In this document: piece by piece, positions 1 through 51,736 of the stretch
Numbering within the stretch: the first letter of the stretch is position 1
How the letters are laid out: each line of letters opens with the position of its first letter
Source: Candidatus Cloacimonadota bacterium
Lineage (GTDB): Bacteria > Cloacimonadota > Cloacimonadia > Cloacimonadales > JAMOQM01
Length of the DNA stretch: 51,736 nt
Direction: 5' to 3'
Assembly: GCA_027064005.1 (NCBI GenBank)
Contig: JAMOQM010000051.1
Location: 1 to 51,736 of the forward strand
Program-made: the position numbers and the translations under genes
Notes under the pieces: model-generated
Seen by the model: the letters and a program-made list of their open reading frames with translations, nothing else
What the model was told of the DNA's origin: nothing
The model's database searches: none

Positions 1-588
1 ATTTGCAAATTTCAATATTTCTTTTGCCGCTCTAACAGATGATTTTTCATCAGTTATTTCGATGTATTTTTTTATATTTTCTTTTTGAAATTCCAGCGTT
101 TTTTTATCATTAATAGCAGATTTGAAATTCTCTTTAAATTCAAAAAAAGTATTAAAAACAATCCCGGAATTCCAAAATTTATAATAAGGATTATTTTGCC
201 ATTTTATGCCGTGAGCATTAAAGAAAATACAAGGTTTCGGTTTACGTGCAATAAATTCATAAACCATACTGCTAACATCACCGATATGCATATCACTTAT
301 TGAAAGATAAGTCCCGTTTGTACTAAATTTACTGTCAAAATCAACGACAATATTGTCTGAAGAATAATCTTGAAAATCAATATTATAGCCAAATCTATTT
401 TTCCAGTGTGAAACCAAAAGATGCGGAGCAAAGATCAAATTATATTTCTCTTGTTTTGAAAAATATTCTAAAACATCTTTTGCATATTTTTTATAAGAAG
501 ATAATTCCGGTTCCCAATGGGGAGAATACAAAACGATTGGTAAATCTTTTTTGAACAATTTTTTCTTTAGCCTGAAGTTATATGGCAT
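1..588 (-). CDS. Partial CDP-glycerol glycerophosphotransferase-like protein, 3' end outside window
   Basis: An open frame runs from an ATG at 588 to the window edge with no stop (196 codons seen). The translation has hallmarks of the C-terminal half of the Glyphos_transf (TagB/TagF-like) family: a strand-plus-loop YSPHWEPELSSY near the start, an APHLL segment, then GDVSSMVYEF, the family's nucleotide-binding GD.SS..YEF motif, followed by a conserved KPCIFFN stretch. Family members attach polyol-phosphate or related sugar-phosphate units to envelope polymers. A TAG stop sits directly before the ATG, and no N-terminal half is present upstream in this frame, so the gene may be truncated at its 5' end rather than being a normal short member. 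It lies last in a long minus-strand polysaccharide cluster. Family assignment is firm; substrate is unknown. Confidence 0.7.
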   Translation of the reverse strand, partial: MPYNFRLKKKLFKKDLPIVLYSPHWEPELSSYKKYAKDVLEYFSKQEKYNLIFAPHLLVSHWKNRFGYNIDFQDYSSDNIVVDFDSKFSTNGTYLSISDMHIGDVSSMVYEFIARKPKPCIFFNAHGIKWQNNPYYKFWNSGIVFNTFFEFKENFKSAINDKKTLEFQKENIKKYIEITDEKSSVRAAKEILKFAN

Positions 589-700
589 CTACCAGTAGAT
601 TTTTTTCAGAGCCGTATTTTCCCCATGTGGATGTTTGCAGAATAGTAAATATTTTTTTGTTACTTTAATTTATTTGTTGAATAATTTTTCTGATAATACT
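575..700 (-). pseudogene. Remnant of a second glycerophosphotransferase-like gene
   Basis: Reading the minus strand in a different frame from the neighbouring partial gene gives about 27 codons bounded by stops, containing ILQTSTWGKYGSEKNLL. This is the strand-and-loop motif (TSTWG..S) that begins the nucleotide-binding half of the Glyphos_transf family. The downstream gene has its own equivalent motif (YSPHWEP), so this is probably the leftover of another copy and not a simple frameshift of the same one. No start codon or ribosome binding site was seen. The call rests on one short motif. Confidence 0.4.
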
Positions 701-750
701 ATGCCTCTTTACAATCAATAGATTTAAGATCTTCGAATTTTATCTTTTGT

Positions 751-1788
751 TCATAATTCAAAAGTGTTTTTTATTTCTTCAGCTGCTCTTTTAGCTGCAT
801 TTCCATCAAGATTGTCAAGCATTATATTGTTCCATTTTATTCTCATATTTGATTTTTCAGTATTATTTTTTAATGAATATTTAATTGCATCAACACATTC
901 ATTAAAATTTTCAACACGTATAGATATTTCGTCAAGCATTGTAATAATTTCGTCAGATAATCTTTTAGCCTGATTAATTTTAAACGTTATAATTGGTTTA
1001 TTCAGGCTGCAAAATTCTGCGATAATCGAACTTGTATCTCCGACCATAAGATCCGAAACAGCAAGATAGGGAAGAATATTCTTATCTTTTATAAAAAAAA
1101 TATTTTTATTGTTAGCAATAGACAATTTATATTTATTTGATATCCAGGGATGAAGAGTAACTATAATATTATAATCATCGGATATTAAATCTAATTTTTT
1201 ATACCATTTTTCAATAGCAGACATACCTGATTTATCCCAGGTAGCAGAAAAAATTATTATAGGTTTAGTGTTTGGGAAAATTTTATTTTTTAATTTTTTT
1301 ATTGTCTGTGAATTTATTTCTCCGTTAAAAAGAGGATCAATTTTAGGAAAGCCAACATTAGCCCCATTTTTAATGCCGAGTTTTTCAGCTTGTCTTAATT
1401 CTGCTGATGAAGTAAATAAAAATTTATCAAAATATTTATATTTTTTTGAACTAATAAAATTTTTGAAATGATAAACTCCATGTCTCATTCCAATTTTTTT
1501 AATATTTTTTTCAGGAAACATATAAATATCGTGCCTTACCATAATTAACGATTTTGGGAAACAAGGCCAGAGCTTGGATTTAATATTATATTTTTCTAAT
1601 TCTTTTTTTACTTTTTTGTTTTTGGATATAATTTTAATCTCCGGAAGATATTTCAAAACAGGTTTAAAAATTAAATAATCTAGATAATCACCACAATAAA
1701 AAGCAATATCATTTTCTTTCTTAAAGAAATTTTTAGCATTCCAAATAAATCTGTAAGGGAGATAATATAAATAATATGAAAAAACCAT
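751..1788 (-). CDS. CDP-glycerol glycerophosphotransferase-like / glycosyltransferase, 345 aa
   Basis: Predicted cytoplasmic or membrane-associated transferase for envelope polysaccharide. The C-terminal half carries PIIIFSATWDKSG (first strand of the nucleotide-binding domain), TLHPW and GDTSSIIAEF, the characteristic GD.SS motif of the Glyphos_transf fold, followed by KPIITFK. The N-terminal half contains a conserved MRHGVYHF segment like the G.HG loop of the family. It is shorter than TagF (about 700 aa) but similar to single-domain members in O-antigen and capsule clusters. It starts 6 bp after the waaF-like gene stops and is almost certainly co-transcribed. Donor and acceptor cannot be read from the sequence. 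Confidence 0.75.
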   Translation of the reverse strand: MVFSYYLYYLPYRFIWNAKNFFKKENDIAFYCGDYLDYLIFKPVLKYLPEIKIISKNKKVKKELEKYNIKSKLWPCFPKSLIMVRHDIYMFPEKNIKKIGMRHGVYHFKNFISSKKYKYFDKFLFTSSAELRQAEKLGIKNGANVGFPKIDPLFNGEINSQTIKKLKNKIFPNTKPIIIFSATWDKSGMSAIEKWYKKLDLISDDYNIIVTLHPWISNKYKLSIANNKNIFFIKDKNILPYLAVSDLMVGDTSSIIAEFCSLNKPIITFKINQAKRLSDEIITMLDEISIRVENFNECVDAIKYSLKNNTEKSNMRIKWNNIMLDNLDGNAAKRAAEEIKNTFEL

Positions 1789-1794
1789 AATTGC

Positions 1795-2796
1795 TTAATA
1801 TTTGTTAATTATTTGTTTCAATACTTCATCGGGTAAAATCATCTTCATACAATTATGATGTGTCAAAGGACATTTTTTATGCCCATGATTACCACAAGGA
1901 CGACAATCCAAATCTTTTTCAAAAACATAATCGTTTTTTCTGAAAGGTGAATAACCAAATGATTTTACTGTAGGTCCAAAGAAAGCAAATACATCTGTTT
2001 TAACAGCATTTGCAATATGTAAAGCCCCGCTGTCATTACAAATCATTAAATTGCATTTTTCAATTATAGCAGCTGATAATAATATTGACGCCTTCCCTGC
2101 CAATATTAAGGTTTTATTTTTGGGAGCAATTTTTTCGCAGAGGTCTTGTTCTTGTTTGCTGCCAATGTAAACGAGATTAAATCCATTTTCTACTAATTTG
2201 TCTGATAGCTCTTTATAATATTTTTCAGGCCAACGTTTAGTGTCCCAAACTGAACCCGGGGCAATAGCAATTGTTTTGTCTTTATTGAAATTTTTTAATA
2301 ATCCGATAGCTTGATTTTTTGTTTCTTTATCTGGAAATAATTCCGTTTGAATATCAAATTTTTTATCAGAGAAAAATTTCAATAGGTCTAAATTTTTTTC
2401 TATTCTTCTAACATCATGTCTAAAAGAAGTTTTTTTTGTAAGAAATTTTGCTGCAGTGCCTCTGTCAAAACCTATACGTTCGGGAATATTTGCAAAAAAA
2501 GTCAGCATAGCTGTTGTAAACGAACTATGAGGTAATATTGCAAGGTTGTATTTGTTTTGTTTTATCTGTTTTAGTGTTTTAATAAAGTCCTTTAATTTAT
2601 TTTTTCTTTTATCAAAATAATAGATATTATTGATATCAGGATTATTGTCAAGAATGCCCTTTGATTGAGGAATTACCAAAACGTCAATATCAGAGTCAGG
2701 AAATATTTGTTTAAGACCTCTGATAAGCGGCGTTATTAAAATCACATCACCGAGAAAAGCTGTCTGAACTATTAATATTTTTTTATAATTTTTCAT
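1795..2796 (-). CDS. waaF: Lipopolysaccharide heptosyltransferase II-type (GT9)
   Basis: Transfers L-glycero-D-manno-heptose from ADP-heptose to the inner core of LPS on the cytoplasmic face of the inner membrane. The N-terminus KILIVQTAFLGDVILITPL is the classical GT9 start with the acceptor-site GD. The second domain has IAPGSVWDTKRWP (APGS..K.W) and CNDSGALHIANA (NDSG..H, the nucleotide-sugar contact region). A cysteine-rich tail (CRPCG..GHKKCP..HHNC) is typical of WaaF-type proteins. The length of 333 aa is normal. It overlaps the upstream GT4 gene by 14 bp. The presence of gmhA elsewhere in the window supports heptose use. Whether it adds heptose I or II, or an outer heptose, is inferred only from family resemblance. 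Confidence 0.82.
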   Translation of the reverse strand: MKNYKKILIVQTAFLGDVILITPLIRGLKQIFPDSDIDVLVIPQSKGILDNNPDINNIYYFDKRKNKLKDFIKTLKQIKQNKYNLAILPHSSFTTAMLTFFANIPERIGFDRGTAAKFLTKKTSFRHDVRRIEKNLDLLKFFSDKKFDIQTELFPDKETKNQAIGLLKNFNKDKTIAIAPGSVWDTKRWPEKYYKELSDKLVENGFNLVYIGSKQEQDLCEKIAPKNKTLILAGKASILLSAAIIEKCNLMICNDSGALHIANAVKTDVFAFFGPTVKSFGYSPFRKNDYVFEKDLDCRPCGNHGHKKCPLTHHNCMKMILPDEVLKQIINKY

Positions 2797-3868
2797 ATAA
2801 ATCTATGTTTTTTGCGATTGTTAATTCTATATCAAATTCTTTTACAGATTCTTTTGCTTGTTTAGAAAAATCAACCCTTAATTTTTCATCATCAATCAGT
2901 TTTAGAATAGCCGAAGCTAATTCTTTATAATTTTTTGGGGGTACCAACAATCCGTTTTCGTTATGATGAACAGCTTCCGGAATTCCGCCTGTTATTGTTC
3001 CAATCACGGGAAGTCCGATAGATTGTGCATCAAGAATGGAAGTTCCCAAACCTTCTTTTTTTGATGCCATTACAAAGATATCGAAATGTTTAATTATTTC
3101 GCCTACATTTGATTTATATCCCAAAAACAAAAATTTGTTGTTTAGGTTAAGATTCGAGGCTAATTCTTTAATTGTTTCTTCATTTTTCCCATCACCTAAA
3201 GAAATAAAAGTTACGTTATTTTTTTTACTTAGAACGATTCCCGCCGCTTTTAACAAATTAGGATAATCTTTATGACCAACCAAAGCGGCCACAGTTCCGA
3301 CAATAATCTCATCTTGTCCTATTTGATAATTTTTTCTAAAATTCTTCATCTTAGAAACTTCATCAAATTTATGAATATTTATCCCGGAATGAATTACCCG
3401 AAGTTTAGTTTTCGGAACACCATCTTCTAATAAAATCTTTTCAATTCCTTCTGAAATACAGACAATTTTTGAGACTAATTTTGTATTGTATTTAAAACGG
3501 CTAAAAGGATTATTTTTTAGATGGAAATCTACCCGTCTCACACCGATTATTTTAATTTTAGGATAAAATAATTTTGATAAAATCCCAATCGAAAGTGCGT
3601 GTGCAGAATGAGCGTGAAGAATATGATAATTATCTTTTTTACAAAGTGAGGCAATTTTGAAAGCGGAAATTATATCTATTTCTCCTCGCATTTTTATTTC
3701 ATTAAAAGGAAGTCTTTTCTCTTTAAAATATTTTGTTAGTTTGGATTTCGGTTGGCAAACAAATCTTGTTTTATATCCTCGTTTAAGCAGACCTTCAAAA
3801 AGATAAACTGCTTGTTGTTGACCACCTCGCCAGCCATATTCTGAATCTATATGCAAAATATTTTTCAT
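2783..3868 (-). CDS. Glycosyltransferase family 4 (GT-B)
   Basis: A 361-aa GT-B glycosyltransferase. The N-terminal half contains HIDSEYGWRGGQQQAVYL, the glycine-rich loop seen in GT4 enzymes that start 'I..e.gW.GGe', and HAHSAHA. The C-terminal half has TVAALVGHKDYPNLLKA, then ASKKEGLGTSILDAQSIGLPVIGT, which is the EGLG..ILEA..GLPVI nucleotide-sugar binding motif, with the E-x7-E arrangement partly kept. It overlaps both neighbours by a few bases (ATGA-type coupling with the GT2 gene upstream), so it belongs to the same operon. Likely job: adding a sugar to LPS core or O-chain. Specificity cannot be read. Confidence 0.8.
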   Translation of the reverse strand: MKNILHIDSEYGWRGGQQQAVYLFEGLLKRGYKTRFVCQPKSKLTKYFKEKRLPFNEIKMRGEIDIISAFKIASLCKKDNYHILHAHSAHALSIGILSKLFYPKIKIIGVRRVDFHLKNNPFSRFKYNTKLVSKIVCISEGIEKILLEDGVPKTKLRVIHSGINIHKFDEVSKMKNFRKNYQIGQDEIIVGTVAALVGHKDYPNLLKAAGIVLSKKNNVTFISLGDGKNEETIKELASNLNLNNKFLFLGYKSNVGEIIKHFDIFVMASKKEGLGTSILDAQSIGLPVIGTITGGIPEAVHHNENGLLVPPKNYKELASAILKLIDDEKLRVDFSKQAKESVKEFDIELTIAKNIDLYEKL

Positions 3869-4608
3869 TTATTTAATTCCCACAATCTGAAATATTTATA
3901 AGAAACACCAAATCCGGAAACAAATGAAATAAGCAAACCTGTTTTACCGTCCAAAAATCCTGCTTGTAAAAAATACATTTTTACGAATTTAAAAATTCCT
4001 CTAAAAACAGCATTTCCAATTGAAGATTTCCTGCCTTTTTGGAAAAGTCTTTCGGCTCCCAGTTCACTGTATTTTATCATTTTGTCTAAATGAGTTCGCA
4101 AGGTTGGGAATGAATAATGATAAATAACATCATAAATAATTCCTTTCTTTTCTTTTGTTTGAACTGATTCGTGAACAATTTTATCATTAAAAGAGGCAAA
4201 TCTTTTATTGAACAATCTTAGTGGAAAATCTTTATTCCAACCGCAATGTTTAACTTCTTTTCTAAGATAAAAAGAGGTTCGTTTTATTTTATAAGCTTTT
4301 TTATCAGGATTTTTCAAAATATCAATAATTTTATTTTTTAAATCTTCGGAAACTTCTTCATCGGCATCCAAAGATAAAACCCATTCATTGGATGTGGAAT
4401 CAATGGCAAATTGTTTTGTTTTGCCAAAACCCTGCCATTTTGTTTGAATAATTTTGCATTTATACAATCTACAAACGTTTAGCGTTAAATCAGTTGAGCC
4501 GGAATCAACCACTACTATTTCATCAGCCCATTGAACAGACGCTAAACAGCGACCAATATTTTTTTCTTCATTTTTGGTAATAATCGCGACAGATAGTTTA
4601 TTTTTCAT
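3865..4608 (-). CDS. Glycosyltransferase family 2, WaaE/KdtX-like
   Basis: A 247-aa GT-A transferase. It begins with SVAIITKNEEKNIGRCLASV and continues EIVVVDSGSTDLT, the donor-binding start of WaaE/KdtX-type GT2 enzymes. LSLDADEEVS is the metal-binding DxD region (DADE), and RLFNKR plus VHESV are conserved acceptor-side elements of the same subfamily. WaaE-type enzymes add a beta-1,4-glucose to heptose of the LPS inner core, which fits its place between two heptosyltransferase-like genes. It overlaps the upstream GT9 gene by 11 bp and the downstream GT4 gene by 4 bp. The subfamily is a reasonable call; the exact sugar is inferred. Confidence 0.8.
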   Translation of the reverse strand: MKNKLSVAIITKNEEKNIGRCLASVQWADEIVVVDSGSTDLTLNVCRLYKCKIIQTKWQGFGKTKQFAIDSTSNEWVLSLDADEEVSEDLKNKIIDILKNPDKKAYKIKRTSFYLRKEVKHCGWNKDFPLRLFNKRFASFNDKIVHESVQTKEKKGIIYDVIYHYSFPTLRTHLDKMIKYSELGAERLFQKGRKSSIGNAVFRGIFKFVKMYFLQAGFLDGKTGLLISFVSGFGVSYKYFRLWELNK

Positions 4609-5611
4609 TCATAATTTCTCTTATTTTTTGATATGCTGCTTCCGGTGTTATTCCAAAAGTATTGTCATGAAAAGAATCATTTTCTTTATTACAAAGATGA
4701 TGATGAGTTTTAAAAACAGAAGCCGGTGACCAAGTTACAGTGTCAGTTGAACCAAACAACGCCAAAGTTTTAATGTTTGCAGTTGTTGAAAGATGGTTCA
4801 TTCCTCCATCATTACAAACCAATAACTCCGATTTTTTTAACAGTGCCAGAGCTTGATTAAATGTAGTTGGCAAAGCAATTATAGATTCTTCATTCATTTT
4901 ATTTTTGATTGATTTAACTAAATCTAATTCTGAAGGTCCCCATAACCAAATGATTGAAAATCCATCTTTAGCTAATTTATCGGCAAGTTGAGAATAGTAA
5001 TCAGGATTCCATATTTTCCATTTTAACGGACTGCCGGGAGAAAAGATCACTAATTTTTTATTACTTAAATTTTCTTTTTCCAGCCAATTATCGATATATT
5101 TCTCAGATTCTTTTGTAACATTACAATACAATTTATAAGGAACAAATTCAATTCCTAAAGGTTGTAAGATATCAAATTTTCGGGAAGCACTATATCGAAT
5201 CGGACCGCGAGAAGCTTTTAGATTATATGCCATATTCAATCTTCCATTAGCATAACCTACTCGAAATCTTGCTCCACTCAACCACGTAAATTGTTGAGAG
5301 CTTGGCTTATTTTGTTGATCAATTACAATGTCATATTTATTTTTCCTTATTTCCAAAATTTTCTTAATTCTATTCCAAACATAATATTTATCGTGTTTAT
5401 CTCCGGTCGTGATAATTTTATCAATAAAAGGATGATTTTTGAGAATTGCTGAATATTTTTTTTTAGTTAAATAATGAATCTCAGCGTGAATAAATTTTTT
5501 TTTCAATTCTTCAAAATAGGAAGTTGTTAAAAAAACATCACCAAATGGTCCAAGCTGAATTATCAAAATTTTCTTTATTGATTTCGGATTAAACTTTTTT
5601 ATAATCGACAT
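4598..5611 (-). CDS. Heptosyltransferase-like glycosyltransferase (GT9)
   Basis: The second GT9 member of the cluster. KKILIIQLGPFGDVFLTTSYF is the GT9 N-terminal motif. The C-terminal domain has VIFSPGSPLKWKIWNPDYYSQ (the PGS..K.W region), LLVCNDGGMNHLS (ND.G..H) and LALFGSTD..TWSP (the FG.Td...W.P motif). The frame is open to a TTG at 5626, but ATG 5611 gives the better start (MSIIKKF), so about 337 aa. The gene begins inside the last codons of the DUF6165 gene upstream, so the two are translationally coupled. It probably acts in LPS core assembly. It is more divergent than the waaF-like gene, so heptose use is not certain. Confidence 0.75.
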   Translation of the reverse strand: MSIIKKFNPKSIKKILIIQLGPFGDVFLTTSYFEELKKKFIHAEIHYLTKKKYSAILKNHPFIDKIITTGDKHDKYYVWNRIKKILEIRKNKYDIVIDQQNKPSSQQFTWLSGARFRVGYANGRLNMAYNLKASRGPIRYSASRKFDILQPLGIEFVPYKLYCNVTKESEKYIDNWLEKENLSNKKLVIFSPGSPLKWKIWNPDYYSQLADKLAKDGFSIIWLWGPSELDLVKSIKNKMNEESIIALPTTFNQALALLKKSELLVCNDGGMNHLSTTANIKTLALFGSTDTVTWSPASVFKTHHHLCNKENDSFHDNTFGITPEAAYQKIREIMNEK

Positions 5612-5972
5612 ATTCTTTTTCTTCAAAAAAATTCGAATTAAATTTTGTGTTAATATCTCTTTTTATAGCAGCTCTTTCATCATTTTCAAAATACACACTT
5701 CTAGCTAATTTAATAAACTCATCATCAAATTCTTGTTTGAATTCTTTTATGCGAATATTATCTTCAATTTCCCATAATTTGATATTTATTTTTTTTAATC
5801 GCATAAAAATTTCCGAGTCGGAAGTAATTCCAATTTCTTCCATCGATTTTTTTAAGGTATTATATTCATTACGAATATTAATTAATTTTTCTTCTGCTTT
5901 AATTCTTTCTAATTTTATCTCAAGAATTGTAACTTTATCAACCAGTTCACCTATCGAAATATCTATTTTCAC
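5589..5972 (-). CDS. DUF6165 family protein, 127 aa
   Basis: Small acidic, mostly helical protein with the DUF6165 layout as I recall it: ISIGELVDKVTILEIKLERI at the N-terminus and SVYFENDERAAIKRDINTKF near the C-terminus, the family's two conserved blocks. The function is not established; relatives commonly sit beside glycosyltransferases in LPS or cell-surface clusters, as here. The middle (residues 25-85) is predicted coiled coil. It is separated from the downstream GT9 gene by a short overlap and from the upstream GT2 gene by about 70 bp, the largest gap in this part of the cluster, so it might have its own promoter, although none was recognised. Identification is from motif memory without a search. 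Confidence 0.65.
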   Translation of the reverse strand: MKIDISIGELVDKVTILEIKLERIKAEEKLINIRNEYNTLKKSMEEIGITSDSEIFMRLKKINIKLWEIEDNIRIKEFKQEFDDEFIKLARSVYFENDERAAIKRDINTKFNSNFFEEKEYVDYKKV

Positions 5973-6043
5973 ATTAACTCCAACTAATTTTATTTATTAA
6001 GACAACAAAAATAAATAAGCTTTTCAAGCAATTTTTTTCTTTC

Positions 6044-6889
6044 TCATTTTAATTTTATAACTTCAATTTTGTCATTGCCCAAAGAATTATTAATTCCAAA
6101 TTTTGCGGAAAAATTTTTCTTATTGATTTCAATTTTACGTTTTTTATAGTAATCTTTATTTACTCTTTCTCCGTTATTATGAAATTCTTGATGCCAATGA
6201 TGAAGCGGATAAACATCTTTAAATGGGTTTATCGGACGGATTCCTGCGGCAAGCAATCTCCTCCCGAAATCATCATCTTCATTTCCCCAACCTATAAAAT
6301 TTTCATCATACCCGTTTATTTCCAAATAATCTTTTTTGAACATTCCTGTTATACCACCGCGAAATTTTGTTCCTTTTTTTTGTATTTTCAAACTTTGAAG
6401 GAACCGATTAAATTTATCTTTTCTGTATTGAAAAAGAATTTTATTTTTTTGAGATTCGGTAATAATATCTGAAAAATCTCCGCTTAAAAGATTCTCGAAA
6501 GTAATTTTCTTTGATTGTTCTTGATTTAACCTTATCGGATATCCGACGATGACATTTTTCTCGGAAATGGAGTTTACGAATTCTCGCAAAAATCCTGTGG
6601 AAAACATAAGATCCTGATCAACAAAAATTATATAATCACCTTCAGCAACTCTAACCGCATTATTTCTACATCGAGCCAACCTGAATCCTAAATCGGCTTG
6701 TTCAACGAACTTTATATTGAATTTAAAATCTTTTATTAAATCTTGTATCTCGGCAACAATATTTTCTGAAGATCCATCATCCGAAATAATTAACTCGTCA
6801 GGCGTAAAATCTTGTCCTTTTAAAGAGATAAGAAGATTTTTTAACAATTCAACTCTGTTATATGTTGTGATAATCAAAGATATTTTCAT
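6044..6889 (-). CDS. Glycosyltransferase family 2 with galactosyltransferase-type C-terminus
   Basis: A 281-aa GT-A enzyme. SLIITTYNRVELLKNLL and LIISDDGSSE are the GT2 donor-binding start. IIFVDQDLMFS holds the DxD-like metal site. KFRGGITGMFKKDYLEINGYDENF and GWGNEDDDFGRRL form the Glyco_transf_7C block (W..ED.D...R) found in chondroitin/galactosyl-type polymerases. HHWHQEF follows near the C-terminus. It overlaps the upstream transferase gene by 4 bp (ATGA), so translation is coupled. The likely role is adding a Gal, GalNAc or similar residue to a surface glycan; the sugar is inferred from domain type only. Confidence 0.8.
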   Translation of the reverse strand: MKISLIITTYNRVELLKNLLISLKGQDFTPDELIISDDGSSENIVAEIQDLIKDFKFNIKFVEQADLGFRLARCRNNAVRVAEGDYIIFVDQDLMFSTGFLREFVNSISEKNVIVGYPIRLNQEQSKKITFENLLSGDFSDIITESQKNKILFQYRKDKFNRFLQSLKIQKKGTKFRGGITGMFKKDYLEINGYDENFIGWGNEDDDFGRRLLAAGIRPINPFKDVYPLHHWHQEFHNNGERVNKDYYKKRKIEINKKNFSAKFGINNSLGNDKIEVIKLK

Positions 6890-8121
6890 ACTTTCTCCAA
6901 CAAGAATTTAATATTATCATCAATTGAAAAAACATCTTTTCCCCAGATTTTATTCCGTAATTCAATTCTTTTTTTAGAAAAATCCAAATTATCGGAATCC
7001 TCAATAGCTTGAATTAATTCTTTAAATGAATTACATTTTTTCCCGACAATAATTCCATCATAATCAAAATACATTTTGCGACTTTTCAGCATATATTCAT
7101 CCAAATCAAAAGGGAAGAAAATTATTTCTTTATTTAGAAGAAGATAATCGAAAAATATCGATGAATAGTCAGAAATCAGAACATCTGTGAATGGTAAAAT
7201 CGGGTAAATATCGACTTTGCTGTCTAATAATTTTATATTTGAAAATTGAGATAAATTAATTATTTTTTTTGAAGTTGTCGGATGTAACTTTATCAAAAAT
7301 AGAAAGTTTTTGCCTTTCCCAAGTCTATCCAATTGTGCAAAATTGATTCCGGAGTCTTCAAAAAACTTTGATTTACCATCTCGAAATGTTGGAAGGTAAA
7401 CAAAGATTTTTCTATATTTAGATAAAGATTTAACCAGCTCAAAAGTTGCTTTCGATTCAAATCTTGATATTAATTTTAATAATTCCTCTTTAGGATATTT
7501 AAAAATAGAATTTCTCGGATATTCTCCGATTAGAACATTTTTTTCTTTTATTTTAAAAGCGGAAGTAAAGAATTTTTCCATATATTCGGAAGGAATTAGA
7601 AGAAAGTCGGGATGACGATAAAGTCCCGGAAATATGAGAGTTTTGACAAATTTTTCAAATTTATTTCTGTATTGAAATTTCCAGGCAATTTTCCCGAATT
7701 TAATATCGAATTCAATTTTTTTTAAAGGAACGCCGTGCCATAAATTTACAAATTTAGCTCCTCTGGAAAACCAATAAGAGACATCCTCAATATTTGTATT
7801 TGAAAAAATTATACTCGCTCGCAAAATAGAAAAAATGCCTTTGATACTTTTTTTGTAAAAAGCATTAATACCTTTAGATTTTAGAAAATTAAGATTAGCT
7901 TTTTTTCGAGTTATCCAAATAATTTTAATCTCGGGGTAATTTTTCTCTAAATAAAGATATAAGTATTTTGAATTATCTCCAAATCCCGCATTATACGTTC
8001 CAAATATCCAAGTATTTTTATCTCTTTTGACAAATCCGGACAGAAAATAAATCAAATATAGAGGATAATATTTGGATTTTTTTGCAATTACTTCAAGATG
8101 TTTAAGATTCATTGATTTCAT
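6886..8121 (-). CDS. CDP-glycerol glycerophosphotransferase family protein (TagF/TagB-like)
   Basis: A 411-aa transferase. It has the whole single-domain family layout: FGTYNAGFGDNSKYLY (entry loop), IWITRKK, FVNLWHGVPLKKIEFD (the conserved HG.P.K.. catalytic-base region), VYLPTFRDGKS (start of nucleotide domain), LIKLHPTT (K.HP), VLISDYSSIFFDYLL (the SDYSS motif) and EIIFFPFDLDEY. It is the most canonical Glyphos_transf member in the window. Family enzymes transfer glycerol- or ribitol-phosphate from the CDP-activated donor; Gram-negative members act in capsule or O-antigen decoration. The start (ATG 8121, with an alternative ATG at 8112) lies inside the tail of the 57-codon remnant gene, and no clear ribosome binding site is visible. 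Confidence 0.85.
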   Translation of the reverse strand: MKSMNLKHLEVIAKKSKYYPLYLIYFLSGFVKRDKNTWIFGTYNAGFGDNSKYLYLYLEKNYPEIKIIWITRKKANLNFLKSKGINAFYKKSIKGIFSILRASIIFSNTNIEDVSYWFSRGAKFVNLWHGVPLKKIEFDIKFGKIAWKFQYRNKFEKFVKTLIFPGLYRHPDFLLIPSEYMEKFFTSAFKIKEKNVLIGEYPRNSIFKYPKEELLKLISRFESKATFELVKSLSKYRKIFVYLPTFRDGKSKFFEDSGINFAQLDRLGKGKNFLFLIKLHPTTSKKIINLSQFSNIKLLDSKVDIYPILPFTDVLISDYSSIFFDYLLLNKEIIFFPFDLDEYMLKSRKMYFDYDGIIVGKKCNSFKELIQAIEDSDNLDFSKKRIELRNKIWGKDVFSIDDNIKFLLEKV

Positions 8122-8275
8122 TTAAAGAATATTTAAAAACTTTGGATAACAAATTACCACTATTAAGAATTTGTTCTTTAGAAAAAAATTTTATTAAGTC
8201 TATAGATAATCCTAAATAAACTGCTTTTTTGAACCATGGTTTATTTTCCCAATACATCCAAATATTTTTATTCAT
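8102..8275 (-). pseudogene. 57-codon remnant with capsular-synthesis glycosyltransferase N-terminus
   Basis: An ATG at 8275 overlaps the stop of the downstream-most AAA/nuclease gene (TAATG) and opens a 57-codon frame. Its first residues, MNKNIWMYWENKPW, match the opening of DXD-type Caps_synth/Gly_transf_sug glycosyltransferases (IW.YWE), which are normally 250-350 aa. The rest of the frame has none of the domain's later motifs and ends inside the start of the next gene. It is most simply a gene that lost its interior; a genuine small protein is less likely. The first 15 bases recur after the other AAA/nuclease copy (9854-9868). Confidence 0.45.
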
Positions 8276-9843
8276 TAGACAAACACCGCCGTAATTTTCT
8301 TTGAAATTCCTTCCACAACTTTGGTCTCAAATTTCTTATTTTTATTGAAATTATAAATCAACATGTATCCCTCGTTCAAACCATAAGAATCCAAATAATC
8401 ACATAATTGCTCAATCCCATCGGAAAGATATTTTTCTCCATACCAAATTTTGAGTTCTATAACATATCTTTTGTCATTATAAGTTATGACCAAATCCATT
8501 TTTCGGTCTTCAGCGGTAACATTTTCTTTAAATAAAAATCCCTTCCCGTTAATAATTGGACGTAAAAATGACATCAATAATAATCGCCCGTTTTTTTCTA
8601 AAAATTTATTATCCTTGGAAGAATTATGTTCCTTCATAAATAGCTGAAATTTTTGTAAGATTAAGACAATGTTCAATTCATTATTTTCCGTAAATTTGGA
8701 AGAATTATATAAGTTTAAAGCCGATTCATTGGTTTTCTGTTTAGACAACATATAATCAATTATTCTAAATTCATATATTTTGTTACTTATATCACACTGC
8801 CCTGTTTTATTTTGAGAGAGAATGCCATAAATTTTCCCCTTATTAATTATTGGATCTCCAATGTTGAATCTATAATTTTCACCTTGAATTACAATATTAA
8901 AAACAAGATTATATAAATCATTATTATTTTCTAAATTTTTAGTTACATCATCAAAATTCGTGTTTGTATAAGCTCCATCAATTAAATACTTATATGCATT
9001 TTCCACATCATCAACAGTCCACGGCCGTTTATTTTCTCGTAAAATATTTTCATCGATAATCTTCCCCATTTGACTGATAAGAAAAGGATTACCGTTTGTA
9101 TAATAAAAAATTCTTTGAGCTATTTCGGAAATATTCATCAGGAAATTATGTTCATCAGCATAATCTTTTAGCATCGGAATAATTTCATCAACAGAAAACG
9201 CAAAATCAATTTCTAAATTCTCGGCAATATTCCACGGACTATTTAATTTTCTTTCCGCATCCGGACGTAATTTCAATTTTAAAGATTTTACATCGTGAAC
9301 CCCGAGAAGAATAACCGAATGAAAAGTAAGATCGTTTTCACTTTTCATCGCAAGATATTTATCTCTTAAAATTGCGAGAAAACTTATAAATACTTGATTA
9401 TTACTGGCTTTATCGACTTCATCAATTATTAAGACAACTTTCTTTTTTACTGAAGAAATCCACGTTGCAACAAATCTAGATAACTCTTTAAAACTGTGAA
9501 TGTTTCCGGCAGCTTCTTCCAGAAAATCAGCAAGTTTAGGTTGTTTAAAAAATAAACCTTTTGCAAATGTTTCTAAGACAGCCGGAGCAAATCTTTCTTC
9601 CGATTCAAAAGGGAGGTCGCCAATTCCTTCAAAACTAGTGGAAATTACCAGATAATCTTCTCGCTTTTCAAATTCTTTCTTCAAAAGATATTGCATCGTT
9701 GTTTTTCCAAATTGTCGCGGGAAATTTATAGCATAATAATATCCTTCTTCCACAAGATATTTACAGCGTGCAAATTTTTTCGAGACATCACACATATAAT
9801 GTTTTTCCGGAATACACAAACCGGTTGTATTAAATCTTTTCAT
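8275..9843 (-). CDS. AAA-ATPase / PD-(D/E)XK nuclease protein, copy A
   Basis: A 522-aa protein of the multicopy AAA_35/AAA-ATPase-like plus PD-(D/E)XK family common in Bacteroidetes, spirochaetes and related anaerobes. The N-terminus MKRFNTTGLCIPEKHYM is a family signature. Walker A-like RQFGKTT is near residue 45, Walker B VVLIIDEVDKA near 140. The C-terminal nuclease core shows RKMDLVITYNDKRYVIELKIW, i.e. the D...(E)xK catalytic pair. The biological role of the family is unknown; recombination, conflict or mobile-element functions have been proposed. It is preceded by AGAGGGAGAA and ATG. Residues 1-284 and about 397-522 equal copy B, while the middle differs completely at DNA level. It is a cargo-type insertion in the glycan cluster. 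Confidence 0.85.
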   Translation of the reverse strand: MKRFNTTGLCIPEKHYMCDVSKKFARCKYLVEEGYYYAINFPRQFGKTTMQYLLKKEFEKREDYLVISTSFEGIGDLPFESEERFAPAVLETFAKGLFFKQPKLADFLEEAAGNIHSFKELSRFVATWISSVKKKVVLIIDEVDKASNNQVFISFLAILRDKYLAMKSENDLTFHSVILLGVHDVKSLKLKLRPDAERKLNSPWNIAENLEIDFAFSVDEIIPMLKDYADEHNFLMNISEIAQRIFYYTNGNPFLISQMGKIIDENILRENKRPWTVDDVENAYKYLIDGAYTNTNFDDVTKNLENNNDLYNLVFNIVIQGENYRFNIGDPIINKGKIYGILSQNKTGQCDISNKIYEFRIIDYMLSKQKTNESALNLYNSSKFTENNELNIVLILQKFQLFMKEHNSSKDNKFLEKNGRLLLMSFLRPIINGKGFLFKENVTAEDRKMDLVITYNDKRYVIELKIWYGEKYLSDGIEQLCDYLDSYGLNEGYMLIYNFNKNKKFETKVVEGISKKITAVFV

Positions 9844-9867
9844 TTCTCCCTCTAATATTTTTATTCA

Positions 9868-11430
9868 TTAGACAAACACCGCCGTAATTTTCTTTGAAAT
9901 TCCTTCCACAACTTTGGTCTCAAATTTCTTATTTTTATTGAAATTATAAATCAACATGTATCCCTCGTTCAAACCATAAGAATCCAAATAATCACATAAT
10001 TGCTCAATCCCATCGGAAAGATATTTTTCTCCATACCAAATTTTGAGTTCTATAACATATCTTTTGTCATTATAAGTTATGACCAAATCCATTTTTCGGT
10101 CTTCAGCGGTAACATTTTCTTTAAATAAAAATCCCTTCCCGTTAATGATTGGACGTAAAAATGACATCAATAATAATCGCCCGTTTTTTTCTAAAAATTT
10201 ATTATCTTTGGAAGAATTATGCTCCTTCATAAATAGCTGAAATTTTTTTAAAATAGTTAAAACATCCAATTTACCGTTCTTTATAAATCTTGCTGAAGTA
10301 TATTTCTCTCCGGGAGATGTTCTCGCTTTAGAAAGCAAATAATTTAAAATTCTGAACTCATATATTTTATTACTGATATCACATTGTCCATCAATGTTTT
10401 GTGAAAGAATACCATAAGTTTTACCTTTAATAATTACCGGATCTCCTAAATCAAAAGGAAAAATTTCACCTTCAATAACTATTCTCTCGGTTACTTTTCT
10501 CAAATCGGAATTGTTTTCCAAATTTTTATACATATCATCAAAATTGGTCGTTGTATAGCCAAGATTAATAATATATTTATATGCATTTTCCACATCATCA
10601 ACAGTCCACGGCCGTTTATTTTCTCGTAAAATATTTTCATCGATAATCTTCCCCATTTGACTGATAAGAAAAGGATTACCGTTTGTATAATAAAAAATTC
10701 TTTGAGCTATTTCGGAAATATTCATCAGGAAATTATGTTCATCAGCATAATCTTTTAGCATCGGAATAATTTCATCAACAGAAAACGCAAAATCAATTTC
10801 TAAATTCTCGGCAATATTCCACGGACTATTTAATTTTCTTTCCGCATCCGGACGTAATTTCAATTTTAAAGATTTTACATCGTGAACCCCGAGAAGAATA
10901 ACCGAATGAAAAGTAAGATCGTTTTCACTTTTCATCGCAAGATATTTATCTCTTAAAATTGCGAGAAAACTTATAAATACTTGATTATTACTGGCTTTAT
11001 CGACTTCATCAATTATTAAGACAACTTTCTTTTTTACTGAAGAAATCCACGTTGCAACAAATCTAGATAACTCTTTAAAACTGTGAATGTTTCCGGCAGC
11101 TTCTTCCAGAAAATCAGCAAGTTTAGGTTGTTTAAAAAATAAACCTTTTGCAAATGTTTCTAAGACAGCCGGAGCAAATCTTTCTTCCGATTCAAAAGGG
11201 AGGTCGCCAATTCCTTCAAAACTAGTGGAAATTACCAGATAATCTTCTCGCTTTTCAAATTCTTTCTTCAAAAGATATTGCATCGTTGTTTTTCCAAATT
11301 GTCGCGGGAAATTTATAGCATAATAATATCCTTCTTCCACAAGATATTTACAGCGTGCAAATTTTTTCGAGACATCACACATATAATGTTTTTCCGGAAT
11401 ACACAAACCGGTTGTATTAAATCTTTTCAT
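9868..11430 (-). CDS. AAA-ATPase / PD-(D/E)XK nuclease protein, copy B
   Basis: A 520-aa tandem paralogue of the next gene downstream, 24 bp away. It has the same RQFGKTT Walker A, LIIDEVDKA Walker B and MDLVITYNDKRYVIELK nuclease core. Copy B starts 20 bp after the stop of the GT2 gene and has its own ribosome binding site (CGGAGTAATA). After its stop come 15 bases (ATGAATAAAAATATT) identical to those that follow copy A, so the duplication unit ran slightly past the gene end. The central segment, about residues 285-394, is only moderately similar to that of copy A although short anchors such as KTYGILSQN and GQCDISNKIYEFRI are shared, which suggests the same fold with a changed surface. Confidence 0.85.
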   Translation of the reverse strand: MKRFNTTGLCIPEKHYMCDVSKKFARCKYLVEEGYYYAINFPRQFGKTTMQYLLKKEFEKREDYLVISTSFEGIGDLPFESEERFAPAVLETFAKGLFFKQPKLADFLEEAAGNIHSFKELSRFVATWISSVKKKVVLIIDEVDKASNNQVFISFLAILRDKYLAMKSENDLTFHSVILLGVHDVKSLKLKLRPDAERKLNSPWNIAENLEIDFAFSVDEIIPMLKDYADEHNFLMNISEIAQRIFYYTNGNPFLISQMGKIIDENILRENKRPWTVDDVENAYKYIINLGYTTTNFDDMYKNLENNSDLRKVTERIVIEGEIFPFDLGDPVIIKGKTYGILSQNIDGQCDISNKIYEFRILNYLLSKARTSPGEKYTSARFIKNGKLDVLTILKKFQLFMKEHNSSKDNKFLEKNGRLLLMSFLRPIINGKGFLFKENVTAEDRKMDLVITYNDKRYVIELKIWYGEKYLSDGIEQLCDYLDSYGLNEGYMLIYNFNKNKKFETKVVEGISKKITAVFV

Positions 11431-11450
11431 TATTACTCCGTTTTGATGAA

Positions 11451-12395
11451 TTATCTTTTAATCAATTTGTAATTTTTAAATCCGCCGATATGATTTCCAT
11501 TTAAAAGATTTTGCTCTAAAATTGTTAAAAAACGATATTTTAGTTTTTCGTGTTTATGAAGTTCTCTATTTGGATTAGGCTTTCCGGAATATTGCAATTT
11601 ATCTTTCCAATTCATTCGAGAAATCATCTCTGTCATAACTTTAGGATGAGTTTCAGTAAAAACCGCTAATTTGTTCAAAGGACCGTAATCAAATTCCGAA
11701 GGAGTGTTTTTATACATTTCTTCAACTTTTTTATTCCCTTTATGAACCGTATCTAAAGCTTTTTTCTTGTTAATCATCAAATGTGGAGGTCTCACCCATC
11801 CATAATGAAAAATATACGCATCAACAGTCGCGACATTTAATTTATGAGTACCTTCTTTTTGGCGATAATTAATTCCGTCAAAATTAGGAATTCTTCTAAA
11901 AGATTGAGCCGATTCCCAAGAATGAATATCTTTATTATTTCTAATAATTCTAATCTCATTCGGATACCAACGATGAGAAATATGATAATGCTCGTAATCT
12001 CCCCAAAAATGACGATATTTAAAAAGAAGTCCTTCCACTTCTTTATCATCAAGTAAATCCTGACATCTTTGTTTTATAATTGGAAGATATTTTTCATGTA
12101 CAACTTCATCTGCCTGAAGATAAAATAACCAATCTCCGCTACAAGCATTTTTTGCAATATCTGTTTGATGAGCATTTTCCATACCACGCGGATATTTTTC
12201 CAAATCCCATTCCGTATCGATTATTTTTATTTTAGGATCGTTTATTGCTACAATTTTTTCTCTTGTATTATCATCACTTTTTCCAACAGCAACGACAAAT
12301 TCATCGCAAATCGGCAAAATTGATTTTATTGCTTCTGTAATCGGATAGTATAATTTTATTCCATTTTTAACGAACGAAAACCCGCTTATTTTCAT
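11451..12395 (-). CDS. Glycosyltransferase family 2 (GT-A)
   Basis: A 314-aa GT2-like enzyme. FSFVKNGIKLYYPITEAIKSIL and CDEFVVAVGKSDDNTRE form the donor-binding region (an altered V.DGSSDDT loop), and WLFYLQADEVVHEKY carries the metal-binding acidic site (QADE in place of DxD). HRWYPNEIRIIRN and HYGWVRPP are conserved blocks of the subfamily found in LPS and surface-glycan clusters. It overlaps the ABC exporter gene upstream by 4 bp (ATGA), so the two are coupled; the AAA/nuclease pair follows 20 bp later. The acceptor and sugar are unknown. Confidence 0.78.
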   Translation of the reverse strand: MKISGFSFVKNGIKLYYPITEAIKSILPICDEFVVAVGKSDDNTREKIVAINDPKIKIIDTEWDLEKYPRGMENAHQTDIAKNACSGDWLFYLQADEVVHEKYLPIIKQRCQDLLDDKEVEGLLFKYRHFWGDYEHYHISHRWYPNEIRIIRNNKDIHSWESAQSFRRIPNFDGINYRQKEGTHKLNVATVDAYIFHYGWVRPPHLMINKKKALDTVHKGNKKVEEMYKNTPSEFDYGPLNKLAVFTETHPKVMTEMISRMNWKDKLQYSGKPNPNRELHKHEKLKYRFLTILEQNLLNGNHIGGFKNYKLIKR

Positions 12396-14299
12396 TTATT
12401 CCTCTCATTTTCTTTTTTAACATTAAATTGCAAATTATAAAGTTCTTGGTATCTTTGGCAATTTTTTAGTAAATAATCATTTGTCCCCACATCTAAGATT
12501 TCTCCTTTATCCATAACCACAATTTTATCGCTTGAAAGGATAGTTGAAAGTCTGTGAGCAATAACTAATACTGTTCTGTTTTCCGTAATTTTGTCAATTG
12601 CAGCTTGCACTTTTTGTTCTGAATCTGTATCTAAGGAACTAGTTGCTTCATCAAAAATTATTATTTCAGGATTATTTAGAATTGATCTGGCGATACAAAT
12701 TCTTTGACGTTGTCCACCCGACAAATTTGTTGCTTTTGATGATAAAACTCGCTCGTATTTCCCCGGTAGATTTGAAATAAACTCGTGAGCGTTTGCAATT
12801 TTAGCTGCTTCAATTATTTGTTCTAAAGGTATTTCTTTATCAGCACCATATTGAATATTATTTCTTATTGTATCTGAAAAGAGAATTGATTCTTGAGTTA
12901 CGACTCCAAACATTTTTCTTAACGATTTTATCTCCATTTTTGTTATTGGAATTGAATCTATTAAAATCTCACCTTCATTCGGGTCAAACATTCTTAAAAG
13001 GAGATTAATTAAAGTTGTTTTTCCTGAACCTGAACTTCCGACAAAAGCTACTTTTTCACCTTTGTTTATCATTAAATTAATATTTTTTAAAACTAAATCT
13101 TTATCGTTATATGAAAAAGAGAGATTTTTAATCGCCAAATATTTATCAAAAGATTTTTTCTTAATAGGATTTGAAACCTCGAAAACCTCATTTTTTTGTT
13201 CAATAATATCATAAATCCTATTTAAAGAAACCAAGGCTTTTTTGATATTTGTATAAGCTTTTGTAATTTGTTTGAAAGGAGAAAGCATTGAAAAAGTTGT
13301 TAACAAAAACGCCATAAAACTTCCAAAAGTAAAAGAATCCTGATTGGTTAAAACAGCTTTTCCGCCGATTAGCATTATAAATGAACCGACCAAAATCGTA
13401 ATAAATTCACTAAAGGGCATATTTATGGCAGAATATAATTGAGCTTTTCTCCAAAATTTAAAATACCGATTATTTAAATCATTAAATTTTTTATTCTCAT
13501 AATCTTCTTTAGCAAAAATTTTTACAATCATGATATTATTTAAAATTTCTTCAATATTACTAAAAAGACTCGAAAATTGTTTTTGAATTCTTTTCGCATA
13601 TTTCTTTATTTTTGCACCGAGAAAATTTAAGCCCACCGCAAAAATCGGTAATATAGCTAAACTTATAATAAATAACCGACTATTAATTAATAACGCAATT
13701 CGCACTAAAACTAAAATAGAGAAAACATCGCGAATAATATTAACGGTAGCCATAATCAATTGGGAATTAACGATTTCTACATCATTAATAATTCTTACCA
13801 AAGAATCACCTACTTTATTTTTACTGAAAAAAGCTGCCGAAAGATGAGTGTATTTGTAAAAAATCTTGTTACGTAAATCTTTAATTGTTTTACCGCGAAG
13901 GTTTATAAACATAACTTTATTAAAATAATAGGTTAAATTCTTGAGAGTAAACAAAACAATAATTGTTACCACGATAAATTTAAGCAAGACATAAGAATCT
14001 GTTGATTTCATAATGTCTTCATAATTTATCAATAATGATTTATACGTAGAAAGATCAAAAGAAATTTTATGTACCTCAAAAAAGAGATGTGTTTGGTAAA
14101 TTATTGCGTGTAAAAAATCATTGGTATTTTTATACAATACCCCACCATCTTTAGGTGTAAAAACATAATCCAAAAGTGGTTTGACTAAAGTAACATTTAC
14201 CCCGCTAAACAAAGCGTAAATAAAAAGACTTATTACACCTAAAAGCATATAAATCCAATTTTTAAAAGCAATTTTATATAAACTTATTAATCGATTCAT
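12392..14299 (-). CDS. MsbA-type ABC exporter, fused permease and ATPase
   Basis: A 635-aa half-transporter expected to dimerise in the inner membrane and flip a lipid-linked substrate such as lipid A-core or a glycolipid. Residues about 15-340 are the ABC transmembrane type-1 domain with several long hydrophobic spans. The ATPase domain has Walker A FVGSSGSGKTTL near 420, a Q-loop, signature NLSGGQRQRI near 530, Walker B IIIFDEATSSLD near 550 and the H-loop VIAHRLST. The length is slightly above MsbA (about 580 aa) because of an extended loop between the first two membrane spans (about residues 35-110). Context with LPS-core transferases and an EnvC-like gene favours an MsbA-like role, but peptide or drug export cannot be excluded. 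The symbol is left empty for that reason. Confidence 0.85.
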   Translation of the reverse strand: MNRLISLYKIAFKNWIYMLLGVISLFIYALFSGVNVTLVKPLLDYVFTPKDGGVLYKNTNDFLHAIIYQTHLFFEVHKISFDLSTYKSLLINYEDIMKSTDSYVLLKFIVVTIIVLFTLKNLTYYFNKVMFINLRGKTIKDLRNKIFYKYTHLSAAFFSKNKVGDSLVRIINDVEIVNSQLIMATVNIIRDVFSILVLVRIALLINSRLFIISLAILPIFAVGLNFLGAKIKKYAKRIQKQFSSLFSNIEEILNNIMIVKIFAKEDYENKKFNDLNNRYFKFWRKAQLYSAINMPFSEFITILVGSFIMLIGGKAVLTNQDSFTFGSFMAFLLTTFSMLSPFKQITKAYTNIKKALVSLNRIYDIIEQKNEVFEVSNPIKKKSFDKYLAIKNLSFSYNDKDLVLKNINLMINKGEKVAFVGSSGSGKTTLINLLLRMFDPNEGEILIDSIPITKMEIKSLRKMFGVVTQESILFSDTIRNNIQYGADKEIPLEQIIEAAKIANAHEFISNLPGKYERVLSSKATNLSGGQRQRICIARSILNNPEIIIFDEATSSLDTDSEQKVQAAIDKITENRTVLVIAHRLSTILSSDKIVVMDKGEILDVGTNDYLLKNCQRYQELYNLQFNVKKENERNK

Positions 14300-14380
14300 T
14301 ATTCCAACCTTTTTTTAATTATGACAAAAAAAATGCATTTATGTGTCAAACAAAATATCTTAATATTTTTGAGATACAAA

Positions 14381-15466
14381 CTATTTATTTTCTAAATATT
14401 GAGAAGGATTTACCGGTTTTCCTGATTTTCTAATTTCAAAATGAATTTCCGGTTGATTCACCGCACCACTTATTCCAACCTTTCCAATCACTTGACCTTT
14501 AATTACATCATCACCTTTTGAGATTAAAATACTTCCGCAATGAGCATAAATTGTTTTAAAACCGTTTAAATGATCGATAATTATTAGATTTCCCATACTA
14601 TTAAACCATTCACAAAAAACAATTTTTCCATTATCAACCGCTCTAATATTTGCACCTTCATTTGAAGCAATATCAACTCCATTATTTTGAAATTTTATTT
14701 TACCTTTTTTAATCAAACCGAATTGTTTAATAATTTTACCTTTCACCGGCCACGGAAGTTTAGATGAAGAAAACTTATAAGATTTTGAAGAATTTTTACT
14801 CATTAGATGGGCAATTAACGCCGATAGCTGTTTTACTTGATTATGAAGTTGAGCAATTTCTTTTTGCGAATCCGTCATTTTGCCAAGAATCTTTTTCTTT
14901 TCGGAATTCAATTTAGAAATTTTATGAGAAAGACTAGCTATTTTTTGGCGATATTGTTTTTCTTTCAATTCTAATTTTTTATATTCATTTTTTTCTTTAT
15001 TGAAATTCTTGTCATAACTTTTAATATTTATTTTTAATTTATCAATATCTATTTTTGATTTATCGACAAAAGAATTCAAAAAGAAAGTATCCTCATTTTT
15101 ATAAAAATATTTATTCAAATAGAGATGATAAAATTCCTGATTAAAATTATAGGCGATTACATTCAATTGTTTCTCCGTTTTAATTTTATTCTCTAAATAC
15201 TTTTCCATATTTTTCTTTGATATTTTTTTCTTCTTTAAGATTGTTTTAGCTTTTTGAAGATTTGATTGCTTAATATTAGAAATTTTCCCAAGCTGATTTT
15301 TTACTTTTTTCGCTTTCTTTTCTGTTTTTGTTTTCAAAGATTCCAATTTTTCTATTTCCGCTTTAATAATTTTTAATCTATTCTTTTTTATTGAGATGTT
15401 TTGTCCAAAAAGATTTACACTTAGAAAAAAAAAGACGATCCAAAAAAATGTAATGTTTTTTTTCAA
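14381..15466 (-). CDS. EnvC/NlpD-like murein hydrolase activator (coiled coil + degenerate LytM/M23)
   Basis: A 361-aa secreted protein. It has an N-terminal signal peptide (MKKNITFFWIVFFFLSVNLFGQ), a long lysine/glutamate-rich coiled coil at about 25-225, then a LytM (M23) domain at about 245-358. The zinc-ligand motifs are altered: the usual HxxxD is NNGVD (first His replaced by Asn), and the usual H-x-H reads EIHFEI (first His replaced by Glu). YAHCGS is kept. This combination is known from EnvC-type proteins, which do not cut peptidoglycan but activate amidases at the division site. It begins 12 bp after the HD-GYP gene and lies 81 bp before the exporter, so it is part of the cluster. Confidence 0.82.
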   Translation of the reverse strand: MKKNITFFWIVFFFLSVNLFGQNISIKKNRLKIIKAEIEKLESLKTKTEKKAKKVKNQLGKISNIKQSNLQKAKTILKKKKISKKNMEKYLENKIKTEKQLNVIAYNFNQEFYHLYLNKYFYKNEDTFFLNSFVDKSKIDIDKLKINIKSYDKNFNKEKNEYKKLELKEKQYRQKIASLSHKISKLNSEKKKILGKMTDSQKEIAQLHNQVKQLSALIAHLMSKNSSKSYKFSSSKLPWPVKGKIIKQFGLIKKGKIKFQNNGVDIASNEGANIRAVDNGKIVFCEWFNSMGNLIIIDHLNGFKTIYAHCGSILISKGDDVIKGQVIGKVGISGAVNQPEIHFEIRKSGKPVNPSQYLENK

Positions 15467-15478
15467 AATTTTAAATAA

Positions 15479-17134
15479 CTATTTATGGTAAATATTTTTA
15501 ATTGCATCAATATCGACATCTTCTTTTTTATATTTGACATTAAAGAATTTCTCAAAATATTCAAAGATATAATTACTATCTATCAAAACATCCAAAATAC
15601 TAGAATCAATTTCATTATTGCTTGCCATTTTTGCCAAAATTGTTAAAGTTTCCATGATTGTCTTACCTTTTTTATAAGGTCTATCCGTAGCAGTTAAGGC
15701 TTCAAAAATATCGGCGATTGCAATAATCCTAGCCGGAAAAGGAATTTGCTCTGCCGTATAGTGAAAAGGATAACCTTTACCATTCAATTTTTCATGATGT
15801 AAAGAAGCATAAATCGGGATATTTTTGTATTTTTTCGGGAAAGTTAATGAGGATAAAATATTGTAGCTGGTTTGAGCGTGTTCCTGCATTTTCCCAATTT
15901 CATCTTTAGTGAGCGTACCTTTCCTTACCGATAATTTTTCATATTCATCATCTGTTAAAATCCGATATTCTGTATCATTAGAGAAATATCTAAATTTATA
16001 TATTTCCTCTAATTCTTGAACAAATTCATCGCTCATAAATTCAGCTCCGCTGTTCATTATATTAATAAAAACTTTAAATATTTCAATCTCTTTCACTATT
16101 TTATCAAATTTTTTTAAAGGTTCATTTTTCAGTTCAGCAATTTCTTTATCCTTTTTCACAATATTGATAATTAAGTTACACCTTTCTTCAACAACAGAGA
16201 TTCCATCAATAACCGCCTCTAACTTTGTTGATTTATCCATAATAAATTCCGGAGTAATTATTTTCCCAAAATCATGCATTAAAGCAGCTAATCGAATTTC
16301 TTGAATTTCATCTTGAGAAAATGTTTTATTTGGGAAAATCTTTTTATCATTTTGAATAACGTTCACTAATTCTTTGGAAATAACCCCAACTCTTTGGATA
16401 TGAGCACCGGTATATTTTGATTTCCGGTCAATAGCCTGAGCAATAGATGAAACAAATTGAAGAATAAGACTTTCCAACCCTTTAATTAATTGGCGGTTGT
16501 TTAAAGCAATTCCAGCTAAAGAAGCCAATGAGTTTATGACATGAATATCTTCATTGGAAAAAACATCAATTTCGCCATTTTCATTTATTGGATTTATCAA
16601 TTGAATTACACCAATTACATCATTTTCATGACTTTTTAGCGGTAAAGCCAATACCGATTTCGTTCTATAATTATTTTTTTTATCGTATCGTTTTGTTCCG
16701 GTAGTTACAAATTGAGTTTGTTTATAAATATCATCATAACACTTAATTTCTCCGGTATGAGCAACATAAGCAGCTTGAGTCTTCATCAAAGGAGAAGAAT
16801 TCTCGTCAAATAAAGGAATTGGCATCCAATTCAAATTTCCTTTCAAACGAGAAAGATTGATCTCTAAAGTTTTGTTATAGACAACTTCAAAATTCAAATA
16901 TTTTTTATTCTCAGAAAGCGTATAAATTGTTGCTCCATCAGCATTTGTAAAAAATAATGATTCCTGAAGAATCATATCAAAAATATCATCCAATTCTTTT
17001 TTTGAGGAAAGTGAAAGTCCAATTTCAGTCAATCTATCAATATGTTTAAATTGTCGTTTTGAAAAAGTATTTATTTCTTTGACTACATTATTTAGCATCA
17101 GATTCAGTTTTTTATTACTACTCAGATTAATCAT
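15479..17134 (-). CDS. GAF domain / HD-GYP domain protein (putative c-di-GMP phosphodiesterase)
   Basis: About 551 aa. The GAF domain (about 40-215) senses an unknown ligand; the HD-GYP domain (about 225-520) is predicted to hydrolyse cyclic di-GMP. The HD pair is in LMHDFGK near residue 290, and the HHEKLNGKGYP motif near 455 is the full HD-GYP signature, followed by IIAIADIFEALTATDRPYK. An insertion of about 100 residues between the HD and GYP parts is longer than usual. ATG 17134 is preferred to ATG 17146, because GGAG lies between the two and serves as ribosome binding site. It is first in the minus-strand envelope cluster, a position that would let c-di-GMP signalling be tied to surface-glycan synthesis. 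Confidence 0.85.
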   Translation of the reverse strand: MINLSSNKKLNLMLNNVVKEINTFSKRQFKHIDRLTEIGLSLSSKKELDDIFDMILQESLFFTNADGATIYTLSENKKYLNFEVVYNKTLEINLSRLKGNLNWMPIPLFDENSSPLMKTQAAYVAHTGEIKCYDDIYKQTQFVTTGTKRYDKKNNYRTKSVLALPLKSHENDVIGVIQLINPINENGEIDVFSNEDIHVINSLASLAGIALNNRQLIKGLESLILQFVSSIAQAIDRKSKYTGAHIQRVGVISKELVNVIQNDKKIFPNKTFSQDEIQEIRLAALMHDFGKIITPEFIMDKSTKLEAVIDGISVVEERCNLIINIVKKDKEIAELKNEPLKKFDKIVKEIEIFKVFINIMNSGAEFMSDEFVQELEEIYKFRYFSNDTEYRILTDDEYEKLSVRKGTLTKDEIGKMQEHAQTSYNILSSLTFPKKYKNIPIYASLHHEKLNGKGYPFHYTAEQIPFPARIIAIADIFEALTATDRPYKKGKTIMETLTILAKMASNNEIDSSILDVLIDSNYIFEYFEKFFNVKYKKEDVDIDAIKNIYHK

Positions 17135-17178
17135 TTTTTTCTCCATTATAAAATTTCTTTATCTCAAAAAAAATCTTA

Positions 17179-17209
17179 ATTATTATTTTTTTTACAGCCT
17201 TTATGTCAA
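17179..17209 (-). promoter_or_regulatory. Candidate promoter for the envelope cluster
   Basis: On the minus strand there is TTGACA (17204-17209) and AATAAT (17179-17184) with a 19-bp spacer, about 50 bp before the HD-GYP gene. The -35 match is perfect; the spacer is longer than ideal, so this is a weak call. Confidence 0.35.
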
Positions 17210-17389
17210 ACAAATTATATCCTGTGATTAATAGATAGAGAACCTTTTCCTGAATATAATTTTTGATATTATACTTTTTTACTTAGATATTTTCACCTTT
17301 CCCTGAAAAATAAATTTACATATCTTATTCTAAAATAAAATTTAGTTTAGTTTTCAAAAATTTGTAACGATAGAGAATTAGGAGTAAAA

Positions 17390-18169
17390 ATGAATTACAA
17401 TGATACTGATTTTATTAAAGATGTTTCCGAATTAACAAAAATTAAATTTGTCGGAACTGATAAAGATGCTCCGAAAAAACGTAAAAATAAAAGGAATCAA
17501 CATCCCAAAAAAGAAAAGAAAGAATCATTTGCTTCTGAATTAGAAGAAGACTTAAATAAAGAAACCGGCGAAAAAAATAATCTAAATATCGGAATTAAAG
17601 TTCTTGAAAAAAGAAATTCGGAACTATCGGCATTATCGGATATGATTAGGAATGAAAATTATGACGAAAATTTGATTCAAAGGAAAATCTTAAAAAGTGA
17701 TAGAGATTTATACGAAATAAGTTCCGATTCACCGTTATTACCTAATGAAAAAGATTTAGAAAAAGATGACTTGGAAAAATTACAGCAATTAGATAGATAT
17801 TACGCACGTTATGAAAAGCTTACAAATGAACAAAAAGAAACAATTATTAAAGAAGATTTTGACCTATTAAATAAACTATTCTCCGAAAAAAACACAATTT
17901 TAGCAAAAATACAAACCCTACAAAATACAATCAATTACGAAAAAATTGCCCACTCTGAAGAAAAAAAAATTAAAGCAAACATCATCCTTTCCGATATTCA
18001 TAATAGGATGAACGGAGTTATTCAAATCGAAGACGAAAATAACTCCAGATTATGTTCTTTAAAAAATGAAATGAAAGTTGCTCTGGGAAAAATCCATAAA
18101 GGTTCCCAAATGATTGCTAAGTACGGCAATAAACATATTTCATCTCATTTTATAGATAAAAAAACATAG
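17390..18169 (+). CDS. FlgN-like coiled-coil protein upstream of flagellins
   Basis: A 259-aa hydrophilic, highly charged protein without signal peptide. Residues 20-60 are very lysine- and glutamate-rich and probably disordered. The second half (about 120-250) is predicted helical: a block LNKLFSEKNTILAKIQTLQ, then IQIEDENNSRLCSLKNEMKVALGKI and a short tail. That pattern (two or three long helices, an acidic D-x-N/E-N stretch, then K..V...L..I..G) resembles FlgN/FliT-type export chaperones, which bind hook-associated proteins or flagellin in the cytoplasm. There are only 44 bp to the first flagellin and no terminator between, so co-transcription is likely. A ribosome binding site (TTAGGAG) precedes ATG 17390. 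The family call is tentative; the gene itself is secure. Confidence 0.55.
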   Translation: MNYNDTDFIKDVSELTKIKFVGTDKDAPKKRKNKRNQHPKKEKKESFASELEEDLNKETGEKNNLNIGIKVLEKRNSELSALSDMIRNENYDENLIQRKILKSDRDLYEISSDSPLLPNEKDLEKDDLEKLQQLDRYYARYEKLTNEQKETIIKEDFDLLNKLFSEKNTILAKIQTLQNTINYEKIAHSEEKKIKANIILSDIHNRMNGVIQIEDENNSRLCSLKNEMKVALGKIHKGSQMIAKYGNKHISSHFIDKKT

Positions 18170-18181
18170 ATTTTTTTAAAA

Positions 18182-18210
18182 GGCAAGGATGCCGAATTTT
18201 TCAAGGAGGA
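18182..18210 (+). promoter_or_regulatory. CsrA-like hairpin plus GGA in Shine-Dalgarno, flagellin 1 leader
   Basis: GGC-AAGGAT-GCC (18182-18193) forms a 3-bp stem with hexaloop AAGGAT and contains CAAGGATG, the core CsrA recognition sequence. A second GGA-containing element, CAAGGAGGA (18202-18210), is the Shine-Dalgarno. Two GGA sites, one of them covering the ribosome binding site, is the arrangement of CsrA-repressed flagellin mRNA in Bacillus. Binding is inferred. Confidence 0.65.
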
Positions 18211-18213
18211 AAA

Positions 18214-19188
18214 ATGTCATTGAATGTTCATAATAATATGAGCGCACAAATCGCTTCGTATTATCTTCAGAAAAACTACAACAGCATGGGAAAATCCATC
18301 GAACATTTATCTTCAGGATTAAGAATTAACAACGCCGGTGATGATCCTCAAGGAAAAGCCTTAAGCGAAATGTTAAAAAGTAGAGCAAATGTTTTAGATA
18401 AAGGCATAACAAATATCCAAATGGCAATTTCAGTTTCACAAACAGCAGAAGGTTCTTTAAGTATAATTGATGAAAAACTAATCCGAATGAAAGAACTCGC
18501 AGAACAATCAGCAACCGGAACTTATAACAATACTCAGCGATTAATGTTAAATTCAGAATTCAATGAAATGGCTGCTGAAATCGATAGAATCGCCAATAGC
18601 ACAAATTTATCCGGATTAAAATTATTGGATGGTAATATTTCAACTTCAACAAAATATACTGCAAATAACGGTTGGTACAAAGCTGATTCCGATTCTTATT
18701 CGACCGGAGATTCAAAAGATGTTTATGCCCATTTTACTAAAAACGAAAAATTAAAAGTACATTTCGGACAAACAAACAGCAGTGCCGAAGATTACTACTA
18801 TATTCATTTAAAAGATATGACAACAAATGGCTTGTTTCACGATTTTATTGATCCAACTGATTCAACCAAAAATACAATTTCAAAAGTCATGGCAATTTCT
18901 TCATCAGCTTCAGCTCAATTAGCTCTTGAACAAATTAATTCTGCCATGGTTTATAAGGAAGAAGAGCGTTCCCATTTGGGAGCAATTCAAAATCGTTTAG
19001 AAACTTCGTTAAATCATTTAGAAATAACTAAAGAACAAGTCGAAAGAACCGACTCTATATTATCGGATGTAGATGTGGCGACAGAAATGTCGAATTTCAC
19101 AAAATTCCAAGTTCTTACTCAAAGTGCAACGTCGATGTTGGCTCAGGCAAACGCCCTGCCACAGATGGTTTTAAAACTTTTAGCTTAA
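18214..19188 (+). CDS. Divergent flagellin, 324 aa
   Basis: Filament protein with conserved D0/D1 ends and a short variable centre. The N-terminus SLNVHNNMSAQIASYYLQKNYNSM and the C-terminus ATEMSNFTKFQVLTQSATSMLAQANALPQMVLKLL are flagellin signatures. It shares the same central feature as its two paralogues (KVHFGQTNSSAEDYYYIHLKDM). Several positions that are near-invariant in flagellins are changed: GDDPQGKALSEML replaces (A)DDAAGLAI.E.M, and ITNIQMAISVSQTAEGSL replaces RNAQDGIS.IQTAEGAL. This suggests a minor or positional filament subunit and not the bulk flagellin. It has a strong ribosome binding site CAAGGAGG. It is translated from a leader with a CsrA-like hairpin. Confidence 0.88.
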   Translation: MSLNVHNNMSAQIASYYLQKNYNSMGKSIEHLSSGLRINNAGDDPQGKALSEMLKSRANVLDKGITNIQMAISVSQTAEGSLSIIDEKLIRMKELAEQSATGTYNNTQRLMLNSEFNEMAAEIDRIANSTNLSGLKLLDGNISTSTKYTANNGWYKADSDSYSTGDSKDVYAHFTKNEKLKVHFGQTNSSAEDYYYIHLKDMTTNGLFHDFIDPTDSTKNTISKVMAISSSASAQLALEQINSAMVYKEEERSHLGAIQNRLETSLNHLEITKEQVERTDSILSDVDVATEMSNFTKFQVLTQSATSMLAQANALPQMVLKLLA

Positions 19189-19283
19189 GAATTATTTAGA
19201 CCTTTATACAAGAACATACACGTGCATAGCCAAAAATTAGGTTAGAAGGCTCTCGTATTATTCATAATTAATACAAAAAATAA

Positions 19284-19320
19284 ATGCAAGGATGCATAAA
19301 AAAAACAATTCAGGGAGGAT
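19284..19320 (+). promoter_or_regulatory. CsrA-like hairpin plus GGA in Shine-Dalgarno, flagellin 2 leader
   Basis: ATGC-AAGGAT-GCAT (19284-19297) has the same AAGGAT loop as the other two flagellin leaders, but the stem is ATGC/GCAT in place of GGC/GCC, so bases on both sides have changed together. The Shine-Dalgarno CAGGGAGGA (19311-19319) supplies the second GGA site before ATG 19324. Confidence 0.65.
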
Positions 19321-19323
19321 ATT

Positions 19324-20313
19324 ATGTCTTTAGTAATTAACCATAACCTTATGTCTATGAACACTGCGAGAAATTTAAACAATTCGTATAATAGTTTGGC
19401 AAAATCCGTACAAAGATTATCTACAGGTATGAGAATCAATTCTGCTGCCGATGATGCCGCCGGATTGGCTATTAGAGAAGGAATGAGATCTGATATTTCA
19501 GCACTGAATCAAGGTGTAAGAAATGCTCAAGATGGTATTTCGATGATTCAAACTGCAGAAGGAGCTCTCGGGGTAGTTGATGAAAAACTAATTCGTATGA
19601 AAGAGTTGGCAGAACAAGCTGCAACCGGTACTTATACAAACGCTCAAAGATTAATCATTCATTCGGAATTTTCTGCAATGGCTGCAGAAATAGACAGAAT
19701 CGCAACTTCCACAGATTTCAACGGTGTAAAATTATTGGACGGTAACGTTTCCGTAGCCGGAAATGGTGGTCAATGGACAGCCAATAATACATGGAGTGCA
19801 ACAGAAGGATTGTGGACAAATAGTAGCGGATGGAAAGAAGTTACCGGCAATGCAACCAATGGCAATATTACAGGTGGAGTGAAAATTCACTTTGGTGCCG
19901 GAAATAATCGTGCCGAAGATTATTACTTTGTTCGTTTAGGAGATATGAGAACGACTTCATTATTCGCAAGTAGCGGAACAACTGTCAGCTCAGCAACTAG
20001 TGCAGCCAATACAATTGCGGTATCAACACAACATGCAGCTCAAATAGCTCTTGAACAATTGAATACAGCAATGACAAGAAAAGAAAACATGCGAGCATCA
20101 CTTGGTGCTGTTCAAAATCGTCTTGAAAACACTATTTCGAACATTTCAATTCAGTCTGAGAATTTACAAGCTTCCGAGTCTCGTATTTCTGATGTTGATG
20201 TAGCAACAGAAATGACGAATTTCACAAGAAATCAAGTATTGACTCAATCAGCTGTAGCAATGCTTTCCCAAGCAAACTCATTACCTCAAATGGCATTGAG
20301 ATTACTCGGATAA
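19324..20313 (+). CDS. Flagellin, 329 aa
   Basis: Major-type flagellin. The N-terminal D0/D1 has SLVINHNLMSMNTARNLN, RLSTGMRINSAADDAAGLAI and RNAQDGISMIQTAEGALG; the C-terminal D1/D0 has TRKENMRASLGAVQNRLENTI, DVDVATEMTNFTRNQVLTQSA and SLPQMALRLLG. The central domain is short (about 100 aa, with NNRAEDYYFVRLGDM), so the filament should have little surface decoration, as in the small spirochaete FlaB-type flagellins. It is followed by a strong terminator at 20340. The protein is about 93% identical to flagellin 3. Secretion is expected through the flagellar type III apparatus with the FlgN-like gene product or another chaperone assisting. Confidence 0.93.
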   Translation: MSLVINHNLMSMNTARNLNNSYNSLAKSVQRLSTGMRINSAADDAAGLAIREGMRSDISALNQGVRNAQDGISMIQTAEGALGVVDEKLIRMKELAEQAATGTYTNAQRLIIHSEFSAMAAEIDRIATSTDFNGVKLLDGNVSVAGNGGQWTANNTWSATEGLWTNSSGWKEVTGNATNGNITGGVKIHFGAGNNRAEDYYFVRLGDMRTTSLFASSGTTVSSATSAANTIAVSTQHAAQIALEQLNTAMTRKENMRASLGAVQNRLENTISNISIQSENLQASESRISDVDVATEMTNFTRNQVLTQSAVAMLSQANSLPQMALRLLG

Positions 20314-20339
20314 ATTAGAAAAACAGCATTTAATTATAC

Positions 20340-20368
20340 AGGGGAATAAAAAATTCCCCTTTTTAATA
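20340..20368 (+). terminator. Rho-independent terminator after flagellin 2
   Basis: Stem 20340-20347 (AGGGGAAT) pairs with 20353-20360 (ATTCCCCT), 8 bp, with loop AAAAA and then TTTTAATA. It separates flagellin 2 from flagellin 3. Confidence 0.88.
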
Positions 20369-20413
20369 TAAACAATTTAACAATTATGAAAACGAATACT
20401 ACGAAAGTCAGTA

Positions 20414-20422
20414 TGTTATAAT
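20414..20422 (+). promoter_or_regulatory. Extended -10 promoter for flagellin 3
   Basis: TGTTATAAT is a perfect extended -10 element (TG-N-TATAAT), 54 bp after the terminator of flagellin 2. No good -35 is needed for this class. Transcription from about 20429 would give a leader of about 130 nt. No sigma-28-like element was found. Confidence 0.55.
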
Positions 20423-20504
20423 TTTATGACGTGTAGGTTAGTTCCTCATTTTTTTGGTTCGGTAAAATAGTCTGGTAAAACAATAGAAATGCTGAGATGA
20501 TAAA

Positions 20505-20558
20505 TTAAGGATTAGTCCTTAACTTGGCAAGGATGCCACTAACCGATCAAGGAGGAAT
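20505..20558 (+). promoter_or_regulatory. Two leader hairpins, one CsrA-like, flagellin 3
   Basis: The first hairpin is TTAAGGA-TTAG-TCCTTAA (20505-20522). The second, TGGC-AAGGAT-GCCA (20525-20538), is the shared AAGGAT-loop hairpin with a 4-bp stem containing CAAGGATG. The Shine-Dalgarno CAAGGAGGA (20548-20556) precedes ATG 20560. The first hairpin has no counterpart in the other flagellin leaders. Confidence 0.65.
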
Positions 20559-20559
20559 T

Positions 20560-21549
20560 ATGTCACTCGTAATAAACCACAATATGATGGCCATGAATTC
20601 AGCAAGAAACTTAAACAAGTCTTATAACAGTTTGTCTAGGTCAGTTCAACGCTTATCAACAGGAATGAGAATCAATTCGGCAGCAGATGATGCAGCAGGA
20701 TTGGCAATTCGTGAAGGTATGCGTTCGGATATCGCGTCATTGAATCAAGGTGTAAGAAATGCTCAAGACGGTATTTCATTGATTCAGACGGCAGAAGGTG
20801 CACTCGGTGTTGTTGATGAAAAACTCATTCGTATGAAAGAGTTGGCTGAACAAGCAGCAACCGGTACCTATACTAATGCTCAGAGATTAATTATCCATTC
20901 TGAATTTTCTGCAATGGCTGCAGAAATTGACAGAATCGCAACTTCAACGGATTTTAACGGTGTTAAGTTGTTAAACGGTAATGTTTCCGTAGCAGGTAGT
21001 GGAGGTAGTTGGACAACCAACAATACATGGAGTGCAACTGAAGGAATGTGGACAAATAGCAGCGGATGGAAAGAAGCTAACGGTACTGCAGCCAATGGAA
21101 ACATAAAAGGTGGAGTAAAAATTCACTTTGGAGCAGGAAATAACCGTGCAGAAGATTACTATTTCGTAAGAATTGGCGATATGAGAACAACATCATTATT
21201 TGCAGCAACCGGAACAGCTGTTAGTTCGGCAACTTCAGCGGCAAATACAATTGCAGTTTCAACTCAACATGCAGCTCAAATGGCTCTTGAACAATTGAAT
21301 ACGGCAATGACAAGAAAAGAGAACATGCGTGCTTCTCTCGGTGCTGTTCAAAATCGTCTTGAAAACACTATTTCAAACATTTCGATTCAGTCTGAAAATT
21401 TACAAGCTTCCGAGTCTCGTATTTCTGATGTTGATGTAGCAACAGAAATGACGAATTTCACAAGGAATCAAGTATTGACTCAGTCTGCTGTAGCAATGCT
21501 TTCACAAGCAAACTCGTTACCACAAATGGCACTTAGACTTATCGGATAG
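20560..21549 (+). CDS. Flagellin, 329 aa (paralogue of flagellin 2)
   Basis: Major-type flagellin with complete D0/D1 ends (SLVINHNMMAMNSARNLN; STGMRINSAADDAAGLAI; ATEMTNFTRNQVLTQSA). An in-frame TTG at 20524 extends the frame, but ATG 20560 is the start: it has a strong ribosome binding site, aligns with both paralogues, and the extra codons consist of the leader hairpin. It differs from flagellin 2 mainly in a few central residues. Synonymous sites are well diverged over the 5' two thirds, yet the last 200 bp are nearly identical, which points to gene conversion. It has its own extended -10 promoter, so it can be expressed separately from flagellins 1 and 2. Confidence 0.93.
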   Translation: MSLVINHNMMAMNSARNLNKSYNSLSRSVQRLSTGMRINSAADDAAGLAIREGMRSDIASLNQGVRNAQDGISLIQTAEGALGVVDEKLIRMKELAEQAATGTYTNAQRLIIHSEFSAMAAEIDRIATSTDFNGVKLLNGNVSVAGSGGSWTTNNTWSATEGMWTNSSGWKEANGTAANGNIKGGVKIHFGAGNNRAEDYYFVRIGDMRTTSLFAATGTAVSSATSAANTIAVSTQHAAQMALEQLNTAMTRKENMRASLGAVQNRLENTISNISIQSENLQASESRISDVDVATEMTNFTRNQVLTQSAVAMLSQANSLPQMALRLIG

Positions 21550-21588
21550 TTAGGTTCGGAAGAGATAGCACTATCACAGTAAAATTTC

Positions 21589-21610
21589 TCAAAAGGAGAA
21601 ACTCTTTTGA
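21589..21610 (+). other. Stem-loop in the 3' region of flagellin 3
   Basis: TCAAAAG (21589-21595) pairs with CTTTTGA (21604-21610) around loop GAGAAACT, 40 bp after the stop. It may stabilise the mRNA 3' end or terminate weakly; there is no T-run after it, so it is not called a terminator. Confidence 0.45.
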
Positions 21611-21640
21611 ACATTTTGGAAACACTCTGTAAAAAGTCTA

Positions 21641-21669
21641 TTGACAAAAAACTATTCGGCGAGTAAATT
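21641..21669 (+). promoter_or_regulatory. Sigma-70-type promoter for a candidate small RNA
   Basis: Perfect -35 TTGACA at 21641-21646, a 17-bp spacer and -10 TAAATT at 21664-21669 (4 of 6). No open frame with a ribosome binding site follows on this strand before the terminator at 21766. Confidence 0.5.
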
Positions 21670-21675
21670 AAGATA

Positions 21676-21797
21676 AAGAAAACGAAGTAAATGTGATCTT
21701 GGCAAATCTACTGTGGCAATGTCATAGGGAACTATGATGTTGAGAGTGCTAGGCTAACCGAACCAGATGGGTAGGTACAAATCTGCCCATCATTTTT
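21676..21797 (+). ncRNA. Candidate structured small RNA or orphan riboswitch-like element
   Basis: About 120 nt between a promoter and a terminator and without coding signs. A hairpin at 21717-21742 has an 11-bp stem (two G-U pairs) closed by the GNRA tetraloop GGAA. An outer helix can form between 21696-21702 (ATCTTGG, one bulged T) and 21763-21768 (CCAGAT), leaving single-stranded joins CAAATCTACTGTGG and AGAGTGCTAGGCTAACCGAA. The outer helix shares three bases with the 5' arm of the terminator. I could not match it to tmRNA, SRP RNA, RNase P, 6S or a known riboswitch class by eye. It could instead be the 3' UTR of flagellin 3. Confidence 0.4.
21766..21797 (+). terminator. Terminator of the candidate small RNA
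   Basis: GATGGGTAG (21766-21774) pairs with CTGCCCATC (21783-21791), 9 bp with one wobble, loop GTACAAAT, followed by ATTTTTAAA. The T-run is on the plus strand side only. Confidence 0.75.
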
Positions 21798-21826
21798 AAA
21801 TATGCACAAAAAATGTTCTAATGTTT

Positions 21827-22723
21827 TTATATTAGTTTTTTCTTAAATAAATGTATTTTATCGTAAACGACAAAACCATTTCGAGAAAAAGCTTTAATCA
21901 TAGGATTGTTGCAAAAATCTGTTTCAGCAATAATCCTTTTTTTATTTTTTAACTTTTCAATTGAATGTAGTATTAGTTCGTCGATAAATCTATTTCCTCT
22001 CATTTTAGGAATAATCCCGATATAACTTATTGAACCGGTGTCTTTATTTTCTATTTGAGAAATTATTAAGCCCACCAATTTATTTTTCCAAAAAGCCAAT
22101 TCCCATAAATTTGGAATAAAATTTTGAGATTTCAACTCTTTAAAATACTCTATTGAAGATTTTTTTGAGCCATATTTTTTATGATATTCAATATCTTCAT
22201 TATCCAAGGAATTTGAACTAATTTTTCGGAGGGTCCGGATAAAAGTTTCTTCTCCAACAAGATTAATGGATTTAAAATCAAAATTTTCAAAATCACTTTT
22301 TTGTCTTGTTTCTAAAATTAATTTCAATTTAGTTTGAGTTTTTTTGAAATTAGAAGCTTCTAAAATTTCCATAATATTTTCAAAGAAAGGAGTATTACTT
22401 TCAGAAAAATAAAATTCTATTTCACTAAATTTATTTTTGCTTAAAATATTATTAATAGCTTTCATTAAAAAAAACAACCCGTAAAGCTTTAAAAATTTCT
22501 TATCGATTGAAGCAAAATTATAAATTAAAGCGATTTTATCGTTTTCCGGTTCAACACAAAAAATCAATCCTAGAATCGGTTTATTTTCTAAATAAAATGT
22601 TAAGATTAAATCATTTTGGGTATAAGATTTATCAATCAAATAATTTATTTCACTTTTAGATATCACTTTCGCTAAAAAAAGATAATCTTTAATTTGACCT
22701 GTTTTAATCAGAGAATTTTCCAA
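21827..22723 (-). CDS. GNAT-type acetyltransferase, 298 aa
   Basis: Cytoplasmic protein with a GNAT-like C-terminal domain: AFWKNKLVGLIISQIENKDTGSISYIGIIPKMRGNRFIDELI contains the beta4/beta5 strands and the acetyl-CoA pyrophosphate loop (R/Q-x-x-G-x-G/A) in the altered form MRGNRF, followed by KAFSRNGFVVYDKIHLF (GNAT motif B). The N-terminal half (1-150) looks like a second, degenerate GNAT fold. The start is TTG 22723, with GAGGT 8 bases upstream. It stands alone between divergent and convergent neighbours. The substrate is unknown; protein N-acetylation or small-molecule acetylation are equally possible. Confidence 0.65.
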   Translation of the reverse strand: MENSLIKTGQIKDYLFLAKVISKSEINYLIDKSYTQNDLILTFYLENKPILGLIFCVEPENDKIALIYNFASIDKKFLKLYGLFFLMKAINNILSKNKFSEIEFYFSESNTPFFENIMEILEASNFKKTQTKLKLILETRQKSDFENFDFKSINLVGEETFIRTLRKISSNSLDNEDIEYHKKYGSKKSSIEYFKELKSQNFIPNLWELAFWKNKLVGLIISQIENKDTGSISYIGIIPKMRGNRFIDELILHSIEKLKNKKRIIAETDFCNNPMIKAFSRNGFVVYDKIHLFKKKLI

Positions 22724-22962
22724 AATATTACCTCATATTCAAAATTATTTGGTTTCCATATTTACACATTAAATCAAACTATTTTGTGATTTCATCTGTC
22801 AAATAAATTTTCTATAATCTTACAGATAATGACAACGAAGACAGTTCAAAAAGAAATAGTTTATTAAATATATTGACGAGGAATTGCCAAATTGAAAAAA
22901 TAAATTAGTCTTGACGTATTTATAATACCAAAGTCAATTCAAAAAAATATTTGGAGTTAATT

Positions 22963-23568
22963 ATGGTTCAGGAAATCTTTAAAGCTTTCAGCAACGCAGT
23001 AAAATTAATCACTGAATTTACCTCTGACAAAAACAATATTCAAAAGACATTAGATATATCATTTGAAATTGCCGAAGCATTTAAGCGTGGCAATAAAGTT
23101 TTAGTTTGTGGAAATGGTGGAAGCATGGCAGATGCTGATCATTTCGCTGAAGAATTTACCGGTCGTTTTAGATCAAATAGAGAAGCATTACCGGTTATTT
23201 CTTTATCAAATTCCTCCCATTTAAGTTGCGTCTCAAATGACTTTGGTTTCAAATATGTTTTCGCACGAGAAATTGAAGCTTTCGGAAAACCGGGCGACAT
23301 TTTAATCGGATTATCAACAAGCGGGAATTCTGAAAATATTGTTTTAGCACTTAGAAAAGCACAAAAAATGGGATTAAAAACGATAGGATTATTAGGGAAA
23401 AACGGTGGAGAAGCGAGACATTTTTCTGATATGGGATTTATTATCCAAGGAGAAACATCCGATAGAATCCAAGAGGTTCACATGACAATTCTTCATATAA
23501 TAATTGAAGGTGTTGAGAGAATTTTGTTCCCTGAACTTTATCCTGTAAAAAATCAAGAGGTTGAGTAA
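22963..23568 (+). CDS. gmhA: Sedoheptulose-7-phosphate isomerase
   Basis: A 201-aa SIS-domain enzyme converting sedoheptulose-7-phosphate to D-glycero-D-manno-heptose-7-phosphate, the first step of ADP-heptose synthesis for LPS. VLVCGNGGSMADADHFAEEFTGRF is the GmhA signature with the SIS sugar-phosphate loop, and LIGLSTSGNSENIVLAL and LLGKNGG follow; the catalytic-region VHMTILHIIIE is present. The frame is open from TTG 22951, but ATG 22963 is the start, with GGAG 6 bases before it. A TATAAT lies at 22921 without a clear -35. The stop overlaps the PilM-like start (TAATG). It supplies the heptose that the waaF-like genes would use. Confidence 0.92.
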   Translation: MVQEIFKAFSNAVKLITEFTSDKNNIQKTLDISFEIAEAFKRGNKVLVCGNGGSMADADHFAEEFTGRFRSNREALPVISLSNSSHLSCVSNDFGFKYVFAREIEAFGKPGDILIGLSTSGNSENIVLALRKAQKMGLKTIGLLGKNGGEARHFSDMGFIIQGETSDRIQEVHMTILHIIIEGVERILFPELYPVKNQEVE

Positions 23569-24572
23569 TGCAAAAAATAGCGGCAATTGATATAGGTTCC
23601 TATCAAATAAAAATACTTTTTGGTGAAAAAACGAAAGAAGGTGAATTTGTCGGACACGCATATTCTTTTGCATATCCGGCTTTTAGTGATTTAGACCCTC
23701 TTAAAGAAAAAATAATTTACGATTCTTTTTATGAGAAGAATCAGCATTTCATTATCGAAATATTAAAAATGATTAAAGATAAATATCTGAAAAATAGCAA
23801 AAATATTGCCTCCTTTAATTCCAAATTTGGAAAAATCTTTGTTGAAGTTATTGAGACTGAAAGTAAAAAGAAACTAAAATTAAAAGGCGATATTTATTCC
23901 GAAAAATTAATGAGTGAAAACTGTTATGCCGCTTCAAAAATAATCGGTTATAACAAAGTTACTAAAAAAGGTGAGATGTTAATTTATTCTTATCAAATAG
24001 ATCAATTTAGACAATTTCAATCAATTTTAGAAGACAGTGAAATAAAGATTGATGAGATAGATTTCGATTCCTTAAGTCTGGTTAATTTTTTAGAAAACTA
24101 TTTTACTATAAATGATAATGCTTTGGTTATTGATTGCAGTGCAAGTAAAACTACCTTTATTTATTATAGCCAAAAAAGATTAAAATACATCGATGTTCAA
24201 GATTTTAAAAGTGATGATATTTTTTATCGAATGAGTCTTAGAACAGGAGAAAAATTCCACAAGTTAAAACAATTTTTATTTAGTGATAACAATCCTTATG
24301 ATAAGATAGTTGAATTGGATACTCAAGATCTTTTATCTCCATATATCAGAAGAATTCAAGCCTATCTTAGAAAGTTAAACATAAAACAAGAATTTAAGAT
24401 ATATTTAACCGGCGGATCAATTTTAATCCCGGATTTTGTAACTCATTTACAATCTGTCCTTGAAAAAGATGTTGATATCTTATATCCCGGCAGAGTTTTA
24501 CCTTATGTTACATTTCACCAACCTGAGCAATTATTTGCCAATGTATCAGGATTATTAATGAGGAAATTATGA
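23568..24572 (+). CDS. PilM-like actin-fold ATPase (type IV pilus / type II secretion)
   Basis: A 334-aa protein with the actin/HSP70-like ATPase fold. The N-terminal IAAIDIGSYQIKILFG is the phosphate-1 motif of PilM/FtsA proteins, LVIDCSASKTTFIYY the phosphate-2 region (with D-C-S-A in place of D-I-G-a) and IYLTGGSILIPDF the adenosine motif (TGG). PilM sits on the cytoplasmic side of the inner membrane and recruits PilN for pilus biogenesis. Here the next genes are not PilN/PilO but a GspC/PilP-like and a secretin-like gene. The ends overlap by 1 bp (TAATG) with gmhA and 4 bp (ATGA) with the next gene. Confidence 0.7.
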   Translation: MQKIAAIDIGSYQIKILFGEKTKEGEFVGHAYSFAYPAFSDLDPLKEKIIYDSFYEKNQHFIIEILKMIKDKYLKNSKNIASFNSKFGKIFVEVIETESKKKLKLKGDIYSEKLMSENCYAASKIIGYNKVTKKGEMLIYSYQIDQFRQFQSILEDSEIKIDEIDFDSLSLVNFLENYFTINDNALVIDCSASKTTFIYYSQKRLKYIDVQDFKSDDIFYRMSLRTGEKFHKLKQFLFSDNNPYDKIVELDTQDLLSPYIRRIQAYLRKLNIKQEFKIYLTGGSILIPDFVTHLQSVLEKDVDILYPGRVLPYVTFHQPEQLFANVSGLLMRKL

Positions 24573-25156
24573 GTAGATATTCATTAGATTTAAACGAGAA
24601 AAAATCATCTTCAAAAACAAATTTATACATTTTTATAGGAGTTTTTGTTGTTTCATTAATATTAATTTTTTCTATAGGTTATTTATTGAAGCATAAAAAA
24701 ACACAAATTACACCTAAAAAGACAATCACAAAAGTAGCAAAAAAATCATCGCAAAAACAACAAAACGCACCGAAAGTTAAATCAAACAAAATAGAAAAAA
24801 AAGCGAAAAAAATATCTAAAAAGAAAATAGAAAAACCGGTAAAAAAACATCCGAAGAAGATTGTAAAAAAAACAAAATTAAAACCGAAAAAATATCTGAA
24901 AAAAAATAGAAAGACATATACAAAGAAAAAAAATGTAAATAATATCTTATTCAAGAATGACTTAAATGGAGCTAAAATTTCAGGTGTTGCGTTGGCAAAA
25001 GGTATTTCACCAACTGTATTTATCAAACAAAATGGTTCGACAAAAACATATCATATTGGCGATAAATTTGAAAATTATACCATTAAAGAAATTCATCGAA
25101 CCTATATTTTAGTTGTTAACGGAGCTAAGGTTGTTCATCTAAATTATCTTCAATAG
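24569..25156 (+). CDS. GspC/PilP-like inner-membrane protein
   Basis: A 195-aa protein: a short cytoplasmic N-terminus, one membrane span at about residues 18-40 (IFIGVFVVSLILIFSIGYLL), a very lysine-rich linker at about 45-125, and a C-terminal periplasmic domain with KISGVALAKGISPTVFIKQNG and YHIGDKFENYTIKEIHRTYILVVN. That last part matches the homology-region (HR) fold of GspC and PilP: a G-V-A strand, a Y.iGD turn, then I..I....I.L..G. Such proteins connect the inner-membrane platform to the outer-membrane secretin. The long basic linker is unusual; GspC linkers are commonly proline-rich. It overlaps the PilM-like gene by 4 bp. Confidence 0.65.
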   Translation: MSRYSLDLNEKKSSSKTNLYIFIGVFVVSLILIFSIGYLLKHKKTQITPKKTITKVAKKSSQKQQNAPKVKSNKIEKKAKKISKKKIEKPVKKHPKKIVKKTKLKPKKYLKKNRKTYTKKKNVNNILFKNDLNGAKISGVALAKGISPTVFIKQNGSTKTYHIGDKFENYTIKEIHRTYILVVNGAKVVHLNYLQ

Positions 25157-25157
25157 A

Positions 25158-26570
25158 ATGAAATTTTATTTTACTTTATTTTTTCTGACATTTTCATTAA
25201 TAATTTTTGGAGCTGAATCACATCTAACCGATATCAGATTTGGCTCTTATAATAATAAAGAATTAATTTTAGCAAAAAACAAAAATGCCAACAAAACACG
25301 CTTCATTTTTGAATCTGATAAAAAATTAGTTTATGTTACAAAATTCGAAAACAACAAGTTTTTTATAGAAATTTCAAATTGCCAACGAAATCCCAAATCC
25401 GGCAAATATAAGATTAATAACGGCTTAGTTTCAGAGCTTTTATTTAACAATATAAAAAACAATATTTCCATCATAATTAAATTTGAAGGAACTTATCGGA
25501 AATCAAAAATTTTCTCAGTAAAAAATCCCAATAGATTAATCCTTGATTTATACGGAACACCCAACCTTAAGTTAAAAAAAGAGCCGATCTTAAAACCAAA
25601 ATCAACTTCTCAAAAAAAAAACAATAAGACAATTTCCTTTAAAAATTCTGAAAAGTTATACCTAAATTTAAACGATGTTCCAATTAGAAATATTATCAAA
25701 TTCTTCTCGGATTCCTGTAAAGATGATATTATTGCCGATAATTCCGTACGGGGAAAAGCAAGTTTAAGCATAAAAAATCAGACTTTAAAAACCGCCTTTG
25801 ATTTGTTTCTTATTTCTGAAAATCTTGAACTTATCAATCGTGAAGGAATTTTTTTGGTTAAGAAATTTAATTCGGAAGTAAAAGAAAACTCGGGAAATTC
25901 AATCTTAATAAAATATGCAAATCCTCAAAATATTTGCAAAATTCTCAATAATAAATTTGGAACAAATGATTTTTTGACTGATGACTTAAATCACAGCATT
26001 ATCATTCCTGAAAACATCGACACGCAAAAAATTGCTGATCTGATAAAAAAATACGATAGATTGATTTCCCGAAAAGTTAACTTTATTTCCGGATTTATTT
26101 CAGTAAAAGATTTGGCAAAAATTTCTTTAAATAATGAAAAGAAATACGCTCTTTTAGATAAAAATAAAACGCCGTTAATTCGATATCAAAGTAAAATATC
26201 CCAAAATTTATATTCTTCCATCACAAATAAAATTGATTTTTCAAAAAATAAATTTATTAATTCCGGATTTATTTTCCCACATAAAATTTCGATTAAAAGC
26301 GGTCCTGAAATAGCAATAAAATACTTCGGTGAAAATGACATTTTTTCATCATTAAAAATAAATTGGAATATCCTAACCAAAAAATATTCTAAAGTTGTTC
26401 AAGATAAAATTTATATAGAAAATCCTGATAATAAAAATATTCTCATTTGGAACAACTCATTTACAAAAAATCTTAAATTTGACAATTGGAATTTTGACAA
26501 TATTTCCTATCTAAAAGCAAAAAAAATGATTCCTGTTATTCTAATAGAATTTGAAAAAACTGAGAGGTAA
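25158..26570 (+). CDS. Secretin-like protein (AMIN + STN + N1 domains) lacking the secretin barrel
   Basis: A 470-aa exported protein. It has a signal peptide ending near GAES, an AMIN-like domain (about 25-130, peptidoglycan-binding region of PilQ), an STN/secretin N0-like domain at about 168-240 (NLNDVPIRNIIKFFSDSCKDDIIA, SLSIKNQTLKTAFDLFLIS), and an N1/NolW-like domain at about 248-300 (ILIKYANPQNICKILNNKF). In PilQ the next part should be the 200-residue secretin barrel with the V..VP.LG..P signature. It is absent: the C-terminal 160 residues have no recognisable homologue. It starts 1 bp after the GspC/PilP-like gene. A genuine barrel-less accessory protein or a degraded secretin are both possible. 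Confidence 0.65.
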   Translation: MKFYFTLFFLTFSLIIFGAESHLTDIRFGSYNNKELILAKNKNANKTRFIFESDKKLVYVTKFENNKFFIEISNCQRNPKSGKYKINNGLVSELLFNNIKNNISIIIKFEGTYRKSKIFSVKNPNRLILDLYGTPNLKLKKEPILKPKSTSQKKNNKTISFKNSEKLYLNLNDVPIRNIIKFFSDSCKDDIIADNSVRGKASLSIKNQTLKTAFDLFLISENLELINREGIFLVKKFNSEVKENSGNSILIKYANPQNICKILNNKFGTNDFLTDDLNHSIIIPENIDTQKIADLIKKYDRLISRKVNFISGFISVKDLAKISLNNEKKYALLDKNKTPLIRYQSKISQNLYSSITNKIDFSKNKFINSGFIFPHKISIKSGPEIAIKYFGENDIFSSLKINWNILTKKYSKVVQDKIYIENPDNKNILIWNNSFTKNLKFDNWNFDNISYLKAKKMIPVILIEFEKTER

Positions 26571-26572
26571 AA

Positions 26573-27034
26573 TTGGAAATAATAGACTTCTTTTCAGAAA
26601 AATGTATTGTAAAATTAGATACTGAAGACAAGTTTGAATCTTTAAAAATTTTGGTTAATTTACTTTCAAAAAGCGACAAAGTAACTAATCAAAAGGCATT
26701 AGAAAAAGCAATTATCGATCGGGAAAATTTGATGAGTACCGGAATTGGATACGGAATTGCCATTCCTCACGCTCGTGAGAAATCAGTAAAAGATTTTATT
26801 ATTGCTTTAGGAATTCACAAAAATGGTATTTCCTATGAATCGATTGATGATAAACCTGTTCATCTAATTTTTATGATTGCATCACCGGAAAACAAAAATC
26901 GCGAATACATTATAATTATGTCTAAATTGAGTGTTATTTTGAAAGATACTGAATTACGAGAAAAGATTTTAGCTTCTGATTCCGAAAAAGAGATTTACCA
27001 AATTATTAGAAATAAATTAGCAACTTCAGAATAA
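26573..27034 (+). CDS. ptsN: PTS EIIA (fructose/nitrogen-type) protein
   Basis: A 153-aa EIIA domain protein. The phosphorylated histidine is in YGIAIPHARE near residue 64, the family motif (G.A.PH.R/A), and the domain continues through ALGIHKNGISYESIDDKPVHLIFMIASPE (the D..PV.L.F...aP block). It starts with TTG 26573, with GAGAGG placed 6 bases upstream. No EIIB, EIIC, HPr or EI gene is in the window. In the nitrogen-PTS of Gram-negative bacteria such proteins are regulatory phosphocarriers. It begins 2 bp after the secretin-like gene, so it is in the same transcript, and its stop is 1 bp from the convergent lipoprotein gene. Alternative: an EIIA of a sugar PTS. Confidence 0.8.
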   Translation: MEIIDFFSEKCIVKLDTEDKFESLKILVNLLSKSDKVTNQKALEKAIIDRENLMSTGIGYGIAIPHAREKSVKDFIIALGIHKNGISYESIDDKPVHLIFMIASPENKNREYIIIMSKLSVILKDTELREKILASDSEKEIYQIIRNKLATSE

Positions 27035-27035
27035 A

Positions 27036-27989
27036 CTAATTGATGTGGTAAATTCGAACTTCTCCTTGATTATCCCCTAAATATATTCTATTATTTTTTG
27101 ACAAAACGCAATTTTGCTCGGTTCCTATTTGCAGATTATCAATTGAAGACATTAAAGAGTTGCTGATATCTACAACATTTAAGCCACTATTTGCGGTTGC
27201 AATATACAATTTCCCATCCTTATAAGAAAGATTTCGAACTTGGTCAAAAAAGGTTAATCTGTCTTTCTGAACTAATGTGTCATTTTCAATGTCGTATTTA
27301 ATTAACTCATTTCCTGAACCGGTATAAATTTCATTATTAACAAAAATTACATCAAAAACATTTTCGGAAAAAATCGAATTTTCAAGCGATAAAGTATTAT
27401 TTTCAATTTTATATAAATGCAAACCGGAATTTGTTCCACAAATTATTTCATTGCTTGAGATGAATTTTGCACATAAGAAAATTTCTCCGGCAAAAGATTT
27501 TTCATCAAGAAGTGAAGGTGAATAATTATTGCTGACATCAAATAATTTTACTCCTCCGGAACCATCGGCAATTACAACTTCATTATCATATCTGTCCAAA
27601 TAAAAAGCGTTACTCGTTTGATAATGGGATAATTCTTCGGGGAATATAAAATTGTCTAAACTAATAACTCTCAAACCGCCGGTATCGTCAGCAACATAAA
27701 CAATGTCATCTTTTTTATTTAAGGAATAAGCAGTGTCAAAAGTATTCAAAGTGCAGACAAATTCAGGATAATCAATATCAAAAATATCATAGATTTGCAC
27801 TCCGTTTTGTCCGTCGGCAATATAAAGTAAATCTCCGTAAATTTTTAAATCGTAAACAACGCCTGCAGTTTTTATTGTAGAATGTAAAGAATAGGTTTCT
27901 GAATCGTCAGGATTTGAATTTGGTCCGGTTTGATAAAAATTACAACCAATGACCAATAAGAATAATCCCGCGAGTAATGATTTTCTCAT
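27036..27989 (-). CDS. LVIVD/beta-propeller lipoprotein
   Basis: A 317-aa predicted lipoprotein, anchored through the cysteine of LLVIGC near residue 16. The mature part is a series of about 40-residue repeats with the pattern 'VYDLKIYGDLLYIADGQNGVQIYDI', 'AYSLNKKDDIVYVADDTGGLRVISL', 'FYLDRYDNEVVIADGSGGVKLFDV', 'RNLSYKDGKLYIATANSGLNVVDI'. This is the LVIVD repeat (Y.A.g..Gl.iiDi), which forms a beta-propeller. Such proteins are surface or periplasmic with unknown partners. The frame is open to ATG 28004, but ATG 27989 is chosen since AAGGAG lies between. It is convergent with ptsN and lies 70 bp from oligopeptidase B, possibly co-transcribed. Confidence 0.8.
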   Translation of the reverse strand: MRKSLLAGLFLLVIGCNFYQTGPNSNPDDSETYSLHSTIKTAGVVYDLKIYGDLLYIADGQNGVQIYDIFDIDYPEFVCTLNTFDTAYSLNKKDDIVYVADDTGGLRVISLDNFIFPEELSHYQTSNAFYLDRYDNEVVIADGSGGVKLFDVSNNYSPSLLDEKSFAGEIFLCAKFISSNEIICGTNSGLHLYKIENNTLSLENSIFSENVFDVIFVNNEIYTGSGNELIKYDIENDTLVQKDRLTFFDQVRNLSYKDGKLYIATANSGLNVVDISNSLMSSIDNLQIGTEQNCVLSKNNRIYLGDNQGEVRIYHIN

Positions 27990-28058
27990 TGCAATCTCCT
28001 TCATTTAGAAAAATCAGGGATTATTTTCATCATTAAAAATAATCCCTGAAAAATTTCC

Positions 28059-30125
28059 TTATTTTTTACTTAAATGAATAATAAATGCATATTCAAAAGC
28101 AATATCTTTATAAAAACTATATCTTCCTGATGCACCGGCATGTCCGGCATTCATATCCATCTGAAGTAAAATCTTTGATTTTCCAAGGTTATTTTCCTGT
28201 AATTTCGCTGTCCATTTTAAAGGTTCCCAATACCCAACCCGAGTATCATTGAAACTTGTTGTAATTAAAATATTTGGATATTTTTGCTTCTTAACATTAT
28301 CATAAGGTGAATAAGATTTTATATAGTCAAAATACTTCTTTATTTTTGGATTTCCCCATTCGTCATATTCTCCGGCTGTTAAAGGCAAAGATTCGTCTAA
28401 CATGGTATTTAAAACATCTACAAAAGGAACTTCCGCCAAAATTCCTTTAAATAAATCCGGCCTCATATTAGCGATAGCTCCCATCACCATTCCGCCGGCA
28501 CTTCCACCTTCTGCAAAAAGCAAATTTGCATTGGTATATTTTTCATGAATAAGAAATTCCGCACAGTTTATGAAATCATTAAAAGTATTTTTCCTGTTGA
28601 GCATTTTCCCTTGATCATGCCAATATTTTCCCATCTCTCCCCCACCTCTAATGCTGGCATCCGCCCAAATAAAACCGCGATCCATTAAAGCTAATCTTGA
28701 TGATGAAAAATAAGGATCTTCGCAATCTCCGTAAGAACCGTAAGCATATAGAAGCAAAGGGTTTTTACCGTCCAACTTTATTCCTTTTTTATAAACCAAT
28801 TTGATAGGAATTTTTACACCGTCTTTTGTTGGTGCGTAAATACATTTTTCAACATAATTTTTAGGATTGTAATTGTTAACTTTATCCTTTTTCAAAAGTT
28901 TAATTTTCTTTGTCTTCATATTTATTAGGCAAATTTTTTCAGGATTAAGATAAGTCTCGTAACTAAATCTAAAATTTTGCGTATCATAATCATAATTTGA
29001 TCCTTGAGAAATTGAATAGAGTTTTTCTTTTATTGGAATAAAATATTTTTCCTTTGTCTTTAAATTCATGATTCGGATTTTTTGCATTCCATTTTCTCGA
29101 ATTGAAAAGACAAAAAAGTCTTTGAACAAACTAAAATCATTCAAAATAACATTTTTTTGAGAAGGGAAAATAGTCTCGTATTTATGATTTTTTAAATCGA
29201 CTACTTTTAGCAATTTATAATCAGGTGCGTTCTCATTTGTTTTGATAAAGAAATTATTTTCATGATGGTCAATAACATAATCGACTTTATCTTTTTGTTT
29301 TTGGAAAAGCGTAAATTCTTCTTCAGGATGATTAATATTTAGATAATAACACTTTGAAGTTAGTTTGCCGGAATCTCCCAAAATAATATATTTTTTGTCC
29401 GATGTTTTAAATATCCAAATTACAAATTTGTCATTATTTTCAGAAAAAATTTGTTTCGAGTTTCCATCTTTATACAGATATAATTTATCACTTCTAAATT
29501 GATCATTTACAGTAACATAATAAAATGATTTATTGTCGTTCAGCCAAACAAAATCATCAACAGCTTTTGCTTTTTCTTCTATTTTACCGGTGTTTAAATC
29601 TTTAATATAAAGAGTATATCTTTCATTTCCTTTGGTATCGACAGTGAAAGCCAATTTGTTTTGATCGGGACTAATTTTATAAAATCCAACTTCGTAAAAT
29701 TTATATTTTTTTGACTCTTCATTCGGGTTAAAAAGTTCTTCCGGCTTTGCGTCAAGTGACTTAAATTTTCTATAGTAAATATAGTATTGAAGACCTTTAA
29801 CACTTTCGAAGTAATAATAATAATCACCTCGTTTAACAGGATAAGAAAGATCATTCTCCTGAATATGAGAAAGGGATTCTTGATAAATTGAATCTTGCAA
29901 AGATGTTAAAGATTCTAATGTTTTGGCAGTAAAATTATTCTCGGCATTGATGAATTTTAGCACTTCCGGATTTTCTTTATTTTTCATCCAATGATAGTCA
30001 TCATAAAATTCTTTTCCATTATTTTTGAAAATAAATCTTTTTTTAGTAGCTTTTGGATAATTTGGTAAGGCATTAAGCAGTGAGCTTAATAGTAGCGCAT
30101 AAATAGTTAGTTTTAACAGTCTCAT
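28059..30125 (-). CDS. ptrB: Oligopeptidase B (prolyl oligopeptidase family S9A), exported
   Basis: A 688-aa serine peptidase cutting peptides after basic residues. Residues 1-20 form a signal peptide, unlike cytoplasmic PtrB, so this form is probably periplasmic. A seven-bladed propeller at about 70-400 precedes the alpha/beta hydrolase domain. The nucleophile is in LFAEGGSAGGMVMGA (GxSxG), followed by PFVDVLNTMLDESLPLTAGEYDEWGNP, a stretch specific to oligopeptidase B. The aspartate is in TTSFNDTRVGYWEP and the histidine in NAGHAGASGR. The length matches PtrB. The substrate is likely short peptides from the medium, in keeping with an amino-acid fermenter (inference). Confidence 0.9.
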   Translation of the reverse strand: MRLLKLTIYALLLSSLLNALPNYPKATKKRFIFKNNGKEFYDDYHWMKNKENPEVLKFINAENNFTAKTLESLTSLQDSIYQESLSHIQENDLSYPVKRGDYYYYFESVKGLQYYIYYRKFKSLDAKPEELFNPNEESKKYKFYEVGFYKISPDQNKLAFTVDTKGNERYTLYIKDLNTGKIEEKAKAVDDFVWLNDNKSFYYVTVNDQFRSDKLYLYKDGNSKQIFSENNDKFVIWIFKTSDKKYIILGDSGKLTSKCYYLNINHPEEEFTLFQKQKDKVDYVIDHHENNFFIKTNENAPDYKLLKVVDLKNHKYETIFPSQKNVILNDFSLFKDFFVFSIRENGMQKIRIMNLKTKEKYFIPIKEKLYSISQGSNYDYDTQNFRFSYETYLNPEKICLINMKTKKIKLLKKDKVNNYNPKNYVEKCIYAPTKDGVKIPIKLVYKKGIKLDGKNPLLLYAYGSYGDCEDPYFSSSRLALMDRGFIWADASIRGGGEMGKYWHDQGKMLNRKNTFNDFINCAEFLIHEKYTNANLLFAEGGSAGGMVMGAIANMRPDLFKGILAEVPFVDVLNTMLDESLPLTAGEYDEWGNPKIKKYFDYIKSYSPYDNVKKQKYPNILITTSFNDTRVGYWEPLKWTAKLQENNLGKSKILLQMDMNAGHAGASGRYSFYKDIAFEYAFIIHLSKK

Positions 30126-30219
30126 TTTTCCTCTTTTCTCATTATTATGAATAATTTAGATATAATTATTCTAATTTCTTGTTTCTGATATAGAGGAATC
30201 GCGTCAATAATAAATAATG

Positions 30220-31590
30220 TTAAAAGCGTTTTCTATTTGTTTCAATTTTGAAGTTGGTCTTTTTTTTATTAGAAATGGAGAGATTAAGCATTTTTGTTCC
30301 GGGAGTATAATCGACAAATGATATTTTATCCAGAGTTGTTATTTTGTTCAAAATCCTAGAAATTTTATCAACCGATTCAATAACAGATTCAAAATATTTT
30401 GCATTTTTTCCCATAAAATAGCTTTCATCTTTAATTTTTAGAAGTTCCATTGTACCTTTAATTACCATCAAAGGTTGATTTATCTCATGATTTGTCGAGA
30501 TAGCTAAAGCAAGAGCAGTATTCCTTTTTTCTGAAATAAGTAATTCTTTTTGCATTTCTTGTAATTTTTGGTAAGCGTCATTTAATTCGTCATATGCTTT
30601 TTTCAAAGTTGAGTGTTTAAGTAAATTTATCTCTTTTTGATTATCTTCTAAGATTGAGCAATGTTTGGATTGAATAGACTCAACTAACCGCATTTTTTTC
30701 ACATTATAGATATATTTATAAATAGCGTTATATTTTTTCAAATATTTTAATGAATTTTGTAAGTCGTCATTATTTTCGTAAATTTTTGACACTTCAAAAT
30801 AAATTTCCAATAAGTCTTCATAAGATTTTATTTTAAGAACAATTTCTATAGATTTGAAATAATATTCTAAAGATTTTTCCCAATGCCCTTTTACCTTTTC
30901 TAATCTGCCAAAATTATGGTAAAAATAAATTTTATCGCTTAAATATTCATCATCAAGATAATATTTCTCGGCTTCTAATAAACTTTCTTCAGCTTTTTCA
31001 ATGTTATCCACAGAAAGATACGCTTCACTAATGTTTAATAAAACTGCCCCAACATTTCTGTCATTATTACAAGCAATAAAATAATCTTTTGCTTTTAAAA
31101 AATATTTTAGACAAGTACTATCTTTAGTTTTTAAATATATTGTCCCCAAGTTATTATAAATCATTCCGATTTCTTTAGCTTCTCCTAAATCTTCATAAAT
31201 TGCCAATGCTAAAAAATAAAAATCTTCCGCTTGTTTAAATAAATATAAGCGATTATAGGAATTCCCTAATTGTCTTAAGCTGAAAGCTTCGTTAAACTTA
31301 TCATTTAGTTTTGAAAAAATGGTTTGAGCATGATAGAAATTTTCAATAGCTTTCTCAAAATTAGCTAAGGAAATATATTCTAATCCTATTTTATTATAGA
31401 TTATGCCTTGAAAATTCAGATCTTGAAGTTTGATAGAAAGCGAAAGAGCTTTATTAAGCGTTTCAAAAAAAATATCTTTTTGTCCTAAATCTAAATATGA
31501 TTCAGCTAATTTGATAAAAAGTTCAATTTTTTGGCGAGAATTATTCGTCAGCTGTATCTTTTCATTGATTTGAGAAATAATATTTTCCAT
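30220..31590 (-). CDS. TPR protein with histidine-kinase DHp domain, no ATPase domain
   Basis: A 456-aa cytoplasmic protein. Residues about 5-295 hold seven or eight tetratricopeptide repeats (pattern A..Y...G......A, e.g. GNSYNRLYLFKQAEDFYFLAL). A coiled coil at about 310-355 leads to a HisKA-like dimerisation domain, ALALAISTNHEINQPLMVIKGTMELL, where the phosphoacceptor H is in the NHEINQPL motif. A histidine kinase should continue with N, G1 and G2 boxes (about 150 residues), but the protein ends 75 residues later. It could be phosphorylated by another kinase or work as a scaffold. ATG 31590 is preceded by AAGG. No response regulator gene is adjacent. Confidence 0.75.
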   Translation of the reverse strand: MENIISQINEKIQLTNNSRQKIELFIKLAESYLDLGQKDIFFETLNKALSLSIKLQDLNFQGIIYNKIGLEYISLANFEKAIENFYHAQTIFSKLNDKFNEAFSLRQLGNSYNRLYLFKQAEDFYFLALAIYEDLGEAKEIGMIYNNLGTIYLKTKDSTCLKYFLKAKDYFIACNNDRNVGAVLLNISEAYLSVDNIEKAEESLLEAEKYYLDDEYLSDKIYFYHNFGRLEKVKGHWEKSLEYYFKSIEIVLKIKSYEDLLEIYFEVSKIYENNDDLQNSLKYLKKYNAIYKYIYNVKKMRLVESIQSKHCSILEDNQKEINLLKHSTLKKAYDELNDAYQKLQEMQKELLISEKRNTALALAISTNHEINQPLMVIKGTMELLKIKDESYFMGKNAKYFESVIESVDKISRILNKITTLDKISFVDYTPGTKMLNLSISNKKKTNFKIETNRKRF

Positions 31591-31671
31591 AATAAGCCTT
31601 ATTATAATTTAGATTTAATTTTTTTTTCATACGATTTTGACATTAATAATAATAAAACAATAATTCCCTTT

Positions 31672-31710
31672 AAATTATGTCAAAAATCAATTTAATTGAA
31701 ATTATGTCAA
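31672..31710 (-). promoter_or_regulatory. Direct repeat TTGACATAATTT, promoter/operator candidate
   Basis: The 12-mer TTGACATAATTT occurs twice on the minus strand, at 31699-31710 and 31672-31683, with a 27-bp period, about 80-120 bp before the TPR-DHp gene. Each copy includes a perfect -35. Either two alternative promoters or a regulator site are possible. Confidence 0.35.
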
Positions 31711-31804
31711 CATCTTTCTTTTCAACGTTTGAAAACCGCATATCTACGTGATATTTCAAAACATTAATACTATTCTCGAAAAAAAAATCACCTAACTTGA
31801 ACTT

Positions 31805-33340
31805 TTATTTCTTTTTTGATTTTTCCTTAATCATATTTCTGCATATTTTTTCAACTTCTCGAAAATTAACTTTCCCGCTTCCCATCATCGGTAACTCATC
31901 AATAAGAAAAAATTCTTTAGGAATAGAAATTGGCGGTAAATTTTTTGATATTTTTTTAATAATCTTTCTTTTATTAATTTCATGAGTCGTAATAGCTGCA
32001 ACAAGGTCAGCACCTTTAACCGGATTAGGAACTTCAACAACACAACAAAGGTTATCATCATCCAAAACTTTATTTATCTCGTCTTCAACCGCGGCAAGAG
32101 AAACCATTTCTCCTCCAATTTTTACAAATCTTCTCAATCGCCCTTTATGATAAAGATAACCGTCTTCATCCAAATATCCCATATCTCCGGTATCATACCA
32201 ATCATTGTGAATATGCAAAGATGTTTCTTCAATATCTCCGAAATATCCCTTCATAACCAAATCACCTTTCACTAAAATTTTACCGATTCGATTAGGTGGT
32301 AAAAGCTCATCCGTTTCAATACTAATTATTTTCACCGATACGCCTTCCAAAGTTTTCCCAATACTTTCCGCTCTTTGGTTTAAAGGTGTATTGGATGAAA
32401 TTACCGGACTTGTTTCCGTTGTACCATATCCTTCCAAAATATCCAAATTGTGTCGATTCTTATAATCTTCTCTGATTTGATTAGGCAATTTATCAGCTCC
32501 GGAAATTGCAACCCGAATATTTTTAAATGTATTTTCGTGAGATCTTCTTAAATATCCGTGATAAAAAGAAGGTGTGCCGACTAAAACCGAAACGGGATAT
32601 TCTTCAATTGATTTTATGATTGATTTGTAGTCCAAAGGATTAACGTGAGCAACAATTGTAGAACCCATAATTATTGGTAACCAAAAAGTAACCGTTAAAC
32701 CAAAAACATGAAATAAGGGTAAATTACCGAGGAAGAAATCTTCTCCCGTTAAAGGAAATGCAGGTGGAATATATTTTACGTTATGACCAATATTTTTATG
32801 AGAAAGTTGGACTATTTTGGGATCTTTTTCACTTCCACTGGTAAATAAAATATGGGCATTATCTTCCTCTTTAGTTTTTGGAAAAATACCGCACAATAAT
32901 CTTTGGGGCAATTTTGATTTTGTAAATGCCAACAACTTATCTGATTTTGTAATGGTTGCAGCAATGTCCTCAATATAAATCATTCCGCTAACCGGTTTGA
33001 TATTTAATTTCGCTATTAATTTTTTGCTGGTAATGATGGTTTTAAAATAACATTTATATTGGGCATACAATGAATTTTTTATAGCTCCGGTTGAATAATT
33101 TATCATTACCGGTACTTTACCTGCCATTTGAGTTGCCAAAACGGAAATGTACGCTCCGGCAGAAGTCGGAATCATTATCCCTATATTTTTCTCTTCAAAT
33201 TTTTTTATTTTTTTTGAAAACAATATCGAGGCAATAAGTAATTGTGAATAGGTAGTCTCTTTTTTTGTTGAATAATCAACTACCGCAATTTTATCTTTCA
33301 TCTTTAATGCTGTTTTTATAAATTCTCTATACAATATCAT
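31805..33340 (-). CDS. AMP-dependent acyl-CoA/acyl-ACP synthetase
   Basis: About 511 aa, adenylate-forming enzyme that activates a carboxylic acid with ATP. The A3 P-loop-like motif ILFTSGSEKDPKIVQLSHKN has T-S-G-S-E in place of T.GTTG.PK, as in the acyltransferase-linked Aas subfamily. A5 is LEGYGTTETSPVIS, A7 is WYDTGDMGYLDEDGYLYHKGR, and the C-terminal hinge has RFVKIGGEMVS and the catalytic lysine near MGSGKVNFRE. Similarity in arrangement to the C-terminal half of Aas (acyl-ACP synthetase/2-acyl-GPE recycling) suggests phospholipid fatty-acid recycling; no acyltransferase partner is adjacent. ATG 33340 is preferred over ATG 33346 because it gives proper spacing to AAGGAG. Confidence 0.82.
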   Translation of the reverse strand: MILYREFIKTALKMKDKIAVVDYSTKKETTYSQLLIASILFSKKIKKFEEKNIGIMIPTSAGAYISVLATQMAGKVPVMINYSTGAIKNSLYAQYKCYFKTIITSKKLIAKLNIKPVSGMIYIEDIAATITKSDKLLAFTKSKLPQRLLCGIFPKTKEEDNAHILFTSGSEKDPKIVQLSHKNIGHNVKYIPPAFPLTGEDFFLGNLPLFHVFGLTVTFWLPIIMGSTIVAHVNPLDYKSIIKSIEEYPVSVLVGTPSFYHGYLRRSHENTFKNIRVAISGADKLPNQIREDYKNRHNLDILEGYGTTETSPVISSNTPLNQRAESIGKTLEGVSVKIISIETDELLPPNRIGKILVKGDLVMKGYFGDIEETSLHIHNDWYDTGDMGYLDEDGYLYHKGRLRRFVKIGGEMVSLAAVEDEINKVLDDDNLCCVVEVPNPVKGADLVAAITTHEINKRKIIKKISKNLPPISIPKEFFLIDELPMMGSGKVNFREVEKICRNMIKEKSKKK

Positions 33341-33570
33341 AAACATTACTCCTTATTTTTCGATGAGTTATAAATTTTTTCCATCCCAAATTGTCAAATA
33401 TTTTACAAAAAATGAACGCAATTCATTTTAGGATTTAAAATATTCTTCTTTAAAATTGTTATTTTGTTTTGATAGAATATATCCTTTTTTATGTAAACTT
33501 TATTGATTAATAAAACCTCTACGCATCTAGCCAGAATTCTAAAAGAACACATAAATTAAGACATTTATAA

Positions 33571-33662
33571 AAGTAGAACAATCTGCCGGATTGTTTATTT
33601 AATTCCTCAACCTGCTAAAATCTTCTTAGAAAGTAGAGACGCTCAAATTGGGCGTCTCTACT
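33571..33662 (+). repeat. Dispersed hairpin repeat, copy 1 (two hairpins)
   Basis: Hairpin one: AACAATCT-GCC-GGATTGTT (33577-33595). Then TTCCTCAACCTG.TAAAATCTTCTTAGAAAGTAG, shared with the other copies, then hairpin two: GTAGAGACGC (33633-33642) with GCGTCTCTAC (33652-33661), extendable to about 13 bp around loop AAATT. No T-run follows, so it is not a typical terminator. Confidence 0.75.
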
Positions 33663-33718
33663 ATGTAAAAAAGTCAAGAAAAAGCTTGTATTTATATGAG
33701 CCACCTATAATTTGTAAG

Positions 33719-33810
33719 TTACAAAAAGACAAAAACAGATTGCGAAAGTAGAACAATTTGCCAAATTGTTTATTAAATTCTTCAACCTGTTAAAATCTTC
33801 TTAGAAAGTT
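33719..33810 (+). repeat. Dispersed hairpin repeat, copy 2 (first hairpin only)
   Basis: Begins TTACAAAAAGACAAAAACAG like copy 3; hairpin AACAATTT-GCC-AAATTGTT (33752-33770) keeps full pairing although two stem positions differ from copy 1. It then shares TTCAACCTGTTAAAATCTTC and ends at TTAGAAAGTT, lacking the second hairpin. Confidence 0.7.
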
Positions 33811-33912
33811 GACAATCTTTTGAAAAATTTCGGGGGGATGCAAGTTCCGAATAAATATTTTGACAGATATCTTAAAAAATCTTCTTCAGAAATAATTAAA
33901 AGGGAGTTAATC

Positions 33913-36825
33913 ATGAAGATTTCAGAATTAAGAAAATATGAGCAGATTTTAATTACGGATATTGGCAGTACAACAACCAAAGCCATTTTTATAAAAAATG
34001 AGAACGATAATTTTGTTTTTAAAGATGTTATTAATTTTCCGACAACTGTTGAAAAACCTTCAGAAGATGTCAAAATTGGAGTTTTTAATGCGATAAAGGA
34101 AATTGAAAAACAACATAATGTCCAAATTCTTAAACAAGATTCAGAGCCTGCGAATATGAGATTTAAAGACAACACTTTATATTTAACAACTAGCAGTGCG
34201 GGCGGTGGTTTACAGATATTGGTGATTGGTTTAACTTTATTTGATTCTGCCGGAACTGCGGCAAGAGCGGCTTTGGGAGCCGGTGGAATTATTCTGGAAA
34301 CCTTTGCAATTGATGATAAAAGGACGATTCTTCAGCAAATGCAGATGATGAAAATTATGCGTCCTGATATTATTCTTATGAGTGGGGGAATTGATCACGG
34401 AGCAATTTCTTCCATAATTAGATTGGCGGAAATTATCAGATTATCTTCTCCCAAACCAAAATATTTTGGTAACAAAATTCCCTTTATTTTTGCAGGAAAC
34501 GTGGATGTGAGAAATTTTATATCGCAAATGTTTTCTGATATTTTTGAACTCCACATTGTTCCAAATCTCCGTCCGACAATGAATACTGAAAATGTTCTTC
34601 CAACCCGGGAATTAATTCATCATCTTTTTTTAAACAATGTTATGGAACAAGCTCCCGGTTATTCCGGATTGAAGAAAATTATGACCGAAGATATTTTACC
34701 AACCCCGCTTGGAGTTATGAAAAGTCTCAATTTATTGAATAAAAAGCATCAAATTAATTCACTTGCTGTGGATATTGGAGGAGCAACGACCGATGTTTTT
34801 TCAGGTATAAACGGTGATTATTTTAGAACTGTCAGTGGAAATTACGGAATGAGTTACAGCATCTCAAACGTGATGAAAGATGCTTCTTTTGAGAATTTGG
34901 CAAAATGGATTCCTGATTCTATTAATGAGAATTATATTAGAAATTATATCTCCGATAAAATGCTATATCCGACTTTTGTTCCGAAAAATGAAAAACAAAA
35001 AATCATAGAAAATGCGATTGCCCGTGAATCAATAAAAATGTCTTTTGCACAGCATATTGAGATGAATTTTAAGAAAAATCAGATGGGATTTTTGGAAAAA
35101 TTAAAACTGATCGGTCAAGATATGAATAAAATTACCGACACTTTTTATTATGAAAAATCTCAGGAAAAAAAGAAGTTACAAAAAAATGATTTCGATTTAG
35201 TGATAGGAATGGGCGGTATTTTTTCTCATATTAATTCTTCAAAACAGGCTTTGATTACGATTATTGATGGTTTCCAACCGGAAGGAATTACCGAAATTTG
35301 GATTGATAAATATTTTGCTTCTCCTCATATTGGGAAATTAGCTGAAGTTAATGAAGAAGTAGCTCTTGATTTTTTGCAAAACGATTTGATGCAAAAATTA
35401 GGATATCATATTAAACCGATATATCAAGCTTCCAAAAAAGTGAAAATTCTGATGAAAGTGATTATTAATGATGAAGAAACGCTGGAAATTTATCCAAACA
35501 AAATTCTTTATTTGAACGAAGAAGGCAATAAAATAAACTTGAAATTTTATCCCCGAAAAGGCGTATTTTTATCATCATCAAAAAAATCTTACGAATTAAA
35601 TACCGATTTACCAATAATGATTGATACCAGAAAAGAATATAATTTTGATGATGAAAATAAGGCGTTGAATTTGTATTCTTCAGAAAATGAGGATGATTTG
35701 GAATCTGATTTCATCAAATTTATTTCTCATTCGGAAATTAAAAAAGGTGATTTGAATTTGGATGTTGAACTTCCTTACGATGGAGTAATTCTTGTTGAAA
35801 AAGGTCAGCAAGTTACTCCGGAAAATATTATCGGGGAAAATCTTTTTAATCCGCCGAAAATTTATATTTTAACCTTATTTAATCGCCCTCGTTTGCCTCT
35901 AACGCCTGAAAATATTCATGATTCGATTTTGGTGTCCGAAGGTGATTCCATAAAAGCCGGGCAGAAATTGGTTTTTATAAAAGATCTGACTTTTTCAGAT
36001 AATTTCAAAGGCAATACTTCTACTTTTGTTTCACCGGTGAGAGGTACAATTGAGAAAATTGATTTTGATTCCGGAACAATTGTCATGAGAGAAATTCAAG
36101 ATTATTCTTCAAAAATGTATAAAATAAAAATTGCGGAACGACTTGGAATTAAACCTAAATTAATCAAAAATTATACAAAACGGGAAGTTGGAGATTTTGT
36201 TTATTCCGGTGAAATTCTTGCAAAAAAAATCATTGATAACAAAACGCCGGTTATTGTCGAAGCACCTTCAACCGGGTCAATAAAAAAAATCGATCGGGAA
36301 AATGGAATTCTTTACCTTCAATATGATAAAAAACCGCACCGTAAAAATTCTTTGATTTATGGCAAAATAGAAAATGTTATCCCCAAAAAATCAGCAAGGA
36401 TTTCATTTAAGGGATATGAAATTTATGGAATCATCGGATTTGGTAAAGAAGTTTCCGGAGAATTGCTTTTTCATAATAATGAATTTGATGAGCGAATTCA
36501 AGATAAAATTTTGGTTATTCCTCATAAAATTACCAAAGAAGAAATCAGGAAAATGATTGATTTTAAGGTTAAAGGCGTTATTGTTTCATCAATTAATAAT
36601 TCGGATCTTATTGATTTTATTGGATTTGAAGTGGGTGTTGCTTTAACCGGAAACGAAGATTTACCTTTCAGTATCATAATCACGGAAGGTTTTGGTAATT
36701 TTAAAATGGATAAAAATTTAGAAGATTTTTATCGAAATAATGCTCAAAAATGGTGTTATCTAAATCCTCATACTCAGATTCGAGCCGGAGTAATTCGACC
36801 GAAAATTGTGATTCAGGATATCTAA
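33913..36825 (+). CDS. GlmL/MutL-family aminomutase reactivase-like protein, extended (970 aa)
   Basis: The first half (to about residue 530) is a GlmL/MutL-type ASKHA ATPase: QILITDIGSTTTKAIFI (phosphate 1), LYLTTSSAGGGLQILVIGL, DIILMSGGIDHGA, SLAVDIGGATTDVFSG (phosphate 2) and VIGMGGIFSH (adenosine motif). Such proteins accompany B12-dependent glutamate, ornithine or lysine aminomutases and are thought to reactivate them. The second half (about 530-970) is an extra region with several lipoyl/barrel-like hairpins (e.g. GVILVEKGQQVTPEN, FVSPVRGTIEKI, VEAPSTGSIKKI). Standard GlmL is about 460 aa, so this is twice the length. ATG 33913 is chosen for AGGGAG 6 bases upstream; the frame is open to 33820. 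No mutase subunit gene is in the window. Confidence 0.8.
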   Translation: MKISELRKYEQILITDIGSTTTKAIFIKNENDNFVFKDVINFPTTVEKPSEDVKIGVFNAIKEIEKQHNVQILKQDSEPANMRFKDNTLYLTTSSAGGGLQILVIGLTLFDSAGTAARAALGAGGIILETFAIDDKRTILQQMQMMKIMRPDIILMSGGIDHGAISSIIRLAEIIRLSSPKPKYFGNKIPFIFAGNVDVRNFISQMFSDIFELHIVPNLRPTMNTENVLPTRELIHHLFLNNVMEQAPGYSGLKKIMTEDILPTPLGVMKSLNLLNKKHQINSLAVDIGGATTDVFSGINGDYFRTVSGNYGMSYSISNVMKDASFENLAKWIPDSINENYIRNYISDKMLYPTFVPKNEKQKIIENAIARESIKMSFAQHIEMNFKKNQMGFLEKLKLIGQDMNKITDTFYYEKSQEKKKLQKNDFDLVIGMGGIFSHINSSKQALITIIDGFQPEGITEIWIDKYFASPHIGKLAEVNEEVALDFLQNDLMQKLGYHIKPIYQASKKVKILMKVIINDEETLEIYPNKILYLNEEGNKINLKFYPRKGVFLSSSKKSYELNTDLPIMIDTRKEYNFDDENKALNLYSSENEDDLESDFIKFISHSEIKKGDLNLDVELPYDGVILVEKGQQVTPENIIGENLFNPPKIYILTLFNRPRLPLTPENIHDSILVSEGDSIKAGQKLVFIKDLTFSDNFKGNTSTFVSPVRGTIEKIDFDSGTIVMREIQDYSSKMYKIKIAERLGIKPKLIKNYTKREVGDFVYSGEILAKKIIDNKTPVIVEAPSTGSIKKIDRENGILYLQYDKKPHRKNSLIYGKIENVIPKKSARISFKGYEIYGIIGFGKEVSGELLFHNNEFDERIQDKILVIPHKITKEEIRKMIDFKVKGVIVSSINNSDLIDFIGFEVGVALTGNEDLPFSIIITEGFGNFKMDKNLEDFYRNNAQKWCYLNPHTQIRAGVIRPKIVIQDI

Positions 36826-36862
36826 AAATAGAAAAAACAACGGACAGTTTTCAGGCTGTCCG
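36826..36862. terminator. Bidirectional terminator between GlmL-like and transferase/TPR genes
   Basis: CGGACAG (36841-36847) pairs with CTGTCCG (36856-36862), 7 bp, loop TTTTCAGG. On the minus strand the stem is followed by TTGTTTTTTC, so it should end the 847-aa gene; the plus strand has only a weak T-rich stretch. Confidence 0.75.
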
Positions 36863-36934
36863 ATTTAAATTGTTTCCAAAATTGAGGTGATTAAAAAAAC
36901 AATAAAAATGTTAATAATATTTTATTTTACATCA

Positions 36935-39478
36935 TTATCTTTTTGTTTTAATTTTTTCTTTCAACTCTTTTGCACCGCTGAAATCTTCCTCAAAAAGCAA
37001 AAGCCGGTCGATATATTCTTCCGCTTTTTCATAATTTCCCAATTCATAATTAATTCCGGAAGCATTAAAGAGCATATTCAAATTTGCGGGATGAAGTTCT
37101 AAATATTCTTCAATTCTTAAGCTGATTTTAGAGAATTTACCGGTTGCAAAGGAAGCAGAGTTTAATCCAAAAAGAGCATTTAAATTTTCAGGATTTTTCA
37201 GCAGAATTTTATTAAAGATTTCCATCGATTCATCAATGAGATTTCGAGATTGCAAGCACAAAGCTTTTCCGTATAAAGCGGATTCATTCTCAGAATTATT
37301 TCTTAAAATATAATCAAATTGTTTTTCTGCCGATTCAGTATCACCGATTACCAAATAATAAGTTCCCAATCCAATGAGAGCTTCGGTAAAATCTTTATCG
37401 ATATTTATCGCTTCTTCAAAAGAAGATTTTGCTTTATCAAAAGCTTGAGTTTTAAGATAAAGCCTTCCTTTTTGAGTAAGAATTTCGCAAATTAATAAGT
37501 CATTATTTATAGAATCAAGCGGAATATTTTCCAATAAACTTAAAGATTCTGCAATTGATTTTTCTTTTTCCAAAGCAATAGATTTAAGCCAAACAGTTTC
37601 CAAATCATCAAAAATCATATCACAAAAAACTTCCATTGATTCCCAATTTTCATTTTGCCAAAAATAATAAATCAGGTCTTTAATATTTTCAGGATTATTG
37701 GGATCGTCTTCAATTTTATCTCTTAATTCCGATTCGGTTTGATTTATTTTTCGTCGCAAAGATTTTTTTTGAGGTTGAGAGTTATCAAGATGAATTTCAC
37801 TTTGATGATAAGATTGGCGTTCAATTTTTTCTTCTTTATAAATTAAAGCATCGTGGGCAATTTTTATATCCAAATGTTTGATTTTCATTACTTTAATAAT
37901 TTCGAGCCAAGTTAATTCATCATTATTAATGTCTTCCAATTCTGAAATTTTTGGAAGGTTAGATTTTAGAATTGCAAACGCTGTATAATTTTGAGGAATA
38001 TTTATCTTTGTTTCAACTCCGACTGAGGAATAAGTTAATTGCAAAGCTGTGATTTTTAGAGTTTGATTTTGCTCAAAACGATAATGAGAAGTTAAGTTTT
38101 GCGGATCCCAAATATTAGCTTTAGAAATTAACGGAAGCAAGAGCCCGATATTTTCATCATAAGTAAAATGATTTGTTAAAAATGCCGGGAACATCGGAGA
38201 AAGAATCCAATCACCATCAATAAAGATGAGTTTTTCATTGTTAGATAATTTTACCGCTTCTAAGAAATCTGCTAAAACAGAATCTGTTTGAGGGACAACT
38301 TTTCTCGAAGAAATTTCATCTTTTGTGATAAATATCAATTCGTAGTCAAAATCATAAAGGTCGATAATTTTGTTAATATTAGATGGATTCCTAAAGATAA
38401 TTGTGCCTTTTTGAGAATTGTCTTCCAGAATTTCTAATGATTTTTTCACTACTTTTTCCGCACTTGTTCCATCTTTAACAGAGATAAATTGCTCAGCTAT
38501 TTTCTTTTGTTCTTCGGTCATAACCGGATTCATAAAAGAATTAAAAATAATCTGCGGTAATTTATTTATTTGCGAAAAACGTGTACCGACATTTCTAAAA
38601 CGATATTCCAAATTATTTTCATTATGATTAGGATAGCGAATTTGGTCCGGACTATCAAACAAAATAACAGGTTTATCCAAAGAAATAAATTCATAAATAA
38701 CGGAAGAAACATCGGTTAACAAAATGTCCGCTAATTGGAAATATGGGGTGATATCCAAATCATCAGCAAAATATGTGTTTTTATTTTCAAAAGCAATATT
38801 TCGATACATTTCTTTCCAATCTTCAGAAGATGCTCCGTGTAATTTGATTATGAGATTTATATAAGTTGGAATTAACTCTCTGATTTTATTTCCCAAATGT
38901 GGCAAAAGGCTTAATTCAGGATTAAAAGTTGGGGCGAATAAGAGAGTTTTATTATTGGGATCCAATCCGAGAGATGCTAATTTTTCCGGAATATTTTCTT
39001 TGTTTCTAAGATTATCTAATTTTGGCATTCCGGTAACTTCAATAGGTTTGAATACTTGTTTTTCAAGAATTTTTTTATGAATAGTCCCGGGCACACAAAT
39101 TAAATCTGCACAATTTTCTCTTTTTGAGATGGGAGATTCGGAAAAAAACCAACCTTTGGAAATAGTTCCATGTCCCAAATTGACAATCTTTCCTAATCCT
39201 TCCACATATTGATAACTGAAGTCTGCGATGAAAGTTATATCCGGTTTATATTCATAAGGATTTGTAATCCACGTAACGGGGAAATCTATATATTTTTTGA
39301 GAGTTTCCGAACGAAGTCCCCAACCGGCGAAACTATTCTCAGACGCTTGATATTGAAAACTGCTAACCCCGATTTCGCCTAATGAATTTGTATAAATGTA
39401 TTTCATCACATTCATTAAGATTGGAATGTGTAATTCGCGTTCTACAAAGAATAAGAATTTTTTACTTTGATTTTCCAT
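36935..39478 (-). CDS. Multidomain CDP-glycerol transferase-like + glycosyltransferase-like + TPR protein
   Basis: An 847-aa protein with three parts. Residues 1-350: Glyphos_transf fold, with KIVNLGHGTISKGWF (the HG loop), LLFAPTFNPE, LIIKLHG and ILLTDVSSVIYEFISLDKPVILFDSP (D.SS motif). Residues about 355-560: a region with EKLIFIDGDWILSPMFPAFL and ENIGLLLPLISK, like the DxD centre of a GT2 protein, but no clear N-terminal GT2 motif. Residues about 600-847: five to six TPRs (e.g. KGRLYLKTQAFDKAKSSFEEAI). It may build or modify a surface polymer while docked by its TPRs, possibly modifying flagellin; this is a guess from its place among flagellar/signalling genes. It ends at the terminator at 36841. 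Confidence 0.72.
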   Translation of the reverse strand: MENQSKKFLFFVERELHIPILMNVMKYIYTNSLGEIGVSSFQYQASENSFAGWGLRSETLKKYIDFPVTWITNPYEYKPDITFIADFSYQYVEGLGKIVNLGHGTISKGWFFSESPISKRENCADLICVPGTIHKKILEKQVFKPIEVTGMPKLDNLRNKENIPEKLASLGLDPNNKTLLFAPTFNPELSLLPHLGNKIRELIPTYINLIIKLHGASSEDWKEMYRNIAFENKNTYFADDLDITPYFQLADILLTDVSSVIYEFISLDKPVILFDSPDQIRYPNHNENNLEYRFRNVGTRFSQINKLPQIIFNSFMNPVMTEEQKKIAEQFISVKDGTSAEKVVKKSLEILEDNSQKGTIIFRNPSNINKIIDLYDFDYELIFITKDEISSRKVVPQTDSVLADFLEAVKLSNNEKLIFIDGDWILSPMFPAFLTNHFTYDENIGLLLPLISKANIWDPQNLTSHYRFEQNQTLKITALQLTYSSVGVETKINIPQNYTAFAILKSNLPKISELEDINNDELTWLEIIKVMKIKHLDIKIAHDALIYKEEKIERQSYHQSEIHLDNSQPQKKSLRRKINQTESELRDKIEDDPNNPENIKDLIYYFWQNENWESMEVFCDMIFDDLETVWLKSIALEKEKSIAESLSLLENIPLDSINNDLLICEILTQKGRLYLKTQAFDKAKSSFEEAINIDKDFTEALIGLGTYYLVIGDTESAEKQFDYILRNNSENESALYGKALCLQSRNLIDESMEIFNKILLKNPENLNALFGLNSASFATGKFSKISLRIEEYLELHPANLNMLFNASGINYELGNYEKAEEYIDRLLLFEEDFSGAKELKEKIKTKR

Positions 39479-40698
39479 TAATTTTCTTCCTTAACATCGT
39501 TTTTTAAAAGATTAAACCAGTCTGTAAGATGGGTATATTTTCCGATTGTACGATAATAATCAATATCCAAACCTTCTAAATCTTCATAAGTTTTTGCTTC
39601 TTTAAAATTAACAAAATAATTTGCAAAATGAATTGCTGAAAGCGGACCAAAATCTTTACTAATATAACTACTCGGTTCGTGATGATATAAAACAGCTTCG
39701 ACAATATCATCAGGCAATCCCCAAATTCCTAATAAATAAGCCGCAACTTCGGCGTGATTTATATCCAAACTTTCTTTTTCAACTTTCCAAAGAGCGATAT
39801 TTTCATGTTTGGCTTTATCTAAAATTGGGGCATAATCATCTTTAAAACTATTGAGAATTACCAATTGACCAAAATCATGCAACAATCCGCTAACATAAAC
39901 GGAGTCAATGAAATCAACTCGATCTTCATATTCCATAATTTTAATTGCATTTTTGGCAACTTCTCGGGAGTGATATTCTAATTTTTTTACACTAAAATCA
40001 TCAACTTGTTTGTAAGAATTATTAAAGAAAACTTCTACGTATAAAACTAAAGCTCGCAAAGTATTCATTCCCAAAAATATAGCAGCTTGGTGGGGAGTTG
40101 TAATTTCACCTTTATGAGCAAGCATTGCACTGTTGGCAATTTGCAATACTTTTGTAGTTAAAGAAATATCTTTTGCGATAAGATCACCAATTGTTTTAAT
40201 CGGAACATTTGGAATTTGGAATTGACTCAACAATTTCATATAAACTTCAGGAATTATGGGAATGCTGTCCAATTTACCAATAATTTCTTGCATACCTTTT
40301 TTTTCAAGGAGAGATAAATTTCTTACCGCACTATTAACTATTTTTAGAAAAAAATCAGGGCGAAAATCTTTTTTAATAACTTGGTGGGCGACATCTATTC
40401 CTTGTAAAATAAAATCTTTATCATTTAAATCTGTGAAAAATATTCTAACAATTGTCGGATATTCGTATTTTATTTCTTTCATTAATGAAAAAGAATCCTG
40501 GTTGTTTAACATTAAATCGGCAATCACAACGTTGATATCTTTTTTAATTAATATTTGCATGATTTTGTCGTAATCATTTTCATAATAAATATCAAAATTT
40601 ATATCGGCAATCTTTAATGTTTTTTTTATGTCTTTGTAAATACTCTTTTTATCTGCGATAACCAAAAAAACTAATTTCTTCATTTTAAGAAAATTCAT
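39478..40698 (-). CDS. Response regulator receiver + HDOD domain protein
   Basis: A 406-aa cytoplasmic signalling protein. Receiver domain at 1-125: VFLVIADKKSIYKDI (one of the two acidic Mg residues kept), NVVIADLMLNN (phosphoacceptor D), IFFTDLN (T/S) and HQVIKKDF (K). HDOD domain at about 140-340: IPIIPEVYMKLLSQF, AKDISLTTKVLQIANSA and SGLLHDFGQLVIL, typical of the HDOD family, which lacks phosphodiesterase activity and acts in regulation. It overlaps the 847-aa gene start by 1 bp (coupled) and has its own ribosome binding site CGGAG before ATG 40698. No partner kinase is in the window apart from the distant orphan DHp protein. Confidence 0.82.
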   Translation of the reverse strand: MNFLKMKKLVFLVIADKKSIYKDIKKTLKIADINFDIYYENDYDKIMQILIKKDINVVIADLMLNNQDSFSLMKEIKYEYPTIVRIFFTDLNDKDFILQGIDVAHQVIKKDFRPDFFLKIVNSAVRNLSLLEKKGMQEIIGKLDSIPIIPEVYMKLLSQFQIPNVPIKTIGDLIAKDISLTTKVLQIANSAMLAHKGEITTPHQAAIFLGMNTLRALVLYVEVFFNNSYKQVDDFSVKKLEYHSREVAKNAIKIMEYEDRVDFIDSVYVSGLLHDFGQLVILNSFKDDYAPILDKAKHENIALWKVEKESLDINHAEVAAYLLGIWGLPDDIVEAVLYHHEPSSYISKDFGPLSAIHFANYFVNFKEAKTYEDLEGLDIDYYRTIGKYTHLTDWFNLLKNDVKEEN

Positions 40699-40754
40699 TG
40701 CAACTCCGGATTAATCCTTGTTATTTTCCAAAATCAACGTAAGGTGAGATTTAT

Positions 40755-40801
40755 GAAAAAGAGAAAATATCATCACCCAATTTGACTATTGGCTGATGAT
40801 A
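40755..40801 (-). terminator. Terminator of the dihydroorotate-dehydrogenase-like gene
   Basis: A long hairpin: TATCATCA.CCAAT (40768-40781) pairs with ATTGG.TGATGATA (40788-40801), with one C-C mismatch and loop TTGACT. On the minus strand TTTTCTCTTTTTC follows. It lies 23 bp beyond the stop of the gene at 40824. Confidence 0.8.
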
Positions 40802-40823
40802 AAGTTCTATTAATTGTCTGTTG

Positions 40824-41798
40824 TTATTTATAAGATCCAAAATATTTCATAAATTGAGCTCTTTCATATATTAGAGAATTTTCTTGTTTTGATGAACTAA
40901 GTTTTCCTCTGAAATCATTTATTGAAGTGTAATCGTTTTCTTCAGCCCATTTGCTAATATCATTAAGCATTTCTTGAATAAATTCAGGTCCTTTTTCATA
41001 AATTGCAGAAACAACTTCTACGGCTTTTGCTCCCGTTAAAATAGATTTTACAACTCCGGCACCATCGTGAATACCGTTTGTTGCAACTAAATCACATTTA
41101 ACCTGATGAGACAAAATGGCAATCCATCTTAAAGTATTAAATAAATCCGAAGAATTGCTAAAGATGTTTGAAGGTTTTATTTCCAAGGTATTCAAATCAA
41201 TATCCGGACTGAAAAATCTATTGAACATAACAATCCCGGCTAAATCTGTTTTAGAAAGTTTTACCACCATTTTTGCTAAAGATGAAAAATAGCTTCCAAT
41301 CTTGATTGAGAAAGGTATTGTAATTTCTTTTTTAACATTTTTTACAATATCAAAATAAAGCTTTTCGACTTCTTCAGAAGAAGTATTAACATCGGTTGGC
41401 AACACAAAAACGTTTAATTCCAAAGCATCTGCTCCGGCATCTTCAATTTTTTTGGCATAATCAGTCCAACCATCTGCATTACTGCAATTTATGCTGGCAA
41501 TTATAGGGATAGAGACTTCTTTTTTTGCATCTCGAATAAGATCAAGATGTTTGTTTATGTTGTGGCTTTTAGTAAAATAAGAAAGATATTCTTGACCTTC
41601 ACTATAATTTGAGTCTCCTGACAATGAATCAATTTCACTTAAAATTTGTTCTTCAAATAATGATTTTAACACTACTGCCGCAGCACCATGTTTTTCTAAA
41701 TTTTTAATTTTTTCAACGGAATCTACTAATCCACAACTGCCAATTATTATGGGATTTTTTAAATTCAGTCCCATATATTTTGTCGATAAATCAACCAT
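40824..41798 (-). CDS. Dihydroorotate dehydrogenase-like flavoprotein
   Basis: A 324-aa TIM-barrel FMN enzyme of the DHOD-like group (COG0167-type). MVDLSTKYMGLNLKNPIIIGSCGL is the usual start; HGAAAVVLKSLFEEQI, PIIASINCSNADGWTDYAKKIEDAGADALELNV, PFSIKIGS, and CDLVATNGIHDGAGVVKSILTGAKAVEVVSAIYEKG (FMN phosphate loop) cover the barrel. The group occurs in anaerobes; the true pyrimidine-pathway enzyme is usually a separate gene, so the reaction here is uncertain. It stands alone, with a terminator behind it and about 250 bp between it and fliA. Confidence 0.8.
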   Translation of the reverse strand: MVDLSTKYMGLNLKNPIIIGSCGLVDSVEKIKNLEKHGAAAVVLKSLFEEQILSEIDSLSGDSNYSEGQEYLSYFTKSHNINKHLDLIRDAKKEVSIPIIASINCSNADGWTDYAKKIEDAGADALELNVFVLPTDVNTSSEEVEKLYFDIVKNVKKEITIPFSIKIGSYFSSLAKMVVKLSKTDLAGIVMFNRFFSPDIDLNTLEIKPSNIFSNSSDLFNTLRWIAILSHQVKCDLVATNGIHDGAGVVKSILTGAKAVEVVSAIYEKGPEFIQEMLNDISKWAEENDYTSINDFRGKLSSSKQENSLIYERAQFMKYFGSYK

Positions 41799-42047
41799 AT
41801 TTTCCTCCGAGTTATCTTCATTTACTTTAAATTTTATCTATTATTCAATTTTTTAAAAATCAAATTGAAATTAAATGGTCTTTTTAATTCGTCAAGGCAA
41901 AATATTTTAGAGGGTTAAATCAATTAAAAAATAAGGATTTGCTTCTGATAATATTGCTTTTTTCAGAGACCACAAAATGATATTTTTTGGGTTAAAACTA
42001 TCATAATTTAGTTTTCTTTGTGAAATATATCTTTAGAATTTTTTATC

Positions 42048-42824
42048 TTAAATTTTTATTTCATCATTAAGTTTTTGTTCTACAATATTTTTTAATTTTA
42101 AAATTGAAGATGAATGTATTTGGCAAACTCTGGACTCCGAAACTTCGAGGATTTTCCCAATTTCTTTGAGAGATAACTCTTCATAATAATATAATGAAAT
42201 GACTAATTTTTCTCTATCGCTCAGTTGATCAATACCTTCTAATAAAATAGCTTTTACTTTTTCTTTATGCATTTGTTTTTGAACATCGGCAGAATCATCA
42301 GATACCACATCTTTAAGAGTAAGATTTTCACCGTCGCCTTTTGAAGAAATATTTTCATCCAATGATGATAAAAACATCGGTCCTAGATTATCTGTTATTT
42401 GATTGTATTGCTCAATAGAGATATCCATTTCTTCAGCTATTTCGCTATCGGAAGGGGTTTGTCCGGTTGAATCATAAAGATATTTTATTGCTGCTTTAAT
42501 TTTCTTATGCTTTTCTCTAATTGAACGAGGTACCCAGTCTGTTTTGCGTATTTCATCGACAATTGCACCTTTAATTCTCAAAGTACCAAAAGTTGAGAAT
42601 TCATATCCTTTATTAATGTCAAAACGGTCGATTGCTTCTAATAATCCCACCAATCCCGCAGAATACAAATCATCTAATTCTAAAAGATTAGAGGTGTACA
42701 TATTAAGTTTATTAGCTAAATAATGAACAAGAGGTAAATACTTTGAAACCAATTGCTCGTATAATTCAGGTCTTTTTGTTTTTTTATATAAAATCCATAA
42801 TTTTTTTTCTTCAGGACTCATCAT
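42048..42824 (-). CDS. fliA: Flagellar sigma factor sigma-28
   Basis: A 258-aa sigma-70-family factor of the FliA/WhiG/SigD type. Region 2: SKYLPLVHYLANKLNMY, LDDLYSAGLVGLLEAIDRFDINKGYEFSTFGTLRIKGAIVDEIRKTDWVPRSIRE, the FliA-specific block ending in W.PR..R. Region 3: GQTPSDSEIAEEM. Region 4: QLSDREKLVISLYYYEELSLKEIGKILEVSESRVCQIHS, which includes the -35 binding helix. It normally transcribes late flagellar genes such as flagellin. It is last in the flhF-flhG-orf-fliA operon. The flagellins here do not show a clear sigma-28 box, so its targets may use a divergent consensus. Confidence 0.9.
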   Translation of the reverse strand: MMSPEEKKLWILYKKTKRPELYEQLVSKYLPLVHYLANKLNMYTSNLLELDDLYSAGLVGLLEAIDRFDINKGYEFSTFGTLRIKGAIVDEIRKTDWVPRSIREKHKKIKAAIKYLYDSTGQTPSDSEIAEEMDISIEQYNQITDNLGPMFLSSLDENISSKGDGENLTLKDVVSDDSADVQKQMHKEKVKAILLEGIDQLSDREKLVISLYYYEELSLKEIGKILEVSESRVCQIHSSSILKLKNIVEQKLNDEIKI

Positions 42825-42855
42825 TTACTCCAGTTCCGGTTAAATTTTTTAAAAT

Positions 42856-43128
42856 TTAAGCAAGTTCTTCAATTTCTTCTGTTTCCCCAATATTTTCTTT
42901 AGGAAGTTCTTTGGCAATAATTTTCCATTCAGAAGTCGAATAAGTTATTCTCCAGATAAAGAAAACAACATTCATAACAATGTAAGAAAAAATGTAAGTG
43001 ATAACTCCACGAATAAAAGATTCAATAAGATCTGCTTGAAAGAAAAGGTAGTTTGAAAAAAAGGTTATAAATAGCATGATTATAGATATAGCTGTAACAA
43101 AAGCTTTAATCTGAATCTTTGCTATCAT
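42856..43128 (-). CDS. Small membrane protein in flhFG-fliA operon, 90 aa
   Basis: Not recognised as a named family. It has two predicted membrane spans (about residues 7-30, FVTAISIIMLFITFFSNYLFF, and 40-62, ITYIFSYIVMNVVFFIWRI) and an acidic cytoplasmic tail ending EETEEIEELA-like (ENIGETEEIEELA). It lies 3 bp after flhG and 31 bp before fliA on the minus strand, so co-expression with these is near certain. Possible roles include an accessory of FlhG localisation or of FliA control; nothing in the sequence decides this. Confidence 0.75.
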   Translation of the reverse strand: MIAKIQIKAFVTAISIIMLFITFFSNYLFFQADLIESFIRGVITYIFSYIVMNVVFFIWRITYSTSEWKIIAKELPKENIGETEEIEELA

Positions 43129-43131
43129 AAT

Positions 43132-43950
43132 TTATTCCTTTTTATCTCCTTTTAGAATCATCATTGCAACATTATGTATGGAAGCTGAAGATTTTGAACG
43201 AGGTCTTTTTACTAAAATCGGTACCTGTTCTTTTACTGCTTCCTGCAAATAATGATCAAACATTATATTTCCCAGATAGTTAACTTTTTTATTCAAAAAA
43301 TGTTGAACAATAAGGTTAACTTTGTTAAAGATATTTTTACCTTCTTCTTCGGTTTGAACCATATTTATCACTAAATTAATATCGGGATGAGAAATTCTAT
43401 AAAACAATATTTTAATCATTGCGTAAGCATCGGTTATTGCTGTAGGTTCCGGGGTTGTAATGATAATTACTTTGTCAGAATTTACCACAAAATCTACCGA
43501 ATAATCCGAGATGCCGGCACCGGTATCAATAAGAATATAATCGAATTTCTTTCTCAAATCATTATACGCCTGAATCAATGCTCTTTGATAGCGTTTTGAA
43601 TTTGTCAAAACTTCTAAATTACCCGAAGAAGCGGGTAATATTTTTAATCCTTTCGGTCCATCTAAAAGCAAATCTTCAACTTCAATAAGATCATCCATCA
43701 AATTTGTGAGCGTATATTTTGGATAAACACCCAGCAAAATATCAATATTAGAAAGGTTCATGTCCGCATCAATTAATAAAACCTTTTTACCTCTTATCGA
43801 CATTGCAATCCCTAAGTTTAGAATAAAATTAGATTTTCCTACGCCACCTTTACCGCTGGTGATAGAAATTAATTTTGCAAATTTTTCTTTATTTTTATTT
43901 TTAGCATTTTTAGCGAAATTTTGTAACGATATTGATTGATTAAATTCCAT
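43132..43950 (-). CDS. flhG: FlhG (MinD-like) ATPase, flagellar number regulator
   Basis: A 272-aa MinD/ParA-type ATPase. The deviant Walker A is SITSGKGGVGKSNFILNLG at residues 30-48, followed by VLLIDADMNLSNIDILLG (Walker A' and switch), FDYILIDTGAGIS (Walker B) and TTPEPTAITDAYAMIKIL (the FlhG/FleN switch region). It lacks a MinD-like long amphipathic helix at the C-terminus as far as can be judged. FlhG limits flagellar number and works with FlhF; it may also act on a FleQ/FlrA-type regulator, none of which is visible here. The start overlaps flhF by 11 bp. Confidence 0.88.
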   Translation of the reverse strand: MEFNQSISLQNFAKNAKNKNKEKFAKLISITSGKGGVGKSNFILNLGIAMSIRGKKVLLIDADMNLSNIDILLGVYPKYTLTNLMDDLIEVEDLLLDGPKGLKILPASSGNLEVLTNSKRYQRALIQAYNDLRKKFDYILIDTGAGISDYSVDFVVNSDKVIIITTPEPTAITDAYAMIKILFYRISHPDINLVINMVQTEEEGKNIFNKVNLIVQHFLNKKVNYLGNIMFDHYLQEAVKEQVPILVKRPRSKSSASIHNVAMMILKGDKKE

Positions 43951-45085
43951 ATTTACCTCTTAAAATCATTGTGGCAATGTCTTTTCTATCAGCCAGTGCA
44001 ATATCTTCAGGAATATTTTGTCCGAATGTCAGATAGGAAATAGATTTATCAAATTCTTTGCAGATATTTAAAATGTCTCCATAATTACTAATCTCATCAA
44101 TTTTTGTAAAGATGATATTTTTAAATGGTATTATTCCAAAAGTTTTAATAGCATCTCGGAGCATTTCATTTTTATACGTAATATTTAAAACTAAATGAAT
44201 CTCATCAGCGTGAGAAAATCTAATTAAATCTTTCAATTGAATCATTCTTTTCATATCTTTGGGATTAATTCCCGGAGTGTCAATAAGCACCAAATCGGCA
44301 TTTCTAAATTTTTTAGATTTTTCAAGGAATTCATTAGGATTATATATGGGCTCAAAAGGAATATTGGCGATTTCAGCGAAAGCTTTAAGTTGTTCCATTG
44401 CGGCAATTCGATAAGTATCAGCTGAAATAAGAACAACTTTTCTGTCGTAATTATATTTATAAAGAGCCGCTAATTTGGCAATTGTGGTTGTTTTCCCAAC
44501 GCCTGTCGGACCGATAATAGGAACGTAAACGGGAGCTCCTTTCATAAATCTGATTGGACCGGATACTTGAATATTATTTTTTAATTTGAGAATAATTTTA
44601 TTGTCGATTAAGTCATTATCAAGGAAATCTTCACCTTTGAGATTGAGCATTAGTTCATCCACTAATTGATTGGAAATAGTTGGACTAATTCCGCCGGCAA
44701 TCATTGTCTTTACTTTATTTTGCAATAGTTTTGGAATATGTGGAAGACTTTGATATCTGATATGATTGACCAACAAATCAATTTGATCTCCGATCATATC
44801 CAAATCTTTTTGCATAGCTTCAAATTGAACATTTTTAAGAGAAGAAGATTCTCTGTTTTTTCTTGATACTTTTTCTAAAGTTTGGCTAAATTTTGGTTTC
44901 GAATCGATCTGGTTATCAACTTTTTTCTCAATGGCAGCAGTAATCTCAAATGCTTGTTTCCATTCAGGATTTTCCGGTTCTTTAATAGTTTTTGAACTCA
45001 GAATTATCGCATCATCACCAAATTCTTTCTTTATTTGAGCTAATGCTGATTGCATTGATCGGGCAACAAATTTCTTTATTCTCAT
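43940..45085 (-). CDS. flhF: FlhF, SRP-type GTPase for flagellar placement
   Basis: A 381-aa SRP-family GTPase that recruits the first flagellar components to the cell pole or site. It has the FlhF B-domain start MRIKKFVARSMQSALAQIKKEFGDDAIIL (1-30), a linker and N-domain to about 180, then the G domain with G1 IIGPTGVGKTTTIAKLAALY at about 191-210, VVLISADTYRIAAMEQLKAFAEI (G2), LVLIDTPG (G3), IIFTKIDE (G4 TKxD) and SYLTFGQNIPEDI (closing motif). Compared with FtsY the N-terminal basic B-domain is diagnostic. It is first in the minus-strand operon with flhG; 247 bp of non-coding DNA, shared with glyS on the other strand, lies upstream. Confidence 0.9.
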   Translation of the reverse strand: MRIKKFVARSMQSALAQIKKEFGDDAIILSSKTIKEPENPEWKQAFEITAAIEKKVDNQIDSKPKFSQTLEKVSRKNRESSSLKNVQFEAMQKDLDMIGDQIDLLVNHIRYQSLPHIPKLLQNKVKTMIAGGISPTISNQLVDELMLNLKGEDFLDNDLIDNKIILKLKNNIQVSGPIRFMKGAPVYVPIIGPTGVGKTTTIAKLAALYKYNYDRKVVLISADTYRIAAMEQLKAFAEIANIPFEPIYNPNEFLEKSKKFRNADLVLIDTPGINPKDMKRMIQLKDLIRFSHADEIHLVLNITYKNEMLRDAIKTFGIIPFKNIIFTKIDEISNYGDILNICKEFDKSISYLTFGQNIPEDIALADRKDIATMILRGKYGI

Positions 45086-45344
45086 CGACTTTCCTTATTT
45101 AATATTTTTATTATGAGATTCTTTTTCCAAAATAAATAATGTATAACAACTTGTCCAGTTTTTCATTATTTCAACAATAAAGTTTTAAGTTAAGATGAAT
45201 GTGAAATTTTTAATAGACATAATTTATTACGAATTATTTCTTGATTATCAAAAAACGAATATTTTCATTCTAATTTGAGAAACTTAATTCTCTGAATGTG
45301 AGCAATTAGAGTGTTTTTTAAATAAAAATATTTTGGAGGATAAA

Positions 45345-47420
45345 TTGTTATATAAAGATTTTCTTTTTGAATTGGGAGTTGAAGAAATCCCGGCAGGTTT
45401 TATTGCGGAAGCTATTAGAAAAATGGAAGATTATTTTAAATCTTTTTTAGAAGAAGAGAAATTAGCTTTTTCCGAGATAATTATGTATTCTACTCCACGT
45501 CGATTTGCTATCCAAATTAAAGGTGTGCAAGAAAAACAAGATGATGAAATCATAGAAAAAGTTGGACCTGCAAAAAGAGTTGCTTTTGATTCTGAAGGGA
45601 AATTGAGCCGAGCCGGACAAGGTTTTTTGCGAGGAGCCAAAGCTAAAGAAGATAATTTATTTATCAAAGAAACAAAAAAAGGCGAATACATCGCTGTTAA
45701 AATTGAGAAAAAAGGTGAATTGGCAAAAGTGCTTCTCAAAAAAGCGATTCTTGATTTTATTAACAATCTTTCGTTTCCGAAATCAATGAGATGGTATAAT
45801 TATAAACTTAATTTTGCACGACCTATTAGATGGATTTTAGTCCTTTTGGATAACGAAATTATTGAGATGAAATTGAATAATCTTTCTTCATCAAATAAAT
45901 CTTTTGGTAATAGATTTCAAAAAATACCTAATGAAATAAGTATCGAAAATCCTAAAAATTATGAAGAAAATCTTGAAAAAGTTTATGTAATTCCTAATAG
46001 AAATAAACGAAAAAAGATGATCAAAACTCAACTAACGAAGCTTTTTGAAAATTCTGATAATCACTATATTGAAGATGACAGATTGCTTGAAATAGTTACT
46101 GATTTAGTTGAATATCCGACATCTATAATCGCTTCTTATGATGAAAAATATCTTAAACTTCCTCAAAAAATAATTACTTCTACTTTGACTCAACATCAGA
46201 AATATTTTGCGGTAGCTGATAAAAATAATAAGTTAACGTATAATTTTGTTTTTATCTCAAATGGTAATCCTGAATTTAGCGAGATTATTAAATTAGGTAA
46301 TGAAAAAGTCATCAGAGCAAGATTAGAAGATGCGGAATTTTTCTTTAATGAAGATACTAAAGAACCGTTTGAAAATTTTGTTCCGAAATTGAGCAATGTT
46401 CTGTTTCAATCTGATTTAGGTACTTTGTTGGAAAAAACAAAAAGGATTGAAAAAATAGCCGGATTTTTATGTGAAACTTTAGATTTTTCTCAAAAAGAAA
46501 AAGTGCTGAGAAGTGCATATCTTTGTAAAGCCGATTTGGTTTCTCAAATGCTTGGCGAGAAAGAATTTACCAAATTACAAGGTTATGTCGGGATGAATTA
46601 CGCTCTTTTTAGTAATGAAGATAAAGATGTTTCTAAAGCTATTTATGAACATTATATGCCACGCGGGGAAAACGATTCTTTGCCTTCAAATGAAATTAGT
46701 GCTTTGTTAGCTATTTCCGATAAATTGGATACTGTTTGCGGAATAATCGGTGTTGGATTGCTTCCTTCCGGTTCAAAAGATCCTTTCGCTTTGAGAAGAG
46801 CGGCAAATGGAATTGTCCAAATAATTGATGCTTTTAATTTTGAACTTAACTTGAAATCAATAATTGATTTTGCTTTTGAAACTTTGGGGGATAAAGTAAA
46901 ATCCGATACTGAGAAAGAAAAAGTTTATACTTTTTTCAATCAAAGAGTACTCTGGCTTCTTAAACAAAAAAATATTGATTCTGATATTATTAAAAGTATC
47001 ACTCACATTGATGCTTCCGAAATTGTTGATTTAAAACAAAGAGCCGAAGATATCCAAAAATTTAAAGAAAGAGATGATTTTAATCAATTGGTTTTGGGAT
47101 TCAAACGCGTCTCAAATATTATTTCCAAAAATCCGCAATCCGGAAATCCGGAAGAAAAATACTTAGAAGATGTTGAGGAAAAAAATCTCTATCAAAAATA
47201 TATCTCAACGAAAAACGAAATAGAATCAGAATTGAAACATAAAAATTATTCCAAAGTAATGAGTATTCTGGTTGAATTCAGACCAATTATTGATGACTTT
47301 TTTGATAATGTTTTAGTAAATACTGATAATGAAAATATAAAATTAAACAGATATCGATTGCTGGGAAGAATTCGAGATTTGTTTTTGAATGTCTCTGATT
47401 TAGCTGAAATTAACGAATAA
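45345..47420 (+). CDS. glyS: Glycine--tRNA ligase beta subunit
   Basis: About 691 aa, the beta subunit of alpha2beta2-type bacterial GlyRS. FLFELGVEEIPAGFIAEAI is its classical N-terminus; IEKVGPAKRVAFDSEG, FPKSMRWYNYKLNFARPIRWIL and TLTQHQKYFAV (the H-Q-K-Y-F motif) are diagnostic, and the C-terminal anticodon-binding part has LLGRIRDLF near the end. The start is TTG 45345, with GGAGG 6 bases before it; an in-frame TTG 45333 overlaps that site and is rejected. The alpha subunit (glyQ) is not next to it in this window, so it must lie elsewhere or the order has been broken. pta follows 19 bp later. Confidence 0.92.
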   Translation: MLYKDFLFELGVEEIPAGFIAEAIRKMEDYFKSFLEEEKLAFSEIIMYSTPRRFAIQIKGVQEKQDDEIIEKVGPAKRVAFDSEGKLSRAGQGFLRGAKAKEDNLFIKETKKGEYIAVKIEKKGELAKVLLKKAILDFINNLSFPKSMRWYNYKLNFARPIRWILVLLDNEIIEMKLNNLSSSNKSFGNRFQKIPNEISIENPKNYEENLEKVYVIPNRNKRKKMIKTQLTKLFENSDNHYIEDDRLLEIVTDLVEYPTSIIASYDEKYLKLPQKIITSTLTQHQKYFAVADKNNKLTYNFVFISNGNPEFSEIIKLGNEKVIRARLEDAEFFFNEDTKEPFENFVPKLSNVLFQSDLGTLLEKTKRIEKIAGFLCETLDFSQKEKVLRSAYLCKADLVSQMLGEKEFTKLQGYVGMNYALFSNEDKDVSKAIYEHYMPRGENDSLPSNEISALLAISDKLDTVCGIIGVGLLPSGSKDPFALRRAANGIVQIIDAFNFELNLKSIIDFAFETLGDKVKSDTEKEKVYTFFNQRVLWLLKQKNIDSDIIKSITHIDASEIVDLKQRAEDIQKFKERDDFNQLVLGFKRVSNIISKNPQSGNPEEKYLEDVEEKNLYQKYISTKNEIESELKHKNYSKVMSILVEFRPIIDDFFDNVLVNTDNENIKLNRYRLLGRIRDLFLNVSDLAEINE

Positions 47421-47439
47421 ATAAAAAAAGGAGAATCAA

Positions 47440-48435
47440 ATGGATATTTTAGAAAGTTTTAAAGCAAAAGCAAAATCCCTGCACGGAACAATTGTTTTAC
47501 CGGAAGCTTGGGATGTAAGAATGTTGAAAGCTACCGAAGCACTTTTAAAAGAAGAAATTTGTAAAGTTGTATTGCTCGGAAAAGAAAACGAAGTCTTTGA
47601 ATTAGCAAAAGAAAATGGCATTATTGTCGATGGAGCTCAAGTAATTGATCCTGAAAATTATGATAAAATTAACGAGTTTGAAGAATTCTTTTTTGAAAAA
47701 CGAAAGAAAAAAGGAATTACTAAAGAACAAGCAGCTGAAATCGTTCGAAAACCTTTATTTTTCGGGGCACTTCTCGTAAAATTCAATTTAGTTAACGGAA
47801 TGGTTGCCGGAGCAGCAAATACGACCGGAGATGTTTTAAGAGCCGCTCTTCAAGTTGTGGGTGTAACTCCCGGTTTAAAAACAGTTTCCAGCTCATTTAT
47901 TATGGTTATCCCTGATTTTATGGGTGAAGATAAAGTAATGCTTTTCTCTGATTGTGCAGTTGTTCCGAATCCGACTGCTGAACAATTGGCTGATATTGCC
48001 AAAAGTACTGCAAAAACCAGAAGAGCTCTTTTGGGTGATGAACCTAAAGTTGCCTTATTATCATTTTCTACAAAAGGCAGTGCCAAACATGAGTTGGTGG
48101 ATAAAGTTTTGGAAGCTAAATCTATTCTTGAAAAAGATAAAGTTGATTTTGACTTTGATGGCGAACTTCAACTTGATGCTGCCATTGTTCCTAAAGTTGC
48201 TGCTTCAAAAGCACCGGGAAGTAGTGTTGCCGGGAATGCAAATGTGCTAATATTCCCTGATTTACAAGCCGGAAATATTGGCTATAAATTAACTCAAAGA
48301 TTAGCCAAAGCTGAAGCGATTGGACCTGTAATTCAAGGATTAGCCGCTCCGATATGTGACCTATCAAGAGGCTGTTCCTGGGAAGATATTTATAATACTG
48401 CCTCATTGGTATTATTGATGTCACAAAATAAATAG
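47440..48435 (+). CDS. pta: Phosphate acetyltransferase
   Basis: A 331-aa Pta-type enzyme converting acetyl-CoA and phosphate to acetyl phosphate and CoA; with acetate kinase it yields ATP in fermenters. It is the short form without the DRTGG regulatory domain. Motifs: GTIVLPEAWDVRMLKA, AAEIVRKPLFFGALLVK, MVAGAANTTGDVLRAALQVVG (the G-A..T..DV.R....), VSSSFIMVIPD, FSDCAVVPNPTAEQLADIA, VALLSFSTKGSAKHELVDKV and ANVLIFPDLQAGNIGYKL, all typical. It has a ribosome binding site AAAGGAG before ATG 47440. No ackA in the window. Butyryl- or other acyl specificity is possible. Confidence 0.92.
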   Translation: MDILESFKAKAKSLHGTIVLPEAWDVRMLKATEALLKEEICKVVLLGKENEVFELAKENGIIVDGAQVIDPENYDKINEFEEFFFEKRKKKGITKEQAAEIVRKPLFFGALLVKFNLVNGMVAGAANTTGDVLRAALQVVGVTPGLKTVSSSFIMVIPDFMGEDKVMLFSDCAVVPNPTAEQLADIAKSTAKTRRALLGDEPKVALLSFSTKGSAKHELVDKVLEAKSILEKDKVDFDFDGELQLDAAIVPKVAASKAPGSSVAGNANVLIFPDLQAGNIGYKLTQRLAKAEAIGPVIQGLAAPICDLSRGCSWEDIYNTASLVLLMSQNK

Positions 48436-48453
48436 TTGATAGTGTGAAAAATA

Positions 48454-48490
48454 AATAAATAAATTTGCTTTTCAAAACAATTTATTTATT
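48454..48490 (+). other. Long AT-rich hairpin between pta and trxA
   Basis: AATAAATAAATT.G (48454-48467, one bulged T) pairs with CAATTTATTTATT (48478-48490), 13 bp. No T-run follows, so it may affect mRNA stability or processing and is not called a terminator. Confidence 0.45.
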
Positions 48491-48519
48491 ATCTTATAAA
48501 CTAAAACTTAGGAGATTAA

Positions 48520-48876
48520 ATGGAACATTTAACAGCAGATACTTTTAAAGAAAAAGTATTTAATTATGAAAAAAATAAAGATTGGACTTTTGAAGGAAAT
48601 ATCCCTTGTATTATTGATTTTTACGCTGATTGGTGCGGACCTTGTAAAATGGTAGCACCTGTTTTAGAAGAATTATCAAAAGAATATGAAGGTAAAGTAA
48701 ATATTTACAAAGTTGACACTGAAGCACAACAAGAATTGGCCGGACTTTTTGGCATTAGAAGTATTCCTTCAATTCTTTTTGTTCCAATGGGTGAACAACC
48801 TCAAATGGCAATGGGTGCTCTTCCAAAAGAATCTATTGAAGATGCAATCAAAAACGTTCTTAAAGTTGAAAAATAA
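48520..48876 (+). CDS. trxA: Thioredoxin
   Basis: A 118-aa cytoplasmic disulfide reductase. The catalytic site is FYADWCGPCKMVAPVLEEL (WCGPC), and the conserved cis-proline is in IRSIPSILFV. It is about 10 residues longer than E. coli TrxA, at the N-terminus. It starts 84 bp after pta behind a 13-bp AT hairpin and has TTAGGAG as ribosome binding site. The stop is 1 bp from the convergent ComEC-like gene, and transcription from the left is expected to end at the terminator at 48896. No thioredoxin reductase gene is in the window. Confidence 0.9.
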   Translation: MEHLTADTFKEKVFNYEKNKDWTFEGNIPCIIDFYADWCGPCKMVAPVLEELSKEYEGKVNIYKVDTEAQQELAGLFGIRSIPSILFVPMGEQPQMAMGALPKESIEDAIKNVLKVEK

Positions 48877-48877
48877 G

Positions 48878-50350
48878 CTAATTTGAATTATTTTCAAAAA
48901 CCCGTTTCGGCGGGTTTTTTTGTTTTTTAAGCAATATAGCAATTCCAAATAATAAAAATAATCCCATCATAAATATTGGCTTTCTGTAATTCATAACTTC
49001 ATATTTAAAAGGCATTGAACTTAATTTAATTACCACCATTTTAAAGAAAAACATCAAACTATAAAAAGCCGATTGATAGACATTTAAGATGAATTGGAAA
49101 TTCGGGAGAGCTAAAATCAAAAGAGCTGTTGAAAGAATTATCCCGAAAAAAGGTATTCCGAAAATATTCGCAATAATCCCATTCAAATTAAATTGTCCGA
49201 AATTATAAATAGTAATCGGTGATAAAAATAAGGTGAGAATTGCACTTGTTTGAATTATTTCGAGAAAGTTTATCAAAATATTTAGAATCTTATTTTCATG
49301 AGATTTGAATTTGAAAGGGATAAAATTAATGAGGACAATTACAGCGGTAAATGACATTTGAAATCCAACCGAGAATATTTCTTTGGGATTTATAATTGTG
49401 ATTATGAGAAAAGCAATGGCGATAATTTGATTTTTATTTATCGGTCTTTCAAGAATTTTAGAGATATAAAAAACGATAATCATTATTGATGCTCTGGTTA
49501 CGGAAGCACTCCAATTGCATATTGCTGCATAAAAAATCAACAATATTATTGAAGCGATTCTGGCGTAATTTCTATTCGGAAAGATTATTTTGAAAAAAAT
49601 GTAAAAGATAAAAGAAATCATTCCAACATGTAAACCACTGACTGCAAGTAAATGACTCATCCCGGAATTTTGGAGAATTTTTTTCCAAAATCTGATTCTT
49701 CCTTTATCTCCGGTAATAATTGCTTTTACGAATTCTGAATTTTTACCAAATCTTTCTTTAATCCTATATTTAAGAGTTTCTTTTAGTTTTTGAACCCAAT
49801 TTTTGAAGTAGTTATTTTTATGAGAAATCAAAACAATTGGAGTAATATTTTCGGCAATAGCTTCAATATCTTGATTCTGAAGATATTTTATTTGAGATGG
49901 TTTTTTGCAATATTTCTTTAAGTTTTTAACTCTAAAAATTGCTTGGATAAAGTCACCGTTTTTTAAAAATTGGTTATCAGTTTCTAAATAAATTTTCCCT
50001 TCGGCTTTACAGCCGGCAATTTCCAATATTTTTGCTTTGTATTTTAATGAATGATTTTTGATGATAGGAAAAGAATCTATTTCTAATATTATTTTTTGAG
50101 TTATCTCATCTTTGTTTTTAAGAATATTTGAAATAGAAATTTCAGACTTTGGAATTCCAACTCGTAAACCGCCTAAAATAAAAATCAAAATAAGAATTGT
50201 TATCTTTCTGAATCTTTTATAAATCAGAAAAATACTAAAAGCAATAAACAAAACAATTAGGATATAAAAATTTACTAATTTACCACTTAGAATACCGAAT
50301 CCCCAAAAAATTGCCGGTAAAACTAAAGGTGATGGCAATTCCTTTTCCAC
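48878..50350 (-). CDS. ComEC/Rec2-type competence channel protein
   Basis: A 490-aa integral membrane protein. An N-terminal region with several hydrophobic spans and a soluble beta-rich OB-like segment (about 90-160, KNKDEITQKIILEIDSF) is followed by the Competence domain: GDKGRIRFWKKILQNSGMSHLLAVSGLHVGMISFIFYIFFKI is the ComEC signature (the S-G-x-x-H-L/I-LAVSGLHVG), with about eight more spans. ComEC moves single-stranded DNA across the inner membrane. The C-terminal metallo-beta-lactamase-like domain of long ComEC proteins is absent. The last codons, including PPKRV, are formed by the bidirectional terminator. The Mut7-C gene lies 15 bp upstream, so they share an operon. Confidence 0.82.
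   Translation of the reverse strand: MEKELPSPLVLPAIFWGFGILSGKLVNFYILIVLFIAFSIFLIYKRFRKITILILIFILGGLRVGIPKSEISISNILKNKDEITQKIILEIDSFPIIKNHSLKYKAKILEIAGCKAEGKIYLETDNQFLKNGDFIQAIFRVKNLKKYCKKPSQIKYLQNQDIEAIAENITPIVLISHKNNYFKNWVQKLKETLKYRIKERFGKNSEFVKAIITGDKGRIRFWKKILQNSGMSHLLAVSGLHVGMISFIFYIFFKIIFPNRNYARIASIILLIFYAAICNWSASVTRASIMIIVFYISKILERPINKNQIIAIAFLIITIINPKEIFSVGFQMSFTAVIVLINFIPFKFKSHENKILNILINFLEIIQTSAILTLFLSPITIYNFGQFNLNGIIANIFGIPFFGIILSTALLILALPNFQFILNVYQSAFYSLMFFFKMVVIKLSSMPFKYEVMNYRKPIFMMGLFLLFGIAILLKKQKNPPKRVFENNSN
48896..48919. terminator. Bidirectional terminator overlapping the ComEC-like 3' coding end
   Basis: AAAAACCCG (48896-48904) pairs with CGGGTTTTT (48911-48919) around TTTCGG. 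The plus strand has TTTTTTT after the GC stem (for trxA); the minus strand has TTTTTG. It sits 16 bp before the stop codon of the convergent ComEC-like gene, inside its reading frame. Confidence 0.88.
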
Positions 50351-50365
50351 AAAGCCCCCAACAAT

Positions 50366-50842
50366 CTACAAAATCTTGATTAATTTCTCCTTAATGTCAT
50401 CAAAATGACTTCCTTGCCAATAAATTTTACCACATTTTTTACACACGAAAAAGTCTTTATTATTTTCAAAAACATATTTCGGAACTTTTTCTTTAACAAA
50501 TTCAGCTTTTGCCGGTTCTAAAATTCTATTACACAAACTGCATCTTGTTGCAAAATAATCTTCTTTGAATTCTATTATTCCTTTCAGCTCTTCTAATTGT
50601 TTTTCATAAAAAACAGACTTAATCAAAATAATCCTATATTTGGATGTTTGTTTCGATTCTTTAGGACTGCGAGTTAAAATTATTCGCCTATCTTTAGCCG
50701 CAATTCTTAAAACATTATGAAAAGATATTTTTGGATAAAGAACTGCATCATATCCCAATAATCTCAAAAATTTAGCAAGTTTGCCAAGATTATCTCTAAG
50801 AATGAATTTCGGTTTTGCTCTATTTTTTTCTTGATTAATCAC
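50366..50842 (-). CDS. Mut7-C RNase domain protein with zinc ribbon
   Basis: A 158-aa protein of the Mut7-C/DUF82 family. KFILRDNLGKLAKFLRLLGYDAVLY is the family's N-terminal PIN-like block (usually D.mLG.LA.wLR.lG.D), followed by RRIILTRSPK. The C-terminal zinc ribbon has CSLCNRILEPAKAEFVKEKVPKYVFE and FFVCKKCGKIYWQGSHFDDIKEKL, with two CxxC pairs and the Y/YWQGSH motif. The family is predicted to be an RNase related to the C-terminus of the Mut-7 exonuclease; the cellular role is not established. The start overlaps the next gene upstream by 8 bp. Confidence 0.82.
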   Translation of the reverse strand: MINQEKNRAKPKFILRDNLGKLAKFLRLLGYDAVLYPKISFHNVLRIAAKDRRIILTRSPKESKQTSKYRIILIKSVFYEKQLEELKGIIEFKEDYFATRCSLCNRILEPAKAEFVKEKVPKYVFENNKDFFVCKKCGKIYWQGSHFDDIKEKLIKIL

Positions 50843-51515
50843 GCGAACCCCTCAATACTAACAATCTGATTAATTGAACTAATGCCATTAATGTGGCTGC
50901 AATATAAGTCAATGCTGCCGCATTTAAAACAGCTCTGGCTCCTTTCATTTGATTATTCTCAATTAAAAAAGAATCTTTTAATTCAACCAAAGCTCGATGA
51001 GAAGCATCAAATTCCACCGGAAGTGTTACTAAATGAAAAATAAGAGCCGCACTGAAAAAAATTATTCCCAAATCCATTAAAAACGGCATCCCGAAGAATA
51101 ATCCGACCAAAAATAAAGGAAATGCAGCAGAAGAACCAAAACTTGCCACCGGAACTATTTGATTCCTGAGTATCAACGGCAAATATTTTTTTGAATGCTG
51201 TAATGCATGACCTGTTTCATGAGCCGCAATACTTACGGATGAAATTGAGTCTCCGTAAAAAACATCATTTGATAGATGTAATTCTCGTTTTTGCGGATCA
51301 TAATGATCAGAAAGAGTACCGTCTATAGGTAAAATGGCAATATCATTCAAATTATTTTTATCCAAAATATATCTTGCTACTTCTTCGCCTGTTTTACCGG
51401 AATTATTTCTTACTTTCAGATATTTTTGATAATTACCTTTGACTTTTGATTGAGCATAAAATGCTAAAATCATAACAGGTATCAACAACATAAATGTAGG
51501 ATCGTAAAAAAACAT
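50835..51515 (-). CDS. Membrane zinc metallopeptidase (Zn_peptidase_2, YugP-like)
   Basis: A 226-aa membrane protein. The N-terminal span (MFFYDPTFMLLIPVMILAFYAQ) is followed by a region ending in the zinc site SIAAHETGHALQHSKKYLPL (HExGH, the gluzincin-like HExxH variant of the family) and two or three more hydrophobic spans. A conserved LPVEFDASHRAL block, where E and D may complete the zinc site, lies near residue 170. The family is of unknown substrate. It is the first gene of the 51.5-48.9 kb minus-strand operon and overlaps the Mut7-C gene by 8 bp. The ribosome binding site is GGGAGGAAA. Confidence 0.85.
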   Translation of the reverse strand: MFFYDPTFMLLIPVMILAFYAQSKVKGNYQKYLKVRNNSGKTGEEVARYILDKNNLNDIAILPIDGTLSDHYDPQKRELHLSNDVFYGDSISSVSIAAHETGHALQHSKKYLPLILRNQIVPVASFGSSAAFPLFLVGLFFGMPFLMDLGIIFFSAALIFHLVTLPVEFDASHRALVELKDSFLIENNQMKGARAVLNAAALTYIAATLMALVQLIRLLVLRGSRD

Positions 51516-51640
51516 AATTTCCTCCCTTTGAATTTATATAAAAATATAAGCCTTTTCTTTGTCAAAATATTCATTAATAAAAATAACTCAAAAGAAGTAA
51601 ATTAGTTTCATTTTTTTTCATTGATAATGTTTTTTCAAAA

Positions 51641-51736
51641 TTACAAAAGCCAAAAGCGGATTGGAGAGTAGAACAATCCGCCGGATTGTTTATTTAATTC
51701 CTCAACCTGTTAAAATCTTTTTAGAAAGTAGAGACG
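51641..51736 (+). repeat. Dispersed hairpin repeat, copy 3, cut by window edge
   Basis: TTACAAAAGCCAAAAGCGGA and the hairpin AACAATCC-GCC-GGATTGTT (51672-51690) match copies 1 and 2, followed by TTCCTCAACCTGTTAAAATCTT and the beginning of the second hairpin (GTAGAGACG) at the edge. Three stem positions differ between the copies and pairing is kept each time. Confidence 0.7.

Follow-up and report, generated by a model that had tools for sequence, protein, structure and literature searches.

The tandem pair

How do two neighbouring genes come to be identical at both ends and strongly different in between? The window analysed here, a stretch of 51,736 nucleotides from a Candidatus Cloacimonadota bacterium, raises this question with a pair on its reverse strand: gene A (9868–11430, 520 residues) and its tandem paralog, gene B (8275–9843, 522 residues). 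Both are intact and encode an AAA+ ATPase at the N-terminus and a PD-(D/E)XK nuclease at the C-terminus (AAA_35/DUF1703-like). All of the features of the pair given below lie on the reverse strand.

The 5' arms (10577–11430 in A and 8990–9843 in B), which encode the ATPase core and most of the lid, are identical over 854 nt, with no difference up to codon 285. The 3' arms (9868–10247 and 8275–8654), which encode the nuclease domain and include the stop codon, differ at only three of their 380 nt; the changes (ATC/ATT, AAA/AAG and GAG/GAA, at 280, 340 and 355 nt from the end) are all synonymous and lie near the inner edge. A further 14 nt, TGAATAAAAATATT, are found downstream of both stop codons (9854–9867 after A and 8261–8274 after B). 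Between the arms lies a variable cassette, V2, of 329 nt in A (10248–10576, approximately residues 285–395) and 335 nt in B (8655–8989), a net length difference of 6 nt that keeps the frame. Here the nucleotide identity is about 65% overall (54–78% per 50 nt window) and the amino-acid identity is 59%, and along the gene the identity steps sharply from 100% to 58% and back to 100%. The preliminary description had reported an identical 5' end of 854 bp, a nearly identical 3' end of about 390 bp, which we find as the 380 nt with three differences plus the 14 nt past the stop, and a diverged centre of 330 bp; the comparison confirms this mosaic as correctly observed.

More than 100 differences separate A and B and all except three are packed into about one fifth of the gene, which is not chance clustering. 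In the centre dS is about 1.5, with silent sites saturated; outside it dS is about 0.04 or less, a value that counts differences just past the cassette edge. A second region of interest, V1 (11026–11235 in A and 9439–9648 in B, approximately residues 66–135), lies between Walker A and Walker B and is identical in the two genes. B starts 24 nt downstream of the stop codon of A, and the junction reads as stop, 14 nt, a ribosome site (AGAGGGAGAA) and ATG.

Protein identity and motifs

The catalytic motifs are complete in gene A: Walker A is RQFGKTT, Walker B is LIIDE and the nuclease residues are D448, E461-x-K463 and Q477. In both proteins Walker A stands in the context F-P-R-Q-F-G-K-T-T, an unusual type that is seen in DUF1703 proteins. 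Across 33 homologs R43, G46, K47, D141, E142, D448 and K463 are invariant (A numbering), and E461 and Q477 nearly so.

A matches Pfam AAA_35 (PF14516) with 33.8 bits against a gathering score of 27, and eight of ten close homologs match it at E ≤ 0.01. B is absent from these matches despite an ATPase part identical to that of A, which is probably an effect of the HMMER filter. For AAA-ATPase_like (PF09820) the scores of A and B, 26.0 and 25.0 bits, lie just under the gathering cut-off of 26.1. Neither protein matches PDDEXK_9 (PF08011) at E ≤ 1, a family weakly matched by one copy from Pseudanabaena; their C-terminus matches PDDEXK_3 weakly (E = 0.009). A sequence-profile search gave no convincing relative of solved structure (best E = 0.07). 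From its sequence, which in relatives carries the pattern ...LGL...DG...IANPIY..., the middle region would probably be a linker with a winged-helix-like fold that joins the ATPase to the nuclease. Assignment as a PADLOC defence protein is not supported; the only match was to PDC-S54 (E = 2e-5), and defence genes are not enriched around the Lachnospiraceae copies described below.

Mosaics in other genomes

The preliminary description proposed to look for centres exchanged among copies elsewhere, and these were found. Genome G016, from the same order as the window genome, has 26 family matches. The identity between two of its copies, L116 and L117, is mostly 92–98% along the backbone, 45–80% in V2 and 70–80% in V1, while L117 and L119 are 95–100% identical in V2; L122 resembles L121 in its N-terminal part and L120 in V2. 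Permutation tests on triplets gave p = 0.0002 and placed the starts of the exchanged tracts at residues 283 and 287, which coincides with the position at which A and B part (285). Four contigs of this genome (C56, C5, C161 and C102) end within family copies, and both the number of copies and the mosaics that it really contains can therefore be resolved only in part.

V1 can be exchanged as well, which the A/B pair conceals because V1 is identical there. In a Planctomycetota-labelled MAG two tandem copies, L035 followed by L034, differ over residues 60–180 and are identical at the start of V2 and at the 3' end, with a contig break inside the identical stretch. This pair is the complement of A/B, in that V1 is the part that differs; the same is true of the L127/L128 pair.

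A further case comes from eight Pseudanabaena copies (L135–L142), whose identity to A is about 25%. Within a backbone that is 82–89% identical, V1 occurs in four types and V2 in three, in crosswise combinations; L138 and L139, for example, have the same V1 and a different V2. Distances in V1 show no correlation with those in V2 (r = 0.10, Mantel p = 0.29), the data of each region reject the tree of the other (AU p < 1e-9), and V1 and V2 assort independently in this group. Most cases outside Pseudanabaena come from fragmented MAGs, in which repeats are open to mis-joining; the Pseudanabaena copies lie on closed plasmids, which settles the assembly question for the family.

Recent mosaics are not universal. 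Two Lachnospiraceae genomes, G128 and G129, hold more than 20 copies each without any, and the L133/L134 pair diverges evenly along its length, so exchange is active in some lineages only. Whether other copies diverge evenly, a question raised at the outset, has a divided answer: they do in these two genomes and this pair, and they are mosaic in G016 and Pseudanabaena.

Origin of the diverged centre

Trees of V2 reject the monophyly of A and B (AU p = 0.005) and accept A with L034, from the Planctomycetota-labelled MAG, and B with L033, from a Victivallales-labelled MAG. From this discordance we infer that the V2 cassettes of A and B are older than the pair. With saturated silent sites confined to the centre, the result upholds the earlier contention that plain duplication followed by drift cannot produce such a pattern.

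Faster mutation or positive selection in V1 and V2 was considered and is ruled out by ten ortholog pairs from two Lachnospiraceae species. In these dN/dS is 0.13 for V1, 0.12 for V2 and 0.13 for the rest, and the dS values are similar (0.13, 0.085 and 0.085). Both regions are under ordinary purifying selection and change no faster than the rest under vertical descent, so that the difference must come from recombination. Over all members of the A-like family, conservation is also lowest in V1 and V2, whose variability may come in part from weak constraint.

We consider it probable that the V2 cassettes of A and B descend from distinct lineages of old age, that outside V2 the two genes were a single sequence until recently, and that V1 and V2, as putative recognition modules, are exchanged by homologous recombination. 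Recombination within the conserved frame would swap V1 and V2 between copies, with paralogs, plasmid copies or horizontally acquired genes as possible partners. At the A/B locus the gene would have been duplicated and one copy then given a different V2. The ribosome site of B is not copied from the sequence upstream of A, so that the tandem did not arise by a plain duplication that included the flanks. Crossing over between the 5' arms would be expected to leave a single gene with the V2 of B, and between the 3' arms one with the V2 of A.

The preliminary description left a choice between ends homogenised by gene conversion and a replaced centre. Cassette exchange has gained support from the other genomes, and A and B taken alone fit both. 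On the former account the two genes would be old tandem paralogs whose ends were repeatedly homogenised, with conversion halted at the diverged centre by insufficient homology and the centre left over rather than imported. The identical tracts stop where homology would (at the start codon, 14 nt past the stop and at the edges of the diverged block), and the tandem L126 pair, with 69–93% identity in the N-terminal part and 50–70% in V2 and the C-terminal part, resembles a one-sided tract. We nevertheless judge this account rather unlikely. In the L116/L117/L119 trio of G016 the backbone dS is 0.23–0.28 compared with 0.17 for the V2 shared by L117 and L119, as expected if the V2 of L116 was replaced; the backbone being about as old as the shared V2, replacement is favoured over homogenised ends. 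Neither would homogenisation of ends alone give the crosswise sharing of V1 and V2 among Pseudanabaena plasmids. An assembly artefact, in which two strains or copies were fused into a spurious tandem and their arms duplicated, seems very improbable to us. The assembly is MAG-like, in 153 contigs, and in relatives contig breaks and an N gap fall at the same repeats; however, the junction of A and B is clean and has its own ribosome site, for which a chimera of single-copy strains would need a source, and mosaics are also found in closed plasmids and as a tandem in another MAG. Slight differences between the arms of A and B could have been smoothed out by the assembler.

Putative function of V1 and V2

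If cassette exchange is taken as the source of the mosaics, the diversity of the family is seated in two blocks open to exchange: V1 lies within the ATPase, and V2 links it to the nuclease. V1, a putatively helical segment that separates Walker A from Walker B, and V2 may serve in recognition and determine what the ATPase senses or with which partner it assembles, with the nuclease as the putative effector. Possible targets are DNA that invades the cell, a competing element or a partner within the cell. Since A and B each have a ribosome site within one operon, both variants are probably made together. We put forward tentatively, as a possible but doubtful extension, that this is a widespread stand-alone ATPase–nuclease family with a two-module recognition code, in which V1 and V2 are exchanged independently, so that the tandem, dispersed and plasmid-borne copies would make up a combinatorial repertoire against targets or rivals. 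The map of V1 and V2 shows where swaps should be made in experiments and so renders the question of recognition testable. If the cassettes do set specificity, the family would be an example, beyond restriction systems, of specificity exchanged in modules.

V1 and V2 might instead be modules of oligomerization specificity that insulate paralogs from mixed rings or dimers and have no part in target recognition. AAA+ subunits often touch through the ATPase module, where V1 sits; as many as 38 matches to the family, intact and partial ones together, occur in a single genome, and the near-identical A and B proteins would probably be present together. Insulation is a serious rival to recognition, even if we hold it to be unlikely. 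That V1 and V2 assort independently is no obvious expectation for a single interface whose two sides have to match. A role in phage defence, with the gene diversified through an arms race, is plausible and without support from the neighbourhood; we think that it is possible, though with less than even chances. The match to the candidate PDC-S54 noted above is weak and covers about 70 residues of the nuclease end; one Pseudanabaena copy adjoins the DISARM gene drmA and another adjoins cas6, and RdrA is among the defence proteins for which PF09820 is listed (PMC10952713). On the other side, the neighbours of about 20 Lachnospiraceae copies gave fewer defence-type matches than control stretches of the same contigs, the loci of the window copies and of the copies closest to them are concerned with glycan biosynthesis, and dN/dS is low in V1 and V2.

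Comparison with known systems

DUF1703 (PMC1913061), whose members consist of an AAA+ module, a helical region of small size and a nuclease, is the nearest described family. Like A and B, these proteins (PF09820 plus PDDEXK_9, PF08011) carry a Walker A of the form R-P-R-x-x-G-K, a middle region and a C-terminal PD-(D/E)XK domain, and both families are multicopy in some genomes. They differ in that A and B fall just under the PF09820 cut-off and lack a PF08011 match, and A passes the AAA_35 threshold instead. Recombination among DUF1703 paralogs, detected with RDP4 and PHI, has been described in Cardinium cCpun and a midge Rickettsia, in which the family is expanded, in a paper whose main text gives no tract positions and no V1/V2 cassettes (PMC6387759). 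According to that main text no homogenization of the Cardinium paralogs is apparent, whereas the arms of A and B are identical. Paralog recombination of this kind is thus known; a localization to two exchangeable cassettes in an AAA_35/DUF1703-like family was not found in the literature searched on the family and related systems, which lay mostly outside subscription journals.

The suggested analogy to the S subunits of type I restriction systems (hsdS) holds for the exchange of variable modules; homology is not supported. Both have two variable regions in a conserved frame that are brought into new combinations by recombination, but the V1/V2 family is one polypeptide with its own ATPase and nuclease. 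No TRD family is found among the Pfam matches of A and B, and no methylase or HsdR among the scanned neighbours. The TRDs of S subunits shift between positions at flanking repeats (PMC3077401), a kind of repeat not noted beside V1 or V2. The likeness would be one of behaviour and not of descent. Rpn (recombination-promoting nuclease, YhgA-like) proteins are likewise PD-(D/E)XK proteins that have a conserved and a highly variable part, and recombination has been suspected in them (PMC10327210). They share dispersed and duplicated copies with the A/B family; their variable part, however, is the C-terminal domain, of which a separate product also exists that serves as an antitoxin, whereas V1 and V2 are internal and both ends are conserved.

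Genomic context and mobility

The window copies and all of their closest relatives lie in surface-glycan loci. The locus in the window comprises an ABC transporter, a glycosyltransferase, A, B and a glycerophosphotransferase, and the scanned neighbours include no methylase. The same locus is present in another Candidatus Cloacimonadota MAG of the same order (G004), with an ABC transporter, one copy (L038) and a glycerophosphotransferase; in this single copy (L009/L038) the sequence is replaced by Ns for about 100 bases, precisely where its centre and nuclease would be expected. L035 comes after dTDP-sugar genes and L033 lies among glycosyltransferases. In Lachnospiraceae the copies are dispersed between housekeeping genes; no partner gene is conserved beside them, and defence genes are no more frequent there than in control stretches. 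The protein therefore probably works alone.

The window genome (2.40 Mb in 153 contigs, listed as 100% complete) contains no third full copy and no donor of either V2. It holds two fragments with short open frames, one with the end of V2 and the nuclease (C27:60181–60702, 45% identity) and one with the N-terminal 70 residues (C108:35981–36190, 57% identity).

A transposable element or self-mobile unit was considered and rejected, since a scan of 60 copies gave no general flanking repeat or target-site duplication. Only L033 had a long direct repeat; the others were mostly within or near the control range, and L126, second in the scan, lies in its own tandem array. No relatives of the family were found in phages or in IMG/VR. 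Upstream leaders are common to the Pseudanabaena copies and to L116 and L117, from which it appears that copies spread together with their promoter regions; no termini were found. In Pseudanabaena the leader is conserved and AT-rich and extends for about 170 nt upstream of the start codon. A tyrosine recombinase adjoins or is close to some of these copies, and two strains carry the family on four plasmids each, mostly with one copy per plasmid.

Two minor observations concern neighbouring glycosyltransferase genes. The direct repeat of about 50 bp that flanks L033 (3587–3641 and 5407–5461 of that locus) corresponds to the beginning of the glycosyltransferase gene downstream, which looks as though the insertion had restored it. 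In the window an ORF of 57 residues (MNKNIWMYWENKPW...; 8122–8274, reverse strand) lies between B and the glycerophosphotransferase; it opens with the 14 nt that recur after A and resembles a shortened capsule glycosyltransferase.

Follow-up and report, generated by a model that had tools for sequence, protein, structure and literature searches.

Flagellin genes and leader features of the array

The window, that is, the whole stretch of 51,736 nucleotides from a Candidatus Cloacimonadota bacterium analysed here, contains an array of three flagellin genes on the forward strand, each preceded by a hairpin with the loop AAGGAT. The genes and these leader elements are listed below, where BS1 denotes the putative CsrA site 1 and SD the Shine-Dalgarno sequence.

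18182..18193, + strand: BS1 hairpin of flagellin 1, GGC-AAGGAT-GCC; putative site of a class conserved in relatives
18198..18213, + strand: second hairpin of flagellin 1, TTTTC-AAGGAG-GAAAA, with the SD as ANGGAG loop
18214..19188, + strand: flagellin 1, 324 aa; Pfam Flagellin_N and Flagellin_C
19284..19297, + strand: BS1 hairpin of flagellin 2, ATGC-AAGGAT-GCAT
19312..19317, + strand: AGGGAG, the ANGGAG at the flagellin 2 SD; candidate second CsrA site
19324..20313, + strand: flagellin 2, 329 aa; Pfam search
20525..20538, + strand: BS1 hairpin of flagellin 3, TGGC-AAGGAT-GCCA
20560..21549, + strand: flagellin 3, 329 aa; Pfam search

As the initial annotation had claimed, the hairpins are found before all three flagellins and within the proposed 20–30 nt of the start: the distance from the hairpin end to the ATG is 20 nt for flagellin 1 (ATG at 18214), 26 nt for flagellin 2 (19324) and 21 nt for flagellin 3 (20560). 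Likewise, the SD of flagellins 1, 2 and 3 (CAAGGAGG, CAGGGAGG and CAAGGAGG, respectively) is in each case an ANGGAG and does supply a second GGA, at a GGA-to-GGA spacing of 18, 24 and 20 nt. The second hairpin of flagellin 1, which can be extended to 7 pairs across the start codon, is the only clear SD hairpin among the flagellins of the window, and class A leaders of relatives have an equivalent layout. Flagellins 2 and 3 share 92% protein identity, indicating that the array arose by duplication, but the leader DNA around their hairpins is dissimilar. The fourth flagellin of the genome, located on contig C73, has neither a BS1 hairpin nor an ANGGAG at its SD.

The bare 8-mer CAAGGATG was not enriched genome-wide (28 sites versus 21 for the reversed control) and we did not use it as evidence. 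A stem of at least three pairs, with an SD and a start codon just downstream, was found at 3 of these 28 sites, all of them flagellin leaders; the search for further such hairpins that had been suggested showed that none of the 25 other genomic sites resembles a CsrA leader. Two additional matches to the two-site pattern in the genome were discarded, one being antisense within pheS and the other lying at the start of a permease gene without a hairpin.

The leader hairpins are conserved and covary in relatives

The initial annotation had also pointed to paired differences between the stems. Within the window, these amount to a compensating change at just one or two stem positions, whereas covariation is strong among relatives. 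For this comparison, we assembled the flagellin leaders of Candidatus Cloacimonadota phylum-wide (n = 32). An ANGGAN upstream of the SD is kept in 30 of the 32 leaders, against a shuffle mean of 9.9, with shuffle controls that take no account of kinship among the leaders. The ANGGAN forms a loop on a stem of at least three pairs in 14 of them (shuffle mean 0.35, maximum 2), a count slightly biased towards pairing as the best stem was chosen in leaders with several ANGGA. Pairs 2, 3 and 4 of the BS1 stem are preserved through changes beyond what shuffles give (P < 0.0002, 0.001 and 0.003), and the SD is ANGGAG in 31 of the 32 leaders. The conserved form of BS1 is thus an ANGGAN hexaloop on a covarying stem with the flanking C/G kept. 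Its second loop base is free (A in 20, G in 5, T in 4 and C in 1), as the ANGGA rule predicts (PMC7652899). Nine of the 32 leaders have a weak BS1 stem or none (0–1 pairs), so the hairpin is not strictly kept, chiefly in class B. One class B leader (G002_C343_23442) lacks both BS1 and the ANGGA at the SD, and the BS1 hairpin and an ANGGAG at the SD are likewise missing from all four leaders of the flagellin 4 type.

csrA and fliW are encoded elsewhere in the genome

In agreement with the expectation that the regulator lies outside the window, profile searches identified a single csrA (E 2.6e-21) and a fliW (E 3.8e-39) elsewhere in the same genome, in one cluster with the order flgK-csrA-flgL-fliW. 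The best solved relative of this FliW is the FliW of 5dmb_A (E 2.4e-25). CsrA has a long C-terminal tail, its alignment to 5dmb_D, the CsrA chain of the same PDB entry, covering residues 2–79. Judged by the extent of this alignment, the C-terminal extension to which FliW binds appears to be present. Across the order, CsrA was above the cut-off in 11 of 107 genomes, 10 of which have flagellin or flagellin-like genes, the exception being G100, which has none.

Sequence evidence supports the hairpins as probable CsrA docking sites

The conserved, covarying hairpins, the presence of csrA and fliW in the genome and the lack of both sites in flagellin 4 together lend good sequence support to the view that the three hairpins are genuine CsrA docking sites. 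Each would be the upstream site of a two-site leader, in which a CsrA dimer would hold the BS1 ANGGA loop and the SD ANGGA 18–24 nt downstream, keeping ribosomes off. FliW, encoded near csrA, would remove CsrA and would itself be held by free flagellin, which would complete the feedback loop known from Bacillus and Campylobacter. The proposal that several flagellins are controlled in this way is therefore supported by sequence, but it was incomplete, since flagellin 4 falls outside the scheme and a predicted RNA layer on flagellin 3 and its counterparts in relatives had been overlooked.

Two other explanations of the hairpins were considered. The AAGGAT loops lie upstream of the real SD and, since AAGGA can pair with the 3′ terminus of 16S rRNA, might present an SD-like sequence as standby sites for ribosomes. 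We regard this as very unlikely, because the second loop base is not A in 10 of 30 leaders, which spoils the SD likeness and fits ANGGA, because the C/G flanks and the covarying stem are preserved, and because csrA and fliW are present in the genome. Moreover, the ANGGA motifs at BS1 and at the SD are lost together, both in the flagellin 4 type and in G002_C343_23442, as expected of the two sites of one dimer. It is scarcely credible that the hairpins arose by chance, or are a legacy of common leader DNA that was copied within the array. The window by itself shows just three stems, and the identity of flagellins 2 and 3 does speak for a duplication; across many genera, however, stem letters differ while pairing persists, and the leader DNA around flagellins 2 and 3 is unlike.

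The occurrence is new, while the kind of switch is known. In Campylobacter jejuni, the flaA leader has two stem-loops with ANGGA in both loops, the second on the ribosome-binding site, with compensatory changes between species and FliW as antagonist (PMC4894983). The leader of flagellin 1 shares this anatomy; here, in contrast, several array flagellins carry sites, csrA and fliW sit in the one flgK-csrA-flgL-fliW cluster, and some leaders appear to hide the SD in a long-range helix and to have an RNA as pairing partner. The hag-CsrA-FliW system of Bacillus subtilis likewise has two sites, one on the SD, and adjacent csrA and fliW in a flagellar cluster (PMC7652899, PMC6529632), features to which our leaders and the close csrA and fliW correspond. 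While one flagellin is under the switch in B. subtilis, there are four here, one of which appears exempt from CsrA. A further parallel is Treponema denticola, with multiple flagellins (flaB1/flaB2), predicted CsrA sites near the SD and fliW-csrA beside flgK-flgL; the part of that report considered here describes neither hairpin conservation nor an RNA partner (PMC9481697). On this comparative evidence, which is strong, an uncultured phylum would join the bacteria that use the CsrA-FliW checkpoint for flagellin, and several paralogous flagellins can apparently share one switch while another appears exempt.

A conserved element at the end of the array

Shortly past the third flagellin lies an element that had escaped the initial annotation and that we refer to as the array-end RNA (model R1). 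Its features and those of the flagellin 3 leader are given below.

20340..20360, + strand: terminator-like hairpin between flagellins 2 and 3
20417..20422, + strand: possible extended -10 of flagellin 3 (TG-T-TATAAT), judged from sequence only
20442..20462, + strand: 5′ strand of the predicted cis helix hiding the SD of flagellin 3, TTCCTC ... TTGGTTCGG
20454..20478, + strand: leader site 1 of flagellin 3, predicted pairing partner of the array-end RNA
20479..20499, + strand: leader site 2 of flagellin 3, predicted pairing partner of the array-end RNA
20543..20557, + strand: 3′ strand of the cis helix of flagellin 3, with the SD (CCGATCAAGGAGGAA)
20549-20554, + strand: ANGGAG in this 3′ strand, candidate second CsrA site
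21641..21669, + strand: sigma-70-like promoter of the array-end RNA, TTGACA-17-TAAATT, 10/12; a consensus match only, in one genome
21690..21793, + strand: array-end RNA, matched by R1 at E 5.8e-19 (a model built from 8 sequences, this one included)
21698..21715, + strand: array-end RNA segment for leader site 2 (CTTGGCAAATCTACTGTG)
21747..21766, + strand: array-end RNA segment for leader site 1 (with AGGCTAACCGAACC, invariant in 8/8 genomes)
21766..21791, + strand: terminator-like 3′ hairpin of the array-end RNA, with ATTTTT after it

The RNA of flagellin 3 would start near 20429. Of 125 genomes of the phylum, 8 contain R1, each in a single copy. These 8 and no others possess arrays of closely related flagellins, and in all of them R1 follows the last flagellin on its 3′ side, in the same orientation. 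Pairs of its 3′ hairpin are preserved despite changes on both sides, the tip of P2 is variable yet folds in each genome, and the element includes a P1 formed in cis (UUGGC/GCUAA) as well as joining segments that are conserved. By eye, most relatives have no promoter upstream of R1 as clear as the 10/12 match of the window. In G008 and G020, the RNA begins ~54 nt after the last flagellin, and it may therefore derive from flagellin mRNA.

No Rfam family scored above the gathering threshold, and a search of the local stretch at E 10 returned nothing relevant, so a riboswitch or other known RNA was rejected as its identity. Other candidates fared no better: a CsrA sponge, for which we saw no conserved ANGGA by eye; a small peptide, as the spacing between the conserved segments (53–67 nt) does not keep a constant frame, indicating that the element is not coding; and a repeat or mobile element, as the leader motif TGGTTYGGTTAGCC has just one exact occurrence in the genome, the complement of the RNA itself, with near matches at background level. 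A scan of viral contigs revealed no further copies. The array-end RNA thus seems to be a previously undescribed small RNA gene.

Predicted pairing with the flagellin 3 leader

Two conserved segments of the RNA are complementary to the flagellin 3 leader and, in relatives, to the leaders of the corresponding flagellins. Among 10,298 stretches scanned, the flagellin 3 leader was the best partner (-30 kcal/mol, z -11.3), the next unrelated one reaching -16.7 kcal/mol. In counterpart leaders, site 1 lies at about -95 to -119 and pairs with z between -2 and -7.6, below -3 in most. A bipartite duplex was predicted in 11 of 11 leaders cofolded, and changes at site 2 accompany changes in the leaders of the same genome in our genome, G002 and G003. 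The flagellin 2 leader showed no convincing pairing (-11.6), so that in the window the predicted pairing concerns flagellin 3 only.

A strand near -118 to -98 is computed to form a cis helix with the SD of flagellin 3 (own versus swapped cis pairing, P = 0.011). The computed opening cost of this SD drops from 8.9 to 4.9 kcal/mol once site 1 is occupied, compared with 4.5 in class A leaders. Blocking other stretches changed this cost by -1.1 on average, versus -3.8 for site 1, although stretches adjoining site 1 opened the SD about equally; this would be expected if they contain the remainder of the cis strand, yet it weakens the specificity of site 1.

Since the array-end RNA would pair with the same leader strand that sequesters the SD in cis, it is predicted to activate translation, and a translational activator of flagellin 3 is its most likely role. 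In flagellin 3 and its counterparts, the RNA would pair in two places, the SD-hiding strand and the next 20 nt, freeing the SD and making flagellin 3 conditional on the RNA. Long bipartite duplexes are typical RNase III substrates, and the RNA-leader duplexes are of this kind, so the RNA could instead repress, by recruiting RNase III or by locking the leader closed. We find this possible but rather doubtful, as the duplex stops well upstream of the SD and occupancy of the SD-hiding strand lowers the predicted opening cost to about the class A level. Less likely still is that the element acts in cis as the 3′ end of the flagellin mRNA, or serves as a sensor resembling a riboswitch, and matches the leader incidentally. 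Its P1 and joining segments and, in G008 and G020, its short distance from the last stop codon would suit such a role, but not the match of two separate segments to the leader sites in the correct antiparallel order, the first rank of flagellin 3 in the scan, or the co-changes at site 2. In addition, a terminator-like hairpin separates flagellin 3 from flagellin 2 in our genome, and the RNA has a promoter-like site of its own.

Two-site CsrA/FliW leaders combined with an activating array-end RNA on flagellin 3 are, in our assessment, a probable explanation of the whole. We lean, with less assurance, towards a broader reading, in which the RNA represents a new sRNA family of flagellated Cloacimonadota, encoded 3′ of flagellin arrays, that selects among near-identical flagellins: those of the first type would be under CsrA-FliW alone, and those of the flagellin 3 type would hide their SD and need two-part RNA pairing, with CsrA on top. 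This would be a two-key choice, joining FliW-CsrA and a pairing RNA, in bacteria for which a search of 40 genomes of the order yielded no Hfq. Flagellins 2 and 3 are nearly identical but their leaders differ, and an RNA acting on one only would choose the flagellin made.

Pairing of a small RNA with an SD-hiding strand, freeing the SD, is the mode of DsrA on rpoS, and the array-end RNA is computed to break a comparable cis helix. It differs in its two-part pairing around an intact RNA hairpin, in neighbouring its target and in the added CsrA sites, with activation here being predicted. Small RNAs that come from or lie beside flagellar genes and tune flagella are also found in E. coli (UhpU, MotR, FliX and FlgO), where MotR and FliX pair inside coding sequences (PMC10578931), and in C. 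jejuni (CJnc230 and CJnc170). CJnc230 has a promoter of its own, located downstream of flgE, and its repressed targets are an anti-sigma factor and the mRNA of a regulator (PMC11187230). The array-end RNA, in contrast, is predicted to pair with flagellin leaders of its own array. A FliW-type switch and a pairing RNA thus appear to converge on the same flagellin mRNA, and whether FliW and sRNAs jointly modulate CsrA in any species was listed as open in a review (PMC7652899). We give the array-end RNA more weight than the extension of CsrA control.

As a lead rather than a finding, the RNA was also predicted to pair with the flagellin 4 leader, strongly in our genome and in G004 (-24.7 and -25.1, with a null minimum near -17), but marginally in G003 and not in G012.

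Candidate CsrA sites in the flagellin leaders

Three flagellin genes, whose nearest named relatives are from Candidatus Cloacimonadota, lie head to tail in the window (contig C51 of a 2.4-Mb draft genome), and a fourth lies outside it:

18214-19188, + strand, flagellin 1
19324-20313, + strand, flagellin 2
20560-21549, + strand, flagellin 3
C73:16817 (locus L126), start of flagellin 4

The AAGGAT-loop hairpin that the initial annotation had described before each of the first three (BS1, the upstream candidate CsrA site) was found at exactly the same coordinates. The second GGA proposed at the Shine-Dalgarno (SD) was also present, since the SD is ANGGAG in all three window leaders, with a GGA-to-GGA spacing of 18-24 nt; that of flagellin 1 lies in a hairpin loop (TTTTC-AAGGAG-GAAAA). 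The flagellin 4 leader has no AAGGAT hairpin, and its SD, GCGGAGG, lacks ANGGA. In many leaders, including those of flagellins 1-3, an additional hairpin of variable sequence occurs just 5' of BS1 (e.g. 20506-20523, TTAAGGATTAGTCCTTAA).

The bare AAGGAT-loop 8-mer is not enriched in the genome (28 copies versus 21 for the reversed control), and none of its 25 remaining copies precedes an SD and start. The two-site pattern AAGGATG-N8-25-GGAGG has five genomic matches, three of which are the flagellin leaders; the others were discarded, one being antisense within pheS and one a permease start without a hairpin. We then compared flagellin leaders from eleven draft genomes of the order (32 main leaders and four of the flagellin 4 type). 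Of the 32 main leaders, 30 carry an ANGGAN loop 5' of the SD (shuffle mean 9.9), and in 14 this loop is closed by three or more stem pairs (mean 0.35 and at most 2 in shuffles); the shuffles ignore leader kinship in both cases. The SD was ANGGAG in 31/32, and in class A leaders (first-type flagellins) it also tends to occupy a hairpin loop. Neither ANGGAG at the SD nor the BS1 hairpin was seen in any of the four flagellin-4-type leaders, and one class B leader (downstream flagellins; G002_C343_23442) has lost both CsrA-type sites together. BS1 stem positions 2, 3 and 4 stay paired across the leaders through GC, TA, AT and CG, beyond what reshuffled arms give.

Genome searching located both expected regulators elsewhere, csrA (C88:4544) and fliW (C88:6038), within the gene order flgI-flgJ-flgN-like-flgK-csrA-flgL-fliW (flg genes named by reading translations; flgL was also matched by the flagellin model). 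In the FliW-CsrA structure 5dmb, the CsrA chain aligns with residues 2-79 of the 87-aa CsrA, and the FliW chain matches FliW. CsrA scored above cut-off in 11 of 107 genomes of the order, ten of which have flagellin or flagellin-like genes; in G100, the order-wide search found CsrA (C159:6648-6791), and no flagellin was found.

Published CsrA sites have a short stem with an ANGGAN hexaloop (SELEX consensus RUACARGGAUGU; PMC7652899), and the Campylobacter flaA leader has two stem-loops (PMC4894983). Because of these parallels, taken with the regulator and leader data, CsrA-FliW control is the best supported reading of the predicted sites. The hairpins are very probably CsrA sites, and their link to FliW is likely, if less secure; they would represent a further case of an already known type of control. 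An rsmX match below threshold at 48831-48920 (+; 32 bits, gathering 56) is mostly a terminator (AAAAACCCGTTTCGGCGGGTTTTTT) and contains no GGA repeats.

A probable conserved RNA at the end of the flagellin array

Class B leaders of relatives share GGTTYGGTTAGCC and CACAGCAGAT, about 65-120 nt 5' of the start; the reverse complements of both occur, in antiparallel order, in a conserved element 3' of the array. Alignment of eight genomes indicated that this element is a structured RNA, roughly 100 nt long, containing an invariant AGGCTAACCGAACC and an AATCTRCTGTG-like segment; the P2 hairpin varies in tip sequence yet folds in every genome, and the 3' hairpin retains pairing despite base changes. 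In the window, its features are:

21641-21669, + strand, promoter-like site (TTGACA-17-TAAATT)
21690-21793, + strand, array-end RNA
21766-21791, terminator-like hairpin

The promoter-like site is the region's best plus-strand match, and such matches (11) are not above the shuffle expectation (13.2). A covariance model, built from the same eight genomes in which its matches occur, gave one match per genome in 8/125 genomes of the phylum and none in the others; these eight are those with arrays of closely related flagellins. The RNA always lies 53-609 nt past the last flagellin on the same strand, and an Rfam search gave no match for it. In G010 and G004 (L130, L127), degenerate flagellin starts and leader remnants intervene between the last flagellin and the RNA, a sign that flagellin arrays grow and decay.

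Pairing with leaders and predicted effect on translation

We cofolded each genome's array-end RNA with the leaders, using single-strand folding energies. The predicted duplex has two parts flanking an intact P2 hairpin, at site 1 (20454-20478) and site 2 (20479-20499) of the flagellin 3 leader. Among 10,298 stretches of 70 nt, taken from either strand of the 51.7-kb window and scanned against the window RNA, this leader was the best (-30.0 kcal/mol, z -11.3; next unrelated stretch -16.7). The flagellin 1 and 2 leaders gave -7.6 and -11.6, relatives' first-type leaders -7 to -15, and flagellin 3 counterparts -15 to -33, apart from G004_C286_3945 alone (-8.3). At site 2, the RNAs of our genome, of G003 and, for one of its two leaders, of G002 pair best with leaders of their own genome; an A in the RNA of G002 and ours, versus G in the others, is matched by T in their leaders. 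G010 showed no such preference. The matching in the three genomes is a modest sign of coevolution. Overall, the RNA is quite probably conserved and genuinely complementary to flagellin leaders. Separately, TAGTTCCC-GCATTGCCA in the flagellin 4 leader is complementary to the P2 hairpin (-24.7 kcal/mol; null minimum -16.4), and its G004 counterpart gave -25.1.

In class B leaders, the strand that the RNA would bind is also predicted to form a cis helix with the SD region (in flagellin 3, TTCCTC...TTGGTTCGG with CCGATCAAGGAGGAA), and own strands beat swapped strands (p=0.011, n=12). The computed mean SD opening cost is 8.9 kcal/mol for class B versus 4.5 for class A; with site 1 occupied, it falls to 4.9 in class B, and from 10.2 to 3.2 in flagellin 3. 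Blocking other stretches changed the mean by -1.1 versus -3.8, those adjoining site 1 sometimes having an equal effect. Since the bound strand would hide the SD in cis and site 1 occupancy cuts the predicted opening cost, activation is the likeliest function, somewhat more probable than not; its main rival is repression through RNase III. The RNA would bind the SD-hiding strand, free the SD and so activate flagellin translation, much as DsrA does for rpoS. Searching 40 of the order's genomes turned up no Hfq. Together, the predicted layers would form a new version of the CsrA-FliW flagellin switch, with an array-encoded pairing RNA superimposed on it.

Finally, a 259-aa protein without a Pfam match is encoded directly 5' of flagellin 1 (17390-18169, +). 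In relatives, first-type flagellins follow reading frames with similar C-terminal peptides (SHFIDTTK, SHFINTKK), so it is probably a conserved flagellin-associated protein.
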